From NCBI RefSeq assembly GCF_014695585.1, contig NZ_JACJON010000054.1, forward strand, positions 1 through 64,000: a stretch of DNA of 64,000 nucleotides, written 5' to 3'. Shown one piece after another: positions 1-64,000 of this stretch (within the stretch, counting starts at the first letter, position 1; each line of letters opens with the position of its first letter). Both the position numbers and the translations under genes were made by a program. The notes under the pieces are model-generated. The model worked only from the letters and a program-made list of their open reading frames with translations. It was not told the DNA's origin and did not search any database. The stretch comes from Microcoleus sp. FACHB-831 (GTDB lineage Bacteria; Cyanobacteriota; Cyanobacteriia; Cyanobacteriales; FACHB-T130).

Positions 1-420
1 CGGACAGCAATGTCTTTCCGTTTTGTCGAGTGGCTGAACCACAATCGGGACGTATTCATCGCGAATATCGCAGCTTTGGGCTTTGTTTGGGCTTGAAATC
101 TGTTTAAGTCCCGTTAAACGCAGATAATGCACCCCAATCCTTGCAATCTCTAAAAGCTGAACCGATTCGGGTTGATTCGTTAACCCTTTTAGAATCGGAT
201 GACTTTATATTGCACCTAGAATTTCCAACTCTGTCTAGAAAAAAATAGCAAGATGTAGGGAAAGTTTGGCTGGTGGAACCGCGAGGCCTAAATTTTTTAA
301 TTATCGAAGACAATTTGTGAAATTAATAGCAATTTACAAGTTGTAGAAGCAGCCTTTGAGAAAATAAAACAGCCAGCGATCGCGTAAACTTAAACACGAT
401 TAACACAACAGGAGCTTTCC
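1..420. other. Left-edge region without a clear gene
   Basis: A plus-strand frame is open from the left edge and ends in TGA at 94-96 (ATG at 10). It could be the last ~30 codons of a gene lying mostly outside the window, but it is too short to judge. From 97 to 409 I see no convincing gene. A minus-strand frame at 104-313 has low-complexity, non-protein-like composition. An AGGAG ribosome site just before 421 belongs to the next gene. Confidence 0.4.
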
Positions 421-1635
421 ATGTCCCATTTGCTGCGGATGATTCTACCGTTGCTAGTATTGCTCCTGAGTGTCACTGGTCTTTTTCTTAGTTCCTGGAT
501 TGTTATCCCCGCTCCAAATATGACGTTAATCGTATTAGGGGTAGGTGCGCCTGAAGTAAGCAACTGGCTGATGGTGCTAAACGCAGTAGCTATTCTGTTA
601 GCAATAGTAGTAATGCGTGGCAGTAAACTTAAGGGCGCGAAGCGTTACTCTCGCATAGCTGTGGCTGCTAGTTTGCTAGCACTGTTTCTGAGTTCCTTGC
701 CAGCTTTGCAACTGAGTTCGACAGAACAGCGTCTAAACCGTGCAATGAGCAACGCGCTTGGCTCCGACTATAGCGTAAATCTGCCAAATAATGGGCTTTT
801 ACCCATGCGCGATCGCCCCTTCGTTCTGGCTGATGCATTTAGAGGCATCAATCCCGGTGAAAGTCGCTATACATCTGGCATTCGCTTTGCTCAACCAGAT
901 GGCGTACCCCTGAGCATGGATATCTACCGTCCGCCTCAAGTGGGAAAATATCCCGCCCTTGTTGTAATCTACGGTGGCTCGTGGCGCAGCGGAACCCCAA
1001 CACAAAACTCTGATTTTAGCCGCTATATGGCAGCGCGTGGCTATACTGTCTTTGCAATTGATTATCGTCATGCACCCTTGCATCGTTTCCCCGCCCACCT
1101 GGATGACGTGCGTACCGCCCTAGCCTTCATCCGCCAGCACGCAACCGAGTATGAGGCTGATATAGAACGCATGGCTTTGCTTGGGCGTTCGGCAGGCGGA
1201 CATTTGGCGATGCTAGCAGCTTATCAGCCTGATGCTATGCCTGTTCGGGCTGTTGTCAGTTACTATGGCCCTGTTGACCTTGCGGGAGGCTATGCCAGTC
1301 CGCCACGCCCCGATCCTATCGATACGCGAGCTGTTTTAAGGGCATTTCTGGGTGGAACGCCCGATCAACTGCCCCAGCAGTATAGTCTTGCCTCTCCTAT
1401 TAACTATGTGAAGCCTCAATTACCGCCAACTTTATTAATACATGGAAGTCGCGATAATTTAGTGCAATTTAAGTTTATACAGCAGATGCACGAACGTTTG
1501 CGTGCAGTTGGAAACACTGCTGTTTTGCTGGAAATTCCTTGGGCTGAACACGCTTTCGATGCTGTTTTTCAGGGGTTTAGCAACCAGTTGGCGCTTTACT
1601 ATACTGAGCGATTTCTCGCTTGGGCGCTGCGCTAA
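421..1635 (+). CDS. Membrane-anchored alpha/beta hydrolase (esterase/lipase, HSL-like)
   Basis: A 404-residue protein with about three hydrophobic segments in residues 1-100, followed by an alpha/beta-hydrolase domain from about residue 150. The oxyanion-hole region reads YGGSW (like HGG in hormone-sensitive-lipase relatives), the nucleophile elbow is GRSAGG, and the C-terminal acid/histidine region contains HGSRDNLV and then WAEHAF. All three catalytic elements are therefore present. It probably hydrolyses carboxyl esters at the membrane; the substrate cannot be told. The start is supported by AGGAG about 7 bases upstream. It stands alone, followed by about 320 bases without a gene. Confidence 0.85.
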   Translation: MSHLLRMILPLLVLLLSVTGLFLSSWIVIPAPNMTLIVLGVGAPEVSNWLMVLNAVAILLAIVVMRGSKLKGAKRYSRIAVAASLLALFLSSLPALQLSSTEQRLNRAMSNALGSDYSVNLPNNGLLPMRDRPFVLADAFRGINPGESRYTSGIRFAQPDGVPLSMDIYRPPQVGKYPALVVIYGGSWRSGTPTQNSDFSRYMAARGYTVFAIDYRHAPLHRFPAHLDDVRTALAFIRQHATEYEADIERMALLGRSAGGHLAMLAAYQPDAMPVRAVVSYYGPVDLAGGYASPPRPDPIDTRAVLRAFLGGTPDQLPQQYSLASPINYVKPQLPPTLLIHGSRDNLVQFKFIQQMHERLRAVGNTAVLLEIPWAEHAFDAVFQGFSNQLALYYTERFLAWALR

Positions 1636-1952
1636 TACCATTTTGGATTGTGAAAGCTTTTGCCTAGAGTGGATTTCAGAGTATTTATTGTATGTTTGAA
1701 GCTAGGAAAGCGATTTTTTGTTATAGAATTTGTACCCCGCGATCGCATTCTTGTTCTCGCCAATAAAATACGCGCTGAAATTCAACGCAATTCACTTTAC
1801 TAGCACTAAGCCTATCTTTAGTATCTCTATACACCCTGGTCAATTTGGTACTACTGTAGTATTTAAACGAATTCCTGCATAGATTTAACAAGGATTGCAG
1901 GTTTTACCCTAAGTTTTTCGTCCAGAAATTCACGCAGGTGTGAGGATAGACC
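1636..1952. other. Intergenic region, no gene seen
   Basis: AT-rich spacer between the hydrolase and porin genes with one HIP1 octamer near 1740. It presumably carries the porin promoter and leader, but I see no strong -35/-10 pair, riboswitch or small gene. A GTGAGGA element at 1939-1945 is a plausible ribosome site for the porin. Confidence 0.5.
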
Positions 1953-3656
1953 ATGCGGCAACTTGTTGGGGGCAGCCTACAATTTGGTGGATTAGTTGTT
2001 AAGGCTTTATTAATTTCAAGCATCTATCATATGGTAGATATTTCAGCCGCTAAAGGTCAAAGTATTGAGGCGGTAGAATTTGTCAACGGACAGGAAACAA
2101 TTAATCAAGATAATCAGGATGCCCAACCTCTGGATCGAGAAGATATTGATGGGATGGGGCAAGTAAACAATGTATCGCAATTGCGGGACGTAAAACCAAC
2201 AGATTGGGCTTATGAATCGCTGCGATCGCTTGTCGAACGTTACGGCTGTATAGCAGGTTATCCCGACAGCACATTTCGGGGAAATCGTTCGCTAACGCGC
2301 TATGAATTTGCCGCTGGATTGAATGCGTGTTTAAGACAAATTGAGAAATTAATTGCCTCTGGTACGGGCGATTTGGTCAGCAAATATGATTTTGCTAAAC
2401 TGAGAAAGCTGCAAGAAGATTTTGCAATCGAGCTAACAAATCTGCGCGGCAAAGTAGATGCTCTCGAAGCGAGGACAGGAGAACTGGAAGCTACCCAGTT
2501 TTCTACAACTACTAAATTAAATGCTGAATTAATTACTTTTCTTGCCGATGCTTTTGGTAAAGAGGCTGACCCCCGAAATAACGCTATTTTGCAGTATCGC
2601 GCTCGCCTTACCTTTGATACAAGCTTCACTGGCAAAGACCGCTTGCGAACTCGCTTACAGGCCACTCAAACGGCTAGATTTGACACCTCTACAAAAAACA
2701 ACGGGCCAACTAATGAAGCTCGTTTAATCGCTACTGGAAACAGCAATAACGATCTCATCCTCAACAGATTAGAGTATCGCTTTCCAGTTGGGGAAAAACT
2801 AACAGTTTATCTTGAAGCTAATACAATCGATCCTTCGCTGACATCAGATCCGATTACTCCATTTGCTGAACCTGCTGATGGTGCTGTTTCCAACTTTGGT
2901 GAAATTAACCCGATCTATGTTCCTATAGATAATAGAGCAGGCATAGCTGCTAACTACAAATTTAATAACGCCCTCAATCTGGATGTTGCCTACTTTGGTG
3001 AATCTGGGGCGGGTACAGATCCATCAGCTAATAATCCTAGCAGCGGATCGGGAATATTTTTAGGTGGCTACAGTGCCTTTGCTCAGTTAAATATTAAGCC
3101 AAATGACCGCTTTACAGTTGGCTTAACTTACGTTAATTCTTACTCTCCTCTGAATGGAGTTGATACTCTCACTGGTAGCAGAGCATCTAGAATACTTGTT
3201 AATAATACCGCAGGTGTGCCCGTCCCCGTTGTGGGGAATTCATACGGTATAGAAACAAATTACAGGATAACTAATGGCTTTGCGCTTGGTGGCTGGGCGG
3301 GTTACACTGCTGCTCGTGCTATAGGTCTTGGTGATGCTGATATATGGAACTTTGCTATTACTTTGGCTTTCCCCGATCTTGGTAATAAAGGAAGTTTGGG
3401 CGGGATAATTTTAGGGATGCAACCCAAGGTAACTGGTAGCAGTCGTGCGTTAGGTGCGGCGCTGGTGGCAAATGGACAATTGTCTGAAGGAAGAAGCGAT
3501 CGCGATACTGGATTCCACATCGAAGCTTTTTATAGATATCATTTAACGGATAACATTTTAATTACTCCTGGCTTCTTTTGGCTGACAGCACCTAACCATG
3601 ATGCCCGTAATCCTGATGTTGTGATTGGTGTTTTGAGAACAACTTTTCTTTTCTAG
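1953..3656 (+). CDS. SLH-domain outer-membrane porin (cyanobacterial OprB/iron-uptake porin family)
   Basis: A 567-residue protein. After an N-terminal hydrophobic stretch that may act as a signal peptide, residues ~75-130 form one S-layer-homology domain (DVKPTDWAYESLRSLVERYG, then GYPDSTFRGNRSLTRYEFAA). A short coiled-coil region (KLRKLQEDFAIELTNLRGKV) follows. The remaining ~370 residues are Gly/Asn/Thr-rich with alternating hydrophobic residues and end in a terminal Phe, as in a beta barrel. This is the usual build of cyanobacterial porins, where the SLH domain binds peptidoglycan-linked polymer and the barrel lets small solutes or metal ions through. Substrate is not predictable. Confidence 0.9.
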   Translation: MRQLVGGSLQFGGLVVKALLISSIYHMVDISAAKGQSIEAVEFVNGQETINQDNQDAQPLDREDIDGMGQVNNVSQLRDVKPTDWAYESLRSLVERYGCIAGYPDSTFRGNRSLTRYEFAAGLNACLRQIEKLIASGTGDLVSKYDFAKLRKLQEDFAIELTNLRGKVDALEARTGELEATQFSTTTKLNAELITFLADAFGKEADPRNNAILQYRARLTFDTSFTGKDRLRTRLQATQTARFDTSTKNNGPTNEARLIATGNSNNDLILNRLEYRFPVGEKLTVYLEANTIDPSLTSDPITPFAEPADGAVSNFGEINPIYVPIDNRAGIAANYKFNNALNLDVAYFGESGAGTDPSANNPSSGSGIFLGGYSAFAQLNIKPNDRFTVGLTYVNSYSPLNGVDTLTGSRASRILVNNTAGVPVPVVGNSYGIETNYRITNGFALGGWAGYTAARAIGLGDADIWNFAITLAFPDLGNKGSLGGIILGMQPKVTGSSRALGAALVANGQLSEGRSDRDTGFHIEAFYRYHLTDNILITPGFFWLTAPNHDARNPDVVIGVLRTTFLF

Positions 3657-3682
3657 TGGCACTAATGTCAGGATTTGATAAC

Positions 3683-3699
3683 TTTTGGATAATCCAAAA
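3683..3699 (+). terminator. Short hairpin after porin gene
   Basis: The sequence TTTTGGAT-A-ATCCAAAA is a perfect 8-base inverted repeat 27 bases after the porin stop codon. It lacks a long T run, so it may be a weak terminator or an mRNA 3' end hairpin. Confidence 0.35.
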
Positions 3700-3781
3700 A
3701 TCTAAGTCTTAGGATAGTAGCGATCGCCGCCCTGTTCTACTAAGAATAATCTATTACCGCAGCAACGGGGATTTACTTGCT

Positions 3782-5251
3782 ATGCCACAAAGGAAATGGC
3801 TATTTTTAATTTTATTTTCTGCCACTCTAGCTATAACTTTGCTGGTTGGGGGTTTGAGAAGCGATCGCGTCTTCGCGCAAAAGGGAAGCGATTCTAAACA
3901 AAAATTAGTGATGGTTACTTCCGCTGACTATCCACCTTATGAGTTTCGAGACACTGCAACTGGTAGTGCTGATATTATCGGCTTTGACGTAGACATTGCT
4001 AAAAATATTGCGCTTCAGTTAGGGTTTGAACTTGAAATTAAAGATACAGACTTCAGCGGTATAATTCCTGCATTGCAGTCGGGTCGTGCTGACTTTGCTA
4101 TGGCTGGTATGACTCCGACAGCAGAACGCAGGAAAAATGTAGATTTCTCCGATATTTACTACGAAGCCAAAAATACAATTGTTGCGAAAAAAGGTAGCAA
4201 CTTTACCAAGCCAGAAGATTTAGCAGGGAAAAAAGTCGGAGTTCAGTTGGGTTCGACTCAAGAAAAAGCAGCGAAAGAATTTAAGGATGTAAAGCTTGTA
4301 GCGCTTAATAAGACTGGGGAAATAATCCAAGAAGTTAAGTCAAAGCGGATCGCCGCTGCAATTATAGAAGATACAATCGCGAAGGGTTTTATCGCCAACA
4401 ATCCAGATTTGGAATTTAACACGATTCCAAATAAGGGGGAAGCTGGCTCTGCGATCGCATTTCCCAAAGGCTCCAATCGAGTCAATGACTTCAACCGCGT
4501 ATTGGCGCAAATGAAGCAGAGCGGTGAAATAGAAATTCTAGTTAAAAAGTGGTTTGAAAATCAGGGCAAAACTGAACCCCCCGCTAGCAGTTCAAGCTTA
4601 TCTTTTGCCAAAATAACTTCCCGGATTCCTTTTATTCTAGAAGGAATATTAGTTACCTTACAATTCACAGCAATATCGGCAGTTTTGGGGTTCATCTGGG
4701 GAACCATTCTGTCTTTGTTTAAGATTTCCACGATTAAGCCACTGCTTTGGTTTGCTACAGCCTACACATCAATATTTCGAGGCACGCCGCTACTATTGCA
4801 AATAGCTTTAGTCTATTACGCAACGCCTCAACTAACTGGATTTAATATTCCCGCCTTATTAGCAGGCGTAATTACCTTTACTTTAAACTCAGGAGCTTAC
4901 ATTTCTGAGACAATTCGTGGCGGTATTCTTGCAGTTGACAAAGGACAACGGGAAGCGGCTTTATCCTTGGGTGTTCCCTACAGACCGATGATGCTAGATG
5001 TGATATTGCCGCAGGCGATAAAAAATATTTTGCCAGCGTTGGTGAATGAGAGTATTGCACTGCTCAAAGACTCGGCGTTAGTTTCCACAATTGGTGTCAC
5101 CGACTTATTGCGCCGTGCCCAAATTGTAGGAGCAGAGCAATATATTTACTTTGAACCTCTGTTATTTGCTGGTGCGATTTACTATTTGATGGTTATGAGT
5201 TTAACATGGGGGGGCTATGCGCTCGAACGAAGATTACAACGCAGCAGTTAA
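3782..5251 (+). CDS. Amino-acid ABC importer, fused substrate-binding protein and permease (BgtB-like)
   Basis: A 489-residue fusion. Residues 1-33 are a signal peptide/anchor. Residues ~40-262 are a family-3 solute-binding domain ([38 protein letters not shown]). Residues ~275-489 are a permease domain with about five membrane spans and the EAA loop ([15 protein letters not shown]...LPQA) that docks the ATPase. Such fusions are known in cyanobacteria as BgtB of the basic amino acid/glutamine importer. The next gene starts 35 bases before this one ends and encodes the ATPase, so the two form a translationally coupled operon. Glutamine or basic amino acids are the likely substrates by family, but the specificity is inferred. 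Confidence 0.88.
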
Positions 5252-5966
5252 GGTTGAAAATTTGCATAAATCCTTTGGCAACCTTAAGGTGCTGCAAGGA
5301 ATTTCGACTGAAATTGGGCACGGTGAAGTTGTAGCGATTATTGGCCCTTCTGGGTCGGGTAAATCAACTTTTCTGCGCTGCATGAATTTACTGGAAATAC
5401 CGACTTCGGGAAAGATTTATATCCAGGGATCTGATATTACATCCCGAAAAACAAACATTATGAAGATTCGTCAGAATGTTGGGATGGTGTTTCAACATTT
5501 CCATCTGTTTCCGCACATGACCGTCCTGAAAAACGTCACCTATGCGCCAATAAAGGTGAAGCACCTTTCTCCGGAACAGGCGCGGCAAGAAGGCTTGGAA
5601 TTGCTGTCAAAAGTTGGTTTGGGGGAAAAGGCGGATGTTTATCCTTCTAAATTGTCGGGGGGACAGAAGCAGCGTGTTGCGATCGCTCGTTCTTTGGCGA
5701 TGAAGCCGGATATCATGTTGTTTGATGAACCAACTTCAGCACTCGATCCAGAAATGGTTAAAGAAGTTTTGGAGGTGATGAAAGACCTTACCAAAACTGG
5801 CATCACGATGGCAATTGTGACGCATGAAATGGGGTTTGCGCGAGAAGTTGCCAATCGCATTTTATTTTTGGATAAGGGAAATTTGGCTGAAGATTCGCCG
5901 CCTAGCGAGTTCTTTACTAACCCGAAGTGCGATCGCGCCAAACAATTCCTTGAAAAAATGTTGTAA
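5217..5966 (+). CDS. Amino-acid ABC importer ATP-binding protein (BgtA/GlnQ-like)
   Basis: A 249-residue ABC ATPase of the polar amino-acid class. Walker A is GPSGSGKST, the signature is LSGGQKQR, Walker B is [12 protein letters not shown], and the switch histidine lies in THEMGF. Length and motifs are complete. The ATG at 5217 lies inside the end of the permease gene in another frame, typical of stoichiometric coupling. It powers uptake through the fused binding protein/permease encoded just upstream. No terminator hairpin is obvious after the stop. Confidence 0.92.
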
Positions 5967-6095
5967 CGACTAAATTTAAGCAGAATCGCTCTCTACTCTG
6001 ACTCTCTTAACCATTTTACAAAGCGATTTCCGAGAAAATTTGCCTTACTCAATTTGGCTGGACTTTCCCTGGTGTTGGTTATTTTTTACTAAGAG

Positions 6096-6305
6096 TTAAA
6101 CCACCTTAATACGTCCCCGACGAAGGGCACGATATAGACGGTTAACTATCCGGTGTTCTTCTTCCTCAAGAGCATTTTCCAGAAATGCTGTTCTCAAGAC
6201 ACGCTGCTCATGAGCTGTTATCTGATGAGAATTAGCAATTCGAGCTGCAATTTCGTAAATCTCAGATTGCCAGAAAGAGCCTTGTGAACTAATACAGGTT
6301 TCCAT
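6096..6305 (-). CDS. Small conserved-looking hypothetical protein
   Basis: A 69-residue, charged, helical protein (EIYEIAARIANSHQI..., C-terminus rich in Arg) with no family that I recognise. I place the start at the ATG at 6305 because AAAAGG lies about 8 bases upstream on the minus strand; an ATG eight codons further upstream has no ribosome site. It stands alone and is convergent with the ABC operon. The amphipathic helices suggest a small soluble regulator or binding protein, but this is only a guess. Confidence 0.6.
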   Translation of the reverse strand: METCISSQGSFWQSEIYEIAARIANSHQITAHEQRVLRTAFLENALEEEEHRIVNRLYRALRRGRIKVV

Positions 6306-6790
6306 ATTTAAACCTTTTTGAGGAGCCATTGTTTTTCAACAAGCAACTTCATTATAAAAAGCTGAAAAGTGCTAATCAATTATCATTAGGTAGATCCTGG
6401 CGAGGATGCTAGCCTTATTTTTAAACGTTTTTGGTAGCTAATTGTAGGCAGTACAATTGGCAATTTAGCCGCTGGGGAGACGCGAACGAATCTGCGTCTC
6501 TACAAAAGGACGGACAATCAGAGGCTGCCAGGGTTTAGCTGGCTGGAAGATTGCCTTTACCAGCGATATATCTTTTGTTTAGTAGAAGCATATATTAACT
6601 ACTTAATTATATGCGTAAGTACCACCTTTAGAGGATGTGTGAAAAATATCTAAATATATGATCGAAAAAGCGATCGCGTAGTCAAGCATCTCGATGTAGA
6701 GTATTGATGCTTAAACTCTTAGTTCCTGCGCGTTCCTCTCAGAATCGTTAATATAGCTTTTTAAAGGTTTTCTTAAACTTGGGGGGAGTA
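6306..6790. other. Intergenic region with a palindromic repeat
   Basis: No gene is seen in these ~485 bases. They hold one copy of the GAGACGCG...CGTCTC repeat (listed separately) and two HIP1 octamers. The AT-rich stretch 6580-6660 has no convincing small gene. Confidence 0.5.
6474..6505. repeat. Palindromic repeat copy A (GAGACGCG...TGCGTCTC)
   Basis: An imperfect palindrome with GGGAGACGCG on the left and CGTCTCTACA on the right around an AT-rich centre. Three more copies occur at 16659-16689, 18956-18987 and 23035-23063. This is a dispersed short repeat of the kind common in filamentous cyanobacteria. Confidence 0.75.
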
Positions 6791-7408
6791 TTAGAGATTG
6801 GGGCGACTTACAAAGCTATTTAGCAAAACCTTTAAGTTAAAAGACAGTGCCAAACATCCCAACAATATGGTGATAACTGCGATGGGATAGGCGAACCAAC
6901 GATTATCCTGCTCTATTTTTAGAGACTTGATATTTGAATCTTGCACAAAGGCATTGATCTCAGAGGCTTTGCCCCCTGTAGAGCTAAAACTGATATTAAT
7001 TGGGAAGTAGAGTTTCCCGTCAGCCGTTAGCAGGACAAGCTGATTTGATTTCCCCTTTGTCTCAACCTCTGCTTTCTTTAACCCATCGAGTGGGAAAGGA
7101 GTTACGGTTTCCCCCTGCAAACTGGACAGCACGAGTTTACACATACCCAGACGTTGGAGGCGATCGCATTCCAACGTTGCCAGTTGGGGATTGAGCAAAA
7201 TTACTCCACCTTGGACAACCAAAACAACCCCTGCAACCGTTGACCAGAATGCTTTCTGTACTTCTGCGGAAACGCCATGAATTTCAAATGAGGTATATCG
7301 CGGTTTCGATTTTCTAGAGCCTTTGTTAGAACTTCCCATGCTTGCCTTCATCTTGTAGGGCAATTGAAAAAGATAAATGTAAACTTGGTTAGATACAAGC
7401 TGGTTCAA
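6791..7408 (-). CDS. Hypothetical two-span membrane protein
   Basis: A 205-residue protein not assigned to a family. It has a basic N-terminus, a hydrophobic span near residues 55-75, a soluble middle of ~90 residues rich in beta-type sequence, and a second span near 170-195. This layout resembles small photosynthesis-assembly or PH-like membrane proteins, but no diagnostic motif is seen. The real start may be a later ATG (Met20 or Met24), since no strong ribosome site precedes the first one. It lies upstream of and in the same direction as the UPF0182 gene, 7591-10524 being on the same strand further left to right. Confidence 0.6.
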   Translation of the reverse strand: MNQLVSNQVYIYLFQLPYKMKASMGSSNKGSRKSKPRYTSFEIHGVSAEVQKAFWSTVAGVVLVVQGGVILLNPQLATLECDRLQRLGMCKLVLSSLQGETVTPFPLDGLKKAEVETKGKSNQLVLLTADGKLYFPINISFSSTGGKASEINAFVQDSNIKSLKIEQDNRWFAYPIAVITILLGCLALSFNLKVLLNSFVSRPNL

Positions 7409-7590
7409 CCTAACTCCGGTTTGGGTTGAGAATCAAAAGCATTCAGGCGATGGGTGTTATATTGTTTACCTTTTATGTTGCTATTTAACCCCGGCTGTCG
7501 CCGTCCCCCTTACCAACGGGGACTACAGGAGTACCTCATTTGTCACAAACATTTAGGTAATCCATATTAGGTTTAGCAAATCCCTCAAAG

Positions 7591-10524
7591 TCAGGCTGCG
7601 CTATCTTTTGGCACTGGTCGAATAATTGCTGGCGCCGAGGGTTTGGCTGGTTGAAAAATTGCTTGCAGCGCCCGTTCGAGTGTTTCAGCCATAACGATGC
7701 GGTTCTCGTAGACAACAATTACTCTTACTAATGTCGGCAGACTATTTTGTTCTGCTTCTAGATAAAGTGGTTCAACATAAAGTAGAGATTTTTCAATCGG
7801 AATTACCAATAAATTCCCCTGAATTGCTCTCGAACCTTGGCGATTCCACAAGGAAATTTGCTGGGATATTTCCGGATCTTGGTTAATCAAAGCTTCAATT
7901 TGCTCAGTTCCGTAGACCAGTTGTTGCTTGGGAAATTGATATAACAATAACTTGCCGTATTCTGAACCATCCGAACGCGCCGCCAACCAGGCAATTAAAT
8001 TAGTACGTTGCGTAGGAGTAAAAGGAAGGAGCAAAATAAACTCTTCCTCGTACTCTGTTGGCAGCTTCATAATTAGATAATAAGGCTGCACTGGTCGAGG
8101 TTCGCTGCCATAAATCTCAGTGGGAACTTGCCAAAGGTCTTCCCGGTTGTAGAATACTTGCGGATCTGTCATGTGATAAGCCAGCAAACGTTCGGATTGG
8201 ATGTTAAAAAAGTCCACCGGATAACGCAGATGACTGCGGAGGGTAGCTGGCATGGTATCCAGAGGTTTTAGCAAGTCGGGGAAAATTGCACTCCAGGTCT
8301 TAATGATGGGGTCTTGGGGATCGGCAGCATAGAAATTAACATCACCGTTGTAGGCATTGATGACAACTTTGACGGAATTGCGGATGTAGTTAAATTCGTT
8401 TTTGCCAGGGTCGGAATAGGGATAGCGATCGCTCGTAGTATATGCATCGATAATCCAGTAAAGATTATTTTGTTGGCTATCTGTTTTTTCACGCTCCTTA
8501 TCGGCGTCAGCAACTATTAAATAGGGGTTTTTATCGAAGCGCAAAAAAGGAGCGATCGCGCGAACTCTATCTCTAATATTCCGGCGGAATAGAAGCTTTG
8601 TTTGCGGCGTAAAATTACGGGTAAAAAGCATCTGCCAGTCTTTTAAATACTCGGCAAATAACAGGCGCTGCCACAAAGCTCCAATTGCTACCCCGCCGCT
8701 GCCATCATACGTGTTGTAGACATTTTCGTTGCCGCTGGGATAGTCTAACTCAGCAGCTCTAGTTGGGGTCATTACATAGGTGTTAGTAAGTTCACCGTAG
8801 TAAATCCGGGGTATGCCAATAGGAATACTCGCTCGAATGCGATCGTTTGATGTCCCTAAAGCGGTGGTAGGATTTGCATTTGTGGCAATATCTTTAACAT
8901 AATAATCTGGAAGTCCGCCTGGGGCGACTTTATTCACAGGACTAAGGGTAAAACCGTAACCATGAGTATAAATTAAATGTTTGTTAACCCAAGTCTTGGC
9001 TTCTTCTGGAACCGCATTGTAATCTAACTCTCTAGCAGCAATAATGACTTGTTGCTTGTCTGTATCTACATCGTTTATCTTCAGGGTGTATCTGTCAATA
9101 TCAGCATCTAAAAATTTGTAGTAAAGCCGGATTTGTTGTAACTGCTGATTAGTTTTCAGGAGGGGATTCGTATCCCAGAGGCGAATATTGCGAATCGTCT
9201 TGTCGTTCTTCTTTAGGTCAGCAGCGCTTAGTTCTCCTTGCGGATCGAAGATTTTTACTTCAATATTTTGCAAATCAAATGCTGCCCTTGTTAGGGCAAT
9301 ACTGCGTTCTAGGTAAGGCCTTTCTCGCAGCAGTTCATTTGGTTGAACGATAAGACGTTGCACTACTGCGGGTAAGGCTCCCCCTGCTAAGGCGCCGACC
9401 ACTACATACACTCCTAGCGCCAATAAAGGCCATCTTTGTACTCGCCCTTTGCTCCTGAACCAGAAAAGCATTCGCCATAGCAAAAAAGCTGCACTCACAA
9501 GTGAGAATATGCTCAAAATGGTATGGATTGGCAACAGCAGGTTCGATTCAGTGTACCCAGAACCGTAAATCGCGCCAATAGGTGAATACAGCAATTCATA
9601 GCGCTTCAGCCAATAACGGAGGGCAAGAGCCAGCATTAGCAAGCTACCCAGTCCGTATAAGTGGCGCAACTGGGGTCGCGAAAATCCAGGAAATCTACCT
9701 TGGCTCAGGCTATCTCCTGATAGTAAATAAAGCAGGGTGACTGCTACTATACAAAATAAAAATAGGCCGAATAGCCAAAATTCCAGTAATTCCCAAGCTG
9801 GTAATTTAAAAACATAAAAGCTAATATCTTTTTCAAATAAGGGGTCAACGCTTTTAAAAGTTGTGGGCTGGAAATATTGCAACATCCTCGCCCAGTTTGC
9901 TGACAGCACCAGACCAAAAACTAAACTTATGGCTAGGGCGATCGCTCTCAACACAAACTGAGGATAAATCAACACCAGCACCGCCGCTGCTAAGACAAAA
10001 CCAAGCGGGCCTACTTGAGACAATACTTGCTTACCCAAAGGCCAAATCAAATCGAGTTTAAATCTCGCTGGTAGGGGAGGAGATATTTCAAAACTGAGAT
10101 TAGGATGCCAATAGGTTGCTGCTATTTGACCATAGTGGAGTAGCATCAACCCAATCAGCAAACTCAATCCCACCACTATGGGCAACAGCGATCGCAAATT
10201 TAGAAGCGATGACTTAGGACTTAGAACTGAGTGCTGAGGAGTGAATAAAGACTCCGGACTCCGGACTCCGAACTCTGGACTTATGGGGGAGCTTTCTTGG
10301 GAATATTTTAATCGCTCTGCCAGGGTCAAATTGAGAAGTAAAAATGCACCTGAAACGCTAAGCGCGATCGCCCATAATACGAGTTGAGTTCTTACCCTCA
10401 GCAGAAATGACTTTAAATATCCAACTTCCTGAAACCAAAAAACATCTGCTGCCAGGTGAGCGACTAGATCGAAAGCTAGCCACACTCCTAGCAGCAGTAT
10501 AATAAGTCGAGTAATTCTGTTCAT
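7591..10524 (-). CDS. UPF0182 family large membrane protein
   Basis: A 977-residue protein. About seven membrane spans lie in the first ~390 residues. A large soluble domain follows with family-typical segments such as [41 protein letters not shown] and WTRNFTPQ-like [14 protein letters not shown], and the end is Pro/Ala-rich. Family function is unknown; UPF0182 proteins are widespread in cyanobacteria and actinobacteria. A Ser/Pro-rich stretch near residues 80-108 comes from a repeated DNA element (see 10204-10287) and sits in a loop between spans, so it is probably tolerated. The gene lies 69 bases downstream of hemA on the same strand. Confidence 0.9.
10204..10287. repeat. ACTCCGG-type tandem repeat inside the UPF0182 gene
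   Basis: The region contains GACTCCGGACTCCGGACTCC and diverged flanking copies (GACTTAGGACTTAGAACT). It stays in frame and adds about 28 Ser/Pro-rich residues to the protein. A related CCCGGACTCCGGACTC copy lies in the intergenic region at about 24628-24643, showing that the element is dispersed. Confidence 0.7.
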
Positions 10525-10593
10525 CGTTCATTGTTCATTGTTCTATTACTTCTAACTATGAACCATGAACCATCAACTATGAACTATGAACTA
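10525..10593. repeat. Short degenerate repeats between hemA and UPF0182 gene
   Basis: Degenerate tandem units of the type CATTGTT and ATGAACC/ATGAACT fill the 69-base spacer. This is simple-sequence expansion of the kind found in spacers of large cyanobacterial genomes. No regulatory role can be read from it. Confidence 0.6.
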
Positions 10594-11880
10594 TTAGCTA
10601 AACTGTTCGCCTACATCTAGGTTAAACAGCGTTTGCAGCGCTTGCATAGCTTTGCGCCTAGCTTCGATATCTTGCTGCGATCGCAGTTGCACCATCGGAT
10701 CGTGCAGAATCTTATTTACAATTCCGCGTGTTAGTGCCTCGATGATTTCTTGATGTTTGTCAGCAAACTCAGAACCCAGGCGAGATAGGGCTTTTTCTAA
10801 TTCTTGAGCGCGGATGGTTTCCATTTTGTCGCGCAAGCAGCTAATAGTTGGAACCGTTTCCAAACTGCGCCACCACACTTCAAAAGCTTCCACCTCTTCT
10901 TCGAGCAATCCTTCGGCTTCCATCGCCAGACGCCGCCGACTTTCCTGGTTTTGAGCCACTACCGCTTTCAAGTCATCGACATTGAATGCATATACGTTAT
11001 CCAGCTCGTTAACATCAGCATCCACGTTGCGCGGTACTGAGATGTCGAATACCATCAAACGGCGATTGGGTTCGAGAGTTGCTTCCAACTTCGACCGATC
11101 CAGCAGGGGTTCTGTCGCGGCGGTGCTGGTGAAGACTATATCAGAGGTAGCGATCGCCCCCGTCATTTCCCCAAGCTCATAAATTTGCAGGCTTGCTTCT
11201 GGGAACTGGCTCGCCAATTCTTCCGCCCGTTTTACACTGCGGTTCACAATTGATATCTGGACTGCTCCCTTAGCTAATAAGTGTTGCACCAAGAGTCGCG
11301 ACATTTTGCCAGCGCCGATAATTGCTACTCGACAAGCAGCTAAATTTTGCGCTTTCAACTGCGCTAACTCCACAGCCGCCGAACTAATGGAGACAGCACC
11401 AGTCCCGATACTTGTTTCCGTGCGAACCCGCTTTCCAGCCGTGAGCGCTTGTTTGAACAAACGGTTCAGCAGGCTGCCAATGCCATTGTATTGCTGTCCC
11501 AGTTTGTGAGTATGTTTGACTTGAGCGAGAATTTGGCCTTCTCCCAGCACCAGACTATCTAACCCACCTGCTACCCGCATCAGGTGCATGACGGCATCGG
11601 TGTGTAATAAAACAAACAGGTGATGCCGCAGATGATGTAAGGGTAATTTGCTGTGATCGGAGAGAAACTGGGTGACTTCGCGCACTCCCTGTTCAGTTTC
11701 CCTAGCAACGATATAAATTTCTAGGCGGTTACAGGTGCTGAGGATAGCAACTTCTTGGATGTGCGGGTAGCTGGTTAGTTGAGCGATCGCGCTTTCACAA
11801 CTAGCTTCTGGAATGCTCAGTTTTTCCCGCACTTCCACTGGTGCCGTCTTATGACTTAGCCCCACGACTGCAATATTCAT
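10594..11880 (-). CDS. hemA: Glutamyl-tRNA reductase
   Basis: A 428-residue, full-length enzyme that reduces glutamyl-tRNA(Glu) to glutamate-1-semialdehyde, the first committed step of tetrapyrrole (haem, chlorophyll, bilin) synthesis. The N-terminal catalytic domain starts [15 protein letters not shown], and the catalytic cysteine is in STCNRLEIY near residue 50. [11 protein letters not shown] follows. The NADPH-binding domain carries [13 protein letters not shown] near residue 190, and the C-terminal dimerisation helices are complete. glpX follows upstream on the same strand with ~190 bases between, so the genes may be transcribed separately. Confidence 0.97.
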
Positions 11881-12066
11881 CTTGTTTTACAGTGTTCTCA
11901 AATCGTCAGGTTTGCAGGCTGTAAATTTGTCAATTCAGGCAATTTATAAAGTTGTCAAGTTAGAAGGTTGGGCAAATTCGCCACCCCGGAGACCCTCTGC
12001 GGGTGTCAATTTGACGAATTTGCAACTTTTAACCCTTTAACGATCTTAAACCTTCTAACTCTTTAT

Positions 12067-13104
12067 TTACCGCAATTGCAGCGACTTGGGTTTTTCAAAC
12101 ATATGGATGGTGTCAACAAATCGCGCCGTCTGCGACTGGCTGGAGATTACCAAGCTCTGAGTCCGTGCGCCACCGCTGAAGAAACGCACGCCTTCCATCA
12201 GCGTACCTGGGGTAATACCGCAAGCTGCAAACAGAACCGTGTTGCCACAGGCGAGTTCTTCGGCGTTGTACACTTTGTCTGGGCTGGTAATGCCCATTGA
12301 TGTCAACCGTGCGATATTGCTTTCTTTGCTTTCGCCAATCAAGCCTGTTTTGACTACCTCTGGATCGTAGATCAGCTGGCCTTGGAAGTGTCCGCCCAAG
12401 CAGCGCATTGCAGCAGCAGAAATTACGCCTTCTGGTGCGGCTCCGATTCCCATGAGGGCGTGAATGTTTGTTCCAGCAAAGCCACAGCAGATGGCAGCAG
12501 AAACGTCACCATCGCTGATCAGTCGCACTCTGGCGCCAGCTTGACGGATTTCTTGAATTAGCTCTTTGTGACGGGGACGATCCATCACCACTACTACCAG
12601 TTCCTCAATAGAGCGATTTAGACAATCGGACAAAATTTTGAGGTTTTCGGTAGCTGACTTGTTGATATCTACATGATTTTTAGCTGCTGGGGGTGCAGCG
12701 AGTTTTTTCATGTAGAAGTCAGGCGCGGCAAATAGACCGCCTTTTTCGGAAATGGCTAATACTGCCATTGAACCATTTTGACCGTAGGCAACCAGGTTTG
12801 TACCTTCGCAGGGGTCAACTGCGATGTCAATTTCAACCAGTTCGTCTGGGTTGCAGAAAGTTTTGGCGTCTTCACGGGTACATATACCGACTTCTTCGCC
12901 GATGTAGAGCATGGGGGCGTCGTCTCTTTCGCCTTCGCCGATGACGATGCGACCCCGCATATAGATTTTATTCATCCGCTCCCGCATAGCTTCTACGGCT
13001 ACTTGGTCAGCGATGTTTTTTTCGCCTTTCCCCATCCACCGTGCGGATGCCATCGCGGCTTGTTCTACAACCTCTATGATTTCTAAACCGAGTGTATTTT
13101 CCAC
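12067..13104 (-). CDS. glpX: Class II fructose-1,6-bisphosphatase/sedoheptulose-1,7-bisphosphatase
   Basis: A 345-residue GlpX-type phosphatase. In cyanobacteria this bifunctional enzyme removes the C1 phosphate from both FBP and SBP in the Calvin cycle. Visible motifs are [18 protein letters not shown] and [12 protein letters not shown] for metal and phosphate binding, and [20 protein letters not shown]. Length is normal. No cluster partner is adjacent; hemA lies downstream. Confidence 0.95.
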
Positions 13105-13738
13105 TAAGACTATCTCCCAACTGCTTGATTTTGCGTCGTTTATTCGGGCTGCTACCAGTAGACAAGTCTACCAGAGTAGGTATGCCCTCTAGGGCGAGTG
13201 TTGTATCGACCTGTGTTAAGTTTTGCTTCCGATAGCGATCGCTTTTTGTCTGAGCAGTACATTTGTACTGTAAATAAATAAGTAGAACTGCTCTCCAAGC
13301 GTCTGTATTTGAGGCAGAAAAATTAATGGCAACCTACCCATTTCTAGTTCGCCAACCCACGAAACACTTCAAAGTGGAATTAGAATAATGCAACTATTAA
13401 AAACTTATATAAAAAGTGGTGCTGGGGCCTATGTCGATGTTCGAGAGGGCGATCGCGCTAGAGTTGAGACTATTAATATGACAAGTTGATTTATGGAAAA
13501 TAAAAGAAAAATTATGAATAGTCGGAACTTGCTCAAAAGATACGCTGCTGGAGAAAGATATTTTGCTTAAATTAGCTTCGCCTCGCGATTTGGAATAAAA
13601 AAAATTGCGTAAAATTAACTTGAGTAGAGCCGATTTGGATAACGGCCGATTGGAGCGATACCAACCTGAGTGGGGCTAACTAGCGCCAGTATTGATCTAG
13701 GCTAGATAAAGTTCATATAAAATCGACAACTTTAGAAA
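13105..13738. other. Intergenic region, mostly without genes
   Basis: About 630 bases between divergent glpX and the glutaredoxin gene. Two tiny overlapping frames (ATG 13326, 20 codons; ATG 13388, 33 codons, stop/start overlap TAATG) have no ribosome sites and resemble nothing known, so I do not call them genes. A 14-base palindrome AGTACATTTGTACT at 13256-13269 fits the cyanobacterial LexA-box consensus. Confidence 0.45.
13256..13269. promoter_or_regulatory. LexA-box-like palindrome
   Basis: AGTACA-TT-TGTACT is a perfect palindrome and fits the published cyanobacterial LexA consensus RGTACNNNDGTWCB. About one such match is expected by chance in a window of this size, and no SOS gene is adjacent, so this is only a candidate. 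Confidence 0.2.
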
Positions 13739-14056
13739 ATGCTGAACTTTCTCAACCCTCTCTTAGGTCGTCATCCAGAGCGTATCAAAGCCAATGTAGA
13801 AATTTACACTTGGCAAACTTGCCCTTTCTGCATTCGGGCAAAAATGTTGCTGTCGTGGAAAGGCGTTAAGTTCACGGAATATAAAATTGATGGCGATGAA
13901 GCAGCTAGGGCTAAAATGTCTGAACGTGCCAACGGACGCCGCAGCGTGCCCCAGATTTTTATCAACAATCAGCACGTTGGTGGGTGTGACGATATTTATG
14001 CGTTGGATACAAAAGGCCAGCTAGATCCGCTGCTAGCCGAAGCAGCTTTAACCTAG
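13739..14056 (+). CDS. grxC: Dithiol glutaredoxin (GrxC type)
   Basis: A 105-residue glutaredoxin with the dithiol active site CPFC (TWQTCPFCIRAK, residues ~29-32), the cis-proline loop RSVPQIF, and the glutathione-binding GGCDDIYAL. It reduces protein disulphides and glutathione mixed disulphides in the cytosol. tadA follows 67 bases later on the same strand and may be co-transcribed. Confidence 0.95.
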   Translation: MLNFLNPLLGRHPERIKANVEIYTWQTCPFCIRAKMLLSWKGVKFTEYKIDGDEAARAKMSERANGRRSVPQIFINNQHVGGCDDIYALDTKGQLDPLLAEAALT

Positions 14057-14123
14057 AATTAGTCAGCGCAGACAGGAGTCGGTTGTATAGCCCGGGCTTC
14101 TAGGGTGCGGGCAATATCAGACT

Positions 14124-14603
14124 ATGACAGTTAACGATCCAGGATATCTAATTCACCAACAATGGATGAGTCGTGCCTTAGAACTTGCAAGATTGGCAGG
14201 AGAAGCGGGTGAAGTTCCAGTTGCTGCGGTAATTGTTGATGCTAATGGTAACGCGATCGCTTGCGCCGAAAATCGCAAAGAACGCGACAACGACCCTACA
14301 GCACACGCTGAAATCTTGGCCATCAGAGCAGCGGGAAAAGCACTGAAAAACTGGCACCTGGGCCAATGCACTCTCTACGTCACCCTGGAACCTTGCCCGA
14401 TGTGCGCTGGTGCAATAGTTTTAGCTAGGCTTAAACTTCTCGTTTACGGTGCAGACGATCCAAAAACTGGCGCAATTCGTACTGTTGCTAATATTCCCGA
14501 TAGCGCCTGCTCTAATCATCGCTTGCCAGTTCTTGGCGGTATCCTAGAATCCGCCTGTCGCCAACAACTGCAATCGTGGTTCGCCTATAGAAGGCAAAAG
14601 TAA
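14124..14603 (+). CDS. tadA: tRNA-specific adenosine deaminase
   Basis: A 159-residue cytidine/deoxycytidylate-deaminase-fold protein. Zinc motifs are HAEILAIRAAG (His and catalytic Glu) and PCPMCAGAI (two Cys ligands). TadA converts A34 to inosine in tRNA-Arg(ACG) to allow wobble decoding. The N-terminal segment HQQWMSRALELARLAGEAGE is family-typical, and length is normal. Confidence 0.94.
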   Translation: MTVNDPGYLIHQQWMSRALELARLAGEAGEVPVAAVIVDANGNAIACAENRKERDNDPTAHAEILAIRAAGKALKNWHLGQCTLYVTLEPCPMCAGAIVLARLKLLVYGADDPKTGAIRTVANIPDSACSNHRLPVLGGILESACRQQLQSWFAYRRQK

Positions 14604-14703
14604 CAAGGCAAAACTGAAAAGAAAAGAGTTTTTTTACCCAAATAGCACGGGTTGTCCTCCTGTCTGCTAAATCTAACGTCTCGCGTTTAGCAAGATCTAA
14701 CTG

Positions 14704-15573
14704 ATGACAGCCCTAGAAGTGTCCCTCTGGTACAAGACAGCAGAGACTAAAAAATCTAGTTTAGATATAAGGATGCCAATAAACCCTGAATTCCAGATGA
14801 CTCAGCTCGACTCCTCAGAACAGAACATAGAGACGACAACACCAGGTAAGAGTGTTCCTTTTAGTCCCGGCCTTTCCCCCTGGCTACCCCGCATCGTCTA
14901 TCCGCTGGGACGTTACGTTGTGATGCCCTTTTACTTTGGCAGGATGGAAGTTTCTGGGCAGGAGCATATTCCCAAAACCGGGCCAGTTATTCTAGCTCCA
15001 ACCCATCGGTCTCGCTGGGATGCGTTTGTAGTACCTTACGCGGCAGGTAGACTGGTCACGGGGCGCGATCTGCGACCTATGGTTTCAGCTAATGAAATGA
15101 AGGGGCCGCAAGGCTGGGTCATTCGACGCATGGGCGGGTTTCCTGTGGATACCGAGCAACCAGGTATTGGCAGTTTCCGTTATGGAGTAGAGCTACTCCA
15201 TAAGGGAGAAATGGTTGTTATTTTTCCAGAGGGCGGCATCTATCAGGATAATCGCGTTCATCCTCTCAAGCGGGGTCTGGCTCGGATCGCTCTGCAAGTT
15301 GAATCTAGCAGTCCAGGATTGGGTGTGAAAATTCTCCCCATCAGTATTATTTACAGCGAACGAGTACCGCACTGGCGCTGCGATTTTACAGTAAATATCG
15401 GTAGCCCTTTGAATGTGGCTGATTATTGCAATGTATCGCCTAGACTTGGTTCGCAAAAGCTAACTGCTGACCTGGAAGCGACGCTTAAACAGCTAGATGG
15501 TGAAAGAGCGATCGCTCCCTCTCCTATTCAATCCTCTACTTCTCTAGAAAACGTTCCCAGCGCTCAGCTGTAG
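14704..15573 (+). CDS. 1-acyl-sn-glycerol-3-phosphate acyltransferase family protein
   Basis: A 289-residue PlsC-type acyltransferase. The catalytic motif HxxxxD is HRSRWD (residues ~103-108), and the phosphate-binding motif is FPEGGIYQD. A hydrophobic segment near residues 70-85 (YPLGRYVVMPFYF) suggests membrane association. It probably transfers an acyl group to lysophosphatidate or a related lysolipid during glycerolipid synthesis. The start is uncertain: ATG codons at residues 24 and 33 are alternatives, since the first ~45 residues are poorly conserved in type. Confidence 0.85.
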   Translation: MTALEVSLWYKTAETKKSSLDIRMPINPEFQMTQLDSSEQNIETTTPGKSVPFSPGLSPWLPRIVYPLGRYVVMPFYFGRMEVSGQEHIPKTGPVILAPTHRSRWDAFVVPYAAGRLVTGRDLRPMVSANEMKGPQGWVIRRMGGFPVDTEQPGIGSFRYGVELLHKGEMVVIFPEGGIYQDNRVHPLKRGLARIALQVESSSPGLGVKILPISIIYSERVPHWRCDFTVNIGSPLNVADYCNVSPRLGSQKLTADLEATLKQLDGERAIAPSPIQSSTSLENVPSAQL

Positions 15574-15585
15574 GTTATTATCTCC

Positions 15586-15612
15586 GCGTTCTCAGCTATA
15601 AGCTGGGAACGC
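15586..15612 (+). terminator. Hairpin after acyltransferase gene
   Basis: GCGTTCTCAGCT-ATA-AGCTGGGAACGC is a 12-base inverted repeat with one wobble pair, 13 bases after the stop codon. It is not followed by a T run, so it may be a repeat-derived 3' hairpin rather than a classical terminator. Confidence 0.45.
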
Positions 15613-15820
15613 AAGTTTAGAGCGCTGCTGACAAGGCCAATTTTTAAATTTTTCACCATTAATAGAAAATATTCACTCGTGGGTGTTGGGCGATCGCTTC
15701 CTAGCAGGCGATCTTTTTCCATACCCCAAAATATTAAATTTTTCCGAATTTATCTTTACACTCCTTGAATTTGCAGTTATTGATAGAAGCAATATACTTC
15801 TTCCCCCCTAAGACAGATTT

Positions 15821-16417
15821 ATGGGACAAGTGCTGCATTATCCAGTGCAACTCTCTTTCAAATTTTGGGCGTTAGCACCCCAAATATTAGTCACAGATGC
15901 ACATGGCAATCTAGTTTTTTATGTAAAACAAAAACTCTTCAAACTCAAGGAGTCTGTTACTGTATTTGGCGATGTCGAACAGACTTCTCCCTTGTATACA
16001 ATCAATGCCGATCGTATCATAGACTTCTCAGCTCGCTACAATTTTACTGATAAAAACGGATTTCATATAGGTGCAGTGAAGCGGAGGGGGATGAAATCCC
16101 TTTGGAAAGCGCGTTTCGATATTTTTGATGGTGATACTAATGTCTTAACTATCAGCGAACAAAACCCTTGGGTAAAAGTCTTTGATGCCTTATTACAAGA
16201 AATTCCTATTGTCGGTATGTTAAGCGGGTATGTCTTCCATCCTGTTTACCAAGTTTCCCGACCAGACGGGAATGTTGTTATGCGGTTGGAAAAGCAACCT
16301 TCTTTTTTATCGAGAAAATTTACTATAAAACAGGTCGATCAACTCAGCGACATTGAAGAGACGCGGGTTTTGCTTAGTATTCTAATGATGATTTTATTGG
16401 AGCGCACTCGCGGCTAA
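15821..16417 (+). CDS. LURP-one-related (LOR) family protein
   Basis: A 198-residue protein with the beta-rich pattern of the LURP-one/Tubby-like fold: LSFKFWALAPQILVTDAHGN, LVFYVKQKLFKLKESVTVF, and RYNFTDKNGFHIGAVKRRG. Members in bacteria are of unknown function; the fold resembles the Tubby C-terminal domain and may bind membranes. There is no signal peptide. An upstream AAGAC and start ATG at 15821 give the usual N-terminus. It is a single gene. Confidence 0.75.
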   Translation: MGQVLHYPVQLSFKFWALAPQILVTDAHGNLVFYVKQKLFKLKESVTVFGDVEQTSPLYTINADRIIDFSARYNFTDKNGFHIGAVKRRGMKSLWKARFDIFDGDTNVLTISEQNPWVKVFDALLQEIPIVGMLSGYVFHPVYQVSRPDGNVVMRLEKQPSFLSRKFTIKQVDQLSDIEETRVLLSILMMILLERTRG

Positions 16418-16658
16418 TTCCATTTTATATTTTGGATTTTAAAACCAAAATACCAACGTGAAGTCTAAAACAAAACTGTAAGTAGAGGGACTTAATAATT
16501 TGTAGGAGGAGTAGAGCGATCGCTCTACCCCCCCTACCTTTGTCAATGTTGGGTTTGTCGCTCAATCCAACCTACAAAATAATATTTATTAATTCGGTTG
16601 TTCTAGTTATAAAGGAGCGATCGCCTACAATTTTATGCTGAATTTGGATAATCAATCA

Positions 16659-16689
16659 TGTAGAGACGGCGATTTATCGCGTCTGTACA
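16659..16689. repeat. Palindromic repeat copy B
   Basis: TGTAGAGACGGCGATTTATC followed by GCGTCTGTACA, an imperfect palindrome ending 8 bases before the protease stop codon. Same family as the copies at 6474, 18956 and 23035. It may serve as a transcription end between convergent genes. Confidence 0.8.
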
Positions 16690-16697
16690 ACAAACAA

Positions 16698-18827
16698 CTA
16701 GACACCCAAATTTAACTCCCAACCGTTCAGCGTCCCAGTATCCAACTGAGCAAAGTCTACTACCCGCAATTGCCACCTACCCGATGCTGGCACGTTGATC
16801 AATTGCCCTAATATTGGTGTACTTTGCACCGAATAAATTGTTTGCAACTGAGTTGCAGAACCCAGTACGCGACTTTGCAACAGCACCGTCCTACCATCAG
16901 GAGCAATCAAACTAACCTCTATATCCCCCAAAAAGCTGTGTTCGATATTGACGCTTACTTGAATATCTCGCACTCGGTTGTTATCACTAATTGAAATAGC
17001 ACTGCTAATACCTTGGGGATTGTCATCGGGAATGGCAACGCGGTTGTCATTACGTCCCTGAACGCGCCGGGAAACTGACCCTTGAACCTTCTGCTGTTGG
17101 GCTGCTTGGACAGCTTTAAAAGCATTGACTTTGCCATAGCCAAACCACTGCGAGTAACCGTTGGCATCATAAGTGCCTAATTTTAGACCCAGTTGGGGGT
17201 CTGGATCGGTGTCAACAATTTTGTCAGCGGTTTGTTGCAGAATTCGCTTAACGTCCTTGGCGGTAAGATCGGGGTTGGCTGACAGTATAAGTGCGGCTAC
17301 TCCGGCGACAATTGGACAGGCGCTGGATGTACCGCCGAAGGTTCCGGTGAAGTTGCTTTTGTCGTACCCCGCAGCGCCCATTTGGTCGGTGGTGAATACG
17401 CCCAAGCCGGGGAGTGTTATGTCTACTTCGGGGGCGGTAGGAATTAAGCCTGTTTTTTCAAACCACATCCCCGGCGGCGCGTTGTTGCTGGGGGCGCAAA
17501 CGGATATGCTTGTTCCCCAGTTGCTATAGGCGGCTTTTTTATTGAGGCTGGTAGAGGAAGAAACAGCGATCGCATCTGGATGAACCGTAAAACCTGCTAG
17601 CCACTGGGTTGACCCTTTGAGGATATTATCCGGCCAATCGCGTTCGTTAACCGTTCCGTTGGTAGGACGATTGGCATTACCTGCGGCGAAGACTATTACA
17701 CAACCTTTACCATTGCGTCCAGATGTAGCGGCGCGGGTAAGGGCGGCGCGTTGTCGCAAGGAAAGGGGAAAATATACGGCTGCTGGCCCCCAACTACAGG
17801 ATATGACCGAAGCTCCATTCTTCACAGCATGGCCAAACACCTGTTCGATGCTTTCATCATCCAAGTATCCTGTAGTGCGGATGGGCATAAAGGCACAACC
17901 GGGGGCGACTCCTACTATGCCACTGCCGTTTTCTTCTGCTATTGCTATCCCCGCGCAAGCTGTCCCGTGACTCGGTTCGCCTCCTTCGGGTAAGGGTACG
18001 AAGTCGTTATCTTGGAAGTCTTTGGGGGCAACAATTTTGCCCTGACCCTGAAAGTCTGGGTGGTTGATGTCAAAGCCATCATCGGTGACAGCGACGACGA
18101 TGGAGCGATCGCCTTTAGTTATATCCCACGCTTTCTCAACAAAAATGTGGGAATTACTTGCTATCTGAAATCCCTTGCCGCTGTTGTTAAGATACCACTG
18201 TTGCGGATATAAGGAATCTGTGGGGTGGTAATGCTTTTCTTGTCGCACGACGATATTAGGTTCAGCTACAAGTACCTCTGAACGCGCCATCAATCGGTTA
18301 GAAATTTTGACAGGATTTTCCCCAGCTTGCTGGGTAACTTGATAAACGAAGGTGTTAGGAATTCCCTCTACTGGTTTGAGCATTTTTAAGCCCAATTCAG
18401 CTATAATTTCCTCCCTCTTTTGTTCATCCACCTGCGAAGCAAATTGAATCGTTACTTGGTCGGTCAAGTATATGAGTGTTGCTGGACTATCTTTAAGTTG
18501 GTAGACGTGACTAGCAAAGGCAACATCATCTGAAGTTCTTGCCGCCTGCATTGCTTTATCTCGAAGTGCAGGGTCAACTCTAAACTCTTGTAAGGATGGG
18601 GATTGTCCGCTTTTTGTAGGAATTTCGCCTGCCCGTTGGGCATTTGGGATTTGCTTTGGTAATTTGGTATTAGGTGAAGTGAGGCGGAGGGTGAAGCGAT
18701 CGCTTACTTTTTCCAGCGCCAGTTCTTCACCACCCCGCTGTAAAATGTTACCCACGCTTTCTTCGGGTACGCCCGCCACTTGGGCATTTGCTTGGCTAGA
18801 TTCAGGCGGATTACCAGGGCTGTTCAT
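16698..18827 (-). CDS. Subtilisin-like serine protease (S8) with C-terminal P domain
   Basis: A 709-residue protease. After ~200 residues of pro-region-like sequence, the S8 domain carries the catalytic triad Asp in VAVTDDGFDINHPDF, His in SHGTACAGIAI and Ser in GGTSSACPIVAG. The last ~110 residues form a proprotein-convertase P domain (HSFLGDIEVSLIAPDGRTVLL ... SGRWQLRVVDF). No classical signal peptide is visible at the N-terminus, so export is uncertain. Filamentous cyanobacteria have calcium-dependent proteases of this type. The gene stands alone. Confidence 0.92.
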   Translation of the reverse strand: MNSPGNPPESSQANAQVAGVPEESVGNILQRGGEELALEKVSDRFTLRLTSPNTKLPKQIPNAQRAGEIPTKSGQSPSLQEFRVDPALRDKAMQAARTSDDVAFASHVYQLKDSPATLIYLTDQVTIQFASQVDEQKREEIIAELGLKMLKPVEGIPNTFVYQVTQQAGENPVKISNRLMARSEVLVAEPNIVVRQEKHYHPTDSLYPQQWYLNNSGKGFQIASNSHIFVEKAWDITKGDRSIVVAVTDDGFDINHPDFQGQGKIVAPKDFQDNDFVPLPEGGEPSHGTACAGIAIAEENGSGIVGVAPGCAFMPIRTTGYLDDESIEQVFGHAVKNGASVISCSWGPAAVYFPLSLRQRAALTRAATSGRNGKGCVIVFAAGNANRPTNGTVNERDWPDNILKGSTQWLAGFTVHPDAIAVSSSTSLNKKAAYSNWGTSISVCAPSNNAPPGMWFEKTGLIPTAPEVDITLPGLGVFTTDQMGAAGYDKSNFTGTFGGTSSACPIVAGVAALILSANPDLTAKDVKRILQQTADKIVDTDPDPQLGLKLGTYDANGYSQWFGYGKVNAFKAVQAAQQQKVQGSVSRRVQGRNDNRVAIPDDNPQGISSAISISDNNRVRDIQVSVNIEHSFLGDIEVSLIAPDGRTVLLQSRVLGSATQLQTIYSVQSTPILGQLINVPASGRWQLRVVDFAQLDTGTLNGWELNLGV

Positions 18828-18955
18828 ATAATAAATTACTCCTGAATATTATTTCTTTTTAACTAGCGATCGCCTCTTTCATTTTTTACTAGCTAATTGC
18901 TAATTTATTGCTTGTTATTCATAATTTCTAAAACTTTCCTTCCCTCCTCTCCCAC

Positions 18956-18987
18956 TGGGGAGACGCGATAAATCGGCGTCTCTACAA
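18956..18987. repeat. Palindromic repeat copy C
   Basis: TGGGGAGACGCGATAAATCG followed by GCGTCTCTACAA, inverse orientation to copy B. It lies in the ~300-base spacer between the protease gene and the hybrid kinase operon; no gene is seen in the rest of that spacer. Confidence 0.8.
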
Positions 18988-19130
18988 TATTCCCTCGTAT
19001 CATATCCGTTCAATTGACCTGAATAAAAATTTCCCCGCTTCACCGCGTCCCCGCATCAGTCTTAACTAAGGGTATTCAACCGGACACGATATCACTCGCC
19101 AATTTCCCATTCCCCATTCCCCATTCCCCA

Positions 19131-21356
19131 TTAATTAATAGGTAGTTCAACTATAAAACAAGTTTCTTTTGATTTACTCTTTACCTGAATTGATCCTCCT
19201 AAATAACTTACCAATTTTTGCACCAGCGCCAGCCCCAGACCAGTTCCACCATGTTTCCAGGGGTCGTTACTAGGAATGCGATAAAACTTGTCAAAAATGC
19301 GGGGAATTTCAGTGACGGGAATTTCCACACCAGAATTGCTCACGCTTAACTGAATTATTCCCGCTTTAGTACGCGCACTTACTGTAATTTGTTCTTCCGG
19401 TGGAGTGTACTTACAAGCATTATTAAGCAACTCTGTGAGAATGCGAGCCAAAATGTACGAATCAGAAATCAGACCAGGAATTTCAGGAGCAATATCAATT
19501 TGTAATAGTTGTTGATGTTTCTGTGCTTGATATTCAAAGGGTTCGACTACGTGAGGAATCCAGTCTTGTAAATTAATTAGTGTTTTGTCTAAATCTTGAG
19601 CCGCTACATTGAGTTGCTGCAAGTCCAGCAGATCGTCTATAAGCTTTAGTTCCCGTTCGCACTCATCATTCAACAGATCGAGGTAAATAGCACTTGGACT
19701 AGATTCTGCATTGAAATTGCCTACTTTAGAACAAGAACCGCATTCTTCATTTATTGATTCCAACATTTGCAGCGCCATTTTCATGTTTGATAAAGGCGTT
19801 TTTAGTTCGTGAGAAACGGTCATCAAAAAATCGTCTTTTAGGACGTTAATTTTTTCCATTTCCTTCACTTGAGCTTGTGCAGCTTGGTAAAGCCGAGCTT
19901 GACGAATAGCGATCGCGCATTGATTTGCCACCTGCTGTATCAAGCGTATTTCTAACTCATTAAATACATATTCTTTGTTAGTCACTAACCATAAATCGCC
20001 CAACACGCCTTGATCGTCAAAAATAGGGCAAGCTAGCGTTGCTAACCGCTCGTAATTACCATCGAGTCGAGCGGAAACTATTTTACAAAATTGCAAATAC
20101 TGGCCTTGCAGTAGCTGAGAGTATATCTCAGGAAAATTAGCTATTTGCACCACGCGCCCCTGAGATGAGGGCGTTGAAGTTGCATATTCATAACAAATAG
20201 TGGAAGTAGCTGCGTCAAGGTCATACAACGCTGTATGGCAGTATTCAACTCCAAGGACAATTGCTAATTCTTGTACAGCTGTTTGCAAAATATTACTTTC
20301 GTCGAGGCTGTCGCGCACTTTGTCGGTAATGCGTTTGAGCATTGCTTCAAATTTGAGAGCCTGTTGCAACTGAGCTGTGCGTTCTTGTACCTGAAGTTCG
20401 AGGTTTGTGTTGAGCTTAGCAAGCTGTTGATAAAGTTCAGATTGTTGAAGGGCGATCGCAAGCTGTCCTGCCAGTTGTTCTAGCAAATCTATTTCAAATT
20501 GGTGCCATTGACGGGGTGCCAAACAGTGATGGGCAATTAGCAGCCCCCACAAGTTTTCCCCTTGTAGAATAGGTACTACCAAATTAGCTCTAATCTGAAA
20601 TTGAGCCAGTAAATCTACATGGCAAGGAGCCAAACCTGCTGTGTAAATATCCGTTACTGCTTTAATGTAACCCTGTTTATAGTCTTGAACATAGGATTTA
20701 GCAAAGCAGAGGTCATGTATTGTTTTTCCCACGATAGAAGTCCAAGCAGAATCTACCGACTCCACTGCAACAACCCCACTCCAGTCTGATTCAAAGCGAT
20801 AAACAATTGCTCGATCGATTTGAAGAAAATGCCGCACCTCAGTTACTGTAGTGGTGAGAATTTCCTCTAGGTTAAGAGACTGGCGAATGCGAGTTGCGAT
20901 CGCTCCCATCAGTCTTTCCCGTTCGTGCTGGTATTGTAATTCCGCATTTGCCCGACTAGCTTGAACCAGACGATGCAAGCGCTGACGCAATACTGCCCAG
21001 TGGATGGGCTTGGTGACATAATCGGTAGCACCTGACTCAAATGCTCTATCGACAGATGCTTTATCCTCAAGGCTAGTGATCATCAATACAGGCGTGCCAG
21101 ATGGCATATTACTACTAGCAAGCGCTCGTAATTTGCTACAGCAAGTAAACCCATCCATAACGGGCATCATGGCATCTAGCAACACTATATCGGGACGTTT
21201 GCGAGTGAAAGCAGCTATTGCCTCTTCCCCGTTACTAGCCTGTATTACTTGATACCCCTCTTGTTCCATCATGCAGCACAACTGCGTCCGCATAAACCTA
21301 TCGTCATCGACGATAAGCACGGAGGGGGAATCTTGGTGAGTGGGAGTGAAATTCAT
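19131..21356 (-). CDS. Hybrid sensor kinase REC-GAF-GAF-HisKA-HATPase with candidate cyanobacteriochrome GAF
   Basis: A 741-residue kinase. REC occupies residues ~10-130 (phospho-acceptor Asp61 in VLLDAMMP). GAF1 spans ~150-305 and carries DLCF (Cys217) and APCHVDLL (Cys245-His246), as in DXCF-type cyanobacteriochromes that hold a bilin by two cysteines. GAF2 spans ~350-490. HisKA has SHELKTPLS, and HATPase ends the protein (GGTGLGLALVQ). The start overlaps the stop of the 921-residue kinase gene upstream by 4 bases (ATGA), so the two are co-translated. It is probably a light- or redox-sensing kinase; bilin binding is inferred from the cysteines only. Confidence 0.9.
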   Translation of the reverse strand: MNFTPTHQDSPSVLIVDDDRFMRTQLCCMMEQEGYQVIQASNGEEAIAAFTRKRPDIVLLDAMMPVMDGFTCCSKLRALASSNMPSGTPVLMITSLEDKASVDRAFESGATDYVTKPIHWAVLRQRLHRLVQASRANAELQYQHERERLMGAIATRIRQSLNLEEILTTTVTEVRHFLQIDRAIVYRFESDWSGVVAVESVDSAWTSIVGKTIHDLCFAKSYVQDYKQGYIKAVTDIYTAGLAPCHVDLLAQFQIRANLVVPILQGENLWGLLIAHHCLAPRQWHQFEIDLLEQLAGQLAIALQQSELYQQLAKLNTNLELQVQERTAQLQQALKFEAMLKRITDKVRDSLDESNILQTAVQELAIVLGVEYCHTALYDLDAATSTICYEYATSTPSSQGRVVQIANFPEIYSQLLQGQYLQFCKIVSARLDGNYERLATLACPIFDDQGVLGDLWLVTNKEYVFNELEIRLIQQVANQCAIAIRQARLYQAAQAQVKEMEKINVLKDDFLMTVSHELKTPLSNMKMALQMLESINEECGSCSKVGNFNAESSPSAIYLDLLNDECERELKLIDDLLDLQQLNVAAQDLDKTLINLQDWIPHVVEPFEYQAQKHQQLLQIDIAPEIPGLISDSYILARILTELLNNACKYTPPEEQITVSARTKAGIIQLSVSNSGVEIPVTEIPRIFDKFYRIPSNDPWKHGGTGLGLALVQKLVSYLGGSIQVKSKSKETCFIVELPIN

Positions 21357-24118
21357 ACCTGACTCCGGTGGCGTTCCATGTTCAAAGCCGCCTTAACCCT
21401 TTCATACTCTGTTTGAATTTCTAACACTTTCACGGATGCAGCTTGAATATTTTCACAGCGGCTCATTGCTTCAATTTTTTTGCACAAATTAGCGAGATTT
21501 GTAGCACCAAGGGCAGCACTGCTGGATTTAAGAGTGTGGGATGCGTGATTTAGAGCGATCGCATCTCTTTGCTCAACTCCCGTTAACATTGATTGTAATA
21601 ATTTTGGCGCATCTTCTAGATAGCAATCAATCAATGTAGTCAGGATGTGCGAGCTGTTTTCTCCGAGTGTTTGACAAAATTCTTGCAGTATTTCCCTATC
21701 GATGGAAGTGTCTGCTACCACCTGCCTAGTGCTGAGTGGAAAGTTATCATTAGTTTGCTGCCCAAATCTGGAAATTTCTAAGCTACTCTCTTGTGTGCTG
21801 ACACCGCTTATGGGCTGACATTTCTTTAAAGCCTCAACCACTTGTGCCATTCTGAAGGGCTTGCTAATGTAGTCGTCCATGCCTGCATCAAGGCACTGTT
21901 GGCGATCGCCTTGCATGGCGTTAGCTGTCATAGCAATAATCCGAGGACGCAAACCCAAGGGCCATTCCTGACAAATCTGCCTTGTCGCCTCCAATCCATC
22001 CATTTCTGGCATCTGCACATCCATCAGCACCACATCATAAGGTTGACGGCGCAGGGATTCCAGCACTTCTAGCCCATTGCCAGCCACATCTGCTCGATAC
22101 CCAAGCTGTTGCAGCAGGCACACGGCGAGTTGCTGGTTTATCCTGTGATCCTCGGCTAAAAGAATCCGCAATGGTAAGCTTTGGGAGAGTTTGAGGTCTA
22201 ATTCACTTAGGTTGGAGGGCGATTTGGTGAAACCAGAGCGTTGGTCGGCTGTAAAGGCTTTTCGCTGCTTCGACATCGCTAGAGAAGCAAAAATAGTGGT
22301 TACGGCATTGTAAAGCTGGGATGGTTTAATCGGTTTGGTCAGGTAAGCTGCGAATTTTACCTTATCTACAATTTCTCCCTTCTCTTGCTTGCCCAATGAG
22401 GTCAACATTACTAAAGGTAAGTCTTGGCCATTAGGTAACAAGCGTATTTCTGTCGCCAAAGTTAATCCATCCATCTTTGGCATTTGCATATCTAAAAGGG
22501 CCATGTCAAATGCCTGCCCCTCACGCAGCCAGCCTAGAGCTTCTTCCCCAGAGGATGCTGCCTGCGTCACCATCCCCCACGACTGTGCTTGCAAGGTCAA
22601 AATCTGGCGGTTGGTAGCATTGTCATCCACAATTAACAGTCTTTTTCCAGTTAACTGCGGGGTAGCATTTAGTTCGACAAGCGGGGAATCTGGAGAAGAT
22701 GGGGCAACTAAGGTGAAATAAAAACTAGAGCCTTCCCTTTGTAAAGATGGGTTTACATACAAGGGCGGTTCCCAATTATCAGGAGGATTTCCTCCTACTA
22801 CGCCTCTGGTCTCAACCCACAGCCTGCCACCCATGATTTGGCTCAAACGCTGGCTAATAGCTAATCCCAACCCAGTACCGCCATATTCGCGGGTTGTAGC
22901 GGAATCAACCTGGCTAAAGGACTTAAACAAACGATGCATCCGGTCTGAAGGGATGCCAATTCCCGTATCTTTGACGGCAAATTGAATTTCGTAAATAGAG
23001 GATTGGGAATGAATTGTCCCAATTTCGGAGTCCTTGTAGAGACGCCGATTTATCGCGTCTCTTAATTCCCCATTGCTAATCCCTATAGGAGAAGCTGCGT
23101 TCTCCACCCCTCCCTGTTGTACAGCCGAGCGATCGCATCTGGCCTGTTTTGCCGAAACTGTTACTACCACCTCGCCAGTTTTAGTGAATTTGACCGCATT
23201 ACTGAGTAGATTTACTAAAATTTGGCGCAGTCTAGTCACGTCGCCAATTATCGTGCTGGGGGTTCCTGGCTCGATCAGGTAGGCTAACTCTAAACCTTTT
23301 TCACAAGTAGCGGGAGCAACTAAATCCAGGGCACTTTCGATGCACTCTTGCAGGTTGACGGGTTGTTCTTCTAATTCCAGCTTGCCTGACTCAATTTTGG
23401 AAAAGTCTAGGATGTCGTTAATGATGGTGAGTAAGGTATCAGCACTACTGCGGATTGTTTCGGCAAAATTTCGTTGCTGGGGCGATAGCTCTGTATCGAG
23501 CAATAATCCGGCCATGCCAATTACTCCGTTCATGGGGGTGCGGATCTCATGGCTCATTGTGGCCAAAAATTCACTTTTGGCACGGGTTGCTTCCAGCGCC
23601 TGCTTAGTAAGGATAATTTCAGTCTCCACAGCTTTTTTAGCTGCAAGCCGCATCTCCAGTTCATCCATGACGATATCGGCTAAATTTTGGAGAATCTCCT
23701 TTTCGGCTTCTGTAATATGACGGGGTTTATGGTCAAGTACGCAGACAGTTCCCAACCTGTAGCGATCGCTTGTCACTAACGGAGCCGCTGCATAAAACCG
23801 CAGCCCAAAGTCTCCAGCTACCAATGGGTTAGACAATGTGCGCGGGTCTACTTTAGCATCTAGTACGGCGTAAATATCTTCTTGCAAGATCGCGCTTGCA
23901 CACAGTCCTGGTTCGCGTCCAATCTCCTGCACTTCTAGCCCATGATGAGATTTAAACCAGATGCGATCGTGGTCAACAATGCTAACAATTGCAATTGGTA
24001 CGTTAAAGAATCGGGAGGCTAGGGCTGTAATCCGGTCAAAAGCTCCATCAGGAGGTGTGTCCAGAATGTCGTAGCGCCGCACCGCTGCTAGTCGCTCCGC
24101 TTCATTTAAGGGAACCAT
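21353..24118 (-). CDS. Hybrid sensor kinase GAF-HisKA-HATPase-REC-REC-HPt
   Basis: A 921-residue multi-domain phosphorelay protein. GAF occupies residues ~25-155 (IVDHDRIWFKSHHG, family-typical). HisKA has the phospho-His190 in MSHEIRTPMNG. HATPase runs ~295-470, with DTGIGIP and GGTGLGLAIS. Two REC domains (LLDMQMPKMDGL, VLMDVQMPEMDGL) and a C-terminal HPt (HTLKSSSAALG) follow. A palindromic repeat (23035-23063) is inserted in frame in the HATPase domain between the N and G1 boxes at residues ~352-362. First gene of a two-gene operon with the REC-GAF kinase; the HPt may relay to its REC domain or to outside regulators. Confidence 0.92.
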   Translation of the reverse strand: MVPLNEAERLAAVRRYDILDTPPDGAFDRITALASRFFNVPIAIVSIVDHDRIWFKSHHGLEVQEIGREPGLCASAILQEDIYAVLDAKVDPRTLSNPLVAGDFGLRFYAAAPLVTSDRYRLGTVCVLDHKPRHITEAEKEILQNLADIVMDELEMRLAAKKAVETEIILTKQALEATRAKSEFLATMSHEIRTPMNGVIGMAGLLLDTELSPQQRNFAETIRSSADTLLTIINDILDFSKIESGKLELEEQPVNLQECIESALDLVAPATCEKGLELAYLIEPGTPSTIIGDVTRLRQILVNLLSNAVKFTKTGEVVVTVSAKQARCDRSAVQQGGVENAASPIGISNGELRDAINRRLYKDSEIGTIHSQSSIYEIQFAVKDTGIGIPSDRMHRLFKSFSQVDSATTREYGGTGLGLAISQRLSQIMGGRLWVETRGVVGGNPPDNWEPPLYVNPSLQREGSSFYFTLVAPSSPDSPLVELNATPQLTGKRLLIVDDNATNRQILTLQAQSWGMVTQAASSGEEALGWLREGQAFDMALLDMQMPKMDGLTLATEIRLLPNGQDLPLVMLTSLGKQEKGEIVDKVKFAAYLTKPIKPSQLYNAVTTIFASLAMSKQRKAFTADQRSGFTKSPSNLSELDLKLSQSLPLRILLAEDHRINQQLAVCLLQQLGYRADVAGNGLEVLESLRRQPYDVVLMDVQMPEMDGLEATRQICQEWPLGLRPRIIAMTANAMQGDRQQCLDAGMDDYISKPFRMAQVVEALKKCQPISGVSTQESSLEISRFGQQTNDNFPLSTRQVVADTSIDREILQEFCQTLGENSSHILTTLIDCYLEDAPKLLQSMLTGVEQRDAIALNHASHTLKSSSAALGATNLANLCKKIEAMSRCENIQAASVKVLEIQTEYERVKAALNMERHRSQV
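23035..23063. repeat. Palindromic repeat copy D inside a kinase gene
   Basis: TGTAGAGACGCCGATTTATC followed by GCGTCTCTT lies within the 921-residue kinase gene and is translated in frame. It matches the intergenic copies at 16659 and 18956 closely, which shows that this family can enter coding sequence without breaking it. Confidence 0.85.
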
Positions 24119-24837
24119 ATAAATATACTTGACTAACTTATATTACTTTAGCTGTATAGCCCTCGTGAAATAATCAGCAATAACGCTTAAAGGGCATCAT
24201 ATAAAAACTGAATTCTACTAAGTAATAATGTCCTTAGGGCAATTCGGTTCATTTAAGAGCGAACTGAGGGTTAATTGACTTTTTTACTTTGCCTTTAGCT
24301 GGTTTAAATCATGCTCAAAGGCTTCTTGCTCTCGAATAGGTATCTTTAGTAAAAAATACTTATTTTCTCTCAATAATCTGCGATCGCCGTTTTCATTTGA
24401 CTGGCCTACAGCAAAAATAGTGGAATGAAAGCTGCGCCGTACAAATCCTCATCAATAATATAAATTTTATTTATTCATGATGCTGCAATTTATGACGACC
24501 GAAAAATAAATAAGTTTTACAAATTGCTTTGTAAGCTAACAAGCCAAAGAAACTAAAATTCCATACTAAAGATTGAAAAGCAGGGATTAAAAAGAAATTA
24601 CAATATTGTCTCTTCTGTCACTCTTCCCGGACTCCGGACTCTTCCTCTCCCCGGCGAGTGGAGTTACCTTTAAAGCAGAGGTCGCGGAACTTTCTGGCAA
24701 TCGTCTAAGTCTAGTTGCGGGCAAGGCTTGGGGAATATCCTTTGCAGTTGTATATCAACCCACTGGGGTCTGGCAATGGTAAGATAACCCCAAGTTTAGC
24801 AATTTTGCTGTTTCTGCTCACCCACTAGAATTACTAC
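24119..24837. other. Intergenic region, no gene seen
   Basis: About 720 AT-rich bases upstream of both the hybrid kinase operon (minus) and the 227-residue protein gene (plus). A CCCGGACTCCGGACTC repeat lies at about 24626-24643, related to that in 10204-10287. No ORF with a ribosome site or structured RNA stands out. Confidence 0.5.
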
Positions 24838-25521
24838 ATGGTATCTTCTGGAACTGGTCGTCGCACTGGCTTTACTTGCCTTTTTTCCTTACCCCTCGCG
24901 GGACTAATGGCGCTGATGCCATCGGCGCAGGCTCAAAACAGGGTTCCAGCACTACCAGCACAAGACCCCGGTCAGGCACAGCCCGACTTGACCGACCCCA
25001 ATAATCTCCGCCCGTTGAACCAGGATGGTAGCATTCTGAGTTTGCAGGGTGGACAGCGTTTAATGGCTGAGGCTGTTAATGCGGTTGGGTCACAGAACTA
25101 TGCTGCGGCTGGCAAAAAACTTCAGGAAGCCCGCCAGGTTTTTAATCAGTTATCTAATTTCTACCAACAACTATCCACGAGTTTCTCAGGCATTGACAAT
25201 CGGGTTTCTGACGATAACCGCAAAAAAGCTCTTGATACTGCCCAAATGCGGGATGACGCTACCTATCAGCTGGCACTCGTACACCGGGCGCAAAATCAGC
25301 CAGAACTGGCAGTGCCTTTGTTGATTCAGATCATTCGCAGCCAAAATCCCACCCGCGACTTAGGCAAAAAAGCTTACCAGCAGTTGTTGGAACTGGGGTT
25401 TGTAGATTCTCCCTTTCCTCGCGCTAGCGAATCTACCTCCTCAACGCCTTCGCCAAAACCTTCGTCAACGCCTTCGTCAACGCCTTCGTCAACGCCTTCG
25501 TCAACTCTACCCAAACGCTAA
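24838..25521 (+). CDS. Secreted hypothetical protein with Ser/Thr/Pro repeat tail
   Basis: A 227-residue protein. Residues 1-32 form a signal peptide ending in AQAQ. The mature part is helical (LMAEAVNAVGSQNYAAAGKK, then TYQLALVHRAQNQPELAVPL) and resembles TPR-type packing. The last ~25 residues repeat SSTP, encoded by four 12-base tandem units at 25459-25506. No family is recognised. It may be an envelope-located helical repeat protein. Confidence 0.7.
   Translation: MVSSGTGRRTGFTCLFSLPLAGLMALMPSAQAQNRVPALPAQDPGQAQPDLTDPNNLRPLNQDGSILSLQGGQRLMAEAVNAVGSQNYAAAGKKLQEARQVFNQLSNFYQQLSTSFSGIDNRVSDDNRKKALDTAQMRDDATYQLALVHRAQNQPELAVPLLIQIIRSQNPTRDLGKKAYQQLLELGFVDSPFPRASESTSSTPSPKPSSTPSSTPSSTPSSTLPKR
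25459..25506 (+). repeat. Four 12-base tandem repeats (CCTTCGTCAACG)
   Basis: Four back-to-back copies of a 12-base unit, the last ending in CT rather than CG, encode the Pro-Ser-Ser-Thr tail of the secreted protein. Unit length is a multiple of three, so copy-number change would lengthen or shorten the tail without a frameshift. Confidence 0.9.
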
Positions 25522-25646
25522 ATTATACTTATGGGTGTTGTAGTGCGGTAAGGGCGGCTTCGGTTTCTTAGCACGTCTGCTGTCTGCCCGCGAAAATTAA
25601 GCCGCGCTTTGCCCCCTACAAAAATTGAAGTATAACGGGAGTTTTA

Positions 25647-25907
25647 ATGGTTAGCCCAGCTCAGGTAGAGACAATGATTAAGGCAGCATTGCCAGATGCT
25701 CACGTGCAGGTTCAAGATTTAACTGGCGGCGGCGACCATTATCAATTAGTAGTCGTATCATCCCAGTTTGAAGGCAAGAGCCTCGTGCAGCAACACCAGC
25801 TAGTCTATAAGGCGGTTGGGCAAGCAATGGCTACAGAAGCTATTCACGCGCTAACTTTCAAAACCTACACTCCTCAAACTTGGGAGGCTGCTCGTCAGGT
25901 TGTTTAA
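25647..25907 (+). CDS. BolA family protein
   Basis: An 86-residue BolA-like protein ([47 protein letters not shown]). BolA proteins bind monothiol glutaredoxins through a shared [2Fe-2S] cluster. The His in FKTYTP-preceding IHAL and the loop histidines are present. The monothiol glutaredoxin gene follows directly, which supports joint Fe-S or iron-status work. Confidence 0.93.
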
Positions 25908-25974
25908 GCTCAAGAAGGCGCCGCTTCTGTCAACCGCCAGTAAACTAGAAATAAAGGACTTGAAGGCAGAGATT

Positions 25975-26298
25975 ATGACACCAGAAGTTAAAGAGCAGAT
26001 TGACAAGTTGCTAAAAGAAGACAAAATTGTAGTCTTTATGAAGGGCAACAAGCTGATGCCCCAGTGTGGTTTCTCAAATAATGTAGTACAAATTTTGAAT
26101 ACACTGGGCGTCCCTTACAAAACTGTTGATATTTTGGAAAACTCCGAAATTCGCCAGGGCATTAAGGAATATTCCAGCTGGCCGACAATTCCCCAAGTTT
26201 ACATTAATGGCGAGTTTATCGGTGGCTCAGATATTATGATCGAGCTTTACCAGAAGGGAGAGTTGCATCAGCTGGTAGAAGTGGCGTTGGCTTCTTAA
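25975..26298 (+). CDS. grxD: Monothiol glutaredoxin (CGFS type)
   Basis: A 107-residue monothiol glutaredoxin with active site CGFS in [10 protein letters not shown], the cis-Pro loop [16 protein letters not shown], and normal length when started at the ATG at 25975. An upstream start at 25900 would overlap bolA and add 25 atypical residues, while GAAGGCAGAG before 25975 gives a fair ribosome site. It delivers or stores [2Fe-2S] clusters with BolA. Strong hairpin terminator follows at 26322. Confidence 0.94.
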
Positions 26299-26321
26299 AG
26301 TTTAGATTTTTCTCCGCTAAT

Positions 26322-26366
26322 AATCCCCTCAGATTATCTTGAAAATCAAGATAATCTCAGGGGATT
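26322..26366 (+). terminator. Strong hairpin ending the bolA-grxD unit
   Basis: A ~20-base stem (AATCCCCTCAGATTATCTTG arm) around an AAA loop with one mismatch, followed by TTTT-poor sequence TTTTCA. The stem is long enough to end transcription 24 bases after the stop codon. Confidence 0.8.
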
Positions 26367-26393
26367 TTCATGTCTTTGCTGACGCGATCGCAC

Positions 26394-26422
26394 TTGTAAT
26401 AAGTTAAAAGCTAAACTATACA
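26394..26422 (+). promoter_or_regulatory. Sigma-70-type promoter of candidate sRNA
   Basis: TTGTAA, then exactly 17 bases, then TATACA. It lies after the bolA-grxD terminator, and no protein gene follows on the plus strand before the next terminator at 26500. Confidence 0.5.
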
Positions 26423-26428
26423 AATGAC

Positions 26429-26522
26429 TGCGCCAGCTCAAACCTAACGATGCTTTATGATTTTTTGCCGATCGAAAAACTTCTTCCCTAAAAGATGTTG
26501 GTCAGAGAAACTCTGACCTTTT
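26429..26522 (+). ncRNA. Candidate small RNA (~94 nt)
   Basis: A predicted transcript that begins ~7 bases after the -10 box and ends at a textbook terminator, GGTCAGAG-AAA-CTCTGACC followed by TTTT (26500-26522). It is framed by the bolA-grxD terminator and a convergent gene, and encodes no more than a 7-codon frame. No known RNA family is recognised. The start is inferred from the promoter only. Confidence 0.4.
26500..26522 (+). terminator. Rho-independent terminator
   Basis: A perfect 8-base stem GGTCAGAG/CTCTGACC with loop AAA and a TTTT tail in the plus direction. On the minus strand there is no T run directly after the stem, so it serves plus-strand transcripts. Confidence 0.85.
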
Positions 26523-26547
26523 AACCAATTAAAGCCATTGCGATGAA

Positions 26548-26796
26548 TTAGTAGTAGCCTGATTCTCGTTCTGGCTGGGTCATTTCAAAGTTGGATGGGT
26601 CGTAGAGGTAGCGCGTGACTTCTTCCTCTAAGCGGTGAATGAGATAGGGTTCGAGGGCGCTACTGTGTCGCATGGCAGCTAAATAGCCATCTACATACAG
26701 GCGCAGGTCATCGAAGCGATAACCCCGGTTCCATTGTTCGACGAGGGCGTCGGTAAGTTTTTGGTAGTAGCGGATGGTTAGAGTATCTTGTAGCAT
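26548..26796 (-). CDS. Conserved cyanobacterial small protein (DUF6761-like)
   Basis: An 82-residue helical protein, MLQDTLTIRYYQKLTDALV..., with aromatic- and Arg-rich segments (WNRGYRFDDLRLYVDGYLAA, HRLEEEVTRYLYDPSNFEM). The sequence type is familiar from many cyanobacterial genomes, perhaps as DUF6761; function is unknown. Length fits that family. It is a single gene convergent with the sRNA candidate. Confidence 0.75.
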   Translation of the reverse strand: MLQDTLTIRYYQKLTDALVEQWNRGYRFDDLRLYVDGYLAAMRHSSALEPYLIHRLEEEVTRYLYDPSNFEMTQPERESGYY

Positions 26797-27664
26797 GGTA
26801 GGGCCTCGAAATTTCGCGATCGCTGCAATAATTTTTGTTGTGCTTGTGGTCGATAAAAATCAATTATTCTTAAGGCTGGGTAAGACAAGAATTTCCTGCT
26901 TCGACTTAGGAAATTTGTAAGTCGGGGTAGGTTAATATAACTCCTGCTACCTCTCCCAGTCAATCTTGATAAAGGTTTCCTCAAAGATGCCATGCTTTGG
27001 TGGCATGGGGTTGCGAGGATGGCTACAACGTCAGTTTTTAGGGACAATTGCAGGCGCGATACCTAGTAGGAGATAGGAATCTATAATTTAGCAGAGGTTT
27101 AACAAAATTCCCTGCCGTCATATCAGCTTTTTTAAGGTTCTGGGCGGATAAAGGAGTGCATACAATCCTCGCGAGAGTGCTAGGCACGCGCTTCGCGATC
27201 GCACAGACGGCTGATATTTTTCCCTATCATAGATGCCCCACCTAGTTCGCTTTTAGGATAGCAACCTAGATCGAATGATGCTGGCCGTCAATCCCCATAC
27301 GGGAGATATAGGTGAAGACTCGATGCATTCTGTCAAAGTTGCCTTTATAAGTCTTTGATTCAATCGTAGTAAAGTACACCATCGGCGTCATGCACCAGTT
27401 GGGCTATTTCTACCATTTCTCCAGAGGTATTGCTTCAGGGCTTACCAAGTTTGGGAGTAGCAGGGACATCGCCCCCACAGCCTTCTTCAAGGTTATTTTT
27501 GTAAAGCAAGGATTCTGGCGTCAAATCCTTAAGAGCGATCGCCTTCTTGTTAACCTTCGTTAAGTTTATTGTACTAATTATTCTTTGGCGCAAACAATTT
27601 TCATAAATCGTTGGCGATTATTTTTCTTTGCCCTGCTCCCTATCTTCTACTCTTGCAGCTCAGA
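26797..27664. other. Intergenic region with possible degenerate gene remnants
   Basis: About 870 bases with no intact gene. A minus-strand frame 26778-27047 overlaps the start of the small gene and has no ribosome site. Around 27240-27480 short protein-like stretches on the minus strand change frame and contain stops, suggesting decayed coding sequence, but I cannot assign a family. Confidence 0.35.
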
Positions 27665-27706
27665 GTAACAGTTGTTACAAAACCATGACAATTGGTTTGT
27701 TAACCT
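27665..27706 (+). promoter_or_regulatory. NtcA-type class II promoter
   Basis: GTAACAGTTGTTAC (27665-27678) is a palindromic GTA-N8-TAC NtcA site. Exactly 22 bases later is TAACCT (27701-27706), fitting the TAN3T -10 box of NtcA-activated promoters. Predicted transcription start is about 27712, 25 bases before the GTG start of the regulator gene. Confidence 0.65.
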
Positions 27707-27737
27707 GAGACTCACCAGCTTGAAGGGAAGTATCATA

Positions 27738-28460
27738 GTGTCCTCGGTTTGTATTCAAATCATCGAGGGAAATCCTCACCTGCGATCGCTACTGGGCTGG
27801 CACTTACAGCAAACAGGCTACTGGGTGTGTCAATCCGCTGGCCTGACTCACGCTAGGGAGATGTTTTACAGTCGCCAACCCACGCTCGTCATCCTTGACT
27901 CCGACCTGCCCGATGGCGATGGCGTAGAGTTCTGCCGCTGGCTCCAACAACAGCGACATTCGCTTATATTGATGCTTTCTGCCCGCAACACAGAAAGCGA
28001 TATTGTCACAGGTCTGAAAGCCGGAGCCGACGATTATCTGACTAAGCCCTTTGGGATGCAAGAATTTCTGGCACGGGTAGAAGCTCTAATTCGCCGCATC
28101 CGCGTCACTTCAGCACCAGCTTCGCTGGACTATGGCGACCTCAAAATTGACTTAGTGCAGCGTCGCGTCCGCTTTAAAGAAGAGTTCATTGACTTGACTC
28201 CCCAAGAATTCAGCCTGCTTTACGTCCTCGCTCAAGCTGGGGGAATACCGCTGAGTCGTTCCGAACTGCTGCGCCGCGCATGGCCAGACGCTATTGATAA
28301 CCCGCGTACTATAGATACCCACGTCTTGTCACTGCGTAAGAAAGTTGAAAATGACCCGCGACAACCCAGCTTAATTCAAACTGTCCGTAACGTGGGGTAT
28401 CGGTTCAACCCAGAAATTATCAATACAGCAGTCACTTCTCAACGGTCGGCGGTCGGCTGA
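27738..28460 (+). CDS. nrrA: OmpR-family response regulator, NrrA/Rre37-like
   Basis: A 240-residue REC plus winged-helix regulator. REC has the phospho-acceptor Asp (VILDSDLPDGDG, residue ~54) and Lys in TKPFG; the usual acidic pair is reduced to one Glu (IIEGNPHLRSLL). The DNA-binding domain has LTPQEFSLLYVLAQ and RTIDTHVLSLRKK. I start at GTG 27738 because GAAGGGAAG lies 7 bases upstream; the in-frame ATG at 27672 lies inside the NtcA site, upstream of the predicted transcription start. In Anabaena and Synechocystis, NrrA/Rre37 is NtcA-induced and controls carbon/glycogen and nitrogen genes. The identity rests on sequence memory plus promoter. Confidence 0.75.
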   Translation: MSSVCIQIIEGNPHLRSLLGWHLQQTGYWVCQSAGLTHAREMFYSRQPTLVILDSDLPDGDGVEFCRWLQQQRHSLILMLSARNTESDIVTGLKAGADDYLTKPFGMQEFLARVEALIRRIRVTSAPASLDYGDLKIDLVQRRVRFKEEFIDLTPQEFSLLYVLAQAGGIPLSRSELLRRAWPDAIDNPRTIDTHVLSLRKKVENDPRQPSLIQTVRNVGYRFNPEIINTAVTSQRSAVG

Positions 28461-28496
28461 ACTTCGCCGCACAGCTTAACTTCGGCATTCTAGAGC

Positions 28497-28527
28497 GCCC
28501 GTCAACTAATAGTTGGCGGGTGTTTTT
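28497..28527 (+). terminator. Rho-independent terminator of nrrA
   Basis: GCCCGTCAACTA / TAGTTGGCGGGT forms an ~11-base stem with one G-T pair and is followed by a TTTTT tract, 37 bases after the stop codon. Confidence 0.85.
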
Positions 28528-28655
28528 AATTTTTCGGCGCGATCGCCCCCAGCAACCCTTAACCGTCAATTAACCATGCAGGGGATGTTTTAGCTGCCAA
28601 CCAAACAACGTTTGCTCTAACCAAAGCAGTATCTATAGCAAAAATTATTAAATTG

Positions 28656-28694
28656 TTGCATTTTTCTTAAAACTCTGTTACATTTATTTACATA
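28656..28694 (+). promoter_or_regulatory. Promoter with HLR1 box (RpaB-type high-light control)
   Basis: TTGCAT, 17 bases, TACATT gives the core promoter (28656-28684). GTTACATT-TA-TTTACATA (28677-28694) fits the HLR1 consensus of two KTTACAWW repeats two bases apart with no mismatch, and it covers the -10 element. RpaB binding at such a position would block transcription in low light and release it in high light. Confidence 0.75.
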
Positions 28695-28716
28695 AGGCAA
28701 CAAAGGAAATGCAGCT

Positions 28717-28884
28717 ATGAAGACAATCGACGAAAGAGGCATACTGAACAACTATGCAAATGAGCCTGTAGTCTACGTTGCAACGTACCCAACAGCAGAC
28801 GAGCAGCGTCGCTATGCCTTGGAAAGCGTAGCAGCCATCGTATTAGTCAGCTTGGTGTTGTTGACAGCATTTGGGATCAACTAA
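28717..28884 (+). CDS. Ssl1498-family light-harvesting-like small membrane protein
   Basis: A 55-residue protein with a soluble N-terminus (IDERGILNNYANEPVVYVAT) and one membrane span (residues ~36-53). The pattern LNNYA.EP..Y...YP...QQRRYA is that of the Ssl1498 light-harvesting-like family of cyanobacteria, short single-helix proteins linked to light stress or photosystem assembly. AAAGGAAA lies 8 bases upstream of the ATG. The HLR1 promoter just upstream supports high-light expression. It is followed 52 bases later by a second small gene and then a terminator. Confidence 0.75.
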   Translation: MKTIDERGILNNYANEPVVYVATYPTADEQRRYALESVAAIVLVSLVLLTAFGIN

Positions 28885-28936
28885 AACATCCCCTGTATTA
28901 ATGACTCGGAAATTTAACAAATAAGGAGATTTTCTG

Positions 28937-29173
28937 ATGAAAACTAATTATGAATTTGATAGTCGCTTTTCTTATGCATCGACAGTTTTTAACGCTGACT
29001 TCAACAACTTTGCACCTATTAATGCCAATCAAGCTTGGTCGCTATTCTTAACCGCTGGTCGCAACGATGCAGCACTGGGAGATAACCCAGAAGTGGGGCG
29101 ATTCTTCAACAATATACTCAAAGCTGTTGCATTCACAGCAATTATTTCACCATTTATTTTCCGCACTTTCTAA
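28937..29173 (+). CDS. Small single-span membrane protein of the light-stress operon
   Basis: A 78-residue protein, not recognised. Residues ~1-55 are soluble and Asn/Ala/Phe-rich (FNNFAPINANQAWSLFLTA, GRNDAALGDNPEVGRFFNN), and residues ~57-76 form one membrane span. It lacks the ExxNGR motif of true HLIPs. AAGGAG 8 bases upstream of the ATG is a strong ribosome site. It is second in a two-gene unit with the Ssl1498-like gene under an HLR1 promoter, so a role beside photosystems in strong light is a reasonable inference. Confidence 0.65.
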   Translation: MKTNYEFDSRFSYASTVFNADFNNFAPINANQAWSLFLTAGRNDAALGDNPEVGRFFNNILKAVAFTAIISPFIFRTF

Positions 29174-29191
29174 AGCAAAAATAGCTAACCC

Positions 29192-29234
29192 AATAATAAA
29201 ACCCCAGTCTGTTGACCGGGGTTTTATTATTTTA
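29192..29234 (+). terminator. Rho-independent terminator of the light-stress operon
   Basis: AATAATAAAACCCC and GGGGTTTTATTATT form a perfect 14-base stem around a 12-base loop, followed by TTT. It lies 18 bases after the second gene. Confidence 0.92.
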
Positions 29235-29290
29235 GATGGTCGATTTTAGATTGAAAAAATTCTGGCTGCTAAGTTAAGAATTGGCTAAAA

Positions 29291-30070
29291 TTAACTCCAT
29301 TCCTCAGCCGCTTTAGCTTCAGCCTGAATTAAAGTTTCGCGTAACTTAGGCCAATTCATCTGCTCAGAGGGAGTGTCGCTAATTAAACTGCCATCTTGCA
29401 AATAAAGCACGCGGGTAGAAAACTGTTGAGCTAGATCTAGCTGGTGATTTACCATCAAAATCGTAGTGTTTCCTTGCTGGGAAAGTTGAGTTAAAACTTG
29501 CACGACGTGAGAGGCGCGACCAGCATCAAGGGCAGATGTCGGCTCATCTAATAATAAGATTTTGGGTTGCGCTACTAAGGCACGACCTAGAGCCACTATT
29601 TGCCGCTGTCCTAGTGATAGCTGCAACTCCGTCCGATTTAGCCAGTCTTCTGGTATACGCAGTTGCTCCATCCAGGTTATCAGCCGTTGCTGAATTACGG
29701 ATTTGGCGACACCCTGCAAAACTAGCGGATAAGCTAAAGTCTCCCCAACAGTCATCCCTAACAGCTTCGGTTCTTGAGGAAGCAACATCACCTGTCGCCG
29801 CAACTCGATAACTGGGATTTGACGATAATCTTGATTTTCTAGATAAATTGTCCCGCTGGTGGGTTCGCTGAGTCGGTTCAACAGCCGCAATAGCGAACTT
29901 TTCCCAGCGCCAGATGGGCCGATAATAGTAATGCGCGATGCTAGCATCTCCGTAGAAGGAGCGCCCCCATTCACCTCAAAAGAAATATCTTTCAGCAGGT
30001 ATTGGGAGCCTACTGGCGCGGCTAGACTAACTTGTTCAAGGCGTAACAACTTTGTGTCTTTGTCGTTCAA
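29291..30070 (-). CDS. ABC transporter ATP-binding protein (FetA/YbbL-like) without a permease partner
   Basis: A 259-residue ABC ATPase: Walker A GPSGAGKSS, Q-loop LLPQEPKL, signature LSLGQRQ (the second residue set differs from the common LSGGQ), Walker [12 protein letters not shown], and switch His in NHQLDL. It resembles phosphate- and metal-type ATPases such as FetA/YbbL, whose usual permease FetB is not in this window. It starts 4 bases after the stop of a 190-residue membrane protein on the same strand, which makes a two-gene operon. Confidence 0.85.
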   Translation of the reverse strand: MNDKDTKLLRLEQVSLAAPVGSQYLLKDISFEVNGGAPSTEMLASRITIIGPSGAGKSSLLRLLNRLSEPTSGTIYLENQDYRQIPVIELRRQVMLLPQEPKLLGMTVGETLAYPLVLQGVAKSVIQQRLITWMEQLRIPEDWLNRTELQLSLGQRQIVALGRALVAQPKILLLDEPTSALDAGRASHVVQVLTQLSQQGNTTILMVNHQLDLAQQFSTRVLYLQDGSLISDTPSEQMNWPKLRETLIQAEAKAAEEWS

Positions 30071-30074
30071 AAAA

Positions 30075-30647
30075 TTATGTTAATTTCCCTAGACTAACAG
30101 CAGTCCAAATTGTCCAACTATCAACAAAAAACAGCAACAGCGTAAACGTCAACAAAATAAGATACATCCAGGGTTGCGCCAAAGGACGGACATCACTTGT
30201 ATCAATTCCCGTCTTATTTTGTACCAGTTGGACTAACTTAGAAAAGCCAACCACGCGCATCGGTAATAAATAACCCTGTCCCGAATGGCTGACAAAATAG
30301 TAAACTATTCCCCCTTGTCCAGTGGTGCGGAGTTTTAAATCTTTAACTTCTGTCCAAGGTAACTCCCAACCCTTACGAAAAAAACGCGGAACCCAACGGG
30401 GATAACTTACTTGGATTTTTTGCTCATCCAAAATTACCCTTTCGCTCAACGCACCATACAACGCCACAAAACCAAAGCCAATTCCCAGCCATAGTAACGC
30501 TGGCGGCACTAGCGATGCTGTTACTTGGGACAAAAACGGTAGGGGAATTGTCAGCGCCAGATATAGCGCCATTAGGGTGATGCGAATTAGGGGAGAAATG
30601 CGAAATATAGAAGGTAATTCGGCCTGAAATTCAAGGTTTGTTGACAC
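30075..30647 (-). CDS. Hypothetical membrane protein with PH-like middle
   Basis: A 190-residue protein. Two membrane spans in residues ~20-65 (ALYLALTIPLPF, PPALLWLGIGFGFVAL) precede a beta-rich segment (SYPRWVPRFFRKGWELPWTE, VKDLKLRTTGQGGIVYYFVS) of the type seen in bacterial PH-domain membrane proteins, and one more span at the end (YLILLTFTLLLFFVDSW). First gene of the operon with the ABC ATPase, but it does not look like an ABC permease. Confidence 0.65.
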   Translation of the reverse strand: MSTNLEFQAELPSIFRISPLIRITLMALYLALTIPLPFLSQVTASLVPPALLWLGIGFGFVALYGALSERVILDEQKIQVSYPRWVPRFFRKGWELPWTEVKDLKLRTTGQGGIVYYFVSHSGQGYLLPMRVVGFSKLVQLVQNKTGIDTSDVRPLAQPWMYLILLTFTLLLFFVDSWTIWTAVSLGKLT

Positions 30648-30695
30648 AGCTAATATTTATACAATTTCTACGAAATTTATAGGTTAAGTGGGCAA

Positions 30696-30920
30696 TCATA
30701 GCCGTGTCAAGGTGACTGTTGATGGGTGAATACCACAAACCACTAAAGTAATTAACTTGACCTAGCTGGAGAATAGCAGCTTTTTGGTGTACTGTACTTG
30801 GGCGTTTGCTTCAAAAATGCGATGTATTTGCTGTGGTGCAACGATGTTCTCCCTTAACCCTTGCACCATGACACTCACCGGACTCTCTTGCACAAACCGC
30901 TTAAATATTGCACGTAGCAC
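30696..30920 (-). pseudogene. Remnant of an IS4-like transposase (N-terminal part)
   Basis: Reading minus from GTG 30920, the frame gives VLRAIFKRFVQESPVSVMVQ, then LRENIVAPQQIHRIFEANAQ, VQYTKKLLFSS, an in-frame TAG at 30762-30764, then VKLITLVVCGIHPS. This is the N-terminal pattern of cyanobacterial IS4-family transposases (ESPVSVMV.G, AQYTR.LLFS, VVCGI.PS). Only ~75 codons remain, with one stop, and the DDE catalytic part is missing. It is a dead fragment between the membrane protein and the DUF4258-like gene. Confidence 0.7.
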
Positions 30921-31029
30921 TTACCCTGTTCTCCTGTGGTCTTTATTTCGTTGATATCGCGCAGTTCCCATATCCTATCAACAGTCAGCTTGACAGGGCT
31001 AGCTAGGCATTTTCTACGCTAATGCTGCG

Positions 31030-31383
31030 CTATTTGCGACCCCTACGTTTAGTGTCTTCGTGCCAGTAAGCCGTCAGAATTTGCTGATTTTGCAGCCCTG
31101 CGACACAGACGACTCGCAGCCCTCTAAGAACATCAATAAACCGCCAGTAAGGAGTATGCTGCAAGCTTTTGTCTTGAAGCGTGAAGGTAAGTGCGCCATG
31201 ACTGGTTTGCATTTCTCCATACATTACGGCAATTTGAATCATGGCGTTGCTGATAGCCCTCTGCTGCTGCCTGCGTTGCAGATGATTGCAATCTTTGCTC
31301 TTACATACAGGTGTGAGAGTGCCAAGATGATTCATATTGGCATCACTCTCCATGATTTGACTGATCTGCCTGTTCTTGTGCAT
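31030..31383 (-). CDS. DUF4258-like small protein
   Basis: A 117-residue protein with QQRAISNAMIQIAVMYGEMQ, then LRGLRVVCVAGL and ILTAYWHEDTKRRGRK, the pattern of DUF4258 proteins, some of which are toxin-like. AGAGGAAAA lies ~7 bases upstream of the ATG at 31383. The family assignment is by general pattern only. It sits next to a transposase relic and an unfilled ~500-base stretch, so the neighbourhood is accessory in nature. Confidence 0.6.
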   Translation of the reverse strand: MHKNRQISQIMESDANMNHLGTLTPVCKSKDCNHLQRRQQQRAISNAMIQIAVMYGEMQTSHGALTFTLQDKSLQHTPYWRFIDVLRGLRVVCVAGLQNQQILTAYWHEDTKRRGRK

Positions 31384-31885
31384 ATTATTTTCCTCTTAAG
31401 CTTATAGTTCCAGAATATAGGGGTAAATTTCCAACGTACAGAGACAATAAGGACAGATGTTACTTTTTGTATCTGCCTCTAAATGCACTTGGGGATGATT
31501 TGAGGTTGAGGGGTTGCTAAAAGCATTGCCAAAGACGCGATCGCGTTGGGCAGCTTAAGCTTATGTAACATATTGTCGGTAGGCTAATAGTCTGCAAACC
31601 CTAACAATCAGCTCGTGTAGTAATGGCTCATCTCGTGAAGCAACACCCGCAACCGCTGGCAATCTCGCAATAAGAACTGGGACTGCTTCCCAACCTGGAT
31701 TGTACTTATATTTCAGGATTGCAATGGCGCAATAGTACTTGCGAGCCTTCCTAGCAGTTTAGCAATTGATGTAACAGCTTTTCTCGAACGGCTGGCAATT
31801 TAGGCTAATAATATAGAGTAAATAAAAAATATTTATTAACAAGACCCTTAACAGCAAATCTTATTTTGTTGTTAATTGCGAACTC
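31384..31885. other. Intergenic region with a possible coding remnant
   Basis: A minus-strand frame at 31561-31758 is open for 65 codons without a start codon and reads like protein (KARKYYCAIAILKYKYNPGW, then ARLPAVAGVASRDEPLLHEL). It has no ATG and may be the tail of a lost gene. I do not assign it. The rest holds one HIP1-type site and AT-rich sequence. Confidence 0.3.
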
Positions 31886-33031
31886 CTAAAGCAGTGCTGG
31901 CGCGATCGCATTCAAATAAGGAATAAGTGCATAACCTATGCACTCTGCTAACCTTGGCGGAACTGCATTCCCGATTTGCCACATTGCTTTCTTCATCGAG
32001 CCTGCAAAAATAAAAGTGTCGGGAAATGTTTGCAATCTAGCCATTTCACGAGCAGAAATGACGCGGTTAAGATATGGATGAATATGAGTACCGCCGTGAT
32101 TTTCTTTAACAGTCATGCTTGGTTTACCAGGATATTGACGCTTGAAAGCATCAACATAACTTTCATATAAAGAACCGCCTGGGGGAACTTTGGCAATGCG
32201 TTCTATAAACTCAGGTGAATGCTTAGTCCACTCGTGGTTTATTTCTGGTATGGAAGTATATGGTGGTAAATCGGAAATAGCTAACTCAATAGGTTTATAT
32301 TGGTGAGGAAATAATTGAGCTTTTGGATATGGGTTAGGCATCCCAAATCGGTTGGCAATAAAAATAGCTCGCGGGCGAATTTGCGGAACGCCATAAGCAG
32401 CAGATTCAAGAATTGCAACGGAGATATGGGGATAGCCTATAGATTCAAACTCCTCGCAAATTGCGCGGTATACAGCACCTTGCTGCATTGTGAGAATTCC
32501 CGGCACGTTTTCCATAACAACGTACCAAGGACGTATCTCGGAAACGACGCGCACAAATTCTCGAAATAGACGATTGCGAGGGTCATTAGGATCGCGTTTT
32601 CCTGCAACCGAGAAGCCTTGACACGGTGGCCCGCCTACAACAAGATGGACTTCGGGAGAAGCAATTTTTTCAAGGAATTTTTGCGAATTAAAGTTTTCAA
32701 TATCTCCGCAAAAATGATGACATTGGGGGAAGTTTTGTGTATGAGTTGCCAGCGCGATCGCGTTTATTTCAACACTTGCTATTGGTCGAAATCCTGCTTG
32801 AACTAAACCTTGCGTGATTCCTCCCGCACCGCAGAAAAGATCTACAAAATTATAGCTAGATGCTGGCGGGGTTGGCGGTTCAATATCAATGAATATTTTG
32901 TAGCGATCGCTGTTATTTATTTCTAGTTCGCGTTGGATGCGTTCGTAACGCCCTAACTTTGCTTTCTTCTGATTTAAAGCAGGTTTTTGTTCTCCCCCAC
33001 TGGGGGAAAAATAGGGTGGCTTTGATTCCAT
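31886..33031 (-). CDS. Orphan C5-cytosine DNA methyltransferase
   Basis: A 381-residue methyltransferase with all main motifs: I DLFCGAGG, IV GGPPCQGFSVAGKR (catalytic Cys in PCQ), VI ENVPGI, VIII QIRPRA, and IX-X REMARLQTFPDTF...QIGNAVPPRLA. It transfers a methyl group to cytosine C5 in a specific site. No restriction enzyme gene is near, so it acts alone in this window. In Synechocystis an orphan C5 enzyme (Slr0214) methylates CGATCG, the core of HIP1; this gene is a candidate for that role, not proven. Residues 1-15 come partly from a CCCCCA-C-TGGGGG repeat, so a later start is possible. Confidence 0.92.
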   Translation of the reverse strand: MESKPPYFSPSGGEQKPALNQKKAKLGRYERIQRELEINNSDRYKIFIDIEPPTPPASSYNFVDLFCGAGGITQGLVQAGFRPIASVEINAIALATHTQNFPQCHHFCGDIENFNSQKFLEKIASPEVHLVVGGPPCQGFSVAGKRDPNDPRNRLFREFVRVVSEIRPWYVVMENVPGILTMQQGAVYRAICEEFESIGYPHISVAILESAAYGVPQIRPRAIFIANRFGMPNPYPKAQLFPHQYKPIELAISDLPPYTSIPEINHEWTKHSPEFIERIAKVPPGGSLYESYVDAFKRQYPGKPSMTVKENHGGTHIHPYLNRVISAREMARLQTFPDTFIFAGSMKKAMWQIGNAVPPRLAECIGYALIPYLNAIAPALL

Positions 33032-33103
33032 CTTTTCTTCTGCTGAACTAGACTAATTTTGAAAGGGATGCCTTTTTCAAAAGGGAGCGATCGCTTTCCA
33101 CAC

Positions 33104-33448
33104 TCACAACCCCAACGCCCTTCTTAAAGCAGCATCAACCCTATCCATCACTGGACAAGCGCCAATTTTTCTGTCCACTTCCCGATCTACTACAGTAGCC
33201 AGATTATCAGCCACCACAACTGAATCCTTCAACAATCCCATCTGTTGACCAACATCACTATCTTTCTGAATCGGAACTCGCGTTGCTCCCGTTCTGCTCA
33301 GGTTAGAGGTGATGAGTGCGACAATTCGTTGGGGGACTCCTGTACTAATATCATCCGATTGAACTATCAACGCTGGACGCTTCTTATATGTCCGCAAGTC
33401 CGAGCTAGGATAGCGGACAAGAATGACATCACCGCGCTTATAGCTCAT
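33104..33448 (-). CDS. MazF/PemK-family endoribonuclease toxin
   Basis: A 114-residue protein, MSYKRGDVILVRYPSSDLRT then KKRPALIVQSDDIS, the standard N-terminus of MazF/PemK toxins with the conserved Arg-Pro and the later SNLSRTGATRVPI. Such toxins cut mRNA at short sites. It overlaps the upstream small gene by 11 bases, the usual arrangement for an antitoxin-toxin pair. Confidence 0.9.
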   Translation of the reverse strand: MSYKRGDVILVRYPSSDLRTYKKRPALIVQSDDISTGVPQRIVALITSNLSRTGATRVPIQKDSDVGQQMGLLKDSVVVADNLATVVDREVDRKIGACPVMDRVDAALRRALGL

Positions 33449-33644
33449 CGTAAGCTTCCATTCCCGGTGCTTCCCAATCTTCCTTAAAATTCATCAGGCG
33501 ATAGTACGTCTCTTTAGCTTCTGCTCCTGACCAACCTAAATCGGAAATTAGCAATTCGCTGTCAGTTTGCGAGAATTTAGTCGCAATATTTTCTTTATCC
33601 ACTGACTCTTCTATAGGTTGGTTTTCAATGTTATGGCTTTGCAT
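33438..33644 (-). CDS. Putative antitoxin partner of the MazF-like toxin
   Basis: A 68-residue acidic protein (ISDLGWSGAEAKETYYRLMN, then FKEDWEAPGMEAYDEL) that I cannot match to AbrB, RHH or Phd antitoxins. Position and overlap with the toxin gene make it the likely antitoxin. The ATG at 33644 is preceded by AAAGGA at 7 bases; a TTG one codon earlier is less likely. The C-terminal acidic segment could neutralise the basic toxin surface. Confidence 0.65.
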   Translation of the reverse strand: MQSHNIENQPIEESVDKENIATKFSQTDSELLISDLGWSGAEAKETYYRLMNFKEDWEAPGMEAYDEL

Positions 33645-33666
33645 CAATTTTCCTTTCTAAATATTA

Positions 33667-34542
33667 TCAATTTGCTAAATAACGCCGCAAGAAACTTTCC
33701 AAAGATTCCATTTTCATGGTGAAAATAGACTCCAGATTCGCAATATCCTCCGGCATACAGAAAAATTCATTGTCCAGCAACGTCCGCAGAGTACCCAAAC
33801 CTTTATAAACCTTGGGATTTAATAACCCCACTGTACTCCGCACCCCATCAAACACAAACATCGGCGGGTTAATGACAACTGGATCTCTGTTAAAAATCCG
33901 GCTAAAAATCCGGGGAATATCCTCGCGCTGTAAAATATCTGAACCGCCAACAGGCAAAATTTTATTGCGTGCCCCTTCAACTGTTAGCGAATCTACAGCA
34001 ATCCGCGCTAAGTCGTCGGTACTAACAATAGAAGTGCGGCTTTTCGGGTCGCCAATTAACAGATAAATCCCAGTTTGACGAAAATTTTCTGCTAGTGGCA
34101 ACAGATTTGAGGCAAAACCAGAAGGGCGCAAAATGGTGTAATTCAACCCACTTGCTATCAAGTATTTTTCTACTTCCCGCTTTGCCTTAAAAGTCGGTGC
34201 ATCTTCATAGCCTCTGTCAGCACCCAATACGGAGATGAAAACAAAATGTTCGACACCAGCTTCTTTGGCTCTATCGATTAATTCAATATTTGCTCTATAA
34301 TCTACCGCTTGAGCATCACCATTTGATCCGTGAGCGCTAATAATGTATTGAGTATTTTGACAAGCTTTCTGAATATCTTTGTCTTGTCGCAAATCGCCAA
34401 TAAATATTTCCGCACCCCGCTGTTCAAATTCTCCGTAGCGAGAGGTGAGGCGAACAAATGCCCGCGCCGGAATTTCCTGCTCTCGAAGCCGCCGCACAAT
34501 CCGGCGTCCGAGTCCTCCTGTTGCTCCAGTTACTAAAACCAT
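33667..34542 (-). CDS. Atypical SDR / NmrA-like NAD(P)-binding protein
   Basis: A 291-residue Rossmann-fold protein. It begins MVLVTGATGGLGRRIVRRL with the nucleotide-binding GATGGLG, followed by ARAFVRLTSRY, IGDLRQDKDI and TILRPSGFASNLL. The catalytic YxxxK of classical SDRs is not clear, so it may bind NAD(P) without dehydrogenase activity, as do NmrA-like and Ycf39-like proteins in cyanobacteria. It lies 30 bases downstream of xthA on the same strand. Confidence 0.85.
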   Translation of the reverse strand: MVLVTGATGGLGRRIVRRLREQEIPARAFVRLTSRYGEFEQRGAEIFIGDLRQDKDIQKACQNTQYIISAHGSNGDAQAVDYRANIELIDRAKEAGVEHFVFISVLGADRGYEDAPTFKAKREVEKYLIASGLNYTILRPSGFASNLLPLAENFRQTGIYLLIGDPKSRTSIVSTDDLARIAVDSLTVEGARNKILPVGGSDILQREDIPRIFSRIFNRDPVVINPPMFVFDGVRSTVGLLNPKVYKGLGTLRTLLDNEFFCMPEDIANLESIFTMKMESLESFLRRYLAN

Positions 34543-34572
34543 GATGTCAACTCAAAACTAAAAATTTAAAAT

Positions 34573-35343
34573 TCAAAACTCTACAATTACCGGGGTATGA
34601 TCGCTTGGTTGCGGTAACTTTCTCGGTGCTTTATCAATTGTGCAACTAATTGCTCGTTCGTAGATATCGGGGGTGAGATAGTGATGATCTATCCGCCAAC
34701 CCCAGTTTCGCCGGAAAGCCGCAGCGCGATAGTCCCACCAACTGTAGTGTCCTGCTTCTAGGGTAAACTTGCGAAACGCATCTGCCAAACCCAATTCTAA
34801 AATCGAGTTTAAGGCTTGCCGCTCTAAATCGGAAGCCATGATGCGGTTTTTAAAGGCTGTTGGTTCGTAGATATCCCTGTCTTCTGGGGCAATGTTGAAA
34901 TCGCCGCAGACTACCATAGGGGCGGGGAGGAGGGCTTGCAGATATTCGCGCAGCACTTTCAGCCAGCCCAGCTTGTAATCATATTTGTCGCTACCTACCG
35001 CTGAACCATTAGGCACGTACAGGTTAACAATACGGATACCATCAACAACGCCAGTTAGTACCCGCTTCTGTTCGTCTAAATCTGATGTACCGAGAATAGG
35101 AGAAAATCCTTGAGTGACATCCTCTAAGGGTGTCTTGCTGAGGATGGCGACGCCGTTGTAAGATTTCTGTCCAGAAACGTAGAGGTGATAGCCTATTTCT
35201 TCAAGGGGCGATCGCGGGAAATCTTTGTCCACCACTTTCGTCTCTTGCAGACACAGGACATCTATAGGGTTATCCCCCAACCACTGCACTATATGCTCTA
35301 ATCGGGTGCGTACTGAGTTTACATTCCAAGTAGCGATTTTCAT
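34573..35343 (-). CDS. xthA: Exodeoxyribonuclease III
   Basis: A 256-residue AP endonuclease/3'-5' exonuclease. Motifs are TWNVNSVRTRL, LCLQETKVVD, GDFNIAPEDRDIY, WWDYRAAAFRRNWGWRIDHH and PSDHTPVIVEF, giving Asn, Glu, Asp, Asp and His active-site residues. I start at ATG 35343 (MKIATWN), the usual N-terminus; an upstream ATG would add seven unusual residues. It repairs abasic sites and 3' blocks in DNA. Confidence 0.94.
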   Translation of the reverse strand: MKIATWNVNSVRTRLEHIVQWLGDNPIDVLCLQETKVVDKDFPRSPLEEIGYHLYVSGQKSYNGVAILSKTPLEDVTQGFSPILGTSDLDEQKRVLTGVVDGIRIVNLYVPNGSAVGSDKYDYKLGWLKVLREYLQALLPAPMVVCGDFNIAPEDRDIYEPTAFKNRIMASDLERQALNSILELGLADAFRKFTLEAGHYSWWDYRAAAFRRNWGWRIDHHYLTPDIYERAISCTIDKAPRKLPQPSDHTPVIVEF

Positions 35344-35530
35344 GTCTTGGGCTAGGCGAAGCAAGTCGGGTAGTGTTCGCCCACATATTAGCAGTTATTA
35401 AAGGGCGATTCGCTTTCGCGATAGCTACGCTTTACGCCCATCTTCCCGGATACTGCCAAATGATGCGAGTATTTGTATTTGAACAATTTACTTATAAAAT
35501 ATTTGGCGTGTATATATTTTAATTTATCCT

Positions 35531-36415
35531 ATGCTAAACAAGACAAAGCTAATTTTTATATCCTTATTTTTGGTAACTTTGTGTAGTGCTTATTTTGTAT
35601 CTCAGCATATCTCTAACGCTAAAAATTCAACTCCTTGCCGTCCGCAAAGTCTGACTTTTACTAGAGTAAATAACGAAGGTAACAAAGACGCTCGTGCTGG
35701 GAACTATGTCATTATATTTAACCCAAAATCCCCTGAATTAGATTTTAAAGTTAGTCTCGCTTTAGCACATGACATTTATGCTAAAAATGCTAACGGCGTC
35801 CTTCGTAAAGAATATGTACCTAAAAGATTCCGTGAAATCATAGCTGATAATAATGCCAAATTAAATGGTAAATTACCCATTGCTGCAATTAATGGCGATT
35901 ACATCGATCCTGAGAATAAACCCCAAGGGCTAAATATTTCTAGGGGTGTAGAGTATTCAGGTGCATTTAAAGATAAGCGGTCTTCCTTCGGAATTTCTGG
36001 AGGTAAACCACAACAACGCCAAGCTACTATTCAAGTTGGCAGGAGAAAGGATAATTTTCTCAACTATAACCTTGTAGGAGGTAATGGAAGATTTTATCGG
36101 GATGGCAAGTTTAAAGATATTTGTAAAGATTTGGGAGAATATGCCTGCAAGCAGGAAGTTAGCCGTTCTATGGTAGCTATTACTTCTAAAGGATATGTAG
36201 TTTTGCTCGTTAACAATTCTGCGCCTAATCAACAACTTTACCCAGATAAATTTGATAATGTCCTTGAAGGGATAGCTGGAAATTACTGTTTAGGCAATAT
36301 TCAGGAAGGGATGTTATTTGATGGAGGTTATTCTACAGCAATTTATTTTAAAGATAAAATATTTGTTGAGAATTTAAATCCGATTGGATCGGTATTCTTA
36401 ATTTACAAAAAGTAA
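35531..36415 (+). CDS. Secreted phosphodiester glycosidase (NAGPA) family protein
   Basis: A 294-residue protein with a signal peptide/anchor in residues 1-25. The C-terminal half carries NGDYIDPENKPQGLNISRG, then RSMVAIT and GMLFDGGYSTAIYF, matching the NAGPA/phosphodiester glycosidase fold (usual end motif LDGGGST). Bacterial members trim glycosyl phosphodiesters of the envelope; substrate is unknown here. The gene is flanked by a hairpin right after its stop. Confidence 0.8.
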   Translation: MLNKTKLIFISLFLVTLCSAYFVSQHISNAKNSTPCRPQSLTFTRVNNEGNKDARAGNYVIIFNPKSPELDFKVSLALAHDIYAKNANGVLRKEYVPKRFREIIADNNAKLNGKLPIAAINGDYIDPENKPQGLNISRGVEYSGAFKDKRSSFGISGGKPQQRQATIQVGRRKDNFLNYNLVGGNGRFYRDGKFKDICKDLGEYACKQEVSRSMVAITSKGYVVLLVNNSAPNQQLYPDKFDNVLEGIAGNYCLGNIQEGMLFDGGYSTAIYFKDKIFVENLNPIGSVFLIYKK

Positions 36416-36432
36416 GGTGGGCATTGCCCACC
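36416..36432. terminator. Bidirectional hairpin between convergent genes
   Basis: GGTGGGC-ATT-GCCCACC is a perfect 7-base stem between two convergent stop codons (36415 and 36440). GGTGGGCATTGCCCACC is a repeated spacer element in many cyanobacteria and can act as a terminator for both strands. Confidence 0.75.
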
Positions 36433-36439
36433 CTACAAG

Positions 36440-38098
36440 TTAAATCGTGCAATTCAAATCCCCAGCTTTTTGGCTGAAGCGGAGATTCTCGCGGTAGTCT
36501 ACTCGACAATCAATCACGGCTGGTACATCCTGTGCTAAAGCGTCTTTTAACATGGGAATGAAGTCAGCAGTTGATTCAATCCGATAGCCTTTTAATCCCA
36601 TACTTTCTGCAAATTTGACAAAATCGGGATTGCTGAACTGGATAAAGGATGACTTGCCAAATTGGTTGTGCTGCTTCCACTCAATTAAGCCATAACCGCC
36701 ATCATTGAAAATTATGGTGACGAAGGGCGTACCGACACGCAGGGCTGTTTCTAATTCCTGGCAATTCATCATAAAGCCGCCGTCGCCAGATACAGCTACA
36801 ACTTTGCGGTTGGGATGAACCAATTTAGCCGCGATCGCTCCTGGAATCGCAATCCCCATCGCCGCAAAACCATTAGAAATCAAACAGGTATTAGGGCGAT
36901 CGCAGTGATATTGACGCGCCATCCACATCTTATGAGCGCCCACATCAGAAATAACAATATCCTCTGGCCCCATCACCTGTCGCAAGTCATAAATTAGCTT
37001 CTGAGGCTTAATTGGAAAACCATCATCATTGGCATACTGTTCGTAATCCGCTCGAATATCTTCCCGTAATTCTAAGGCGTAAGGTTCTGGTTTGCCGTGC
37101 CTGTCCGTTCGTTTCAAAATTTCAATTAGGGAATCGGAAATATCGCCTACAACTTCCACTATGGGGATATAGCTACTATCAATTTCAGCAGGAGTAGCGC
37201 CAATATGAATGATTGGAATCTTGCCTTCTGGATTCCACTTTTTAGGCGAATATTCAATCAAATCATAACCAATCGCAATTACCAAATCAGCCTTTTCAAA
37301 GGCGCAAGTTATGTAATCTCGCTGTTGCAATCCTGTCGCCCACAACGCTAAAGGATGGGTGTAGCGCATGACGCCTTTACCCATAAAAGTATTTGCCACT
37401 GGAATATTCAACATCGTGGCAAATTCAGTTAGGGCATCGCTAGCTTCTCCTCGAATTGCGCCATTGCCCACCAAAATTAGCGGATTTCTTGCGCTAGAAA
37501 TTGCCTCAGATGCTAGTTCAAGAGTTCGGAAAGAAGCGAAAGTTTTCGAGCGCGAGTCTTTATTCAAAGGTTCGCCCGTTACTGGCATCGCCGCAATATT
37601 TTCTGGCAAATCGATGTGAACCGCACCAGGCTTTTCACTTTGAGCGATTTTAAAAGCTCTGCGGACAAGTTCGGGCGTAATGCTGGGGCGAACAATTTGG
37701 GCGCTCCATTTAGTAACTGGCCCAAACATCGCTACCAAATCGAGATATTGGTGGGATTCAATGTGCATTCTGTCGGTTCCCACTTGCCCGGTAATGGCTA
37801 CTAAGGGAGCGCCGTCTAAATTAGCATCGGCGACGCCAGTCATTAGATTAGTAGCACCAGGGCCAAGCGTGGAAAGGCACACTCCTGCCTTGCCCGTTAG
37901 ACGCCCATAAACATCCGCCATAAAAGCAGCGCCCTGCTCGTGACGAACGGTAATAAATTTAATCGAAGAATTTTTAAGAGCTTCGAGTACGTGCAGGTTT
38001 TCTTCACCTGGAAGTCCAAAAATGTACTCGACTCCCTCGTTTTCTAGACACTTTATCAATAGTTCAGCTGTGTTCATTTGTTTCTCAGGTTGGCCCAT
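36440..38098 (-). CDS. 2-oxoglutarate decarboxylase (ThDP enzyme, acetolactate-synthase-like)
   Basis: A 552-residue thiamine-diphosphate enzyme. The PYR domain has the catalytic Glu in VRHEQGAAFMADVYGR; the PP domain has the ThDP motif GDGGFMMNCQELETA...NDGGYG. By general sequence it is an acetolactate synthase large-subunit type, but the directly upstream succinic-semialdehyde dehydrogenase gene matches the cyanobacterial pair (SynPCC7002_A2770/A2771), whose first enzyme makes succinic semialdehyde from 2-oxoglutarate. True ALS catalytic subunits usually lie near ilv genes, absent here. The OGDC role is inferred from family and context. Confidence 0.82.
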   Translation of the reverse strand: MGQPEKQMNTAELLIKCLENEGVEYIFGLPGEENLHVLEALKNSSIKFITVRHEQGAAFMADVYGRLTGKAGVCLSTLGPGATNLMTGVADANLDGAPLVAITGQVGTDRMHIESHQYLDLVAMFGPVTKWSAQIVRPSITPELVRRAFKIAQSEKPGAVHIDLPENIAAMPVTGEPLNKDSRSKTFASFRTLELASEAISSARNPLILVGNGAIRGEASDALTEFATMLNIPVANTFMGKGVMRYTHPLALWATGLQQRDYITCAFEKADLVIAIGYDLIEYSPKKWNPEGKIPIIHIGATPAEIDSSYIPIVEVVGDISDSLIEILKRTDRHGKPEPYALELREDIRADYEQYANDDGFPIKPQKLIYDLRQVMGPEDIVISDVGAHKMWMARQYHCDRPNTCLISNGFAAMGIAIPGAIAAKLVHPNRKVVAVSGDGGFMMNCQELETALRVGTPFVTIIFNDGGYGLIEWKQHNQFGKSSFIQFSNPDFVKFAESMGLKGYRIESTADFIPMLKDALAQDVPAVIDCRVDYRENLRFSQKAGDLNCTI

Positions 38099-38143
38099 TT
38101 GACTTTCCCCCCACTTCCCTTAGCTATTAGCAAATTGATGTAT

Positions 38144-38213
38144 GATTTTAGATTGGTGGAGGTCGGAGTTTCTCCGCTTCCAATGATTTTGGATGTATCA
38201 CCAATCTAAAATC
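38144..38213. repeat. 15-base inverted repeat (GATTTTAGATTGGTG) in spacer
   Basis: GATTTTAGATTGGTG (38144-38158) and CACCAATCTAAAATC (38199-38213) are perfect inverse copies with 40 bases between, including a GGAG-TTT-CTCC minor hairpin. AAAATCTAAAATC-type elements are dispersed repeats in cyanobacteria; a related one interrupts the kinase at 58780. Confidence 0.8.
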
Positions 38214-38240
38214 TAAAATTTCAAATCGCGTTGACTGCTA

Positions 38241-39608
38241 TCACTTCACCCAAACGCTTTTGACATTGACAAATTCGTGAATACCCTGGATACTTAATTC
38301 GCGTCCATATCCGGAACGCTTGATACCTCCAAATGGCAGACGCGGATCGGATTTGACCATGCCGTTGATAAAGACGGCTCCAGCTTCGATTTCATTAATT
38401 AAGCGATCGCGCTCCTCTTCTACGTTAGTCCAAGCGCTGGCTCCCAAACCAAATGATGTATTGTTAGCCATAGCGATCGCCTCATCAATATCCGCTACCC
38501 TGAATAGCAGCGCCACTGGCCCAAAAAATTCTTCATGACTGGCAGGGCTGCCTTCTGGAATGTCCGTTAAAATTGTTGGCAGATAAAAATTCCCAGCCCT
38601 ATCCGATAACGGCTTCCCCCCTGTAAGAACTTTTGCCCCCATCGCCGCGCTTTCTTGAACTTGTTTGTCTAAGTCTTTGAGAATTGATGGAGTTGCCAGC
38701 GGCCCTAAGTCTGTTTCCGGATTCATAGGATCGCCTACTTTCAAGGCCTGAAGTTTTTCCACCATGCGACGTTCAAATTCATCAGCTATGGCTTCAACGA
38801 CGATAAACCGTTTCGCAGCAATGCAAGATTGACCGGTATTGATCATCCTGGCTGTAACCGCAGTAGATACAGCAGCTTCTAAATCCGCACTCTCTAGGAC
38901 AATATACGGGTCGCTACCCCCCAATTCCAAGACTGTTTTTTTAATTTGTTTCCCTGCGGCGGCGGCGAGGCTCATCCCCGCGGGTTCGCTTCCTGTAAGT
39001 GTTGCGGCCTTAACACGCTCGTCGTTAATTATGAGTTCAACTTTATCTGCACCTACGAGCAAAGTTTGAAATACCCCATCTGGGAAACCTGCCCGCTGCA
39101 TAATTTCCTCAATTGCCAAAGCACACTGAGGCACGTTGGAGGCGTGTTTGAGCAATCCGACATTGCCAGCCATTAATGCTGGTGCTGCAAAGCGAAAGAC
39201 TTGCCAGAAGGGAAAATTCCAAGGCATTACGGCAAGTATTACGCCGAGGGGCGCATATCTCACAAAACTATGACTGGCATCGGTTTGGGCTGGTACGTCG
39301 GCGAGGAATTGGGCGGCGTTTTCGGCGTAGTAGCGGCAAACTGAAGCGCATTTTTCTACTTCTGCGATCGCGCTTTTCACAGTCTTTCCCATTTCCAGGG
39401 TCATTGTTTTCGCGAAGCGATCGCGATCGCCCTCTAATATATCCGCTGCTTTTTTCAGCCATTCCCCCCTTTGTTCCATTGGCGTTTGGCGATACTGCAC
39501 AAATGCCTGTTGTGCCTTTTCTAGCTTGAGTAAAACTTCCGCATCTGTAAGCGCATTAAATGTCTTGATAGTTTCCCCAGTTGCTGGGTTAATTGTAGCG
39601 ATCGCCAT
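38241..39608 (-). CDS. gabD: Succinate-semialdehyde dehydrogenase
   Basis: A 455-residue aldehyde dehydrogenase. Catalytic Cys lies in NTGQSCIAAKR and Glu in VLELGGSDPYIV; the NAD(P)-binding region includes WNFPFWQ and GSEPAG. It oxidises succinic semialdehyde to succinate. Together with the downstream OGDC it bypasses the missing 2-oxoglutarate dehydrogenase and closes the cyanobacterial TCA cycle. Both genes are on the minus strand, ~140 bases apart, with a repeat between them. Slr0370-like in type. Confidence 0.92.
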   Translation of the reverse strand: MAIATINPATGETIKTFNALTDAEVLLKLEKAQQAFVQYRQTPMEQRGEWLKKAADILEGDRDRFAKTMTLEMGKTVKSAIAEVEKCASVCRYYAENAAQFLADVPAQTDASHSFVRYAPLGVILAVMPWNFPFWQVFRFAAPALMAGNVGLLKHASNVPQCALAIEEIMQRAGFPDGVFQTLLVGADKVELIINDERVKAATLTGSEPAGMSLAAAAGKQIKKTVLELGGSDPYIVLESADLEAAVSTAVTARMINTGQSCIAAKRFIVVEAIADEFERRMVEKLQALKVGDPMNPETDLGPLATPSILKDLDKQVQESAAMGAKVLTGGKPLSDRAGNFYLPTILTDIPEGSPASHEEFFGPVALLFRVADIDEAIAMANNTSFGLGASAWTNVEEERDRLINEIEAGAVFINGMVKSDPRLPFGGIKRSGYGRELSIQGIHEFVNVKSVWVK

Positions 39609-39881
39609 TATATGAAGCCTCCAATACTAAATTGACTGGGCTAGTAATTATACTCAGTCATTTTTACCTTTCTAATCTTTAAGATCAGACTAATATTGTA
39701 TTTTGCGAACCATATCTCGCTTTTATGAATGCAAAGCTCCCTTACAATAGTTGTAGGTTTTTAACAAAATTTTTATATTTTTGTAATTTTTATGTAGAAT
39801 AACGAGTAATGTAGTATTTTCAATTCGCTTGACCCGTCTTTTCCGATCCATAAGCAACCACAATCAACCTTGTGGATCAAA

Positions 39882-39931
39882 ACGAGCCGGTCCTTTACAA
39901 GCGCCGCACAGCCGCTTGGGGAGTGCCTCGT
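39882..39931 (+). promoter_or_regulatory. Structured leader A (conserved with 41363-41413)
   Basis: ACGAG (39882-39886) pairs with CTCGT (39927-39931), and an inner CAAGCG (39898-39903) pairs with CGCTTG (39913-39918) around a 9-base loop. The same nested helices, in a different sequence, occur at the second module. It lies 60 bases before the response regulator start; an RNA function is inferred. Confidence 0.55.
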
Positions 39932-39991
39932 CAATTGTTGTGATGAGGATGAACGCCAATACACGACTTCCCACAATATAGGAGGGGTAAA

Positions 39992-40438
39992 TTGGAACTT
40001 TCCCACCGTAGCGGAACAAAATTTTCCATCGTCGGCGGTCAGACCTGTCTGGATAGAGGTAGCCAGGTCTTGGCTGTCGATGATGATGAAGACAACTTGC
40101 TCCTAGTAACTTACGCTCTCGAACCGCTAAATTGCTCTATCATTACCGCTGGAGATAGTCAGACTGCTCTAGAAAAAGCACAACAGTACCAACCAGATTT
40201 GATTTTGTTAGATATTCTGCTTTTCCGCTCCAATGGTTTGGACTTTCTGCATCAACTTAGGAAAGATCCAAAAACCATGAGTATTCCAGTTGTGGCCGTT
40301 ACTGCTATGGCAAGGCCAGAAGACAAAGAGCGAATTCTGATGGCAGGCTGCAATGACTACATCAGTAAGCCCTATATGCTGGAGGATATGGAAGCGATGG
40401 TTTGCCGTTATCTCAAGGGGACAGCGGCGCTTTGTTGA
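39992..40438 (+). CDS. Single-domain response regulator A
   Basis: A 148-residue CheY-like REC protein starting at TTG (AGGAGGGG 5 bases upstream). The acidic pair is DDDEDN, the phospho-acceptor is Asp in LILLDILL, Thr/Ser in VAVTAMA, and Lys in ISKPY. No output domain. Its 3' end overlaps the convergent DUF2294 gene by 26 bases. A similar second module follows at 41.4 kb, so a local duplication is likely. It probably relays a phosphoryl group to a partner protein. Confidence 0.9.
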   Translation: MELSHRSGTKFSIVGGQTCLDRGSQVLAVDDDEDNLLLVTYALEPLNCSIITAGDSQTALEKAQQYQPDLILLDILLFRSNGLDFLHQLRKDPKTMSIPVVAVTAMARPEDKERILMAGCNDYISKPYMLEDMEAMVCRYLKGTAALC

Positions 40439-40823
40439 CTTTGGTTATGGAGTCACAATGGCGAAATTCGGGCACTTGCTCTAAAACAGCGATCGCGCCC
40501 AGGCGACCTGTTTCTAAAGTGGCATCGCTGAGCAATTCCACGACAGATAGCCCCATCACTTCTTGAATCAACGCCTTCATATGCGGTTGAAAGGCTTTGT
40601 ATAAATCAAACCGGACTTTTGAGGCCAACTCCGCATTCCCGTTATTAACTAGAAGTTGCTCGGCTGGAGTTACAGAACCCTCAATAACAATAGCCAACTT
40701 TTCATCAAATAGTTGGCAAGTTACTTTCGCGGGTTGGTGTTCCAGACAAGTTCGGTACAAAGCCTGGATACGCTGCGCGAGCAATCGTTCTATTTGCTTG
40801 CGTGTCAGTTGAGATGTTTCCAT
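40413..40823 (-). CDS. DUF2294 protein A
   Basis: A 136-residue protein, RKQIERLLAQRIQALYRTCL then PAKVTCQLFDEKLAIVIEGS, with EVMGLSVVELLSDATLETGR, the pattern of DUF2294 family proteins. Family function is unknown; it is found alone or in sensor proteins. It is convergent with response regulator A and overlaps its end. A paralogue lies at 42146-42520. Confidence 0.85.
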   Translation of the reverse strand: METSQLTRKQIERLLAQRIQALYRTCLEHQPAKVTCQLFDEKLAIVIEGSVTPAEQLLVNNGNAELASKVRFDLYKAFQPHMKALIQEVMGLSVVELLSDATLETGRLGAIAVLEQVPEFRHCDSITKVNKAPLSP

Positions 40824-41362
40824 ATGCCTTGGCCTAAAATGTCAAGTAAAGCAACAATTGCTGCTTGTTTGTATAGATATTTACACTGTAGTCATAGGTA
40901 ATAGTCCAACCACTTATCTATGGGTATATTCTCAACTACATCCTTTGAAAGAGAATAGTATATCTTGGGGGAGAAGGGCGATCGCCTGCGCGTGGCCAAA
41001 GCCTAACCTGGCTTTTGTTTCAGCTTCTCAAGTCCTTTGAAGGAGGCGAAGTCCTTTAACAAAAACTAACTTATAATATTAGCTTTTCCTACCTACCAGA
41101 CAATATGATACCCCAGCCCGCTCTTGTAGATAATGATTCTAAGTATCGTTTAAAATATTTTATACTTAATATTTAATTTCCTGCCCAAAAAGACGGAAAT
41201 TTTGGCTAATTTTTGCCTAAATATGCAACATCTTGGGGATTTACAGTAAAATATACTTACTAGCTAAATGTATTCTATTTTGATCTCGCCCATTGTCTGG
41301 CACGGGCTAACGCTGCAACACCAGCAAGGGATGACATCAGTTTAGAATCTAACATCTCGAAT
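40824..41362. other. Intergenic region, no gene seen
   Basis: About 540 AT-rich bases between the two REC-DUF2294 modules. A divergent start for DUF2294 A and the promoter for response regulator B probably lie here. No ribosome-site ORF was found; a GGGCGATCGCC HIP1 site is at ~40977. Confidence 0.45.
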
Positions 41363-41413
41363 ACGAGCCAGTCTTTTTTTAAGCGCCCCTCAGCCGCTTG
41401 AGGAATGCCTCGT
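41363..41413 (+). promoter_or_regulatory. Structured leader B (conserved with 39882-39931)
   Basis: ACGAG (41363-41367) and CTCGT (41409-41413) form the outer helix, AAGCG (41381-41385) and CGCTT (41395-41399) the inner one, with U-A/U-G pairs extending it. Bases differ from leader A in the stem while pairing is kept. It ends 61 bases before the regulator start, as in module A. Confidence 0.55.
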
Positions 41414-41474
41414 CCACCTTTCTGTTGAGGCTTCCCTCTTGAACTCCATGACTTACCTTGAACAGACCGTGGAT

Positions 41475-41879
41475 ATGGAACTTTCTCGCGGTAGCGGCCA
41501 AACTAACATTGACAAACAGCGATTAGTTTTGGCAGTAGATGACAATGAAGATAACTTAATGTTGATAACGTTTGTCTTGGAGCTGTTCGGTTGCTCGTTT
41601 ATCAGTGCCTCAGATGGCCAGACTGCTCTAGCTTTAATACAAGATAACCATCCAGATTTGATTCTGCTTGATATTATGTTGCCCGACTTGGACGGCATAG
41701 AATTTGTTAGCCGTTTGAGACAAAATCCGCGCACAAATATGATTCCAGTGATAGCAGTAACGGCTATGGCAAGAACAGAAGACCGCGATCGCATTCTATC
41801 GGCAGGCTGTAATGATTACATCAGCAAGCCGTACATAGTTGACGATCTTGAAGCCCTGCTCCGACGCTATCTCAGTTAA
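41475..41879 (+). CDS. Single-domain response regulator B
   Basis: A 134-residue REC protein, paralogue of 39992-40438 (both contain MELS..SG and VLAVDD.EDN at the start, CNDYISKPY at the end). The acceptor Asp is in LILLDIMLPDLDG. I take the ATG at 41475 as start since it aligns with that of the paralogue and has the same distance to the leader hairpin; ATG 41448 is an alternative. Its partner DUF2294 gene lies 266 bases downstream, convergent. Confidence 0.88.
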   Translation: MELSRGSGQTNIDKQRLVLAVDDNEDNLMLITFVLELFGCSFISASDGQTALALIQDNHPDLILLDIMLPDLDGIEFVSRLRQNPRTNMIPVIAVTAMARTEDRDRILSAGCNDYISKPYIVDDLEALLRRYLS

Positions 41880-42145
41880 ATAAATGTTTTTTTAACCTTA
41901 ATTGTTGATATATCAAGTCTAGGCGGTTTGTTATAAGAATATGGGTGAGAAGGGCGATCGCGTGATGGGTGATTTTATTTACCCCAAGCCAACGGCCTAT
42001 CGACTATAAACGAAGTAATAATTACCGACGTGATATTAGGTGTTTGGTGTTAGGTGTTGAGTGTTGAGTGTTATGCCCGCGATTAAAATCGACAACCGCA
42101 AATACAAGACTCAAGACATAAGACCCAAGACCGTACTTTTGAGAT

Positions 42146-42520
42146 TTAGGTGGGATTGCGAATTTGAGGCGGAGCAGCCAAAACAGCAATAGTGCCTGTC
42201 CGGGCTGTTTCTAATTTAGCGTCGCTGAGCAGGTCTATCACAGATACGCCAACTACTTCTTCTATTAGGGCTTTAAGCTGCGGCTGAATTGCTTTATCTA
42301 AATCTGCCCTTACTTGTTCAGCTAAATCCGCTTGACCGTTGTTAGCCAGAAATTGCTCGGGTTGGGTAATGGAATTCTCCAGAATAATGGCAATTTTTTC
42401 ATCAAAAATTTGGCAAGTCACTTTACTTGGCTGATGCCCTAGTTGAGTGCGGTATAGCGCCTGGATACGCTGGGAGAGGGTTCGTTCTAATTGCCCACGA
42501 GTAGGGTAAGAAGGGTCCAT
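42146..42520 (-). CDS. DUF2294 protein B
   Basis: A 124-residue protein, paralogue of the one at 40413-40823 (RIQALYRT.L, KVTCQ.FDEK.AI, LLSDA.LET.R in both). Family function is unknown. It is the convergent partner of response regulator B. Confidence 0.85.
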   Translation of the reverse strand: MDPSYPTRGQLERTLSQRIQALYRTQLGHQPSKVTCQIFDEKIAIILENSITQPEQFLANNGQADLAEQVRADLDKAIQPQLKALIEEVVGVSVIDLLSDAKLETARTGTIAVLAAPPQIRNPT

Positions 42521-42657
42521 AGTTAAAAGAAAAGCTAATAAAAAATATCTATCATAAGAGGGATGATTAGTTAAGACTTTAACAGTAATAAAACCCCTAA
42601 AAATACTCCGTTAGAGAGATTTTTAGGAGATAGAGGCTAATTACGGCACTCAGCGGC

Positions 42658-43704
42658 TTAGGGGTAGAGCAAAATTTTGTAGGTTTCGGGAGTGGGGGCG
42701 ATCGCTTGTTCTACCGCCTTAGATAGATCTTCAAGCGGGTAGCGATCGCTAATGAGGGCATCAACATCAATCCGCCGATTAAACACAATATCTGCCGCCA
42801 AAGATTGCAACCGATAAGAGGAACTGTAACTACCCATTAAATCAATTTCTCGTCTATAGAGAATATTGGGGTTAAGGGGAAATTCCACCGATTCGGGAAA
42901 CTCAGCGAAAAACAGAATTTTGCCCCCCTTGCGGGTACAGTCTAGAGCTTGGAAAAAAGCCTTTTCACTAGGAACAGCTAACAGCGTTGTATCAACTCCC
43001 AAGCCATTGGTAATTGCTTGTATTTTGGCGGGTAAATCTGGATCGCGGGCATCAAAAGCAGCTTCTGCGCCCACATTCAAAGCTTTCTCAATGCGAGAGG
43101 GAAGCAAGTCAGTAGCGATCGCTTTCCCGCCGAAATACTTCACAAGCATAACGAACATCAAACCAATCGGCCCAGCTCCAGTCACCAAAACAGTTTGTCC
43201 GGGGGCAATTTGGGCTTTTTTAACTGCTTTGAGACAGCAGTTAGTCGGCTCAACAAAACTCGCTTGCTCAAAAGTAGTTGCATCGGGGATAGGAATCAAG
43301 CCACCGTTGCGAACGATATGCCCTGGAACCTTGACATATTGTGCAAAGCCGCCACCACTGGGGTTAAAACCAGCAGTTGTGGTGATGTTCTTGTAGTCAT
43401 CGCACATAGAGAAGTTGTCATTGAGGCAGTATTCGCAGCGCATACAAGGGATGTGGTGCATCACGACAACACGCCGTCCAACTTCCCATCCTTGTACTTC
43501 AGAGCCTACCTTAGCGATCGCCCCAGCCGTTTCATGCCCGAAAATGCGCGGCGGCTCGTATAGAGGATAGCGAATCTTTTTGATATCAGACTGACACAAG
43601 CCCACAACCTTAACCTGTACCAGTACCTCATCCGGTGCAATTTCCGGCATCGGCACTTCTTCGTAACTTAGTTGATTAACGCCTCTAAATACTTGTGCTT
43701 TCAT
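42658..43704 (-). CDS. Zinc-dependent alcohol/sugar-type dehydrogenase
   Basis: A 348-residue MDR dehydrogenase. Catalytic zinc ligands are Cys in VGLCQSDI, His-Glu in GHETAGAI; the structural zinc site is CMRCEYCLNDNFSMC. The NAD(P) motif is VTGAGPIGLMFV. It resembles sorbitol/threonine-type dehydrogenases; substrate is uncertain. Single gene. Confidence 0.9.
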   Translation of the reverse strand: MKAQVFRGVNQLSYEEVPMPEIAPDEVLVQVKVVGLCQSDIKKIRYPLYEPPRIFGHETAGAIAKVGSEVQGWEVGRRVVVMHHIPCMRCEYCLNDNFSMCDDYKNITTTAGFNPSGGGFAQYVKVPGHIVRNGGLIPIPDATTFEQASFVEPTNCCLKAVKKAQIAPGQTVLVTGAGPIGLMFVMLVKYFGGKAIATDLLPSRIEKALNVGAEAAFDARDPDLPAKIQAITNGLGVDTTLLAVPSEKAFFQALDCTRKGGKILFFAEFPESVEFPLNPNILYRREIDLMGSYSSSYRLQSLAADIVFNRRIDVDALISDRYPLEDLSKAVEQAIAPTPETYKILLYP

Positions 43705-44115
43705 GCTTAATTCTCCTTTACCTAGCGATATTAAACTTTACCATTAGCGCTCGGCTATTAGCTTGTGTTTATTAGCTTTCAGCTAACCGCTATTTACCCA
43801 ACCACTAACCTGATTTTCTATTTTTTCCGGAATCTTGTCCGCTAGGAACGATTGGGACTATAGACCTAACTTTTATCTACCCCGCCGAGACAGAGCAGCC
43901 TTTAGATGCTCGCGACGTTACGCCCGGAGGTAAAGCAGAAATTATAAAAATATTTTTACCAGCAGCCTTTGGAGTCTGGTGACTATTTAATTCAGCGCTA
44001 AATTGCTATTTTTTAAAAAGATTGACGGCGTAAAAATAAGGCTGCCGAATTATGCGCGATATAAATCTCTCTAAAGCGCGAAAAATAAACATAAATAAGC
44101 TTTAATGGTAGTTTT
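43705..44115. other. Intergenic region with a second TCCGGA element
   Basis: A TTTTTTCCGGA element at 43821-43831 resembles that of the patX promoter (44112-44121) and is also followed by GTCCGC. No small gene with a ribosome site is seen, so a non-coding transcript from here is possible but unproven. Confidence 0.4.
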
Positions 44116-44146
44116 TCCGGATGCATTAGCAGAAAGTCCGCATAAG
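44116..44146 (+). promoter_or_regulatory. DIF-like promoter of patX (TCCGGA)
   Basis: TCCGGA at 44116-44121, then 19 bases, then CATAAG at 44141-44146. TCCGGA near -35 is the DIF+ motif of differentiation-linked promoters in heterocyst-forming cyanobacteria. The predicted start, ~35 bases from the TCCGGA centre (~44153), leaves a ~25-base leader before the ATG at 44178. Confidence 0.5.
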
Positions 44147-44177
44147 TAAGCAGAAACCCTAATACGGACTATCGGCT

Positions 44178-44402
44178 ATGCGTGCTTCCACATCTATCGT
44201 TTTGTTGGGAATGATCTCAGTTGCGCTGTTTTTTGATTTTCAACAGCCTCAATCTCAAGCAACAAGCCTGCGGCTATCTAACGATTCTGAGCAACGTGTA
44301 GCCGCTAAAACTAACCCGCGCAAGCCTAAAGGCCACCCCCAGCGGGGTAGCGGGCGTCGAGAGTTCTTGCAATATCACGATTCTCCAATTCAGCAATCTT
44401 GA
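44178..44402 (+). CDS. patX: PatX-type RGSGR peptide precursor
   Basis: A 74-residue protein with a hydrophobic N-terminus (STSIVLLGMISVALFF, likely export signal) and RGSGR at residues 56-60 (44343-44357) in the context HPQRGSGRREFLQ. RGSGR is the pentapeptide of PatS; PatX proteins are exported precursors bearing RGSGR-like sequences and occur together with hetR in filamentous cyanobacteria. The released peptide is thought to bind HetR and inhibit differentiation. Ribosome site is weak. The TCCGGA promoter element supports the call. No hetR or patS is in the window. Confidence 0.82.
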   Translation: MRASTSIVLLGMISVALFFDFQQPQSQATSLRLSNDSEQRVAAKTNPRKPKGHPQRGSGRREFLQYHDSPIQQS

Positions 44403-44407
44403 ATTAC

Positions 44408-44434
44408 CCCAGCCTCGCGCTGGCTGGGAGATTT
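44408..44434 (+). terminator. Hairpin after patX
   Basis: CCCAGCC-TCGCGCT-GGCTGGG is a perfect 7-base stem 6 bases after the stop codon, followed by ATTTT. A short terminator is likely. Confidence 0.65.
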
Positions 44435-44500
44435 TAGATGACCCTTTATCCTTTGTGCTTTTAGTTGGTAAATGGCCAATGACGAGCTAGGAATGAATTG

Positions 44501-45175
44501 TTAGTTCCTAGCAGTTTGCCAGAGTTGGTCAACAGTAACAAACTGGTAGCCTTGGCTTAAGAGCTGGGGAATTAGCAGCGCAGTTGTTTCGGCAACATCT
44601 TGTCCGCCGTAGTAGCCATCATGCAAAACAATTAAGGAACCATTCTGAACTAAGCGCAGAACTCGTTGTACTACGACTGAAACCCCAGGTCGTTCCCAGT
44701 CCTCCGGTACAACGCTCCACATCACTGGTCTATATTGCCACTGGTGCAATAAGTTTATGGTCTGGGGTGTGAACAAGCCATTAGGAGGACGGACATCTCT
44801 AATGTTTTGAGGGTTTATTTGACAGGCTCTCGCGATCGCACTTTGGCTTTCTTCCAAACTCCGCTTCAAGTCTGCTGGACTAAAACGAGGAAAAGCGCGA
44901 TGATCGTAGCCGTGCAGCCCCAGCCAATGACCGCGCTTGTAAACTTCAAGAGCAATATTTGGTGCGCGGTCAACACAAACACCCAGCCAGAAAAAACTGG
45001 CTTTTACGCCATATTGGTCTAATACATCCAAGAGTTTTGGCGTCCACTGGCTATGGGGGCCATCATCAAAGGTGAGCGCGATCGCCCGTGAAGTTTCTGG
45101 TCCCGACCACAGACAGCTAGGAAAGCTGCGCTTGAGGATTGGGTACACAATAGGATAAAGCGGTGCTAGCTGCAT
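44501..45175 (-). CDS. Polysaccharide deacetylase (NodB domain)
   Basis: A 224-residue deacetylase with the NodB motifs ALTFDDGPHS (catalytic Asp, metal Asp), LHGYDHRAFPRFS (metal His pair), RPPNGLFT and VVPEDWERPGV. There is no clear signal peptide; the N-terminus may be an anchor. It removes acetyl groups from a cell-wall or exopolysaccharide polymer. Divergent from the lipoprotein gene at 45198, with only 22 bases between the two starts. Confidence 0.88.
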   Translation of the reverse strand: MQLAPLYPIVYPILKRSFPSCLWSGPETSRAIALTFDDGPHSQWTPKLLDVLDQYGVKASFFWLGVCVDRAPNIALEVYKRGHWLGLHGYDHRAFPRFSPADLKRSLEESQSAIARACQINPQNIRDVRPPNGLFTPQTINLLHQWQYRPVMWSVVPEDWERPGVSVVVQRVLRLVQNGSLIVLHDGYYGGQDVAETTALLIPQLLSQGYQFVTVDQLWQTARN

Positions 45176-45197
45176 TTGCTTTCTTTGCCTTTGATTA

Positions 45198-45764
45198 GTG
45201 TTAGCCGTGCCCTTGAATTCTTACTCTAGCGATCGCCAGCAAGGTCAATCTCAACGGCCTTGCCAAATTTTTTCCCTCTTTGCCAGTGTCACCCTGGCAG
45301 GATTGCTGTTTGGCTGCACCATCCAGACCACTAACCAGTATGAAGCAACAGCGCGGACAACTTACACCTGGCAAGTCCGCTACTATGCTAATCAAAGCCG
45401 CAGGGATAAAGATGAGCGGCTTGAAAGTTTAGTCTCTACCTCGTTAGTTAACCGCAATGGCGAGAAGCCAGAATCCGCCGTCATTGGCCCCGATGACAAA
45501 GGACTGTGGTGGCCCGCTATCCCCCCGAAACCGCTTCTGGATGAAATTGAAAAACGGCAGCGCCCCTACGAAACCGCCAGCCCTCCAGAGTTGTTGCAAA
45601 AAGTGGAATACCAGATTAGCTATAACAATGGTGAGAAGATTGTTTCTTTGCCTACAAATCACGATGTTTACCGGGAGGTTGCGAAGGCATATCCTACCCG
45701 CACGCCTTTGGAACTAACTTTGGGTGTTGACGATAATTCGGTGGAAAAAGCTGAACCCCGATAA
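45198..45764 (+). CDS. Putative lipoprotein
   Basis: A 188-residue protein with a signal-like segment and lipobox LLFGC (Cys ~40), but with a long basic stretch before it. The mature part is charged and unassigned. Start at ATG 45198 is provisional. Divergently placed to the deacetylase, so both may serve the envelope. Confidence 0.6.
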   Translation: MLAVPLNSYSSDRQQGQSQRPCQIFSLFASVTLAGLLFGCTIQTTNQYEATARTTYTWQVRYYANQSRRDKDERLESLVSTSLVNRNGEKPESAVIGPDDKGLWWPAIPPKPLLDEIEKRQRPYETASPPELLQKVEYQISYNNGEKIVSLPTNHDVYREVAKAYPTRTPLELTLGVDDNSVEKAEPR

Positions 45765-45808
45765 TGTTAATTTAGGTGCTGGAGAAAGTAAAAATTATTC
45801 AATTTGTA

Positions 45809-47029
45809 TCATTCTGCATCAAGTTCCCAAAATTTATCGGCAACCAACAATTTTTCAAATTCACCTGCTGGTATGGGACGGCTGAACAAATAGCCTTGTG
45901 CGGCATCACAGTTATGTTGGCAGAGGAAAGAGAGTTCTGCTTGGGTTTCGACGCCTTCAGCAATTACTTTTAAATTTAAGGTGTGAGCCATTTGAGTAAT
46001 TGCCGTTGTAATCGCGGCATTTTTGGCATCATTATTAATGTTCGAGACAAATAATCTGTCGATTTTTAGGGTGTTGAATGGAAACTGTTTTAGATAGTTT
46101 AGTGAAGAATAACCCGTACCAAAATCATCAATAGATATTTCAATTCCTAAGTTTTTAAAATCGCTCATTATTTGAATAGCTATTTTTGGATTTTCCACAA
46201 TGGTACTTTCAGTTAGTTCTAATTCTAGATATTTGGGTTCAAGATTAGTTTCTTGTAGTATCTGGAGAACTCGGTTACGCAGATTTGGTTGATTGAATTG
46301 GCGGGCTGACAAGTTTACAGCTATTTGTAAAGGCGAAAGCCCAGCGAGTTGCCAAGCTTTAGCCTGCGTGCAAGCAGTATGCAAAACCCATTCACCAATG
46401 GGGATAATCCATCCGGTTTCTTCGGCTAGGGGAATAAACTCCATAGGCGAAACTAGCCCTTGTCTTGGATGCAGCCAACGCAGTAAAACTTCTGCTCCCA
46501 TGATTTTTCCGGTATGGAGATCGATCTGGGGTTGATAGTATGGTTGAAATTCTCGCCGTTCTAATGCGTGACGCAGGCTTGTCTGTATGTCATTCAATCG
46601 TTCTGCGGCAGGCAGGGGTGGGGTAGAGTAGGGCTGATTAATGGCTACTTGCCTTTCAAATCTAGCGGCGATCGCGCCAAGCAATTCAACTCTGGTAAAT
46701 GGTTTGGTTAGATAATCATCTGCACCCAGTTCCATGCCTTGACGCAAATCGGATCTATCGGCTTTGGCGCTGAGAAAAATAAAGGGGATGCTTGCGGTTT
46801 CTGGTGAAGATCGCAAGGCGGTAATCACGCCGTAACCATCGAGGTTGGGCATCATAATGTCGCACAAAATCAGATCGGGTAAGTGCGTCTGTGCTAACTG
46901 TAAACCAGCGAGACCATCCACTGCGGCGATCGCGTCAAATCCCTCTGCTTTCAGAAGTATTAGCAGGTTGTTTCTCACGGGCGGCTCGTCTTCAATTACG
47001 AGAATTTTTTTCTTATATTTATCCGTCAT
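45809..47029 (-). CDS. Response regulator with EAL c-di-GMP phosphodiesterase domain
   Basis: A 406-residue REC-EAL protein. REC has Asp57 in LILCDIMMPNLDG; the EAL domain has the motif as EVL (GAEVLLRW), NLSARQF, LELTESTI and DDFGTGYSSL, so all main metal- and substrate-binding residues look present and it is probably an active phosphodiesterase. I start at ATG 47029 (AGGAAAG at 8 bases), which leaves 13 bases to the kinase stop; an earlier ATG would overlap it. Co-transcribed with the ethylene-receptor-like kinase, its likely cognate kinase. Confidence 0.9.
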   Translation of the reverse strand: MTDKYKKKILVIEDEPPVRNNLLILLKAEGFDAIAAVDGLAGLQLAQTHLPDLILCDIMMPNLDGYGVITALRSSPETASIPFIFLSAKADRSDLRQGMELGADDYLTKPFTRVELLGAIAARFERQVAINQPYSTPPLPAAERLNDIQTSLRHALERREFQPYYQPQIDLHTGKIMGAEVLLRWLHPRQGLVSPMEFIPLAEETGWIIPIGEWVLHTACTQAKAWQLAGLSPLQIAVNLSARQFNQPNLRNRVLQILQETNLEPKYLELELTESTIVENPKIAIQIMSDFKNLGIEISIDDFGTGYSSLNYLKQFPFNTLKIDRLFVSNINNDAKNAAITTAITQMAHTLNLKVIAEGVETQAELSFLCQHNCDAAQGYLFSRPIPAGEFEKLLVADKFWELDAE

Positions 47030-47042
47030 TTGTCTTACTTTC

Positions 47043-49550
47043 CTATTGGTTATAGATCGGCACGCAGACTCTAAATGTTGTGCCAAGCCCAACTTCACTT
47101 AGTACGGAAATATGCCCGCGATGCAAGTCCACGCACTTTTTTACAATAGCCAAACCCAACCCGGTACCGGAGATGTTGCCTACATTTGTTGCCCGATGAA
47201 AAAACTCAAATAGGTGTTGCTGGTCTTCTTTGGGAATACCAATGCCCCGATCTTGAATCTGGAATACGGCTTCACCATTTTTGCAATCTAACTCCAACGT
47301 CACTTTGTCACCTTGGGGAGAGTACTTGATGGCGTTAATGAGCAGATTACTTAGAATTTGCCGCAGCAGTTTTTGATCTATTGCAGCAGTGATTCCTTGG
47401 TAATTAGAAATAACAGCGATCGCGCAGTCGGTACCTGCATTCAGTTGTATTTCTGCTGCTAAATGGCGACAGAACTTTATCAGATCCACAATGGTCGGTT
47501 TAAACTCTAGCTTGCCTGCTTCAGCTCTACCGATGAGCAAAATATCATCAAGCAAGTTAGTCATCTGTTGAACTGCTGCCTGAATCAGATGTAGTTGTTC
47601 GAGTTTTTCCTCTTCAGTCCAGCTGTGGCCGTAATATTCTAGTAATTCAGCTGCCGACAAAATAGTAGTTAGCGGCGTGCGGAATTCATGGCTCGTTATA
47701 GAGACAAAGCGAGATTTCAGTTCGCTGAGTTGTTTCTCCTTTGCTAAAGCATTAAAAATTTCTGCTTCTGCACGCTTGCGGTCGGTGATGTCTTGGATCT
47801 GCGAAACCTGGTAAAGAGGTTGCCCGTGAACGTTCTGTACGACGGAATTTGTTAGCTGAATCCATACTACGTGCCCGCGTTTGTGGATGTATCGCTTTTC
47901 AATCTGGAAGCGGTGAATATCACCATCCAATATACGTTTGTGAGATTTAAGGGTGATATCCAAGTCATCTTGATGGGTGATTGCCCTGATGGTTGTAGCC
48001 TGCAATTCTGGCTCAGAGTAGCCCAACATATCGCACAGAGAGCGATTAACCCGCAAGAAACGACCATCGGTTGCGATTAAGGCTATGCCAATGGCGGCAT
48101 CCTCAAAAGCACTTCTGAATAGTTCCTCACTTTCTCGCAAAGCCTCTTCAAAAGCTTTGCGCTCGGTGATGTCATTCAGCGTACCAGAAGTGCCGATAAT
48201 CGTCCCGTCGCTAGCAGGGATTAGTCGGGCATAGACTTCAATCCAGCGGTAGCCTACAGCTCCCTCAGTCGCCGTTGAGAGGGGGGAAGATAAGAAAGAA
48301 TTTTTACTTTTGGTCAGGTAGCGAATCTCGCCACGGCAATAGTTTTTTTTGCCTTCAACCAGCGGTTGAAACAGCTGTAAATGGCGATCGCGATCGTCGG
48401 GATGAACATAATTCAAACCTGTTGTACCGATGCTCTCTTCGACGGAAAAACCAGTGATTTCTGCCCAGGCAGGATTAAGAAACGTCCAACAACCATGTGC
48501 ATCTGTCTGGAAAATCACTTCTTTAACGTTGTCAACGACAGACCGATATTTCTCCTCACTCTCCCGCAGAGCCTCCTGCGCCTCGTGCCGCTCGACCACG
48601 AGAGCCAGTAGTTGCCCGTTCACATAGGTTAATTCAGATGTCCGCTGTTGTACTCTAATTTCTAGCTCTTGGTTAAGTTTTTGTACTGCCGCTTCTGCCT
48701 GCTTGCGAGCCGTGATGTTAGTACCTGTGCCTATTAGCCTGTAGATTCGCCCATTGTTATCGTACAAGGGGGTTAAGGTTGTCATCCACCACCTATCTTC
48801 TCCTGGGAATGGCAAACATTCCTCGTAAGAAATCGTAGTTCCTGCACCAACACACTCTGCATAGCGCTGGCTTAATACCTCTGCTAGATGTGGGGGTAAT
48901 GCCTGTGAGGGCGTCTTGCCCCGCAGAGCATCTGACGGGAGTCCTGTCAAGCTTTCAGTAGCTGGGTTCAGCCCCCCGTAACGAAATGTGCCATCTTCGA
49001 GGACATCTACGACAAAAATCGCATTAGCCACTCCGTCATAAATGCTGCGTAAAAACTCTTGCCGCTCTTGCAGTTTTTCCTCGGCTCGTAGGCGTTCCTT
49101 TAGTTCGTTTTCCAGTTTGCTATTAGCTGCTTCCAAAAGAACCGGATTTGGCATAGCTAGTGCTTTGGGTATCAATGGCATTAGTTCCACAGCGGTGTAT
49201 GCAGAAACCGCAGCTGTCATCGCTTTCACGATACCCGAGAGCCAATAGTGGGGATACCACAGCGTCCACACTTCCATCAGATGTCCGGTGCCGCAAAAGA
49301 TAATGAAGGCTCCAAACAAGACGAATATTCCGCTGAAGGGAACATTATGGCGCTGGCGGACGAAGTAGAGCAGAAACGCTGTAAGCGAGTAATATGCTGC
49401 GGCAATTAACAGGTCTGACACCACATGTAGCCCTACTAACTCTGGCTGCCAGAGGTAACAGTGCCCATGCGGAATAAACTGCCGATAAGACAGCAAACCA
49501 TTAAAAAAATCCAACATTAAGCCTTTTCCTATAGGATGCTTAAAAACCAA
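47043..49550 (-). CDS. Sensor kinase with ethylene-receptor-like membrane domain and PAS domains
   Basis: An 835-residue kinase. Residues ~25-125 hold three spans with SDLLIAAAYYS and GAFIIFCGTGHLMEVW: Asp46, Tyr53, Cys86 and His90 lie at the same spacing as Asp25, Tyr32, Cys65 and His69 of plant ETR1, of which Cys65 and His69 hold copper for ethylene. Three PAS domains (~175-600) follow, then HisKA (SHEFRTPLTTI, His ~645) and HATPase. Pro36 of ETR1 is Thr here. First gene of an operon with the REC-EAL gene. Ethylene binding is inferred. Confidence 0.9.
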   Translation of the reverse strand: MVFKHPIGKGLMLDFFNGLLSYRQFIPHGHCYLWQPELVGLHVVSDLLIAAAYYSLTAFLLYFVRQRHNVPFSGIFVLFGAFIIFCGTGHLMEVWTLWYPHYWLSGIVKAMTAAVSAYTAVELMPLIPKALAMPNPVLLEAANSKLENELKERLRAEEKLQERQEFLRSIYDGVANAIFVVDVLEDGTFRYGGLNPATESLTGLPSDALRGKTPSQALPPHLAEVLSQRYAECVGAGTTISYEECLPFPGEDRWWMTTLTPLYDNNGRIYRLIGTGTNITARKQAEAAVQKLNQELEIRVQQRTSELTYVNGQLLALVVERHEAQEALRESEEKYRSVVDNVKEVIFQTDAHGCWTFLNPAWAEITGFSVEESIGTTGLNYVHPDDRDRHLQLFQPLVEGKKNYCRGEIRYLTKSKNSFLSSPLSTATEGAVGYRWIEVYARLIPASDGTIIGTSGTLNDITERKAFEEALRESEELFRSAFEDAAIGIALIATDGRFLRVNRSLCDMLGYSEPELQATTIRAITHQDDLDITLKSHKRILDGDIHRFQIEKRYIHKRGHVVWIQLTNSVVQNVHGQPLYQVSQIQDITDRKRAEAEIFNALAKEKQLSELKSRFVSITSHEFRTPLTTILSAAELLEYYGHSWTEEEKLEQLHLIQAAVQQMTNLLDDILLIGRAEAGKLEFKPTIVDLIKFCRHLAAEIQLNAGTDCAIAVISNYQGITAAIDQKLLRQILSNLLINAIKYSPQGDKVTLELDCKNGEAVFQIQDRGIGIPKEDQQHLFEFFHRATNVGNISGTGLGLAIVKKCVDLHRGHISVLSEVGLGTTFRVCVPIYNQ

Positions 49551-50821
49551 TTTTTACATTAACGCCTGAAGTCAGCTTTGAAGCTAGAAGCCTTTCTCTG
49601 GCTGGGTTTGAGCCATAATCAATTAAAATTGTTTTTCATAAAATTTTGAAGTTGTTTATATTTACGAGCGAGTTTTGAAATGAAGGTCACATTATCTCAA
49701 CCCCCTACTTATTGTGCGCCTTTTTCCTCGGCTCTCCATAGGGCGTAATTTCTTGACAAATCGGAGTTCAGCTTCTCCTTACGCTCTGTATCGCGGCAAG
49801 TTGGTTTCTTTTATAAATAGAAAAATATAGAACAAGCGTACTAATCAAGTGTGTGAGTAATTGGTGAATTTTTTCATTAGAGGCTGCCATATATCAGATC
49901 AATTCATTAGAATGGCTGAGTGTATTTCCGCTCTTTATATTGGGTTCGCCAGCCCAAAGGTGGAGTACATTTAAGAAGAATTATGCACGACAGGAGAGGA
50001 AGCAGGGATTTCTAAACTGACAAGCTGAGTGGGGTGAGTATGCGAGGATGCTTGCCAAACATAGCCTTAATAGGCGCGGCGATAATATGGCGACAATATA
50101 TAGAACAGTTAGAATGAAGGCGATAGGGCGAAACACAAGATACAAAGAGAGGAGCCATGAGGATTCGTGGGGATTTACCCTCTCCCTTCTAGTTCTTGAT
50201 TCGGACGCATAATTGCTCCTGCTAGGAATTGTTCGGGCGATCGCCGGGAACCGCAGCTAGCTGCGTGTCAGCTCTGTCAAACGTCAATTAGAATGCTGCC
50301 AACTCCATCACCAGTCAATTCAACAATATGAGGTAAGCATGGGTGCATTAATTCCGCGCTACGCAGCGGCTACTATTCCACGAAAACAAACCTATAATAG
50401 TCGAACAGACAGCGAATTGTAGAATTCAAACAGCGATCGCACATTGAAGACAACGAAGACTGCAACACAGCCACGAACATTTTTTAGAACTTTCTGTTCG
50501 CTACCATCCGATGGCATTATCTGGCAGGAAAAGCAGGCTTTACGTTATCTTCATAATCAAAGGTTTAAAATCAAAACCAGCGTGCAATTTTTGTGAGAAA
50601 GGCTACAATCGGAAAGGTCTTACACCAAATCCAGCATTAACAACTATCAAAACGCTGCTACTGCATGCTAGCTGTCCGAGAAAGCCTTCTACCTTTCAAT
50701 GACAAGCGTTGCTATGTGAGCGTTGATAAGCTGGCAAGTCTTATCACTATCTAACTTGTCTCAAGTAGATTAACCAACACTATCTTTTGGTCTTTAACTG
50801 AAGGAGCATGAGGAATTCGGC
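49551..50821. other. Long spacer upstream of sigA, no gene seen
   Basis: About 1.27 kb without a supportable gene. A GAGAGGAGCC ribosome-like site precedes a 10-codon ATG frame at ~50157, and a 63-codon frame at 50511-50702 has no ribosome site and looks non-coding. The region probably holds the sigA promoters and a long leader; sigma-factor genes in cyanobacteria often have such leaders. Confidence 0.45.
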
Positions 50822-51949
50822 ATGACCCAGGCAACCAACGACGTACTCGAAACAATGATTCCCCCTGAGAGCGAAATGTTGGAGCTCTTAATTGAGGAAG
50901 AAGCAGACCGAGACGAATTTTTGGATGTTGCACCGGATGAGGACGACGGTAAGCCTGGTAAGGTTGCAAGAGGCCGTCGTCGCGCCCAAACCAAAAAGAA
51001 ACATTACACAGAAGACTCGATTCGTCTCTACCTCCAAGAAATTGGTCGCATCAGACTGTTGCGTGCGGACGAAGAAATTGAATTAGCCCGCAAAATTGCC
51101 GATTTACTGCAATTGGAGCGCGTACACGAGCAACTATCCGAGCGCTTGGATCGACACCCCCAAGACAAGGAATGGGCTGAGGCGGTAAATATGCCGTTAC
51201 CTCAGTTCCGCAGTCGCTTGTACTTAGGACGGCGGGCAAAGGACAAAATGGTGCAGTCTAACCTCCGTCTGGTGGTTTCGATTGCGAAAAAATATATGAA
51301 TCGGGGATTGTCGTTCCAAGACCTGATTCAAGAAGGCAGCCTGGGTCTGATTCGTGCCGCTGAGAAATTCGATCACGAAAAAGGTTACAAGTTCTCCACT
51401 TATGCAACTTGGTGGATTCGTCAGGCAATAACACGCGCGATCGCGGATCAATCTCGCACGATCCGCTTGCCCGTTCACCTCTACGAAACCATTTCTCGCA
51501 TTAAGAAAACTACCAAGCTTCTTTCCCAAGAAATGGGCCGCAAACCAACTGAAGAAGAAATCGCCACTCGCATGGAAATGACCATCGAGAAACTGCGATT
51601 TATTGCTAAATCAGCACAGTTGCCCATATCTTTGGAAACTCCAATTGGCAAAGAAGAAGATTCCCGCCTTGGAGACTTTATCGAAGCTGATGGTGAAACT
51701 CCAGAAGATCAAGTTTCCAAGAACCTCCTCCGGGAAGACTTAGAAAGCGTCCTGGATACCCTCAGCCCCCGCGAACGCGATGTTTTGCGGCTGCGCTACG
51801 GTTTGGATGATGGACGCATGAAGACGCTAGAAGAAATAGGCCAAATTTTCAACGTCACCCGCGAACGCATTCGTCAAATTGAAGCGAAAGCTCTCCGCAA
51901 GTTGCGCCATCCCAATCGCAACAGCATTCTCAAAGAATACATCCGCTAG
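50822..51949 (+). CDS. sigA: Primary RNA polymerase sigma factor SigA
   Basis: A 375-residue group 1 sigma-70 factor. Region 1.2 has [12 protein letters not shown]; region 2 has [20 protein letters not shown] then [20 protein letters not shown] and [20 protein letters not shown]; region 3 lies in the middle; region 4 has [20 protein letters not shown] then [20 protein letters not shown]. The short Lys/Arg-rich linker before region 1.2 ([16 protein letters not shown]) is typical of cyanobacterial SigA. TGAGG lies 8 bases upstream of the start. A terminator follows at 51969. Confidence 0.97.
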
Positions 51950-51968
51950 AGAATAGCTTTCCTCTATC

Positions 51969-51998
51969 TGGGGGCGGGGTTTCTCCGCTCCCATTTTT
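51969..51998 (+). terminator. Rho-independent terminator of sigA
   Basis: TGGGGGCGG / CCGCTCCCA form a 9-base stem with one wobble, loop GGTTTCT, followed by TTTTT, 19 bases after the stop. Confidence 0.88.
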
Positions 51999-52167
51999 CA
52001 TTCAAGTTTTGGCTTCTGAATAGTCAGAATTAGCCTTTGTAGATAATAATGTCAATCGCTGCTAAAGAACTATCGCAGTAGGGTTTGTGCAGCTCAATAT
52101 TTTATTAACAGCAAAATAGATAATACTCAGCGACTCGCTATACAGTTCCACAATTACAAAACCTAAT

Positions 52168-52199
52168 AAAAAAACTGGATCTTTTTTAAGAAAACCCAG
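52168..52199 (-). terminator. Rho-independent terminator of the HLIP pair
   Basis: On the minus strand CTGGG.. pairs with ..CCAG (~9 pairs including U-G), followed by seven Ts (A on the plus strand at 52168-52174). It lies ~45 bases after the second HLIP stop. Confidence 0.75.
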
Positions 52200-52241
52200 C
52201 TAATTTGATATTGAGATTTATTGAGGTTGAAAGTTAAAAAG

Positions 52242-52391
52242 CTACAGCAGCCCCAGCCAGTGCAACACGCCTTGACCAGTTGCTACTTCCGTCATGACAG
52301 CAGCGACAAAACCAATCATTGCCAAACGCCCGTTCAAACTTTCAGCTTGTGCTGTAAACCCAAATTTTTCAGCTTTTTGATGAGCTTGCAT
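52242..52391 (-). CDS. High-light-inducible protein (HLIP/SCP) 2
   Basis: A 49-residue one-helix protein: [20 protein letters not shown] then [13 protein letters not shown]. ExxNGR with AMIGF is the chlorophyll-binding motif of HLIP/SCP/Ohp proteins, which bind chlorophyll a and carotenoid and protect photosystem II under strong light. It follows the paralogous gene 53 bases upstream and ends in a terminator. Confidence 0.92.
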
Positions 52392-52444
52392 AGTCAGAAC
52401 TCCGGTGAAATTTCAGGTTAACCAGGATTGCCAAGGAAGGGAAA

Positions 52445-52603
52445 TTAAATAAATCCCCAGAAATGCAGCACGCCTTGACCAGTAACCAATTCAATAAGTA
52501 CCGCAGCAGCAAAACCAATCATCGCGAAACGCCCATTCCAGTTTTCCGCTTGCGGCGTAAAGCCAAACTTCACAGCGTTCCGATCTTCACGTTGAGCTTG
52601 CAT
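52445..52603 (-). CDS. High-light-inducible protein (HLIP/SCP) 1
   Basis: A 52-residue one-helix protein: [20 protein letters not shown] then [20 protein letters not shown]. It carries the ExxNGR..MxGF chlorophyll-binding motif. First of a tandem HLIP pair, with an HLR1 promoter 34 bases upstream of its ATG. CGGAG ~9 bases upstream is a fair ribosome site. Confidence 0.93.
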
Positions 52604-52636
52604 AGTCCGAACTCCGTGTAATGACTTTTGTTAAAC

Positions 52637-52675
52637 TATGTAAAATAATGTAACTAAAGTTTTGTAAAAGCGCAA
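52637..52675 (-). promoter_or_regulatory. HLIP promoter with HLR1 box (RpaB-type)
   Basis: On the minus strand TTGCGC (52675-52670), 17 bases, TACATT (52652-52647) give the core promoter, and GTTACATT-AT-TTTACATA (52654-52637) matches the HLR1 consensus without mismatch and covers the -10. A further KTTACAWW-like half site lies just upstream. The geometry is identical to that at 28656-28694. Confidence 0.8.
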
Positions 52676-52761
52676 CAGCTTGCGCCGTTGGGTGGATGAC
52701 TTGTTTTTAGTGCCACAATAAAAAGCAACTCGGCTGGATTCCTCTCACGTCCAAAAAAGCT

Positions 52762-55700
52762 ATGTCGCTAACTCCATCTCAACTCCAGAGCCAGCGTCTC
52801 GATAATTATTACAACCAGATACAGGCTGTTATTCTCAAACGTCAAAACGCGATTACGGGGCTGCTACCAGCCAGTACCGCGATTACCGCTCACGGCGACT
52901 ATACCGACGCCTGGGTGAGAGACAACGTTTACAGCATTCTCGCGGTCTGGGGACTAGCACTGGCTTATCGCAAAGTCAATGAAGACCAAGGACGCACCTA
53001 CGAGCTAGAACAAAGCGTCGTCAAACTCATGCGGGGGCTGTTGTTCTGCATGATGCGACAAGCTCATAAAGTCGAACGCTTCAAAGAAAGCCAATCCCTT
53101 TTAGATGCCTTACACGCCAAGTACAACACCCAGACAGGGGACATTGTTGTAGGCGATGACGCTTGGGGACACTTGCAACTAGACGCAACATCGCTATTTA
53201 TCTTGATGCTGGCTCAAATGACAGCATCGGGGTTGCACATCATCTACACGATTGATGAAGTCAATTTTGTTCAAAATCTGGTTTACTACATTGGTCGGAC
53301 TTACCGGACGCCAGATTACGGGCTTTGGGAGCGGGGAAATAAGATAAACGTGGGCAATCCCGAACTAAATGCTAGTTCGGTGGGGATGGCGAAAGCAGCG
53401 CTAGAAGCGATTAATGGATTGGATTTATTCGGCGTAAACGGTTCTCAGGCTTCTGTGATTCACGTTTTGCCAGATGAAATTGCGCGATCGCGCATGACTC
53501 TCAAATCTCTATTACCCAGAGAATCTAGTTCTAAAGAAATCGACGCCGCGCTATTAAGTGCAATTAGTTTCCCCGCCTTTGCAGTTGAAGATGTAGCATT
53601 AGTCGAACGCACCAGACAAGACATCATCAAAAAGCTGGAAGGACGCTACGGCTGCAAACGCTTCTTGCGCGACGGACATCAAACGGTTTTAGAAGATCCG
53701 CACCGCTTGCACTACGAACCTTGGGAACTGCAACAATTTGAGCATATAGAATGCGAGTGGCCGCTATTTTTTACCTACCTGGTACTAGATGGCTTATTTC
53801 GCGGCGACAAAGAACAAGTCCAAGACTACCAAGAGTGTCTGGAGTCCCTGCTAATAGAACAGGATGGTTTGCGGCTGCTGCCAGAACTTTATTACGTCCC
53901 GGCGGATAAGATTGAAGCGGAGAGGGCAAACCCCCACAGCCAGACGCGCCTGCCCAACGAAAATATACCGCTAGTTTGGGCGCAAAGTTTGTATTTATTA
54001 GGCCAGATGATTAGCGATGGGTTGTTATCGGTTGGAGATATCGATCCTTTAGGTCGCCACTTGTCCATGGGTAAGCATCAAGATCCCTTAGTACAAATTG
54101 CTCTTCTGGCTGAAGATGAAGATTTGCAGGCAAAGTTGGAGCCTCACGGCATTGCGACGCAGACACCCATACAGGTGGAACCGATTCAAGTGCGCTATTC
54201 CAGCGAGCTGTCCAACGTTTATACCCAAATTGGACGTAACGATAAACTAGGGCTTACAGGAAGACCTTCGCGGCGATCGCGCAGTCTCACAACCTCAAGA
54301 ATATTTCGCATTCGCAGCGAAACTATTGCATTTTTGCCGTCGTTCCTCGATCCGCAGCAGTTTTACCTAACCCTCGACTACCATTTCTTGGTAGATCAGA
54401 TTAAAAGCGAACTTGCCTATATTCAGCGGAATTGGTATCAACTAGGGCGTCCCACAATGACCCTCCTGCTGACTCATACAATGCTGGAAACTGGCGATAG
54501 TGCGCTCCTAGAACTTATGCAGGAACTAAATAACGGTCTGTGTAATGGGGTGCGGGTGAAATTGGGGCGTCTGAATCAGCTAATGCTGACAGCAGGAACA
54601 GAACGCATTGATTTTCTGCACAAGTTTGAGTTTAGCCGTTCATCTGTTAAAGATGCGGCTGAAGAGCGGTACTATCTCATCAGGAATCAAAAGAAAAATG
54701 GGCCGTTAAAACATACTCAAGAATTTTTGCTGGAGTGCGAAACCAATTTAGGCTTCTTACTCAGCAGCCTGCGCTCGTCTGAGAACATTTACGAGCAAGT
54801 TGAATTGCTGCATACCTTAGTGCGCTTGCAAGGATTGGATTTTGATACTGGTTTTGGCGAGCCTGCGGTAAAAGTGAAAGTGGCGGATTTGCTTAATGAA
54901 GTTTACGAATTGGCGGGTGCTGGTGGCTATTGGGCTGTGGTGCGCCACGCCGCGGGGTTGCTAAATAAGGTGGATGTTGGTCTATCGGATGCGGTGACTG
55001 ATATTTTGGTGCGCGGTAAGCAGCTTACTGTAGGTAAAGCTTACAGCGAGGCGTCACTAATTACGCGGCCTATGTCTTACACAGAAATTATGGAGAAAAT
55101 CAGACATTTCTGTGGGGAAGATATACGCGATCGCGTCCTGACTCAAGAAATAGTACTTTACCTCGGCGTACTAATAAAATCTGAACCCGATCTATTTAAA
55201 GGTTTGTTGACGCTACGGGTGGGTTATCTAATTCTGCTAGTAACTAGCGAAGTGGCGGCTGAGTTACGACTAACTCAAGATGAAGCTTACGAACACTTGA
55301 TGCAATCGAGTCCTTTTGAAATTAAGACTAAGTTACGCCAAGTTTTGGCTGGCTATGAGGGGATGAATCAAGTGCTGCGACAGCAAGAATCTTTGCACAT
55401 TAAACAGCGGGAAGGGGATATTGATTGGGCGGTGCTACCGGAACCGGAAGAAGGCGAGGTAGTGGCTGGCGGTTGGTTGAGGAAGCGACAGATGGAGGGT
55501 GCTATCAATCGCGTACCGAAAGATTTTTATCCCAACGTTTGGCAATTGATGAAACACTGCAAGGGTTTGGTAATTGGCGATAAGTTAGAGCGTCGCAATC
55601 GCTTGGATAGTCAATTGATTTTGGCCGAGATGACGCCTGGAGAAAAGAATTTCGCCCTGCGGGTTGAGCATTTGCTTAATAAGATTCAAGCGCCTGAATA

Positions 55701-55977
55701 TCGGCAAGTTAATATTGAGGCGCTGATGGAATTGGGGGCGATATGCGATCGCAACCCCGAATTACAAGTTGAAGACTATATTGTGTTAGATGTGCTAGTT
55801 GGTCATGCCGTCCGGCTGGCTTGGCTGGAGAAATTCCCCGAACGAGCAGATCGTTACGATGAGCATAAAGCCTTTGCTTGGAGAGCTTTTTACGATACTT
55901 CTCCTCGCGATTGTGCAAGTGCGATTGTCAAGGCTTTCCGCTTCTTGACTCAATTTGGGCAGGTAAGCGCTGCTTAA
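52762..55977 (+). CDS. GH15 / phosphorylase-kinase-like protein
   Basis: A 1071-residue protein related to GH15 glucoamylases and the phosphorylase kinase alpha/beta subunits: LDNYYNQIQAVILKRQNAIT, THGDYTDAWVRDNVYSILAV-like AHGDYTDAWVRDNVYS, DDAWGHLQLDATSLFILMLA. It may act on glycogen or alpha-glucans or regulate glycogen metabolism; activity cannot be told from the sequence alone. Divergent from the HLIP pair. Long palindrome follows its stop. Confidence 0.88.
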   Translation: MSLTPSQLQSQRLDNYYNQIQAVILKRQNAITGLLPASTAITAHGDYTDAWVRDNVYSILAVWGLALAYRKVNEDQGRTYELEQSVVKLMRGLLFCMMRQAHKVERFKESQSLLDALHAKYNTQTGDIVVGDDAWGHLQLDATSLFILMLAQMTASGLHIIYTIDEVNFVQNLVYYIGRTYRTPDYGLWERGNKINVGNPELNASSVGMAKAALEAINGLDLFGVNGSQASVIHVLPDEIARSRMTLKSLLPRESSSKEIDAALLSAISFPAFAVEDVALVERTRQDIIKKLEGRYGCKRFLRDGHQTVLEDPHRLHYEPWELQQFEHIECEWPLFFTYLVLDGLFRGDKEQVQDYQECLESLLIEQDGLRLLPELYYVPADKIEAERANPHSQTRLPNENIPLVWAQSLYLLGQMISDGLLSVGDIDPLGRHLSMGKHQDPLVQIALLAEDEDLQAKLEPHGIATQTPIQVEPIQVRYSSELSNVYTQIGRNDKLGLTGRPSRRSRSLTTSRIFRIRSETIAFLPSFLDPQQFYLTLDYHFLVDQIKSELAYIQRNWYQLGRPTMTLLLTHTMLETGDSALLELMQELNNGLCNGVRVKLGRLNQLMLTAGTERIDFLHKFEFSRSSVKDAAEERYYLIRNQKKNGPLKHTQEFLLECETNLGFLLSSLRSSENIYEQVELLHTLVRLQGLDFDTGFGEPAVKVKVADLLNEVYELAGAGGYWAVVRHAAGLLNKVDVGLSDAVTDILVRGKQLTVGKAYSEASLITRPMSYTEIMEKIRHFCGEDIRDRVLTQEIVLYLGVLIKSEPDLFKGLLTLRVGYLILLVTSEVAAELRLTQDEAYEHLMQSSPFEIKTKLRQVLAGYEGMNQVLRQQESLHIKQREGDIDWAVLPEPEEGEVVAGGWLRKRQMEGAINRVPKDFYPNVWQLMKHCKGLVIGDKLERRNRLDSQLILAEMTPGEKNFALRVEHLLNKIQAPEYRQVNIEALMELGAICDRNPELQVEDYIVLDVLVGHAVRLAWLEKFPERADRYDEHKAFAWRAFYDTSPRDCASAIVKAFRFLTQFGQVSAA

Positions 55978-55999
55978 AAACAAAGGGCGATCGCTTTTC

Positions 56000-56024
56000 C
56001 CTCCTTCCCTTGAAGGGAAGGAGG
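56000..56024. repeat. 25-base palindrome (CCTCCTTCCCTT...)
   Basis: CCTCCTTCCCTT-G-AAGGGAAGGAGG is a perfect palindrome 22 bases after the GH15-like gene. It is a known type of dispersed cyanobacterial repeat and may end transcription. Confidence 0.8.
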
Positions 56025-56130
56025 TTGGGGGTTAGGTTGTTTGGCGCGTGTTTATTTATATCCACCTACTTACAAGGAAACGCGATCGCTTCTGATGGTT
56101 AAACTTTGAGCCTCTCCCCCTTGTTATTTC

Positions 56131-56310
56131 CTAAAAAACAACTGGGAAGTAGTTTATCGCCTTATTTCGTTTGTAGTCGATGGCAAGCTTAGAAAAATCT
56201 TCGGAGTCTTGCTTGTAAGAAATTTCTTCTTGGCGCGATCGCTCGGTAGCTTCAGAATTCAGAAATTTCTCATGCACTAAGGCAATAGATAGATAGGCGA
56301 AAGTTTCCAT
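56131..56310 (-). CDS. Small gene of 59 codons
   Basis: Minus-strand ATG at 56310 preceded by GGGAGG at 4 bases (a very strong ribosome site), giving a 59-residue protein METFAYLSIALVHEKFLNSE, then SEDFSKLAIDYKRNKAINYF, ending in PVVF. No family is recognised. The acidic/basic mix and lack of a span suggest a small soluble protein. It lies between the GH15-like gene and the LMW phosphatase; no operon partner. Confidence 0.6.
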   Translation of the reverse strand: METFAYLSIALVHEKFLNSEATERSRQEEISYKQDSEDFSKLAIDYKRNKAINYFPVVF

Positions 56311-56767
56311 GTTTTCCTCCCAAAATTTACTAGCATTTGCTAGCAGTTAAGCAAAAAGTCTTTTTCCAATGTGGTATCGATTGACCAGTTTGTTGGACGT
56401 GCTTGCCAACTACTCCTCTAAACAGTCTTTTATCCAGGTTTGCACTTAGTTAGCTCCAGACGTTTTAGCAACTGTGCATAACTAAAATCTAGTTTCGATA
56501 GCTAACTACAATAAATCTGTCTGTGTCTCGATCCCTCGATCTTCAGTTGTATTTGTGCATCCATATATTCGCCGCTAGCACGCCATTTGATATACGGCTG
56601 TGGTGCAGTGTTAGCTAGCGCCTTGCAGATATGCTTATCTTTACGTCTTCAGGGTGATGATTGAATTTTTTAAAAACAAACTCAATTATTACTAATTTGT
56701 AATATTTTAACATAGCCCTGCTCTCAACAAGTAATTGTACTTAAACCGACGCTCTAGGTGTTATATC
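56311..56767. other. Intergenic region, no gene seen
   Basis: About 460 bases upstream of the 59-codon gene and downstream of the phosphatase gene, with no further ORF or structured element that I can support. The strong ribosome site GGGAGG is at 56315-56321. Confidence 0.45.
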
Positions 56768-57328
56768 TTAATGGCGGGTATTATTCCTCAATCTCGCCAG
56801 TCTAATTAGCCACCTTAACAGCGATATAGCTGGCGGTAAGGGTTGAGGAGTGGGGAATATAAAAGAACTAAAGCTTGTTTCACTTACTATCTGTAACTTG
56901 TGCTGTAAAAGATTTATTGCTGAGTCAATTTCCTGGGCGCATTGGCGATATGTCGATAAGGATTTGCCCACTGGATCGCTAATATTTAAGGAATTTTGAT
57001 TTCCTACAAATTCTTTGAGTGTGAAAGTCTTATTAAAAATCTCAGGGAATAAAGCGATCGCTATATATTTATGAAACTTCGTCATCGTCAGCACTAAATC
57101 TGCCCATTCGATTAATTCTGGATTTATCTCTTGAGGTGCGCGGTCATATTTAATGCCGTACTCTGCTAACACGGTTATAGCGTGCGGCGATACTGGAAAT
57201 CCTTTAAATTTATGAATTCCAGCCGATTGCACTTCAATTACATCAGATTCCCGAACTTTTGTCTCAAATAGCGCTTCTGCCATCGGGCTGCGACAGGTGT
57301 TACCAGTACAAACGAATAGTATTCGCAT
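56768..57328 (-). CDS. Low-molecular-weight protein-tyrosine phosphatase
   Basis: A 186-residue phosphatase with the P-loop CX5R as CTGNTCRS right after the N-terminus (MRILFVCTGNTCRSPMAEAL) and the general-acid Asp-Pro in NISDPVGKS. It dephosphorylates phosphotyrosine proteins, often of polysaccharide export kinases. The tail is longer than usual. Single gene. Confidence 0.9.
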   Translation of the reverse strand: MRILFVCTGNTCRSPMAEALFETKVRESDVIEVQSAGIHKFKGFPVSPHAITVLAEYGIKYDRAPQEINPELIEWADLVLTMTKFHKYIAIALFPEIFNKTFTLKEFVGNQNSLNISDPVGKSLSTYRQCAQEIDSAINLLQHKLQIVSETSFSSFIFPTPQPLPPAISLLRWLIRLARLRNNTRH

Positions 57329-57824
57329 TTCGCACTAACCAAGATTGCATAACAGACTACTTTTCACGGCATTGGTGAATTGAAGAAAACTGCATTTAGG
57401 GAAATAAGATTTTAGCGACTACTTATTAAGTTTCTCTGTAGCAATGATTTTGAAACTCCAATCCAGCTTATCCCAAACGCATATAATATAAGGTGGCTTT
57501 TGTCAAACCAGAGTATTTCTACTGTTACAAAAACTGCTAACAGGAGAAGTGAGGAACTTACCTAGAAAGTAATTATCTAGGGGCGCGATCGCTGCCTTAT
57601 GGCACGATAAATATAAGGTTTATGCTAAATTGATATATTAGAAATCTTTTTGCTTATATAAAATAACTTGTAAGAACACAATAACATTGTTAAATTTATC
57701 ACAAAAACGCTCAAACAACGCAACCACGTAAAATAAATAAGATAAATTCTAAAAAAAATTATCAAAATTCTCTGACATCGATTTAAATGTAGAATAGCAA
57801 AAATAAAAGCTAAAACCTATTATT
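57329..57824. other. Intergenic AT-rich region, no gene seen
   Basis: About 500 bases, very AT-rich in 57620-57820. It separates the divergent phosphatase and kinase genes and presumably holds both promoters. No small ORF with a ribosome site was found. Confidence 0.45.
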
Positions 57825-59213
57825 ATGTTTCAAGCGACGCGGCGTCGTCTCGCAATCTGGTACACAGCCGTAACCGCCGTTTTGCTACTGCTGTTTGCAA
57901 CAGGTGTCTATATATATGTCCGCAGCACGCTGATTGAAAGGGTGGACGATACCCTAAATCATGTAGTCGAAGTAGTGCAGCGATCGCTCGTAATAGAAAC
58001 CTTACCAGCAGAAAAATTGCGCGTTAACGTTGAAGCCAGCTTCCCCAACAATGCCAACGCCGTAGAAGACGACCACATCGATCTAGAGTGGTTTAGCCCA
58101 ATGGGAGAATTGCTCTGGTCAACCCTCTCAGAACCTCTAGATATTCCCATTCATCGCACCCGCATCGGCGAGACAGTTCATACATCAGGCGATCGCCTGC
58201 TCAGACAAGTTACAGAAAGAGTGCAAATCGGGCGGCAGGTACTTGGATATTTGCGCGTAAGCCATCCCTGGTTTGAAGTAGCAAAACCTACTCGCTGGTT
58301 GATGGTAGATTTAATTTTTGGTACTGCGCTAATGGTGATCTCCGTTGCAGCAAGCGGCTGGTGGCTTTCCGGGTTAGCGATGGAACCCGTGCGCGAATCT
58401 TATCAGCGTCTCAAACAGTTCACTTCTGATGCTTCCCACGAACTGAGAAACCCGATTGCCACGATTCAGACTAACGTGCAAGTTGCGTTAGCCTACCCCA
58501 ACCCAGATCCGCAACAGAGGCGACAGCAACTAAAAGTTGTAGAAAGATTGACGCAGCGATTAGGGAGATTGGTAGACGATTTGCTGTTTCTGGCAAGACA
58601 AGATAGCGGCATCGTTCAGCCTCAGCTAGTTCCAGTCCACCTCGACGCCCTGCTGATGGAAGTAATTGAGGAACAACAACTGCTAGCAGTTGAGAAAGGC
58701 GTCAGCCTCTCTCTCGATTTAGGATTGCCCTCATTCCCCGGATCTGACCGGGAATCCGATTTTGCATTGATGGAACAAGAAAATCCAAAATCTAAACTCC
58801 AAAATCTAAACTCCGAAGAGGATACCTTAGCAGTGTCCGGAGACTGGGATCAGCTGGCGCGACTATTTACAAATTTAGTTAGTAATGGCGTGCAATATAC
58901 TGCGGCTGGGGGTCGGGTGGATGTAAAATTGCAGCAAATTATCCGTCACGGGATGCCGCAGATGCAAGTAAAAGTCATAGATACGGGTATCGGTATCCCA
59001 GAATCTGCGTTACCTCGTTTGTTCGATAGATTTTATCGGGTAGACCCTGCTAGAAGTCACGCGCTGGGAGTTTCTACCACAACTGGTTCTGGACTGGGGT
59101 TAGCGATCGCCTTGGCAATTGTCCAGAATCACGGGGGTAATATTCACATCGAAAGCGTCCTTCATAAAGGCACAACCGTTACTGTCACATTACCTGGATT
59201 AAAAGCAGAATAG
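57825..59213 (+). CDS. Membrane-bound sensor histidine kinase
   Basis: A 462-residue kinase with two membrane spans (residues ~8-32 and ~160-185), a periplasmic segment between, and no clear HAMP domain. HisKA has SDASHELRNPIATI, and HATPase has NLVSNGVQYT, DTGIGIP and GLGLAIALAI. A loop of the HATPase domain near residues 318-330 (NPKSKLQNLNSEED) comes from an AAAATCTAAACTCC-type repeat (58780-58814). No response regulator is adjacent, so the partner is unknown. Confidence 0.9.
   Translation: MFQATRRRLAIWYTAVTAVLLLLFATGVYIYVRSTLIERVDDTLNHVVEVVQRSLVIETLPAEKLRVNVEASFPNNANAVEDDHIDLEWFSPMGELLWSTLSEPLDIPIHRTRIGETVHTSGDRLLRQVTERVQIGRQVLGYLRVSHPWFEVAKPTRWLMVDLIFGTALMVISVAASGWWLSGLAMEPVRESYQRLKQFTSDASHELRNPIATIQTNVQVALAYPNPDPQQRRQQLKVVERLTQRLGRLVDDLLFLARQDSGIVQPQLVPVHLDALLMEVIEEQQLLAVEKGVSLSLDLGLPSFPGSDRESDFALMEQENPKSKLQNLNSEEDTLAVSGDWDQLARLFTNLVSNGVQYTAAGGRVDVKLQQIIRHGMPQMQVKVIDTGIGIPESALPRLFDRFYRVDPARSHALGVSTTTGSGLGLAIALAIVQNHGGNIHIESVLHKGTTVTVTLPGLKAE
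58780..58814 (+). repeat. AAAATCTAAACTCC-type repeat inside a kinase gene
   Basis: AAAATCCAAAATCTAAACTC followed by CAAAATCTAAACTCC stays in frame and adds a polar loop to the ATPase domain. Related AAAATCTAAAATC elements lie in the spacer at 38199-38219. Confidence 0.75.
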
Positions 59214-59812
59214 CGTTATTACCTGATTAAATCTGCGGTTGTTCTAGAGGAAACCCCGGATCTGCTGCTTTCAGCTATTCGGCTGTAATACCGTATATTC
59301 ACTTACATAAAGAATTGCGATCGCTTTTTTTGACTATATTTCTCAGTAAAAATTCGGTTGAATGAAGGCTAGATGTAGCATTAACTTTATCTAGAGTTTA
59401 ATTGTGTAAGCCTAAGCTTGCTTCCATAAATTGTTTGAGTTCATAATCCACACTTCTTGCTTACACAGCCAATTTTTCTATAAAATTTCCCAATGTAGCT
59501 GGAATTAATGAACCAGTAAGCTTTGTCTAATTGCAGCGAAACAGTTTACGCGAACAGATATCTAAAATTTTTTAAAATTAAGCAAGCGTTTTATTATCTC
59601 ATAATTATAAAATATGTCAAGTAATTTAAAAAAATATTATCTATTTATAGTTTTCATAAAGAAAACGTAGAAATACTGACAAGCTCCGGAGGGAGGATTT
59701 ACAATGTTAAGCAATTTGTACTAATTGCCCATACCTCTTTTGTAAAAACGATCGCCATCCTCCTTAACTTAGGAGATTCTACATGAAAACTTCACCACCC
59801 TAAAGAACGACA
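59214..59812. other. Intergenic region ending in a mini-ORF
   Basis: About 600 AT-rich bases without a gene, except for a 6-codon frame (ATG 59783, stop 59801-59803, MKTSPP) preceded by TAGGAG at 8 bases. It is in frame with the ATG of the next gene at 59813, which itself lacks a ribosome site, so it may drive translational coupling. Confidence 0.4.
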
Positions 59813-60769
59813 ATGAAAAATCTTCGTCCATATGTAGCCATTGCGCGACCAGACCACTGGTTCAAAAACATATTCATTCTGCCTGGAGTAGCCTTTGCGG
59901 CAGTTCTTAAACCTGACGCAATCTTTAACTCCGAGGTTTCACTAAGTAGCTTTATATTCCGGCTTGTTATAGGCATAATTAGTACCTGCCTTGTAGCGTC
60001 AGCCAACTATGTTATCAACGAGTGGCTAGATGCAGAATTTGACAAATTCCATCCTGTTAAAAAGAACCGACCAGCAGTTCAGGGAAAGCTTAAGGCATCA
60101 ATAGTCTATACAGAGTATGCCTTGCTTTTACTTGTAGGTCTTAGTCTCGCATCGCTGGTTTCGCCCTATTTTCTCGCAGTAGCAGCGGCTTTGATGATTC
60201 AGGGCATTTTCTACAACATCAGACCGATGCGGACAAAAGAAAAAGCGTATCTCGATGTTATTTCCGAAGCCATAAACAATCCCATCCGGCTAATGTTGGG
60301 CTGGTTTATAGTCACCAGTACGCCCCTACCTCCATCAAGTTTATTATTTGCATATTGGATGGGTGGTGCTTTTCTCATGGCTATTAAACGCTATGGAGAA
60401 TATCGCTTCATTGCCAACCCCGAACAAGCTGCACTGTACCGTCGTTCGTTTAAGTTTTATACGGAAAACAGCCTGTTAATTTCATCTTTTTTCTATGCCA
60501 ATTGCGCGGCTTTTTTCTTGGGAGTTTTCTTAGTTAAATACCGCATTGAGTTACTTTTGACTCTCCCATTTTTGGCCTTTCTTTTTACCTGGTACTTATA
60601 CATCGGCCTCAAGAAGGATTCGCCAGCACAGCATCCAGAACGTCTGCTTCGTGACAAGCGTCTTAGCGCCTATTTGCTATTTCTTGGGGTTCTGTTTATG
60701 ACGCTGTTTTTTGCTAGAATTGAATCTTTGCATTGGTTTTTAGAGAATTCCTTCATAACTCAGAAGTAA
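59813..60769 (+). CDS. UbiA-family prenyltransferase (decaprenyl-phosphate phosphoribosyltransferase-like)
   Basis: A 318-residue membrane protein with about eight spans. The first Asp-rich motif is NEWLDAEFD (Asn69, Asp73, Asp77), and RPDHWFKNIFILPG is of the type seen in decaprenyl-phosphate phosphoribosyltransferases. These UbiA enzymes join a polyprenyl phosphate to a sugar or ring; the activity here is inferred. The YfhO-like membrane protein gene follows 154 bases later, so both may serve cell-envelope glycan synthesis. Confidence 0.82.
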   Translation: MKNLRPYVAIARPDHWFKNIFILPGVAFAAVLKPDAIFNSEVSLSSFIFRLVIGIISTCLVASANYVINEWLDAEFDKFHPVKKNRPAVQGKLKASIVYTEYALLLLVGLSLASLVSPYFLAVAAALMIQGIFYNIRPMRTKEKAYLDVISEAINNPIRLMLGWFIVTSTPLPPSSLLFAYWMGGAFLMAIKRYGEYRFIANPEQAALYRRSFKFYTENSLLISSFFYANCAAFFLGVFLVKYRIELLLTLPFLAFLFTWYLYIGLKKDSPAQHPERLLRDKRLSAYLLFLGVLFMTLFFARIESLHWFLENSFITQK

Positions 60770-60923
60770 GAAGTTATAAGCAACGCAAGACTGCGATTTA
60801 GGAGATAGCAAGGTGGCGAAATATGCTAACCGCAAAAGTGCTAAATTCTAAACAATCGCAGTCTTTTTGCAAACAAGGCTTGTGTTTGATGCGGATGTTT
60901 GGGGCACGGAGGAATCAAAAGCG

Positions 60924-63095
60924 ATGAATGACGATATAAATAGCGATCGCAATCCTGAAAGCGAGTTATCACAAGCCGCAGTAGCAGATAGTTTTGTTAG
61001 CGATGAACCTGCATGGCGTAAGTTTCTCATCCCTGCTTTGATCTTTGTTTGGCCGTTTATCTATTTCTTTAGATCGGTTTTTCCCATAAATGGCAAATAT
61101 GTTGCCATCAATAATGACTTTGACACTCTCTATTACATTTATAAAGTTTATCTCTTAGACAATTTAAGCAACGGACGAATTCCCATGTGGTCGCCATCTG
61201 AAGCCGCAGGATTCCCCTTTGCATCAAGTCCATTTACACAAACTTTTTACCCGCTAAATTTATTATTAACGATATTTTATAAAGTTGCTGGAGGCTACAC
61301 TCGCTTAGATCATCAAATTTTTGCCATTTCAGGCGTTTCTATTTTTGGATTAGGACTGTATTTCTGGCTAAAGGAATTTAAGTTTAATGTGCGATCGCTG
61401 CTGTTCGCCACGCTTGTCATGTCGGTTAGCTTCAAAGTGGCAGAACTTTTAAGGTTTCCCAATGCTATCCATACAGCAGCATGGCTACCTTGGATACTGT
61501 TTGCGCTGACCAAGATTTTACAAAGCCAGTCGCTAAAAAAGGCGGCAAAATACGGTCTGCTTATTCTGTTTTTTCTGGTTTGTTTACTTACCGCAGGTTA
61601 TCCCTACTACGTCTATTACTCGCTGTTTCTGTTTGGCCCCTACGTGTTGCTATTTGCAATACCCAAACTGCGGCAAAAGTTCTTTGGTAAATTGAAAGTT
61701 AGATTAGGAATTTCAAGTGCTATTTTGGCAGTTGCAGGTGTATCTTCCCTCGTAATATCCTTGCCATTTCTTGGCAAAATGAGCAAGTTACTGAAGGATA
61801 CAACAGACAGAGGAGGAGGCAATTTTGCATATTCTACAGAACACAAGTTCTTTATAAACGATACGATTGGATCGCTGATTTTCCCTCCCTTTGCCCGCGC
61901 CGAGGGTTGGTATTACTTCGGAATATTGGGTGTTTTTATAATTCTTCTATACTTCTTCAGCGAACTATTTGGCGATTCTTCCAAAAATGCACCTTGCTAT
62001 CGCGACCGTTTGGTAAAAATAAGTTTTCTAGTTTTTTTTATTACAATTACCTATATTACCTACGGTCGATATTCTTTGCTTTTCAAAGTTCTGTGGCAAT
62101 ATATGCCAGGATTTGCTAGCCTTCGCACCTGGGGCAGGATGAATATTATTCTCGTGCCTATAATCGCCTGGGTAATGGCTATTGCTTACACTTATTTTGA
62201 AGAACTAATTACTAGAAGAAGCAGTACAGCAACGCCGAGGGGGTTGTCAAAGTGGGCACCTATTTATGTAGTGACTGGTGCTTATGTAGCTATTTTACTC
62301 GTTCAGTCATTTGTATATAGCAAGAAAAAATATACTGGCTACTGGAAAGAGTATTTTAAGAACGTAGCATCAACAGATATTTTATTTATCATATATGGCG
62401 CGATCGCCTTCGCAATCGTGCTGGGCATTTTAATTGTATCGACACGAATTAAGCTAGGAAACCCTAAAATTCTTTCTGCCATCGTAGCTGGACTGATTTT
62501 GTTCTCTGCTTTGGATATGCGAAACGTTGGCGCTTTCATGTGGCTATATCCCAATTTGTTTGAGACGCCAACCAGATATAGATTAAATGTTGCTCAACAA
62601 AATTTGCAGTCTTTCACAGTCCCAAGAGCAGATCCCTTAACATCTCCGCAGCTATCGCTCTCAGTCAATTCTAGCTTTAACGTTAGAAGCATACCCAACT
62701 GGCACTTCAATCGTTATAACAAGTTTCTCGCAAGTACCGAAGATCAAGTAGATGCGAGAAGAAAACTATTGGGAGTAATTGATGCAAGAAAGCTTTATTT
62801 CTCTAAAGCTATTGATTACCCAAAGATACAACCATTTCTTGACGATGCAGCGCAATTCACAGATTTTGAACAGGTAATTTCCTACACGGGCGACGAGTTA
62901 ACCTTAGATGTGCGTGCTGCAACAGACGGCTATTTGAGCTTTATAGACAATTGGGATGCAAATTGGGAAGCTACAGTTGACGGTAAGCCTACGAGTATAG
63001 AACTACTATTCGGTACTTTCAAATCGGTGAAGTTACCAGCAGGTAATCATCGGGTAACGTTTGCTTATAGGCCTGGGTTGTTGGGCAAAAAATAG
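60924..63095 (+). CDS. YfhO-like multi-span membrane protein
   Basis: A 723-residue protein with ~12 spans and a C-terminal beta-rich domain (GYLSFIDNWDANWEATVDGK, then VKLPAGNHRVTFAYRP), the pattern of YfhO family proteins (GT-C-like fold, linked to transfer of sugars onto envelope polymers). The start is ATG 60924, with GGAGG at 11 bases; an upstream TTG would add 19 unusual residues. It follows the UbiA-like gene. Confidence 0.82.
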   Translation: MNDDINSDRNPESELSQAAVADSFVSDEPAWRKFLIPALIFVWPFIYFFRSVFPINGKYVAINNDFDTLYYIYKVYLLDNLSNGRIPMWSPSEAAGFPFASSPFTQTFYPLNLLLTIFYKVAGGYTRLDHQIFAISGVSIFGLGLYFWLKEFKFNVRSLLFATLVMSVSFKVAELLRFPNAIHTAAWLPWILFALTKILQSQSLKKAAKYGLLILFFLVCLLTAGYPYYVYYSLFLFGPYVLLFAIPKLRQKFFGKLKVRLGISSAILAVAGVSSLVISLPFLGKMSKLLKDTTDRGGGNFAYSTEHKFFINDTIGSLIFPPFARAEGWYYFGILGVFIILLYFFSELFGDSSKNAPCYRDRLVKISFLVFFITITYITYGRYSLLFKVLWQYMPGFASLRTWGRMNIILVPIIAWVMAIAYTYFEELITRRSSTATPRGLSKWAPIYVVTGAYVAILLVQSFVYSKKKYTGYWKEYFKNVASTDILFIIYGAIAFAIVLGILIVSTRIKLGNPKILSAIVAGLILFSALDMRNVGAFMWLYPNLFETPTRYRLNVAQQNLQSFTVPRADPLTSPQLSLSVNSSFNVRSIPNWHFNRYNKFLASTEDQVDARRKLLGVIDARKLYFSKAIDYPKIQPFLDDAAQFTDFEQVISYTGDELTLDVRAATDGYLSFIDNWDANWEATVDGKPTSIELLFGTFKSVKLPAGNHRVTFAYRPGLLGKK

Positions 63096-63558
63096 TTTAA
63101 AGCAAGAGGGCGCGATCGCCCACCTGTTTAGTCTTGCTAGCGAACCCTTAAAGTGCGTGAAGCGTCAGCGAAGCCAAAGGCGTTAGCGATTCCCATAGGG
63201 AATTGCATACTGGATCTAAAACACCCTTCGACCCCAGCAAGCAACCGGGGGGGTCGAAGGCTGATGACGCAACAGCAGGTAATCCCCATCTCTAGCGAAC
63301 AGTGGGGAGCAATGCTTTATTACCAATAGCGAATTGATGTCTTTTCGGTGAGTTAATTTCAACTCAGATACCTTCAAGACACTACTTTAGGTATGTTTCT
63401 CGTGGCAGATGCAGGCGTAGGTATAGACATACTAACTTTAACAGTATCGGCTAAAACATTTAGCCAAATTTAAATTCAACGGATGGCTTGGGAACTTACG
63501 GGGAGTTTCTTAAGCCAGGTGCGTTGCTGCGTCTATTTTGAATATGGAGGAGATTTGT
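63096..63558. other. Intergenic region with a strong hairpin
   Basis: About 460 bases without a supportable gene. The main element is the 11-base perfect inverted repeat CCTTCGACCCC...GGGGTCGAAGG at 63225-63260 (listed separately). Confidence 0.45.
63225..63260. repeat. 11-base inverted repeat (CCTTCGACCCC)
   Basis: CCTTCGACCCC (63225-63235) and GGGGTCGAAGG (63250-63260) form a perfect stem with a 14-base loop. No T run follows. It is a repeat or terminator after the YfhO-like gene. Confidence 0.7.
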
Positions 63559-64000
63559 ATGACCATTGAGTTACGAGAAGACGTTGCCTACATTTTGTTG
63601 AAAAAAATCGGCGAAACGCAGGAAGGCGAAGCCCAGCAAGAAGTTAAATTCACTGAAGCAGATTTCGGTGGCCTGCAAGTTACACCCGTAGATTTGCTAG
63701 GACACCTAGATTATTTAAATCAAAAACAATATATCCACGCTGAATTTACGGGTAATGCCTACGCCAACCAGGAAGATGTTCCTGACGCGGCTAACCCTAA
63801 AGAATTCGATTTCAGAATCGCTAATTCTTTTGGTGCGTCCGATGGCCCCCTGCCTCACTTAATTACCTTTAAAAGTGCCGCATTAACAGAAAAAGGCCGC
63901 AAGCTTCTCGAAGAAATGGATGCAAATCCTCCTAAGTCTCTCGGAGAAGGGCCAACAGTACCTATTTACGACAAAGATATGCCCTTCCTAGAGAAGGTCA
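63559..64000 (+). CDS. Hypothetical protein, cut by the right edge
   Basis: The first 147 residues are present; the gene runs past the window. ATG 63559 is preceded by GGAGGAG at ~6 bases. It begins MTIELREDVAYILLKKIGET and is acidic, with a segment ITFKSAALTEKGRKLLEEMD that resembles a winged-helix-type helix-turn-helix. No family is recognised. Confidence 0.65.
   Translation, partial: MTIELREDVAYILLKKIGETQEGEAQQEVKFTEADFGGLQVTPVDLLGHLDYLNQKQYIHAEFTGNAYANQEDVPDAANPKEFDFRIANSFGASDGPLPHLITFKSAALTEKGRKLLEEMDANPPKSLGEGPTVPIYDKDMPFLEKV

Follow-up and report, generated by a model that had tools for sequence, protein, structure and literature searches.

Within the window, by which we mean the whole 64-kb stretch of DNA analyzed here, a gene of 74 codons lies on the plus strand at 44178..44402, with its stop codon at 44400-44402. 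This gene is almost certainly a patX. An earlier note on this DNA had described a gene with the pentapeptide RGSGR at residues 56-60 and assigned it to PatX, and both points are borne out. RGSGR is encoded at 44343..44357 (plus strand), preceded by a Q and followed by an R, and the protein scores 40.7 bits against the NCBIfam profile NF047413 (heterocyst_PatX), which has a cut-off of 30. Of 148 related genomes, 58 gave a match to the same profile at E up to 0.01, and 52 have one over the cut-off. Residues 1-28 (44178..44261, plus strand) read as a putative hydrophobic, Sec-type N-terminus for export, whose end was set by eye. A Pfam scan found no Pfam family in the product, and no other RG[ST]GR is encoded in any of the six frames of the window. 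Among PatX proteins with a single motif, 52 of 70 have H immediately before it and just 1 of 70 has Q, the residue that the window gene has. An identity as PatS (NF047415) was rejected. PatS shares the HetR-binding RGSGR but is described as a 17-aa product ending in the motif, whereas the window protein is 74 aa long with 14 residues beyond it, and an NCBIfam scan at E up to 10 gave PatX alone. The gene itself is a further member of an already described family.

The flanking genes are a divergent zinc-type dehydrogenase (42658-43704, minus strand) and a convergent polysaccharide deacetylase (44501-45175, minus strand). Neither was found beside PatX in the other loci compared, and the window locus alone has them. 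A dehydrogenase 33% identical to the one in the window was seen near hetR in another locus (L046).

Ahead of the ATG at 44178 are a DIF1-type box, TCCGGA (44116..44121, plus strand), and a -10-like box, CATAAG (44141..44146, plus strand), 19 nt apart, just as the earlier note had proposed. The first T of TCCGGA stands 62 nt before the ATG, a position common to relatives. The abstract of the 2018 PatX paper reportedly has the DIF1 box no more than 69 nt ahead of the start codon, and the window gene falls within this limit. The genome of 6,420,582 bases contains TCCGGA 870 times, which gives a chance of about 0.002 of finding one in a given 16-position slot. When the best hexamer starting 56-70 nt before the ATG was taken from each of 94 PatX leaders, it was TCCTGA in 33, TCCGGA in 23, TCCAGA in 7, and another one-base variant in 18, so that 81 of 94 have TCCGGA or a one-base variant there; the remaining 13 are two or three changes away. 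At the -10-like position other PatX leaders often have TATCAG or TATAAG. A sigma-70 promoter is not supported for the window gene, a scan for the consensus having found none, the CATAAG box included, and the one terminator-like site in the same region scan is on the minus strand and at shuffle level. Passages of PMC7377430 place DIF1 centered at -35 in Anabaena. With the box set at -35 as in Anabaena, transcription would start at about 44153 (44150..44156, plus strand), between the arms of the inverted repeat described below.

The genome contains one HetR match (HetR_C, PF18460, E 1.1e-44), on contig C77, in agreement with the presence of HetR claimed from the window alone. The further claim that patX follows hetR does not hold: a place beside hetR is ruled out in this genome by the separate contigs (C54 for patX, C77 for hetR), and in the linked cases inspected patX precedes hetR. 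HetR was found in 85 of the 148 relatives, and in 20 of 54 PatX-bearing genomes a PatX copy lies 5' of the HetR domain at no more than 3.5 kb, counted regardless of strand. Two of the 54, G143 and G013 (which has an 11-copy precursor), gave no HetR match, a result that rests mainly on the survey of the 148 relatives, and a HetR protein search of four genomes, run without a positive control, gave zero matches. In the same-family relatives G001 and G003, with G004 like G001, the PatX-like gene before hetR has an altered pentapeptide (RGTSR or KGTGR), and these changed pentapeptides are what is seen in the hetR-linked PatX-like genes of loci L047, L050, and L051, also from same-family relatives.

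No nifH over the cut-off of 394.35 bits was found in the genome, the best and only match reaching 220.7 bits, which makes heterocyst patterning unlikely; that role is not supported here. For the patX-hetR pair a function other than the spacing of heterocysts is therefore probable. The only ground for taking the strain to be filamentous is where hetR and patX are known to occur. PatX and HetR are presented in passages of PMC7761841 as an ancient pair of multicellular cyanobacteria, and passages of PMC11298460 term their role in strains without heterocysts a mystery. Necridia and filament breakage are a role put forward by other authors.

The strain has two other genes of this kind. A second PatX of 182 aa carries four RGSGR and reaches 40.9 bits when the whole protein is scored; it is encoded on contig C36 (L013 9501-10049, minus strand, G000:C36), its leader has TACTGA at the usual box place, and it is without the repeat. 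A TCCGGA does occur 350 nt before this gene, followed 60 nt on by ATG CGC GTC and a stop, which looks like a truncated patX start; a strong hairpin with a T-run (-22.0 kcal/mol) comes after this short ORF and before the real patX. The window gene offers a parallel in a second TCCGGA at 43826-43831, which lies upstream of the divergent dehydrogenase and 352 nt ahead of the start of patX. The third, PatX-like gene (L014, G000:C57:167309-167509, minus strand) has RGECR in place of RGSGR and, at 17.4 bits, stays below the cut-off of 30. Its leader has TCCCGA 59 nt before the ATG and a repeat with a score of 8.5, centered 35 nt after the box start.

Precursors with 2-17 RGSGR are found in 14 of the 54 PatX-bearing genomes: two copies in one genome, three in seven, four in two, and 5, 6, 11, and 17 in one each (for example, 6 in G120, 5 in G104, 3 in G076, and 11 in G013). 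The 17-copy gene holds a tandem array of 45-48-base units, and most of the differences among the 15 units compared are silent. None of the 14 has its multi-motif gene within 3.5 kb 5' of hetR on the same contig. The pattern search described below adds multi-motif genes in G032, G073, G089, and G105 (two copies each) and G121 (four), and other sets add G179 (four) and G385 (two). Neither multi-motif PatX nor the start-site repeat was found in the literature searched, to which the founding 2018 PatX paper did not belong, and either may be described there.

Around the inferred start of the window gene lies an inverted repeat. Its left arm, AGCAGAAAGTCCGCATAAG (44128..44146, plus strand), with the core GTCCGCATAAG from 44136, overlaps the -10-like box, and its right arm, CTAATACGGACTATCGGCT (44159..44177, plus strand), overlaps the ribosome-binding zone and reaches the start codon. 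The core pair is GTCCGCATAAG / CTAATACGGAC, and the helix score of 9.0 has a p of 0.005 against 200 dinucleotide shuffles. The right arm is marked out both by this helix score and by co-variation across leaders.

We looked at the repeat across the family in leaders drawn from 110 profile matches, 109 of which were read (G124:C3 was left out); a PatX was kept if RG[ST]GR was present or it scored at least 30 bits, and if there was an ATG near the match start. This kept 94 leaders in 54 genomes. Of these leaders 54 remain below 80% identity, 52 of them with a box that differs from TCCGGA or TCCTGA by no more than one base, and 47 without the family f33. Members of f33 we tentatively take for heterocyst formers, on the resemblance of their PatX N-termini to those of named Nostocales. 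Examined individually, and with the centre left free, 17 of the 54 leaders show a best repeat at p up to 0.05. When position is considered, a Watson-Crick helix score of at least 6 is reached at a centre 34-38.5 nt after the box start in 27 of 52 leaders, compared with 0-5 of 52 for seven other bands, and permuting the right halves among the 52 leaders gave a mean of 7.3 and a maximum of 15 in 300 trials. Without f33, in which only 1 of 5 leaders has the repeat, the count is 26 of 47 at the common centre against 0-5 in the other bands, and 500 half swaps across families gave a mean of 6.7 and a maximum of 14. Swaps of halves within the same family (also without f33) scored 0.23 against 0.56 for the true pairs, and in 9 of 11 families the repeat occurs in one leader or more. 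Shared ancestry alone does not make the peak at this centre, because the other bands keep the same relatedness.

Among 12 new leaders from named-genome loci only 2 have the repeat at the expected centre, and another band has 3. Further loci were chosen from match lists, 20 from one and, from another, 16 in other orders plus one already in the set; the 14 new leaders from further genomes, some of other orders, gave 5 at the expected centre against 0-1 in other bands. In the pooled leaders the count is 38 of 72 against 0-8 in other bands, where the pool consists of the discovery set, the C57 gene, the 14 further leaders, and pattern matches (which were chosen by their left arm) and leaves out the 12 named-genome leaders. 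Paralogs within one genome (G135, G024) have unrelated arm sequences at about the same centre. We consider the repeat very likely to be real and under selection.

A search in the forward direction used a pattern made of the box and the left arm only (TCCTGA, 13-16 free bases, TCCGTATCAG). It found 13 sites in 12 of the 148 genomes, and the reversed pattern found 0. A PatX-like ORF begins 58-63 nt downstream at 12 of the 13 sites, the exception being G007:C177, which has none. Ten of these ORFs are of 59-110 aa with RGSGR, one is of 30 aa ending in HRGSGR, and one is of 65 aa with PGSKR; 8 of the 12 are absent from the PatX profile matches. The right arm, which is not part of the pattern, scored 7.5 to 13 at the eleven sites scored. 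The start-site repeat is a practical search handle, which finds PatX genes that the curated profile misses. The 30-aa ORF is in G067 (L311 1501-1654), with the TCCTGA box and the repeat ahead of it, and is followed by a second PatX-like gene and hetR.

Our best explanation of the locus as a whole, which we favor with some reservation, is that of an exported HetR inhibitor driven from a DIF1 promoter and insulated by the start-site repeat. A DIF1-type promoter, with TCCGGA near -35 and CATAAG near -10, would start a short mRNA near 44153, which would encode the 74-aa precursor for export. A periplasmic peptidase of the PatP kind would trim this precursor to an RGSGR peptide, which could then reach neighboring cells and block HetR. 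The start-site repeat would most likely insulate patX: transcripts started upstream would carry both arms and fold, leaving the ribosome-binding zone paired, while DIF-started transcripts would be without the left arm and remain open. Of this, the gene identity, the promoter layout, the presence of hetR, and the co-varying repeat across relatives are what the data show. Export, cleavage, HetR binding, and DIF regulation would carry over from other strains. Passages of PMC7761841, PMC7377430, and PMC12756182 describe PatX as exported, with RG(S/T)GR, accompanying HetR, and with TCCGGA (DIF1) promoters, and in passages of PMC12756182 on Nostoc, PatP cuts the exported PatX precursor and HRGTGR binds HetR. 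The start site and the role of the fold-back we infer.

That the window PatX acts as an inhibitor of HetR seems probable. One observation counts against it: according to passages of PMC11298460, deletions in Leptolyngbya BL0902 suggested that what PatX does there mostly does not depend on HetR. In these passages the BL0902 patX also has a predicted DIF1 promoter and its strain lacks nif genes, a situation like that of the window gene; in BL0902, however, patX lies directly before hetR, whereas the two are on different contigs here.

The role of the repeat was approached through predicted RNA folding. The ribosome-binding zone of the window patX is predicted to be unpaired at 0.29 with its own left half, 0.41 with a foreign one, and 0.64 when the RNA begins at the inferred start. 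Across leaders the corresponding predicted values are 0.43 with the own left half, 0.50 with a foreign half (p 0.0003), and 0.58 without a left half. Part of the difference between long and short RNA is expected for any longer RNA, and since any longer RNA pairs more, the foreign half is the fairer control. Watson-Crick co-variation of the arms across leaders is strong. Wobble pairs, however, are not enriched, and there is therefore no sign of tolerance at the RNA level: over a fixed interval in the pooled leaders, G-T/T-G was counted 24 times and A-C/C-A 41 times, where composition predicts 44 and 63, and inside helices the counts are 6 and 15. Since predicted openness and the arms of the paralogs speak for RNA and the wobble test against it, we propose the fold-back role tentatively, at somewhat less than even confidence. 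A known structured RNA was rejected as an identity, the one Rfam match, to a microRNA family, scoring 21.4 bits where the gathering score is 90. Passages on sigG of Bacillus (PMC5942855) and on phage T4 genes, I-TevI and others (PMC2988022), provide precedent for hairpins that close in read-through transcripts only. The sigG hairpin of B. subtilis and that of T4 I-TevI, as described there, resemble the window repeat in having two arms, a ribosome-binding zone in the right arm, and a start between them (in the window, the inferred one). The patX hairpin differs in being predicted only, in having arms rebuilt between lineages and paralogs, and in a wobble test that does not support it.

Alternatively, the repeat may be a DNA-level element, in which a dimeric regulator (HetZ, HetR, or another) would sit on two half-sites around the start and time or repress patX. 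The missing wobble enrichment fits such an element, as does the common core near TCCGTATCAG / CTGACACGGA that many arms share, and passages of PMC7377430 report that DIF1 promoters depend on HetZ in Anabaena. One regulator could hardly, on the other hand, recognize the unrelated arms that the paralogs in G135 and G024 carry at about the same centre, and the drop in score on half swaps within a family (0.23 against 0.56) also speaks against it. On the same balance of openness, paralog arms, and wobble pairs, we regard a role in DNA as a possible but somewhat doubtful reading.

A different question is whether the window gene matters much to the strain. It could be a backup or decaying PatX, with the four-motif paralog on C36 as the main source of RGSGR. 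The four motifs and 40.9 bits of that paralog would agree with this, as would the loss of the exact motif (RGTSR, KGTGR) from the hetR-linked PatX-like copies of G001, G003, and G004. The window gene nevertheless retains RGSGR and the repeat, and its TCCGGA is exact and as far from the ATG as is usual, while the C36 gene has TACTGA at the box place and its TCCGGA at -350; we consider a backup role rather unlikely. Still less credible is that the repeat has no function of its own and that its complementarity comes from separate constraints on the -10 region and the ribosome-binding zone, for although each arm shares bases with one of these elements, the left with the -10-like box and the right with the ribosome-binding zone, halves from other leaders, equally constrained, pair clearly worse, and the right arm was present at all eleven scored pattern sites without being asked for, results that already make this view unlikely.

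The window gene can be set beside PatX of Anabaena/Nostoc PCC 7120 (NF047413). The two are alike in being small, with an N-terminus that is hydrophobic (in the window gene, as read from the sequence), RG(S/T)GR near the C-terminus, a DIF1 box, and hetR in the genome. The window gene differs in having RGSGR rather than RGTGR and Q rather than H before the motif, in not lying beside hetR, and in having the start-site repeat, and its genome differs in having no nifH over the cut-off and in containing multi-motif and variant paralogs.

For the family, these results suggest, as a possibility that we put forward with caution, that in many cyanobacteria other than the presumed heterocyst formers patX is insulated by a start-centered repeat whose arms are rebuilt between lineages and paralogs, that translation is confined to transcripts begun at the DIF promoter, and that signal dose is tuned by 1 to 17 RGSGR per exported precursor. 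If this is true, an inhibitor that silences HetR would not be produced accidentally, and the start-site repeat suggests tight control over a secreted inhibitor. Up to 17 copies of the ligand per precursor would mean that dose is tuned by repeat number in a bacterial morphogen.
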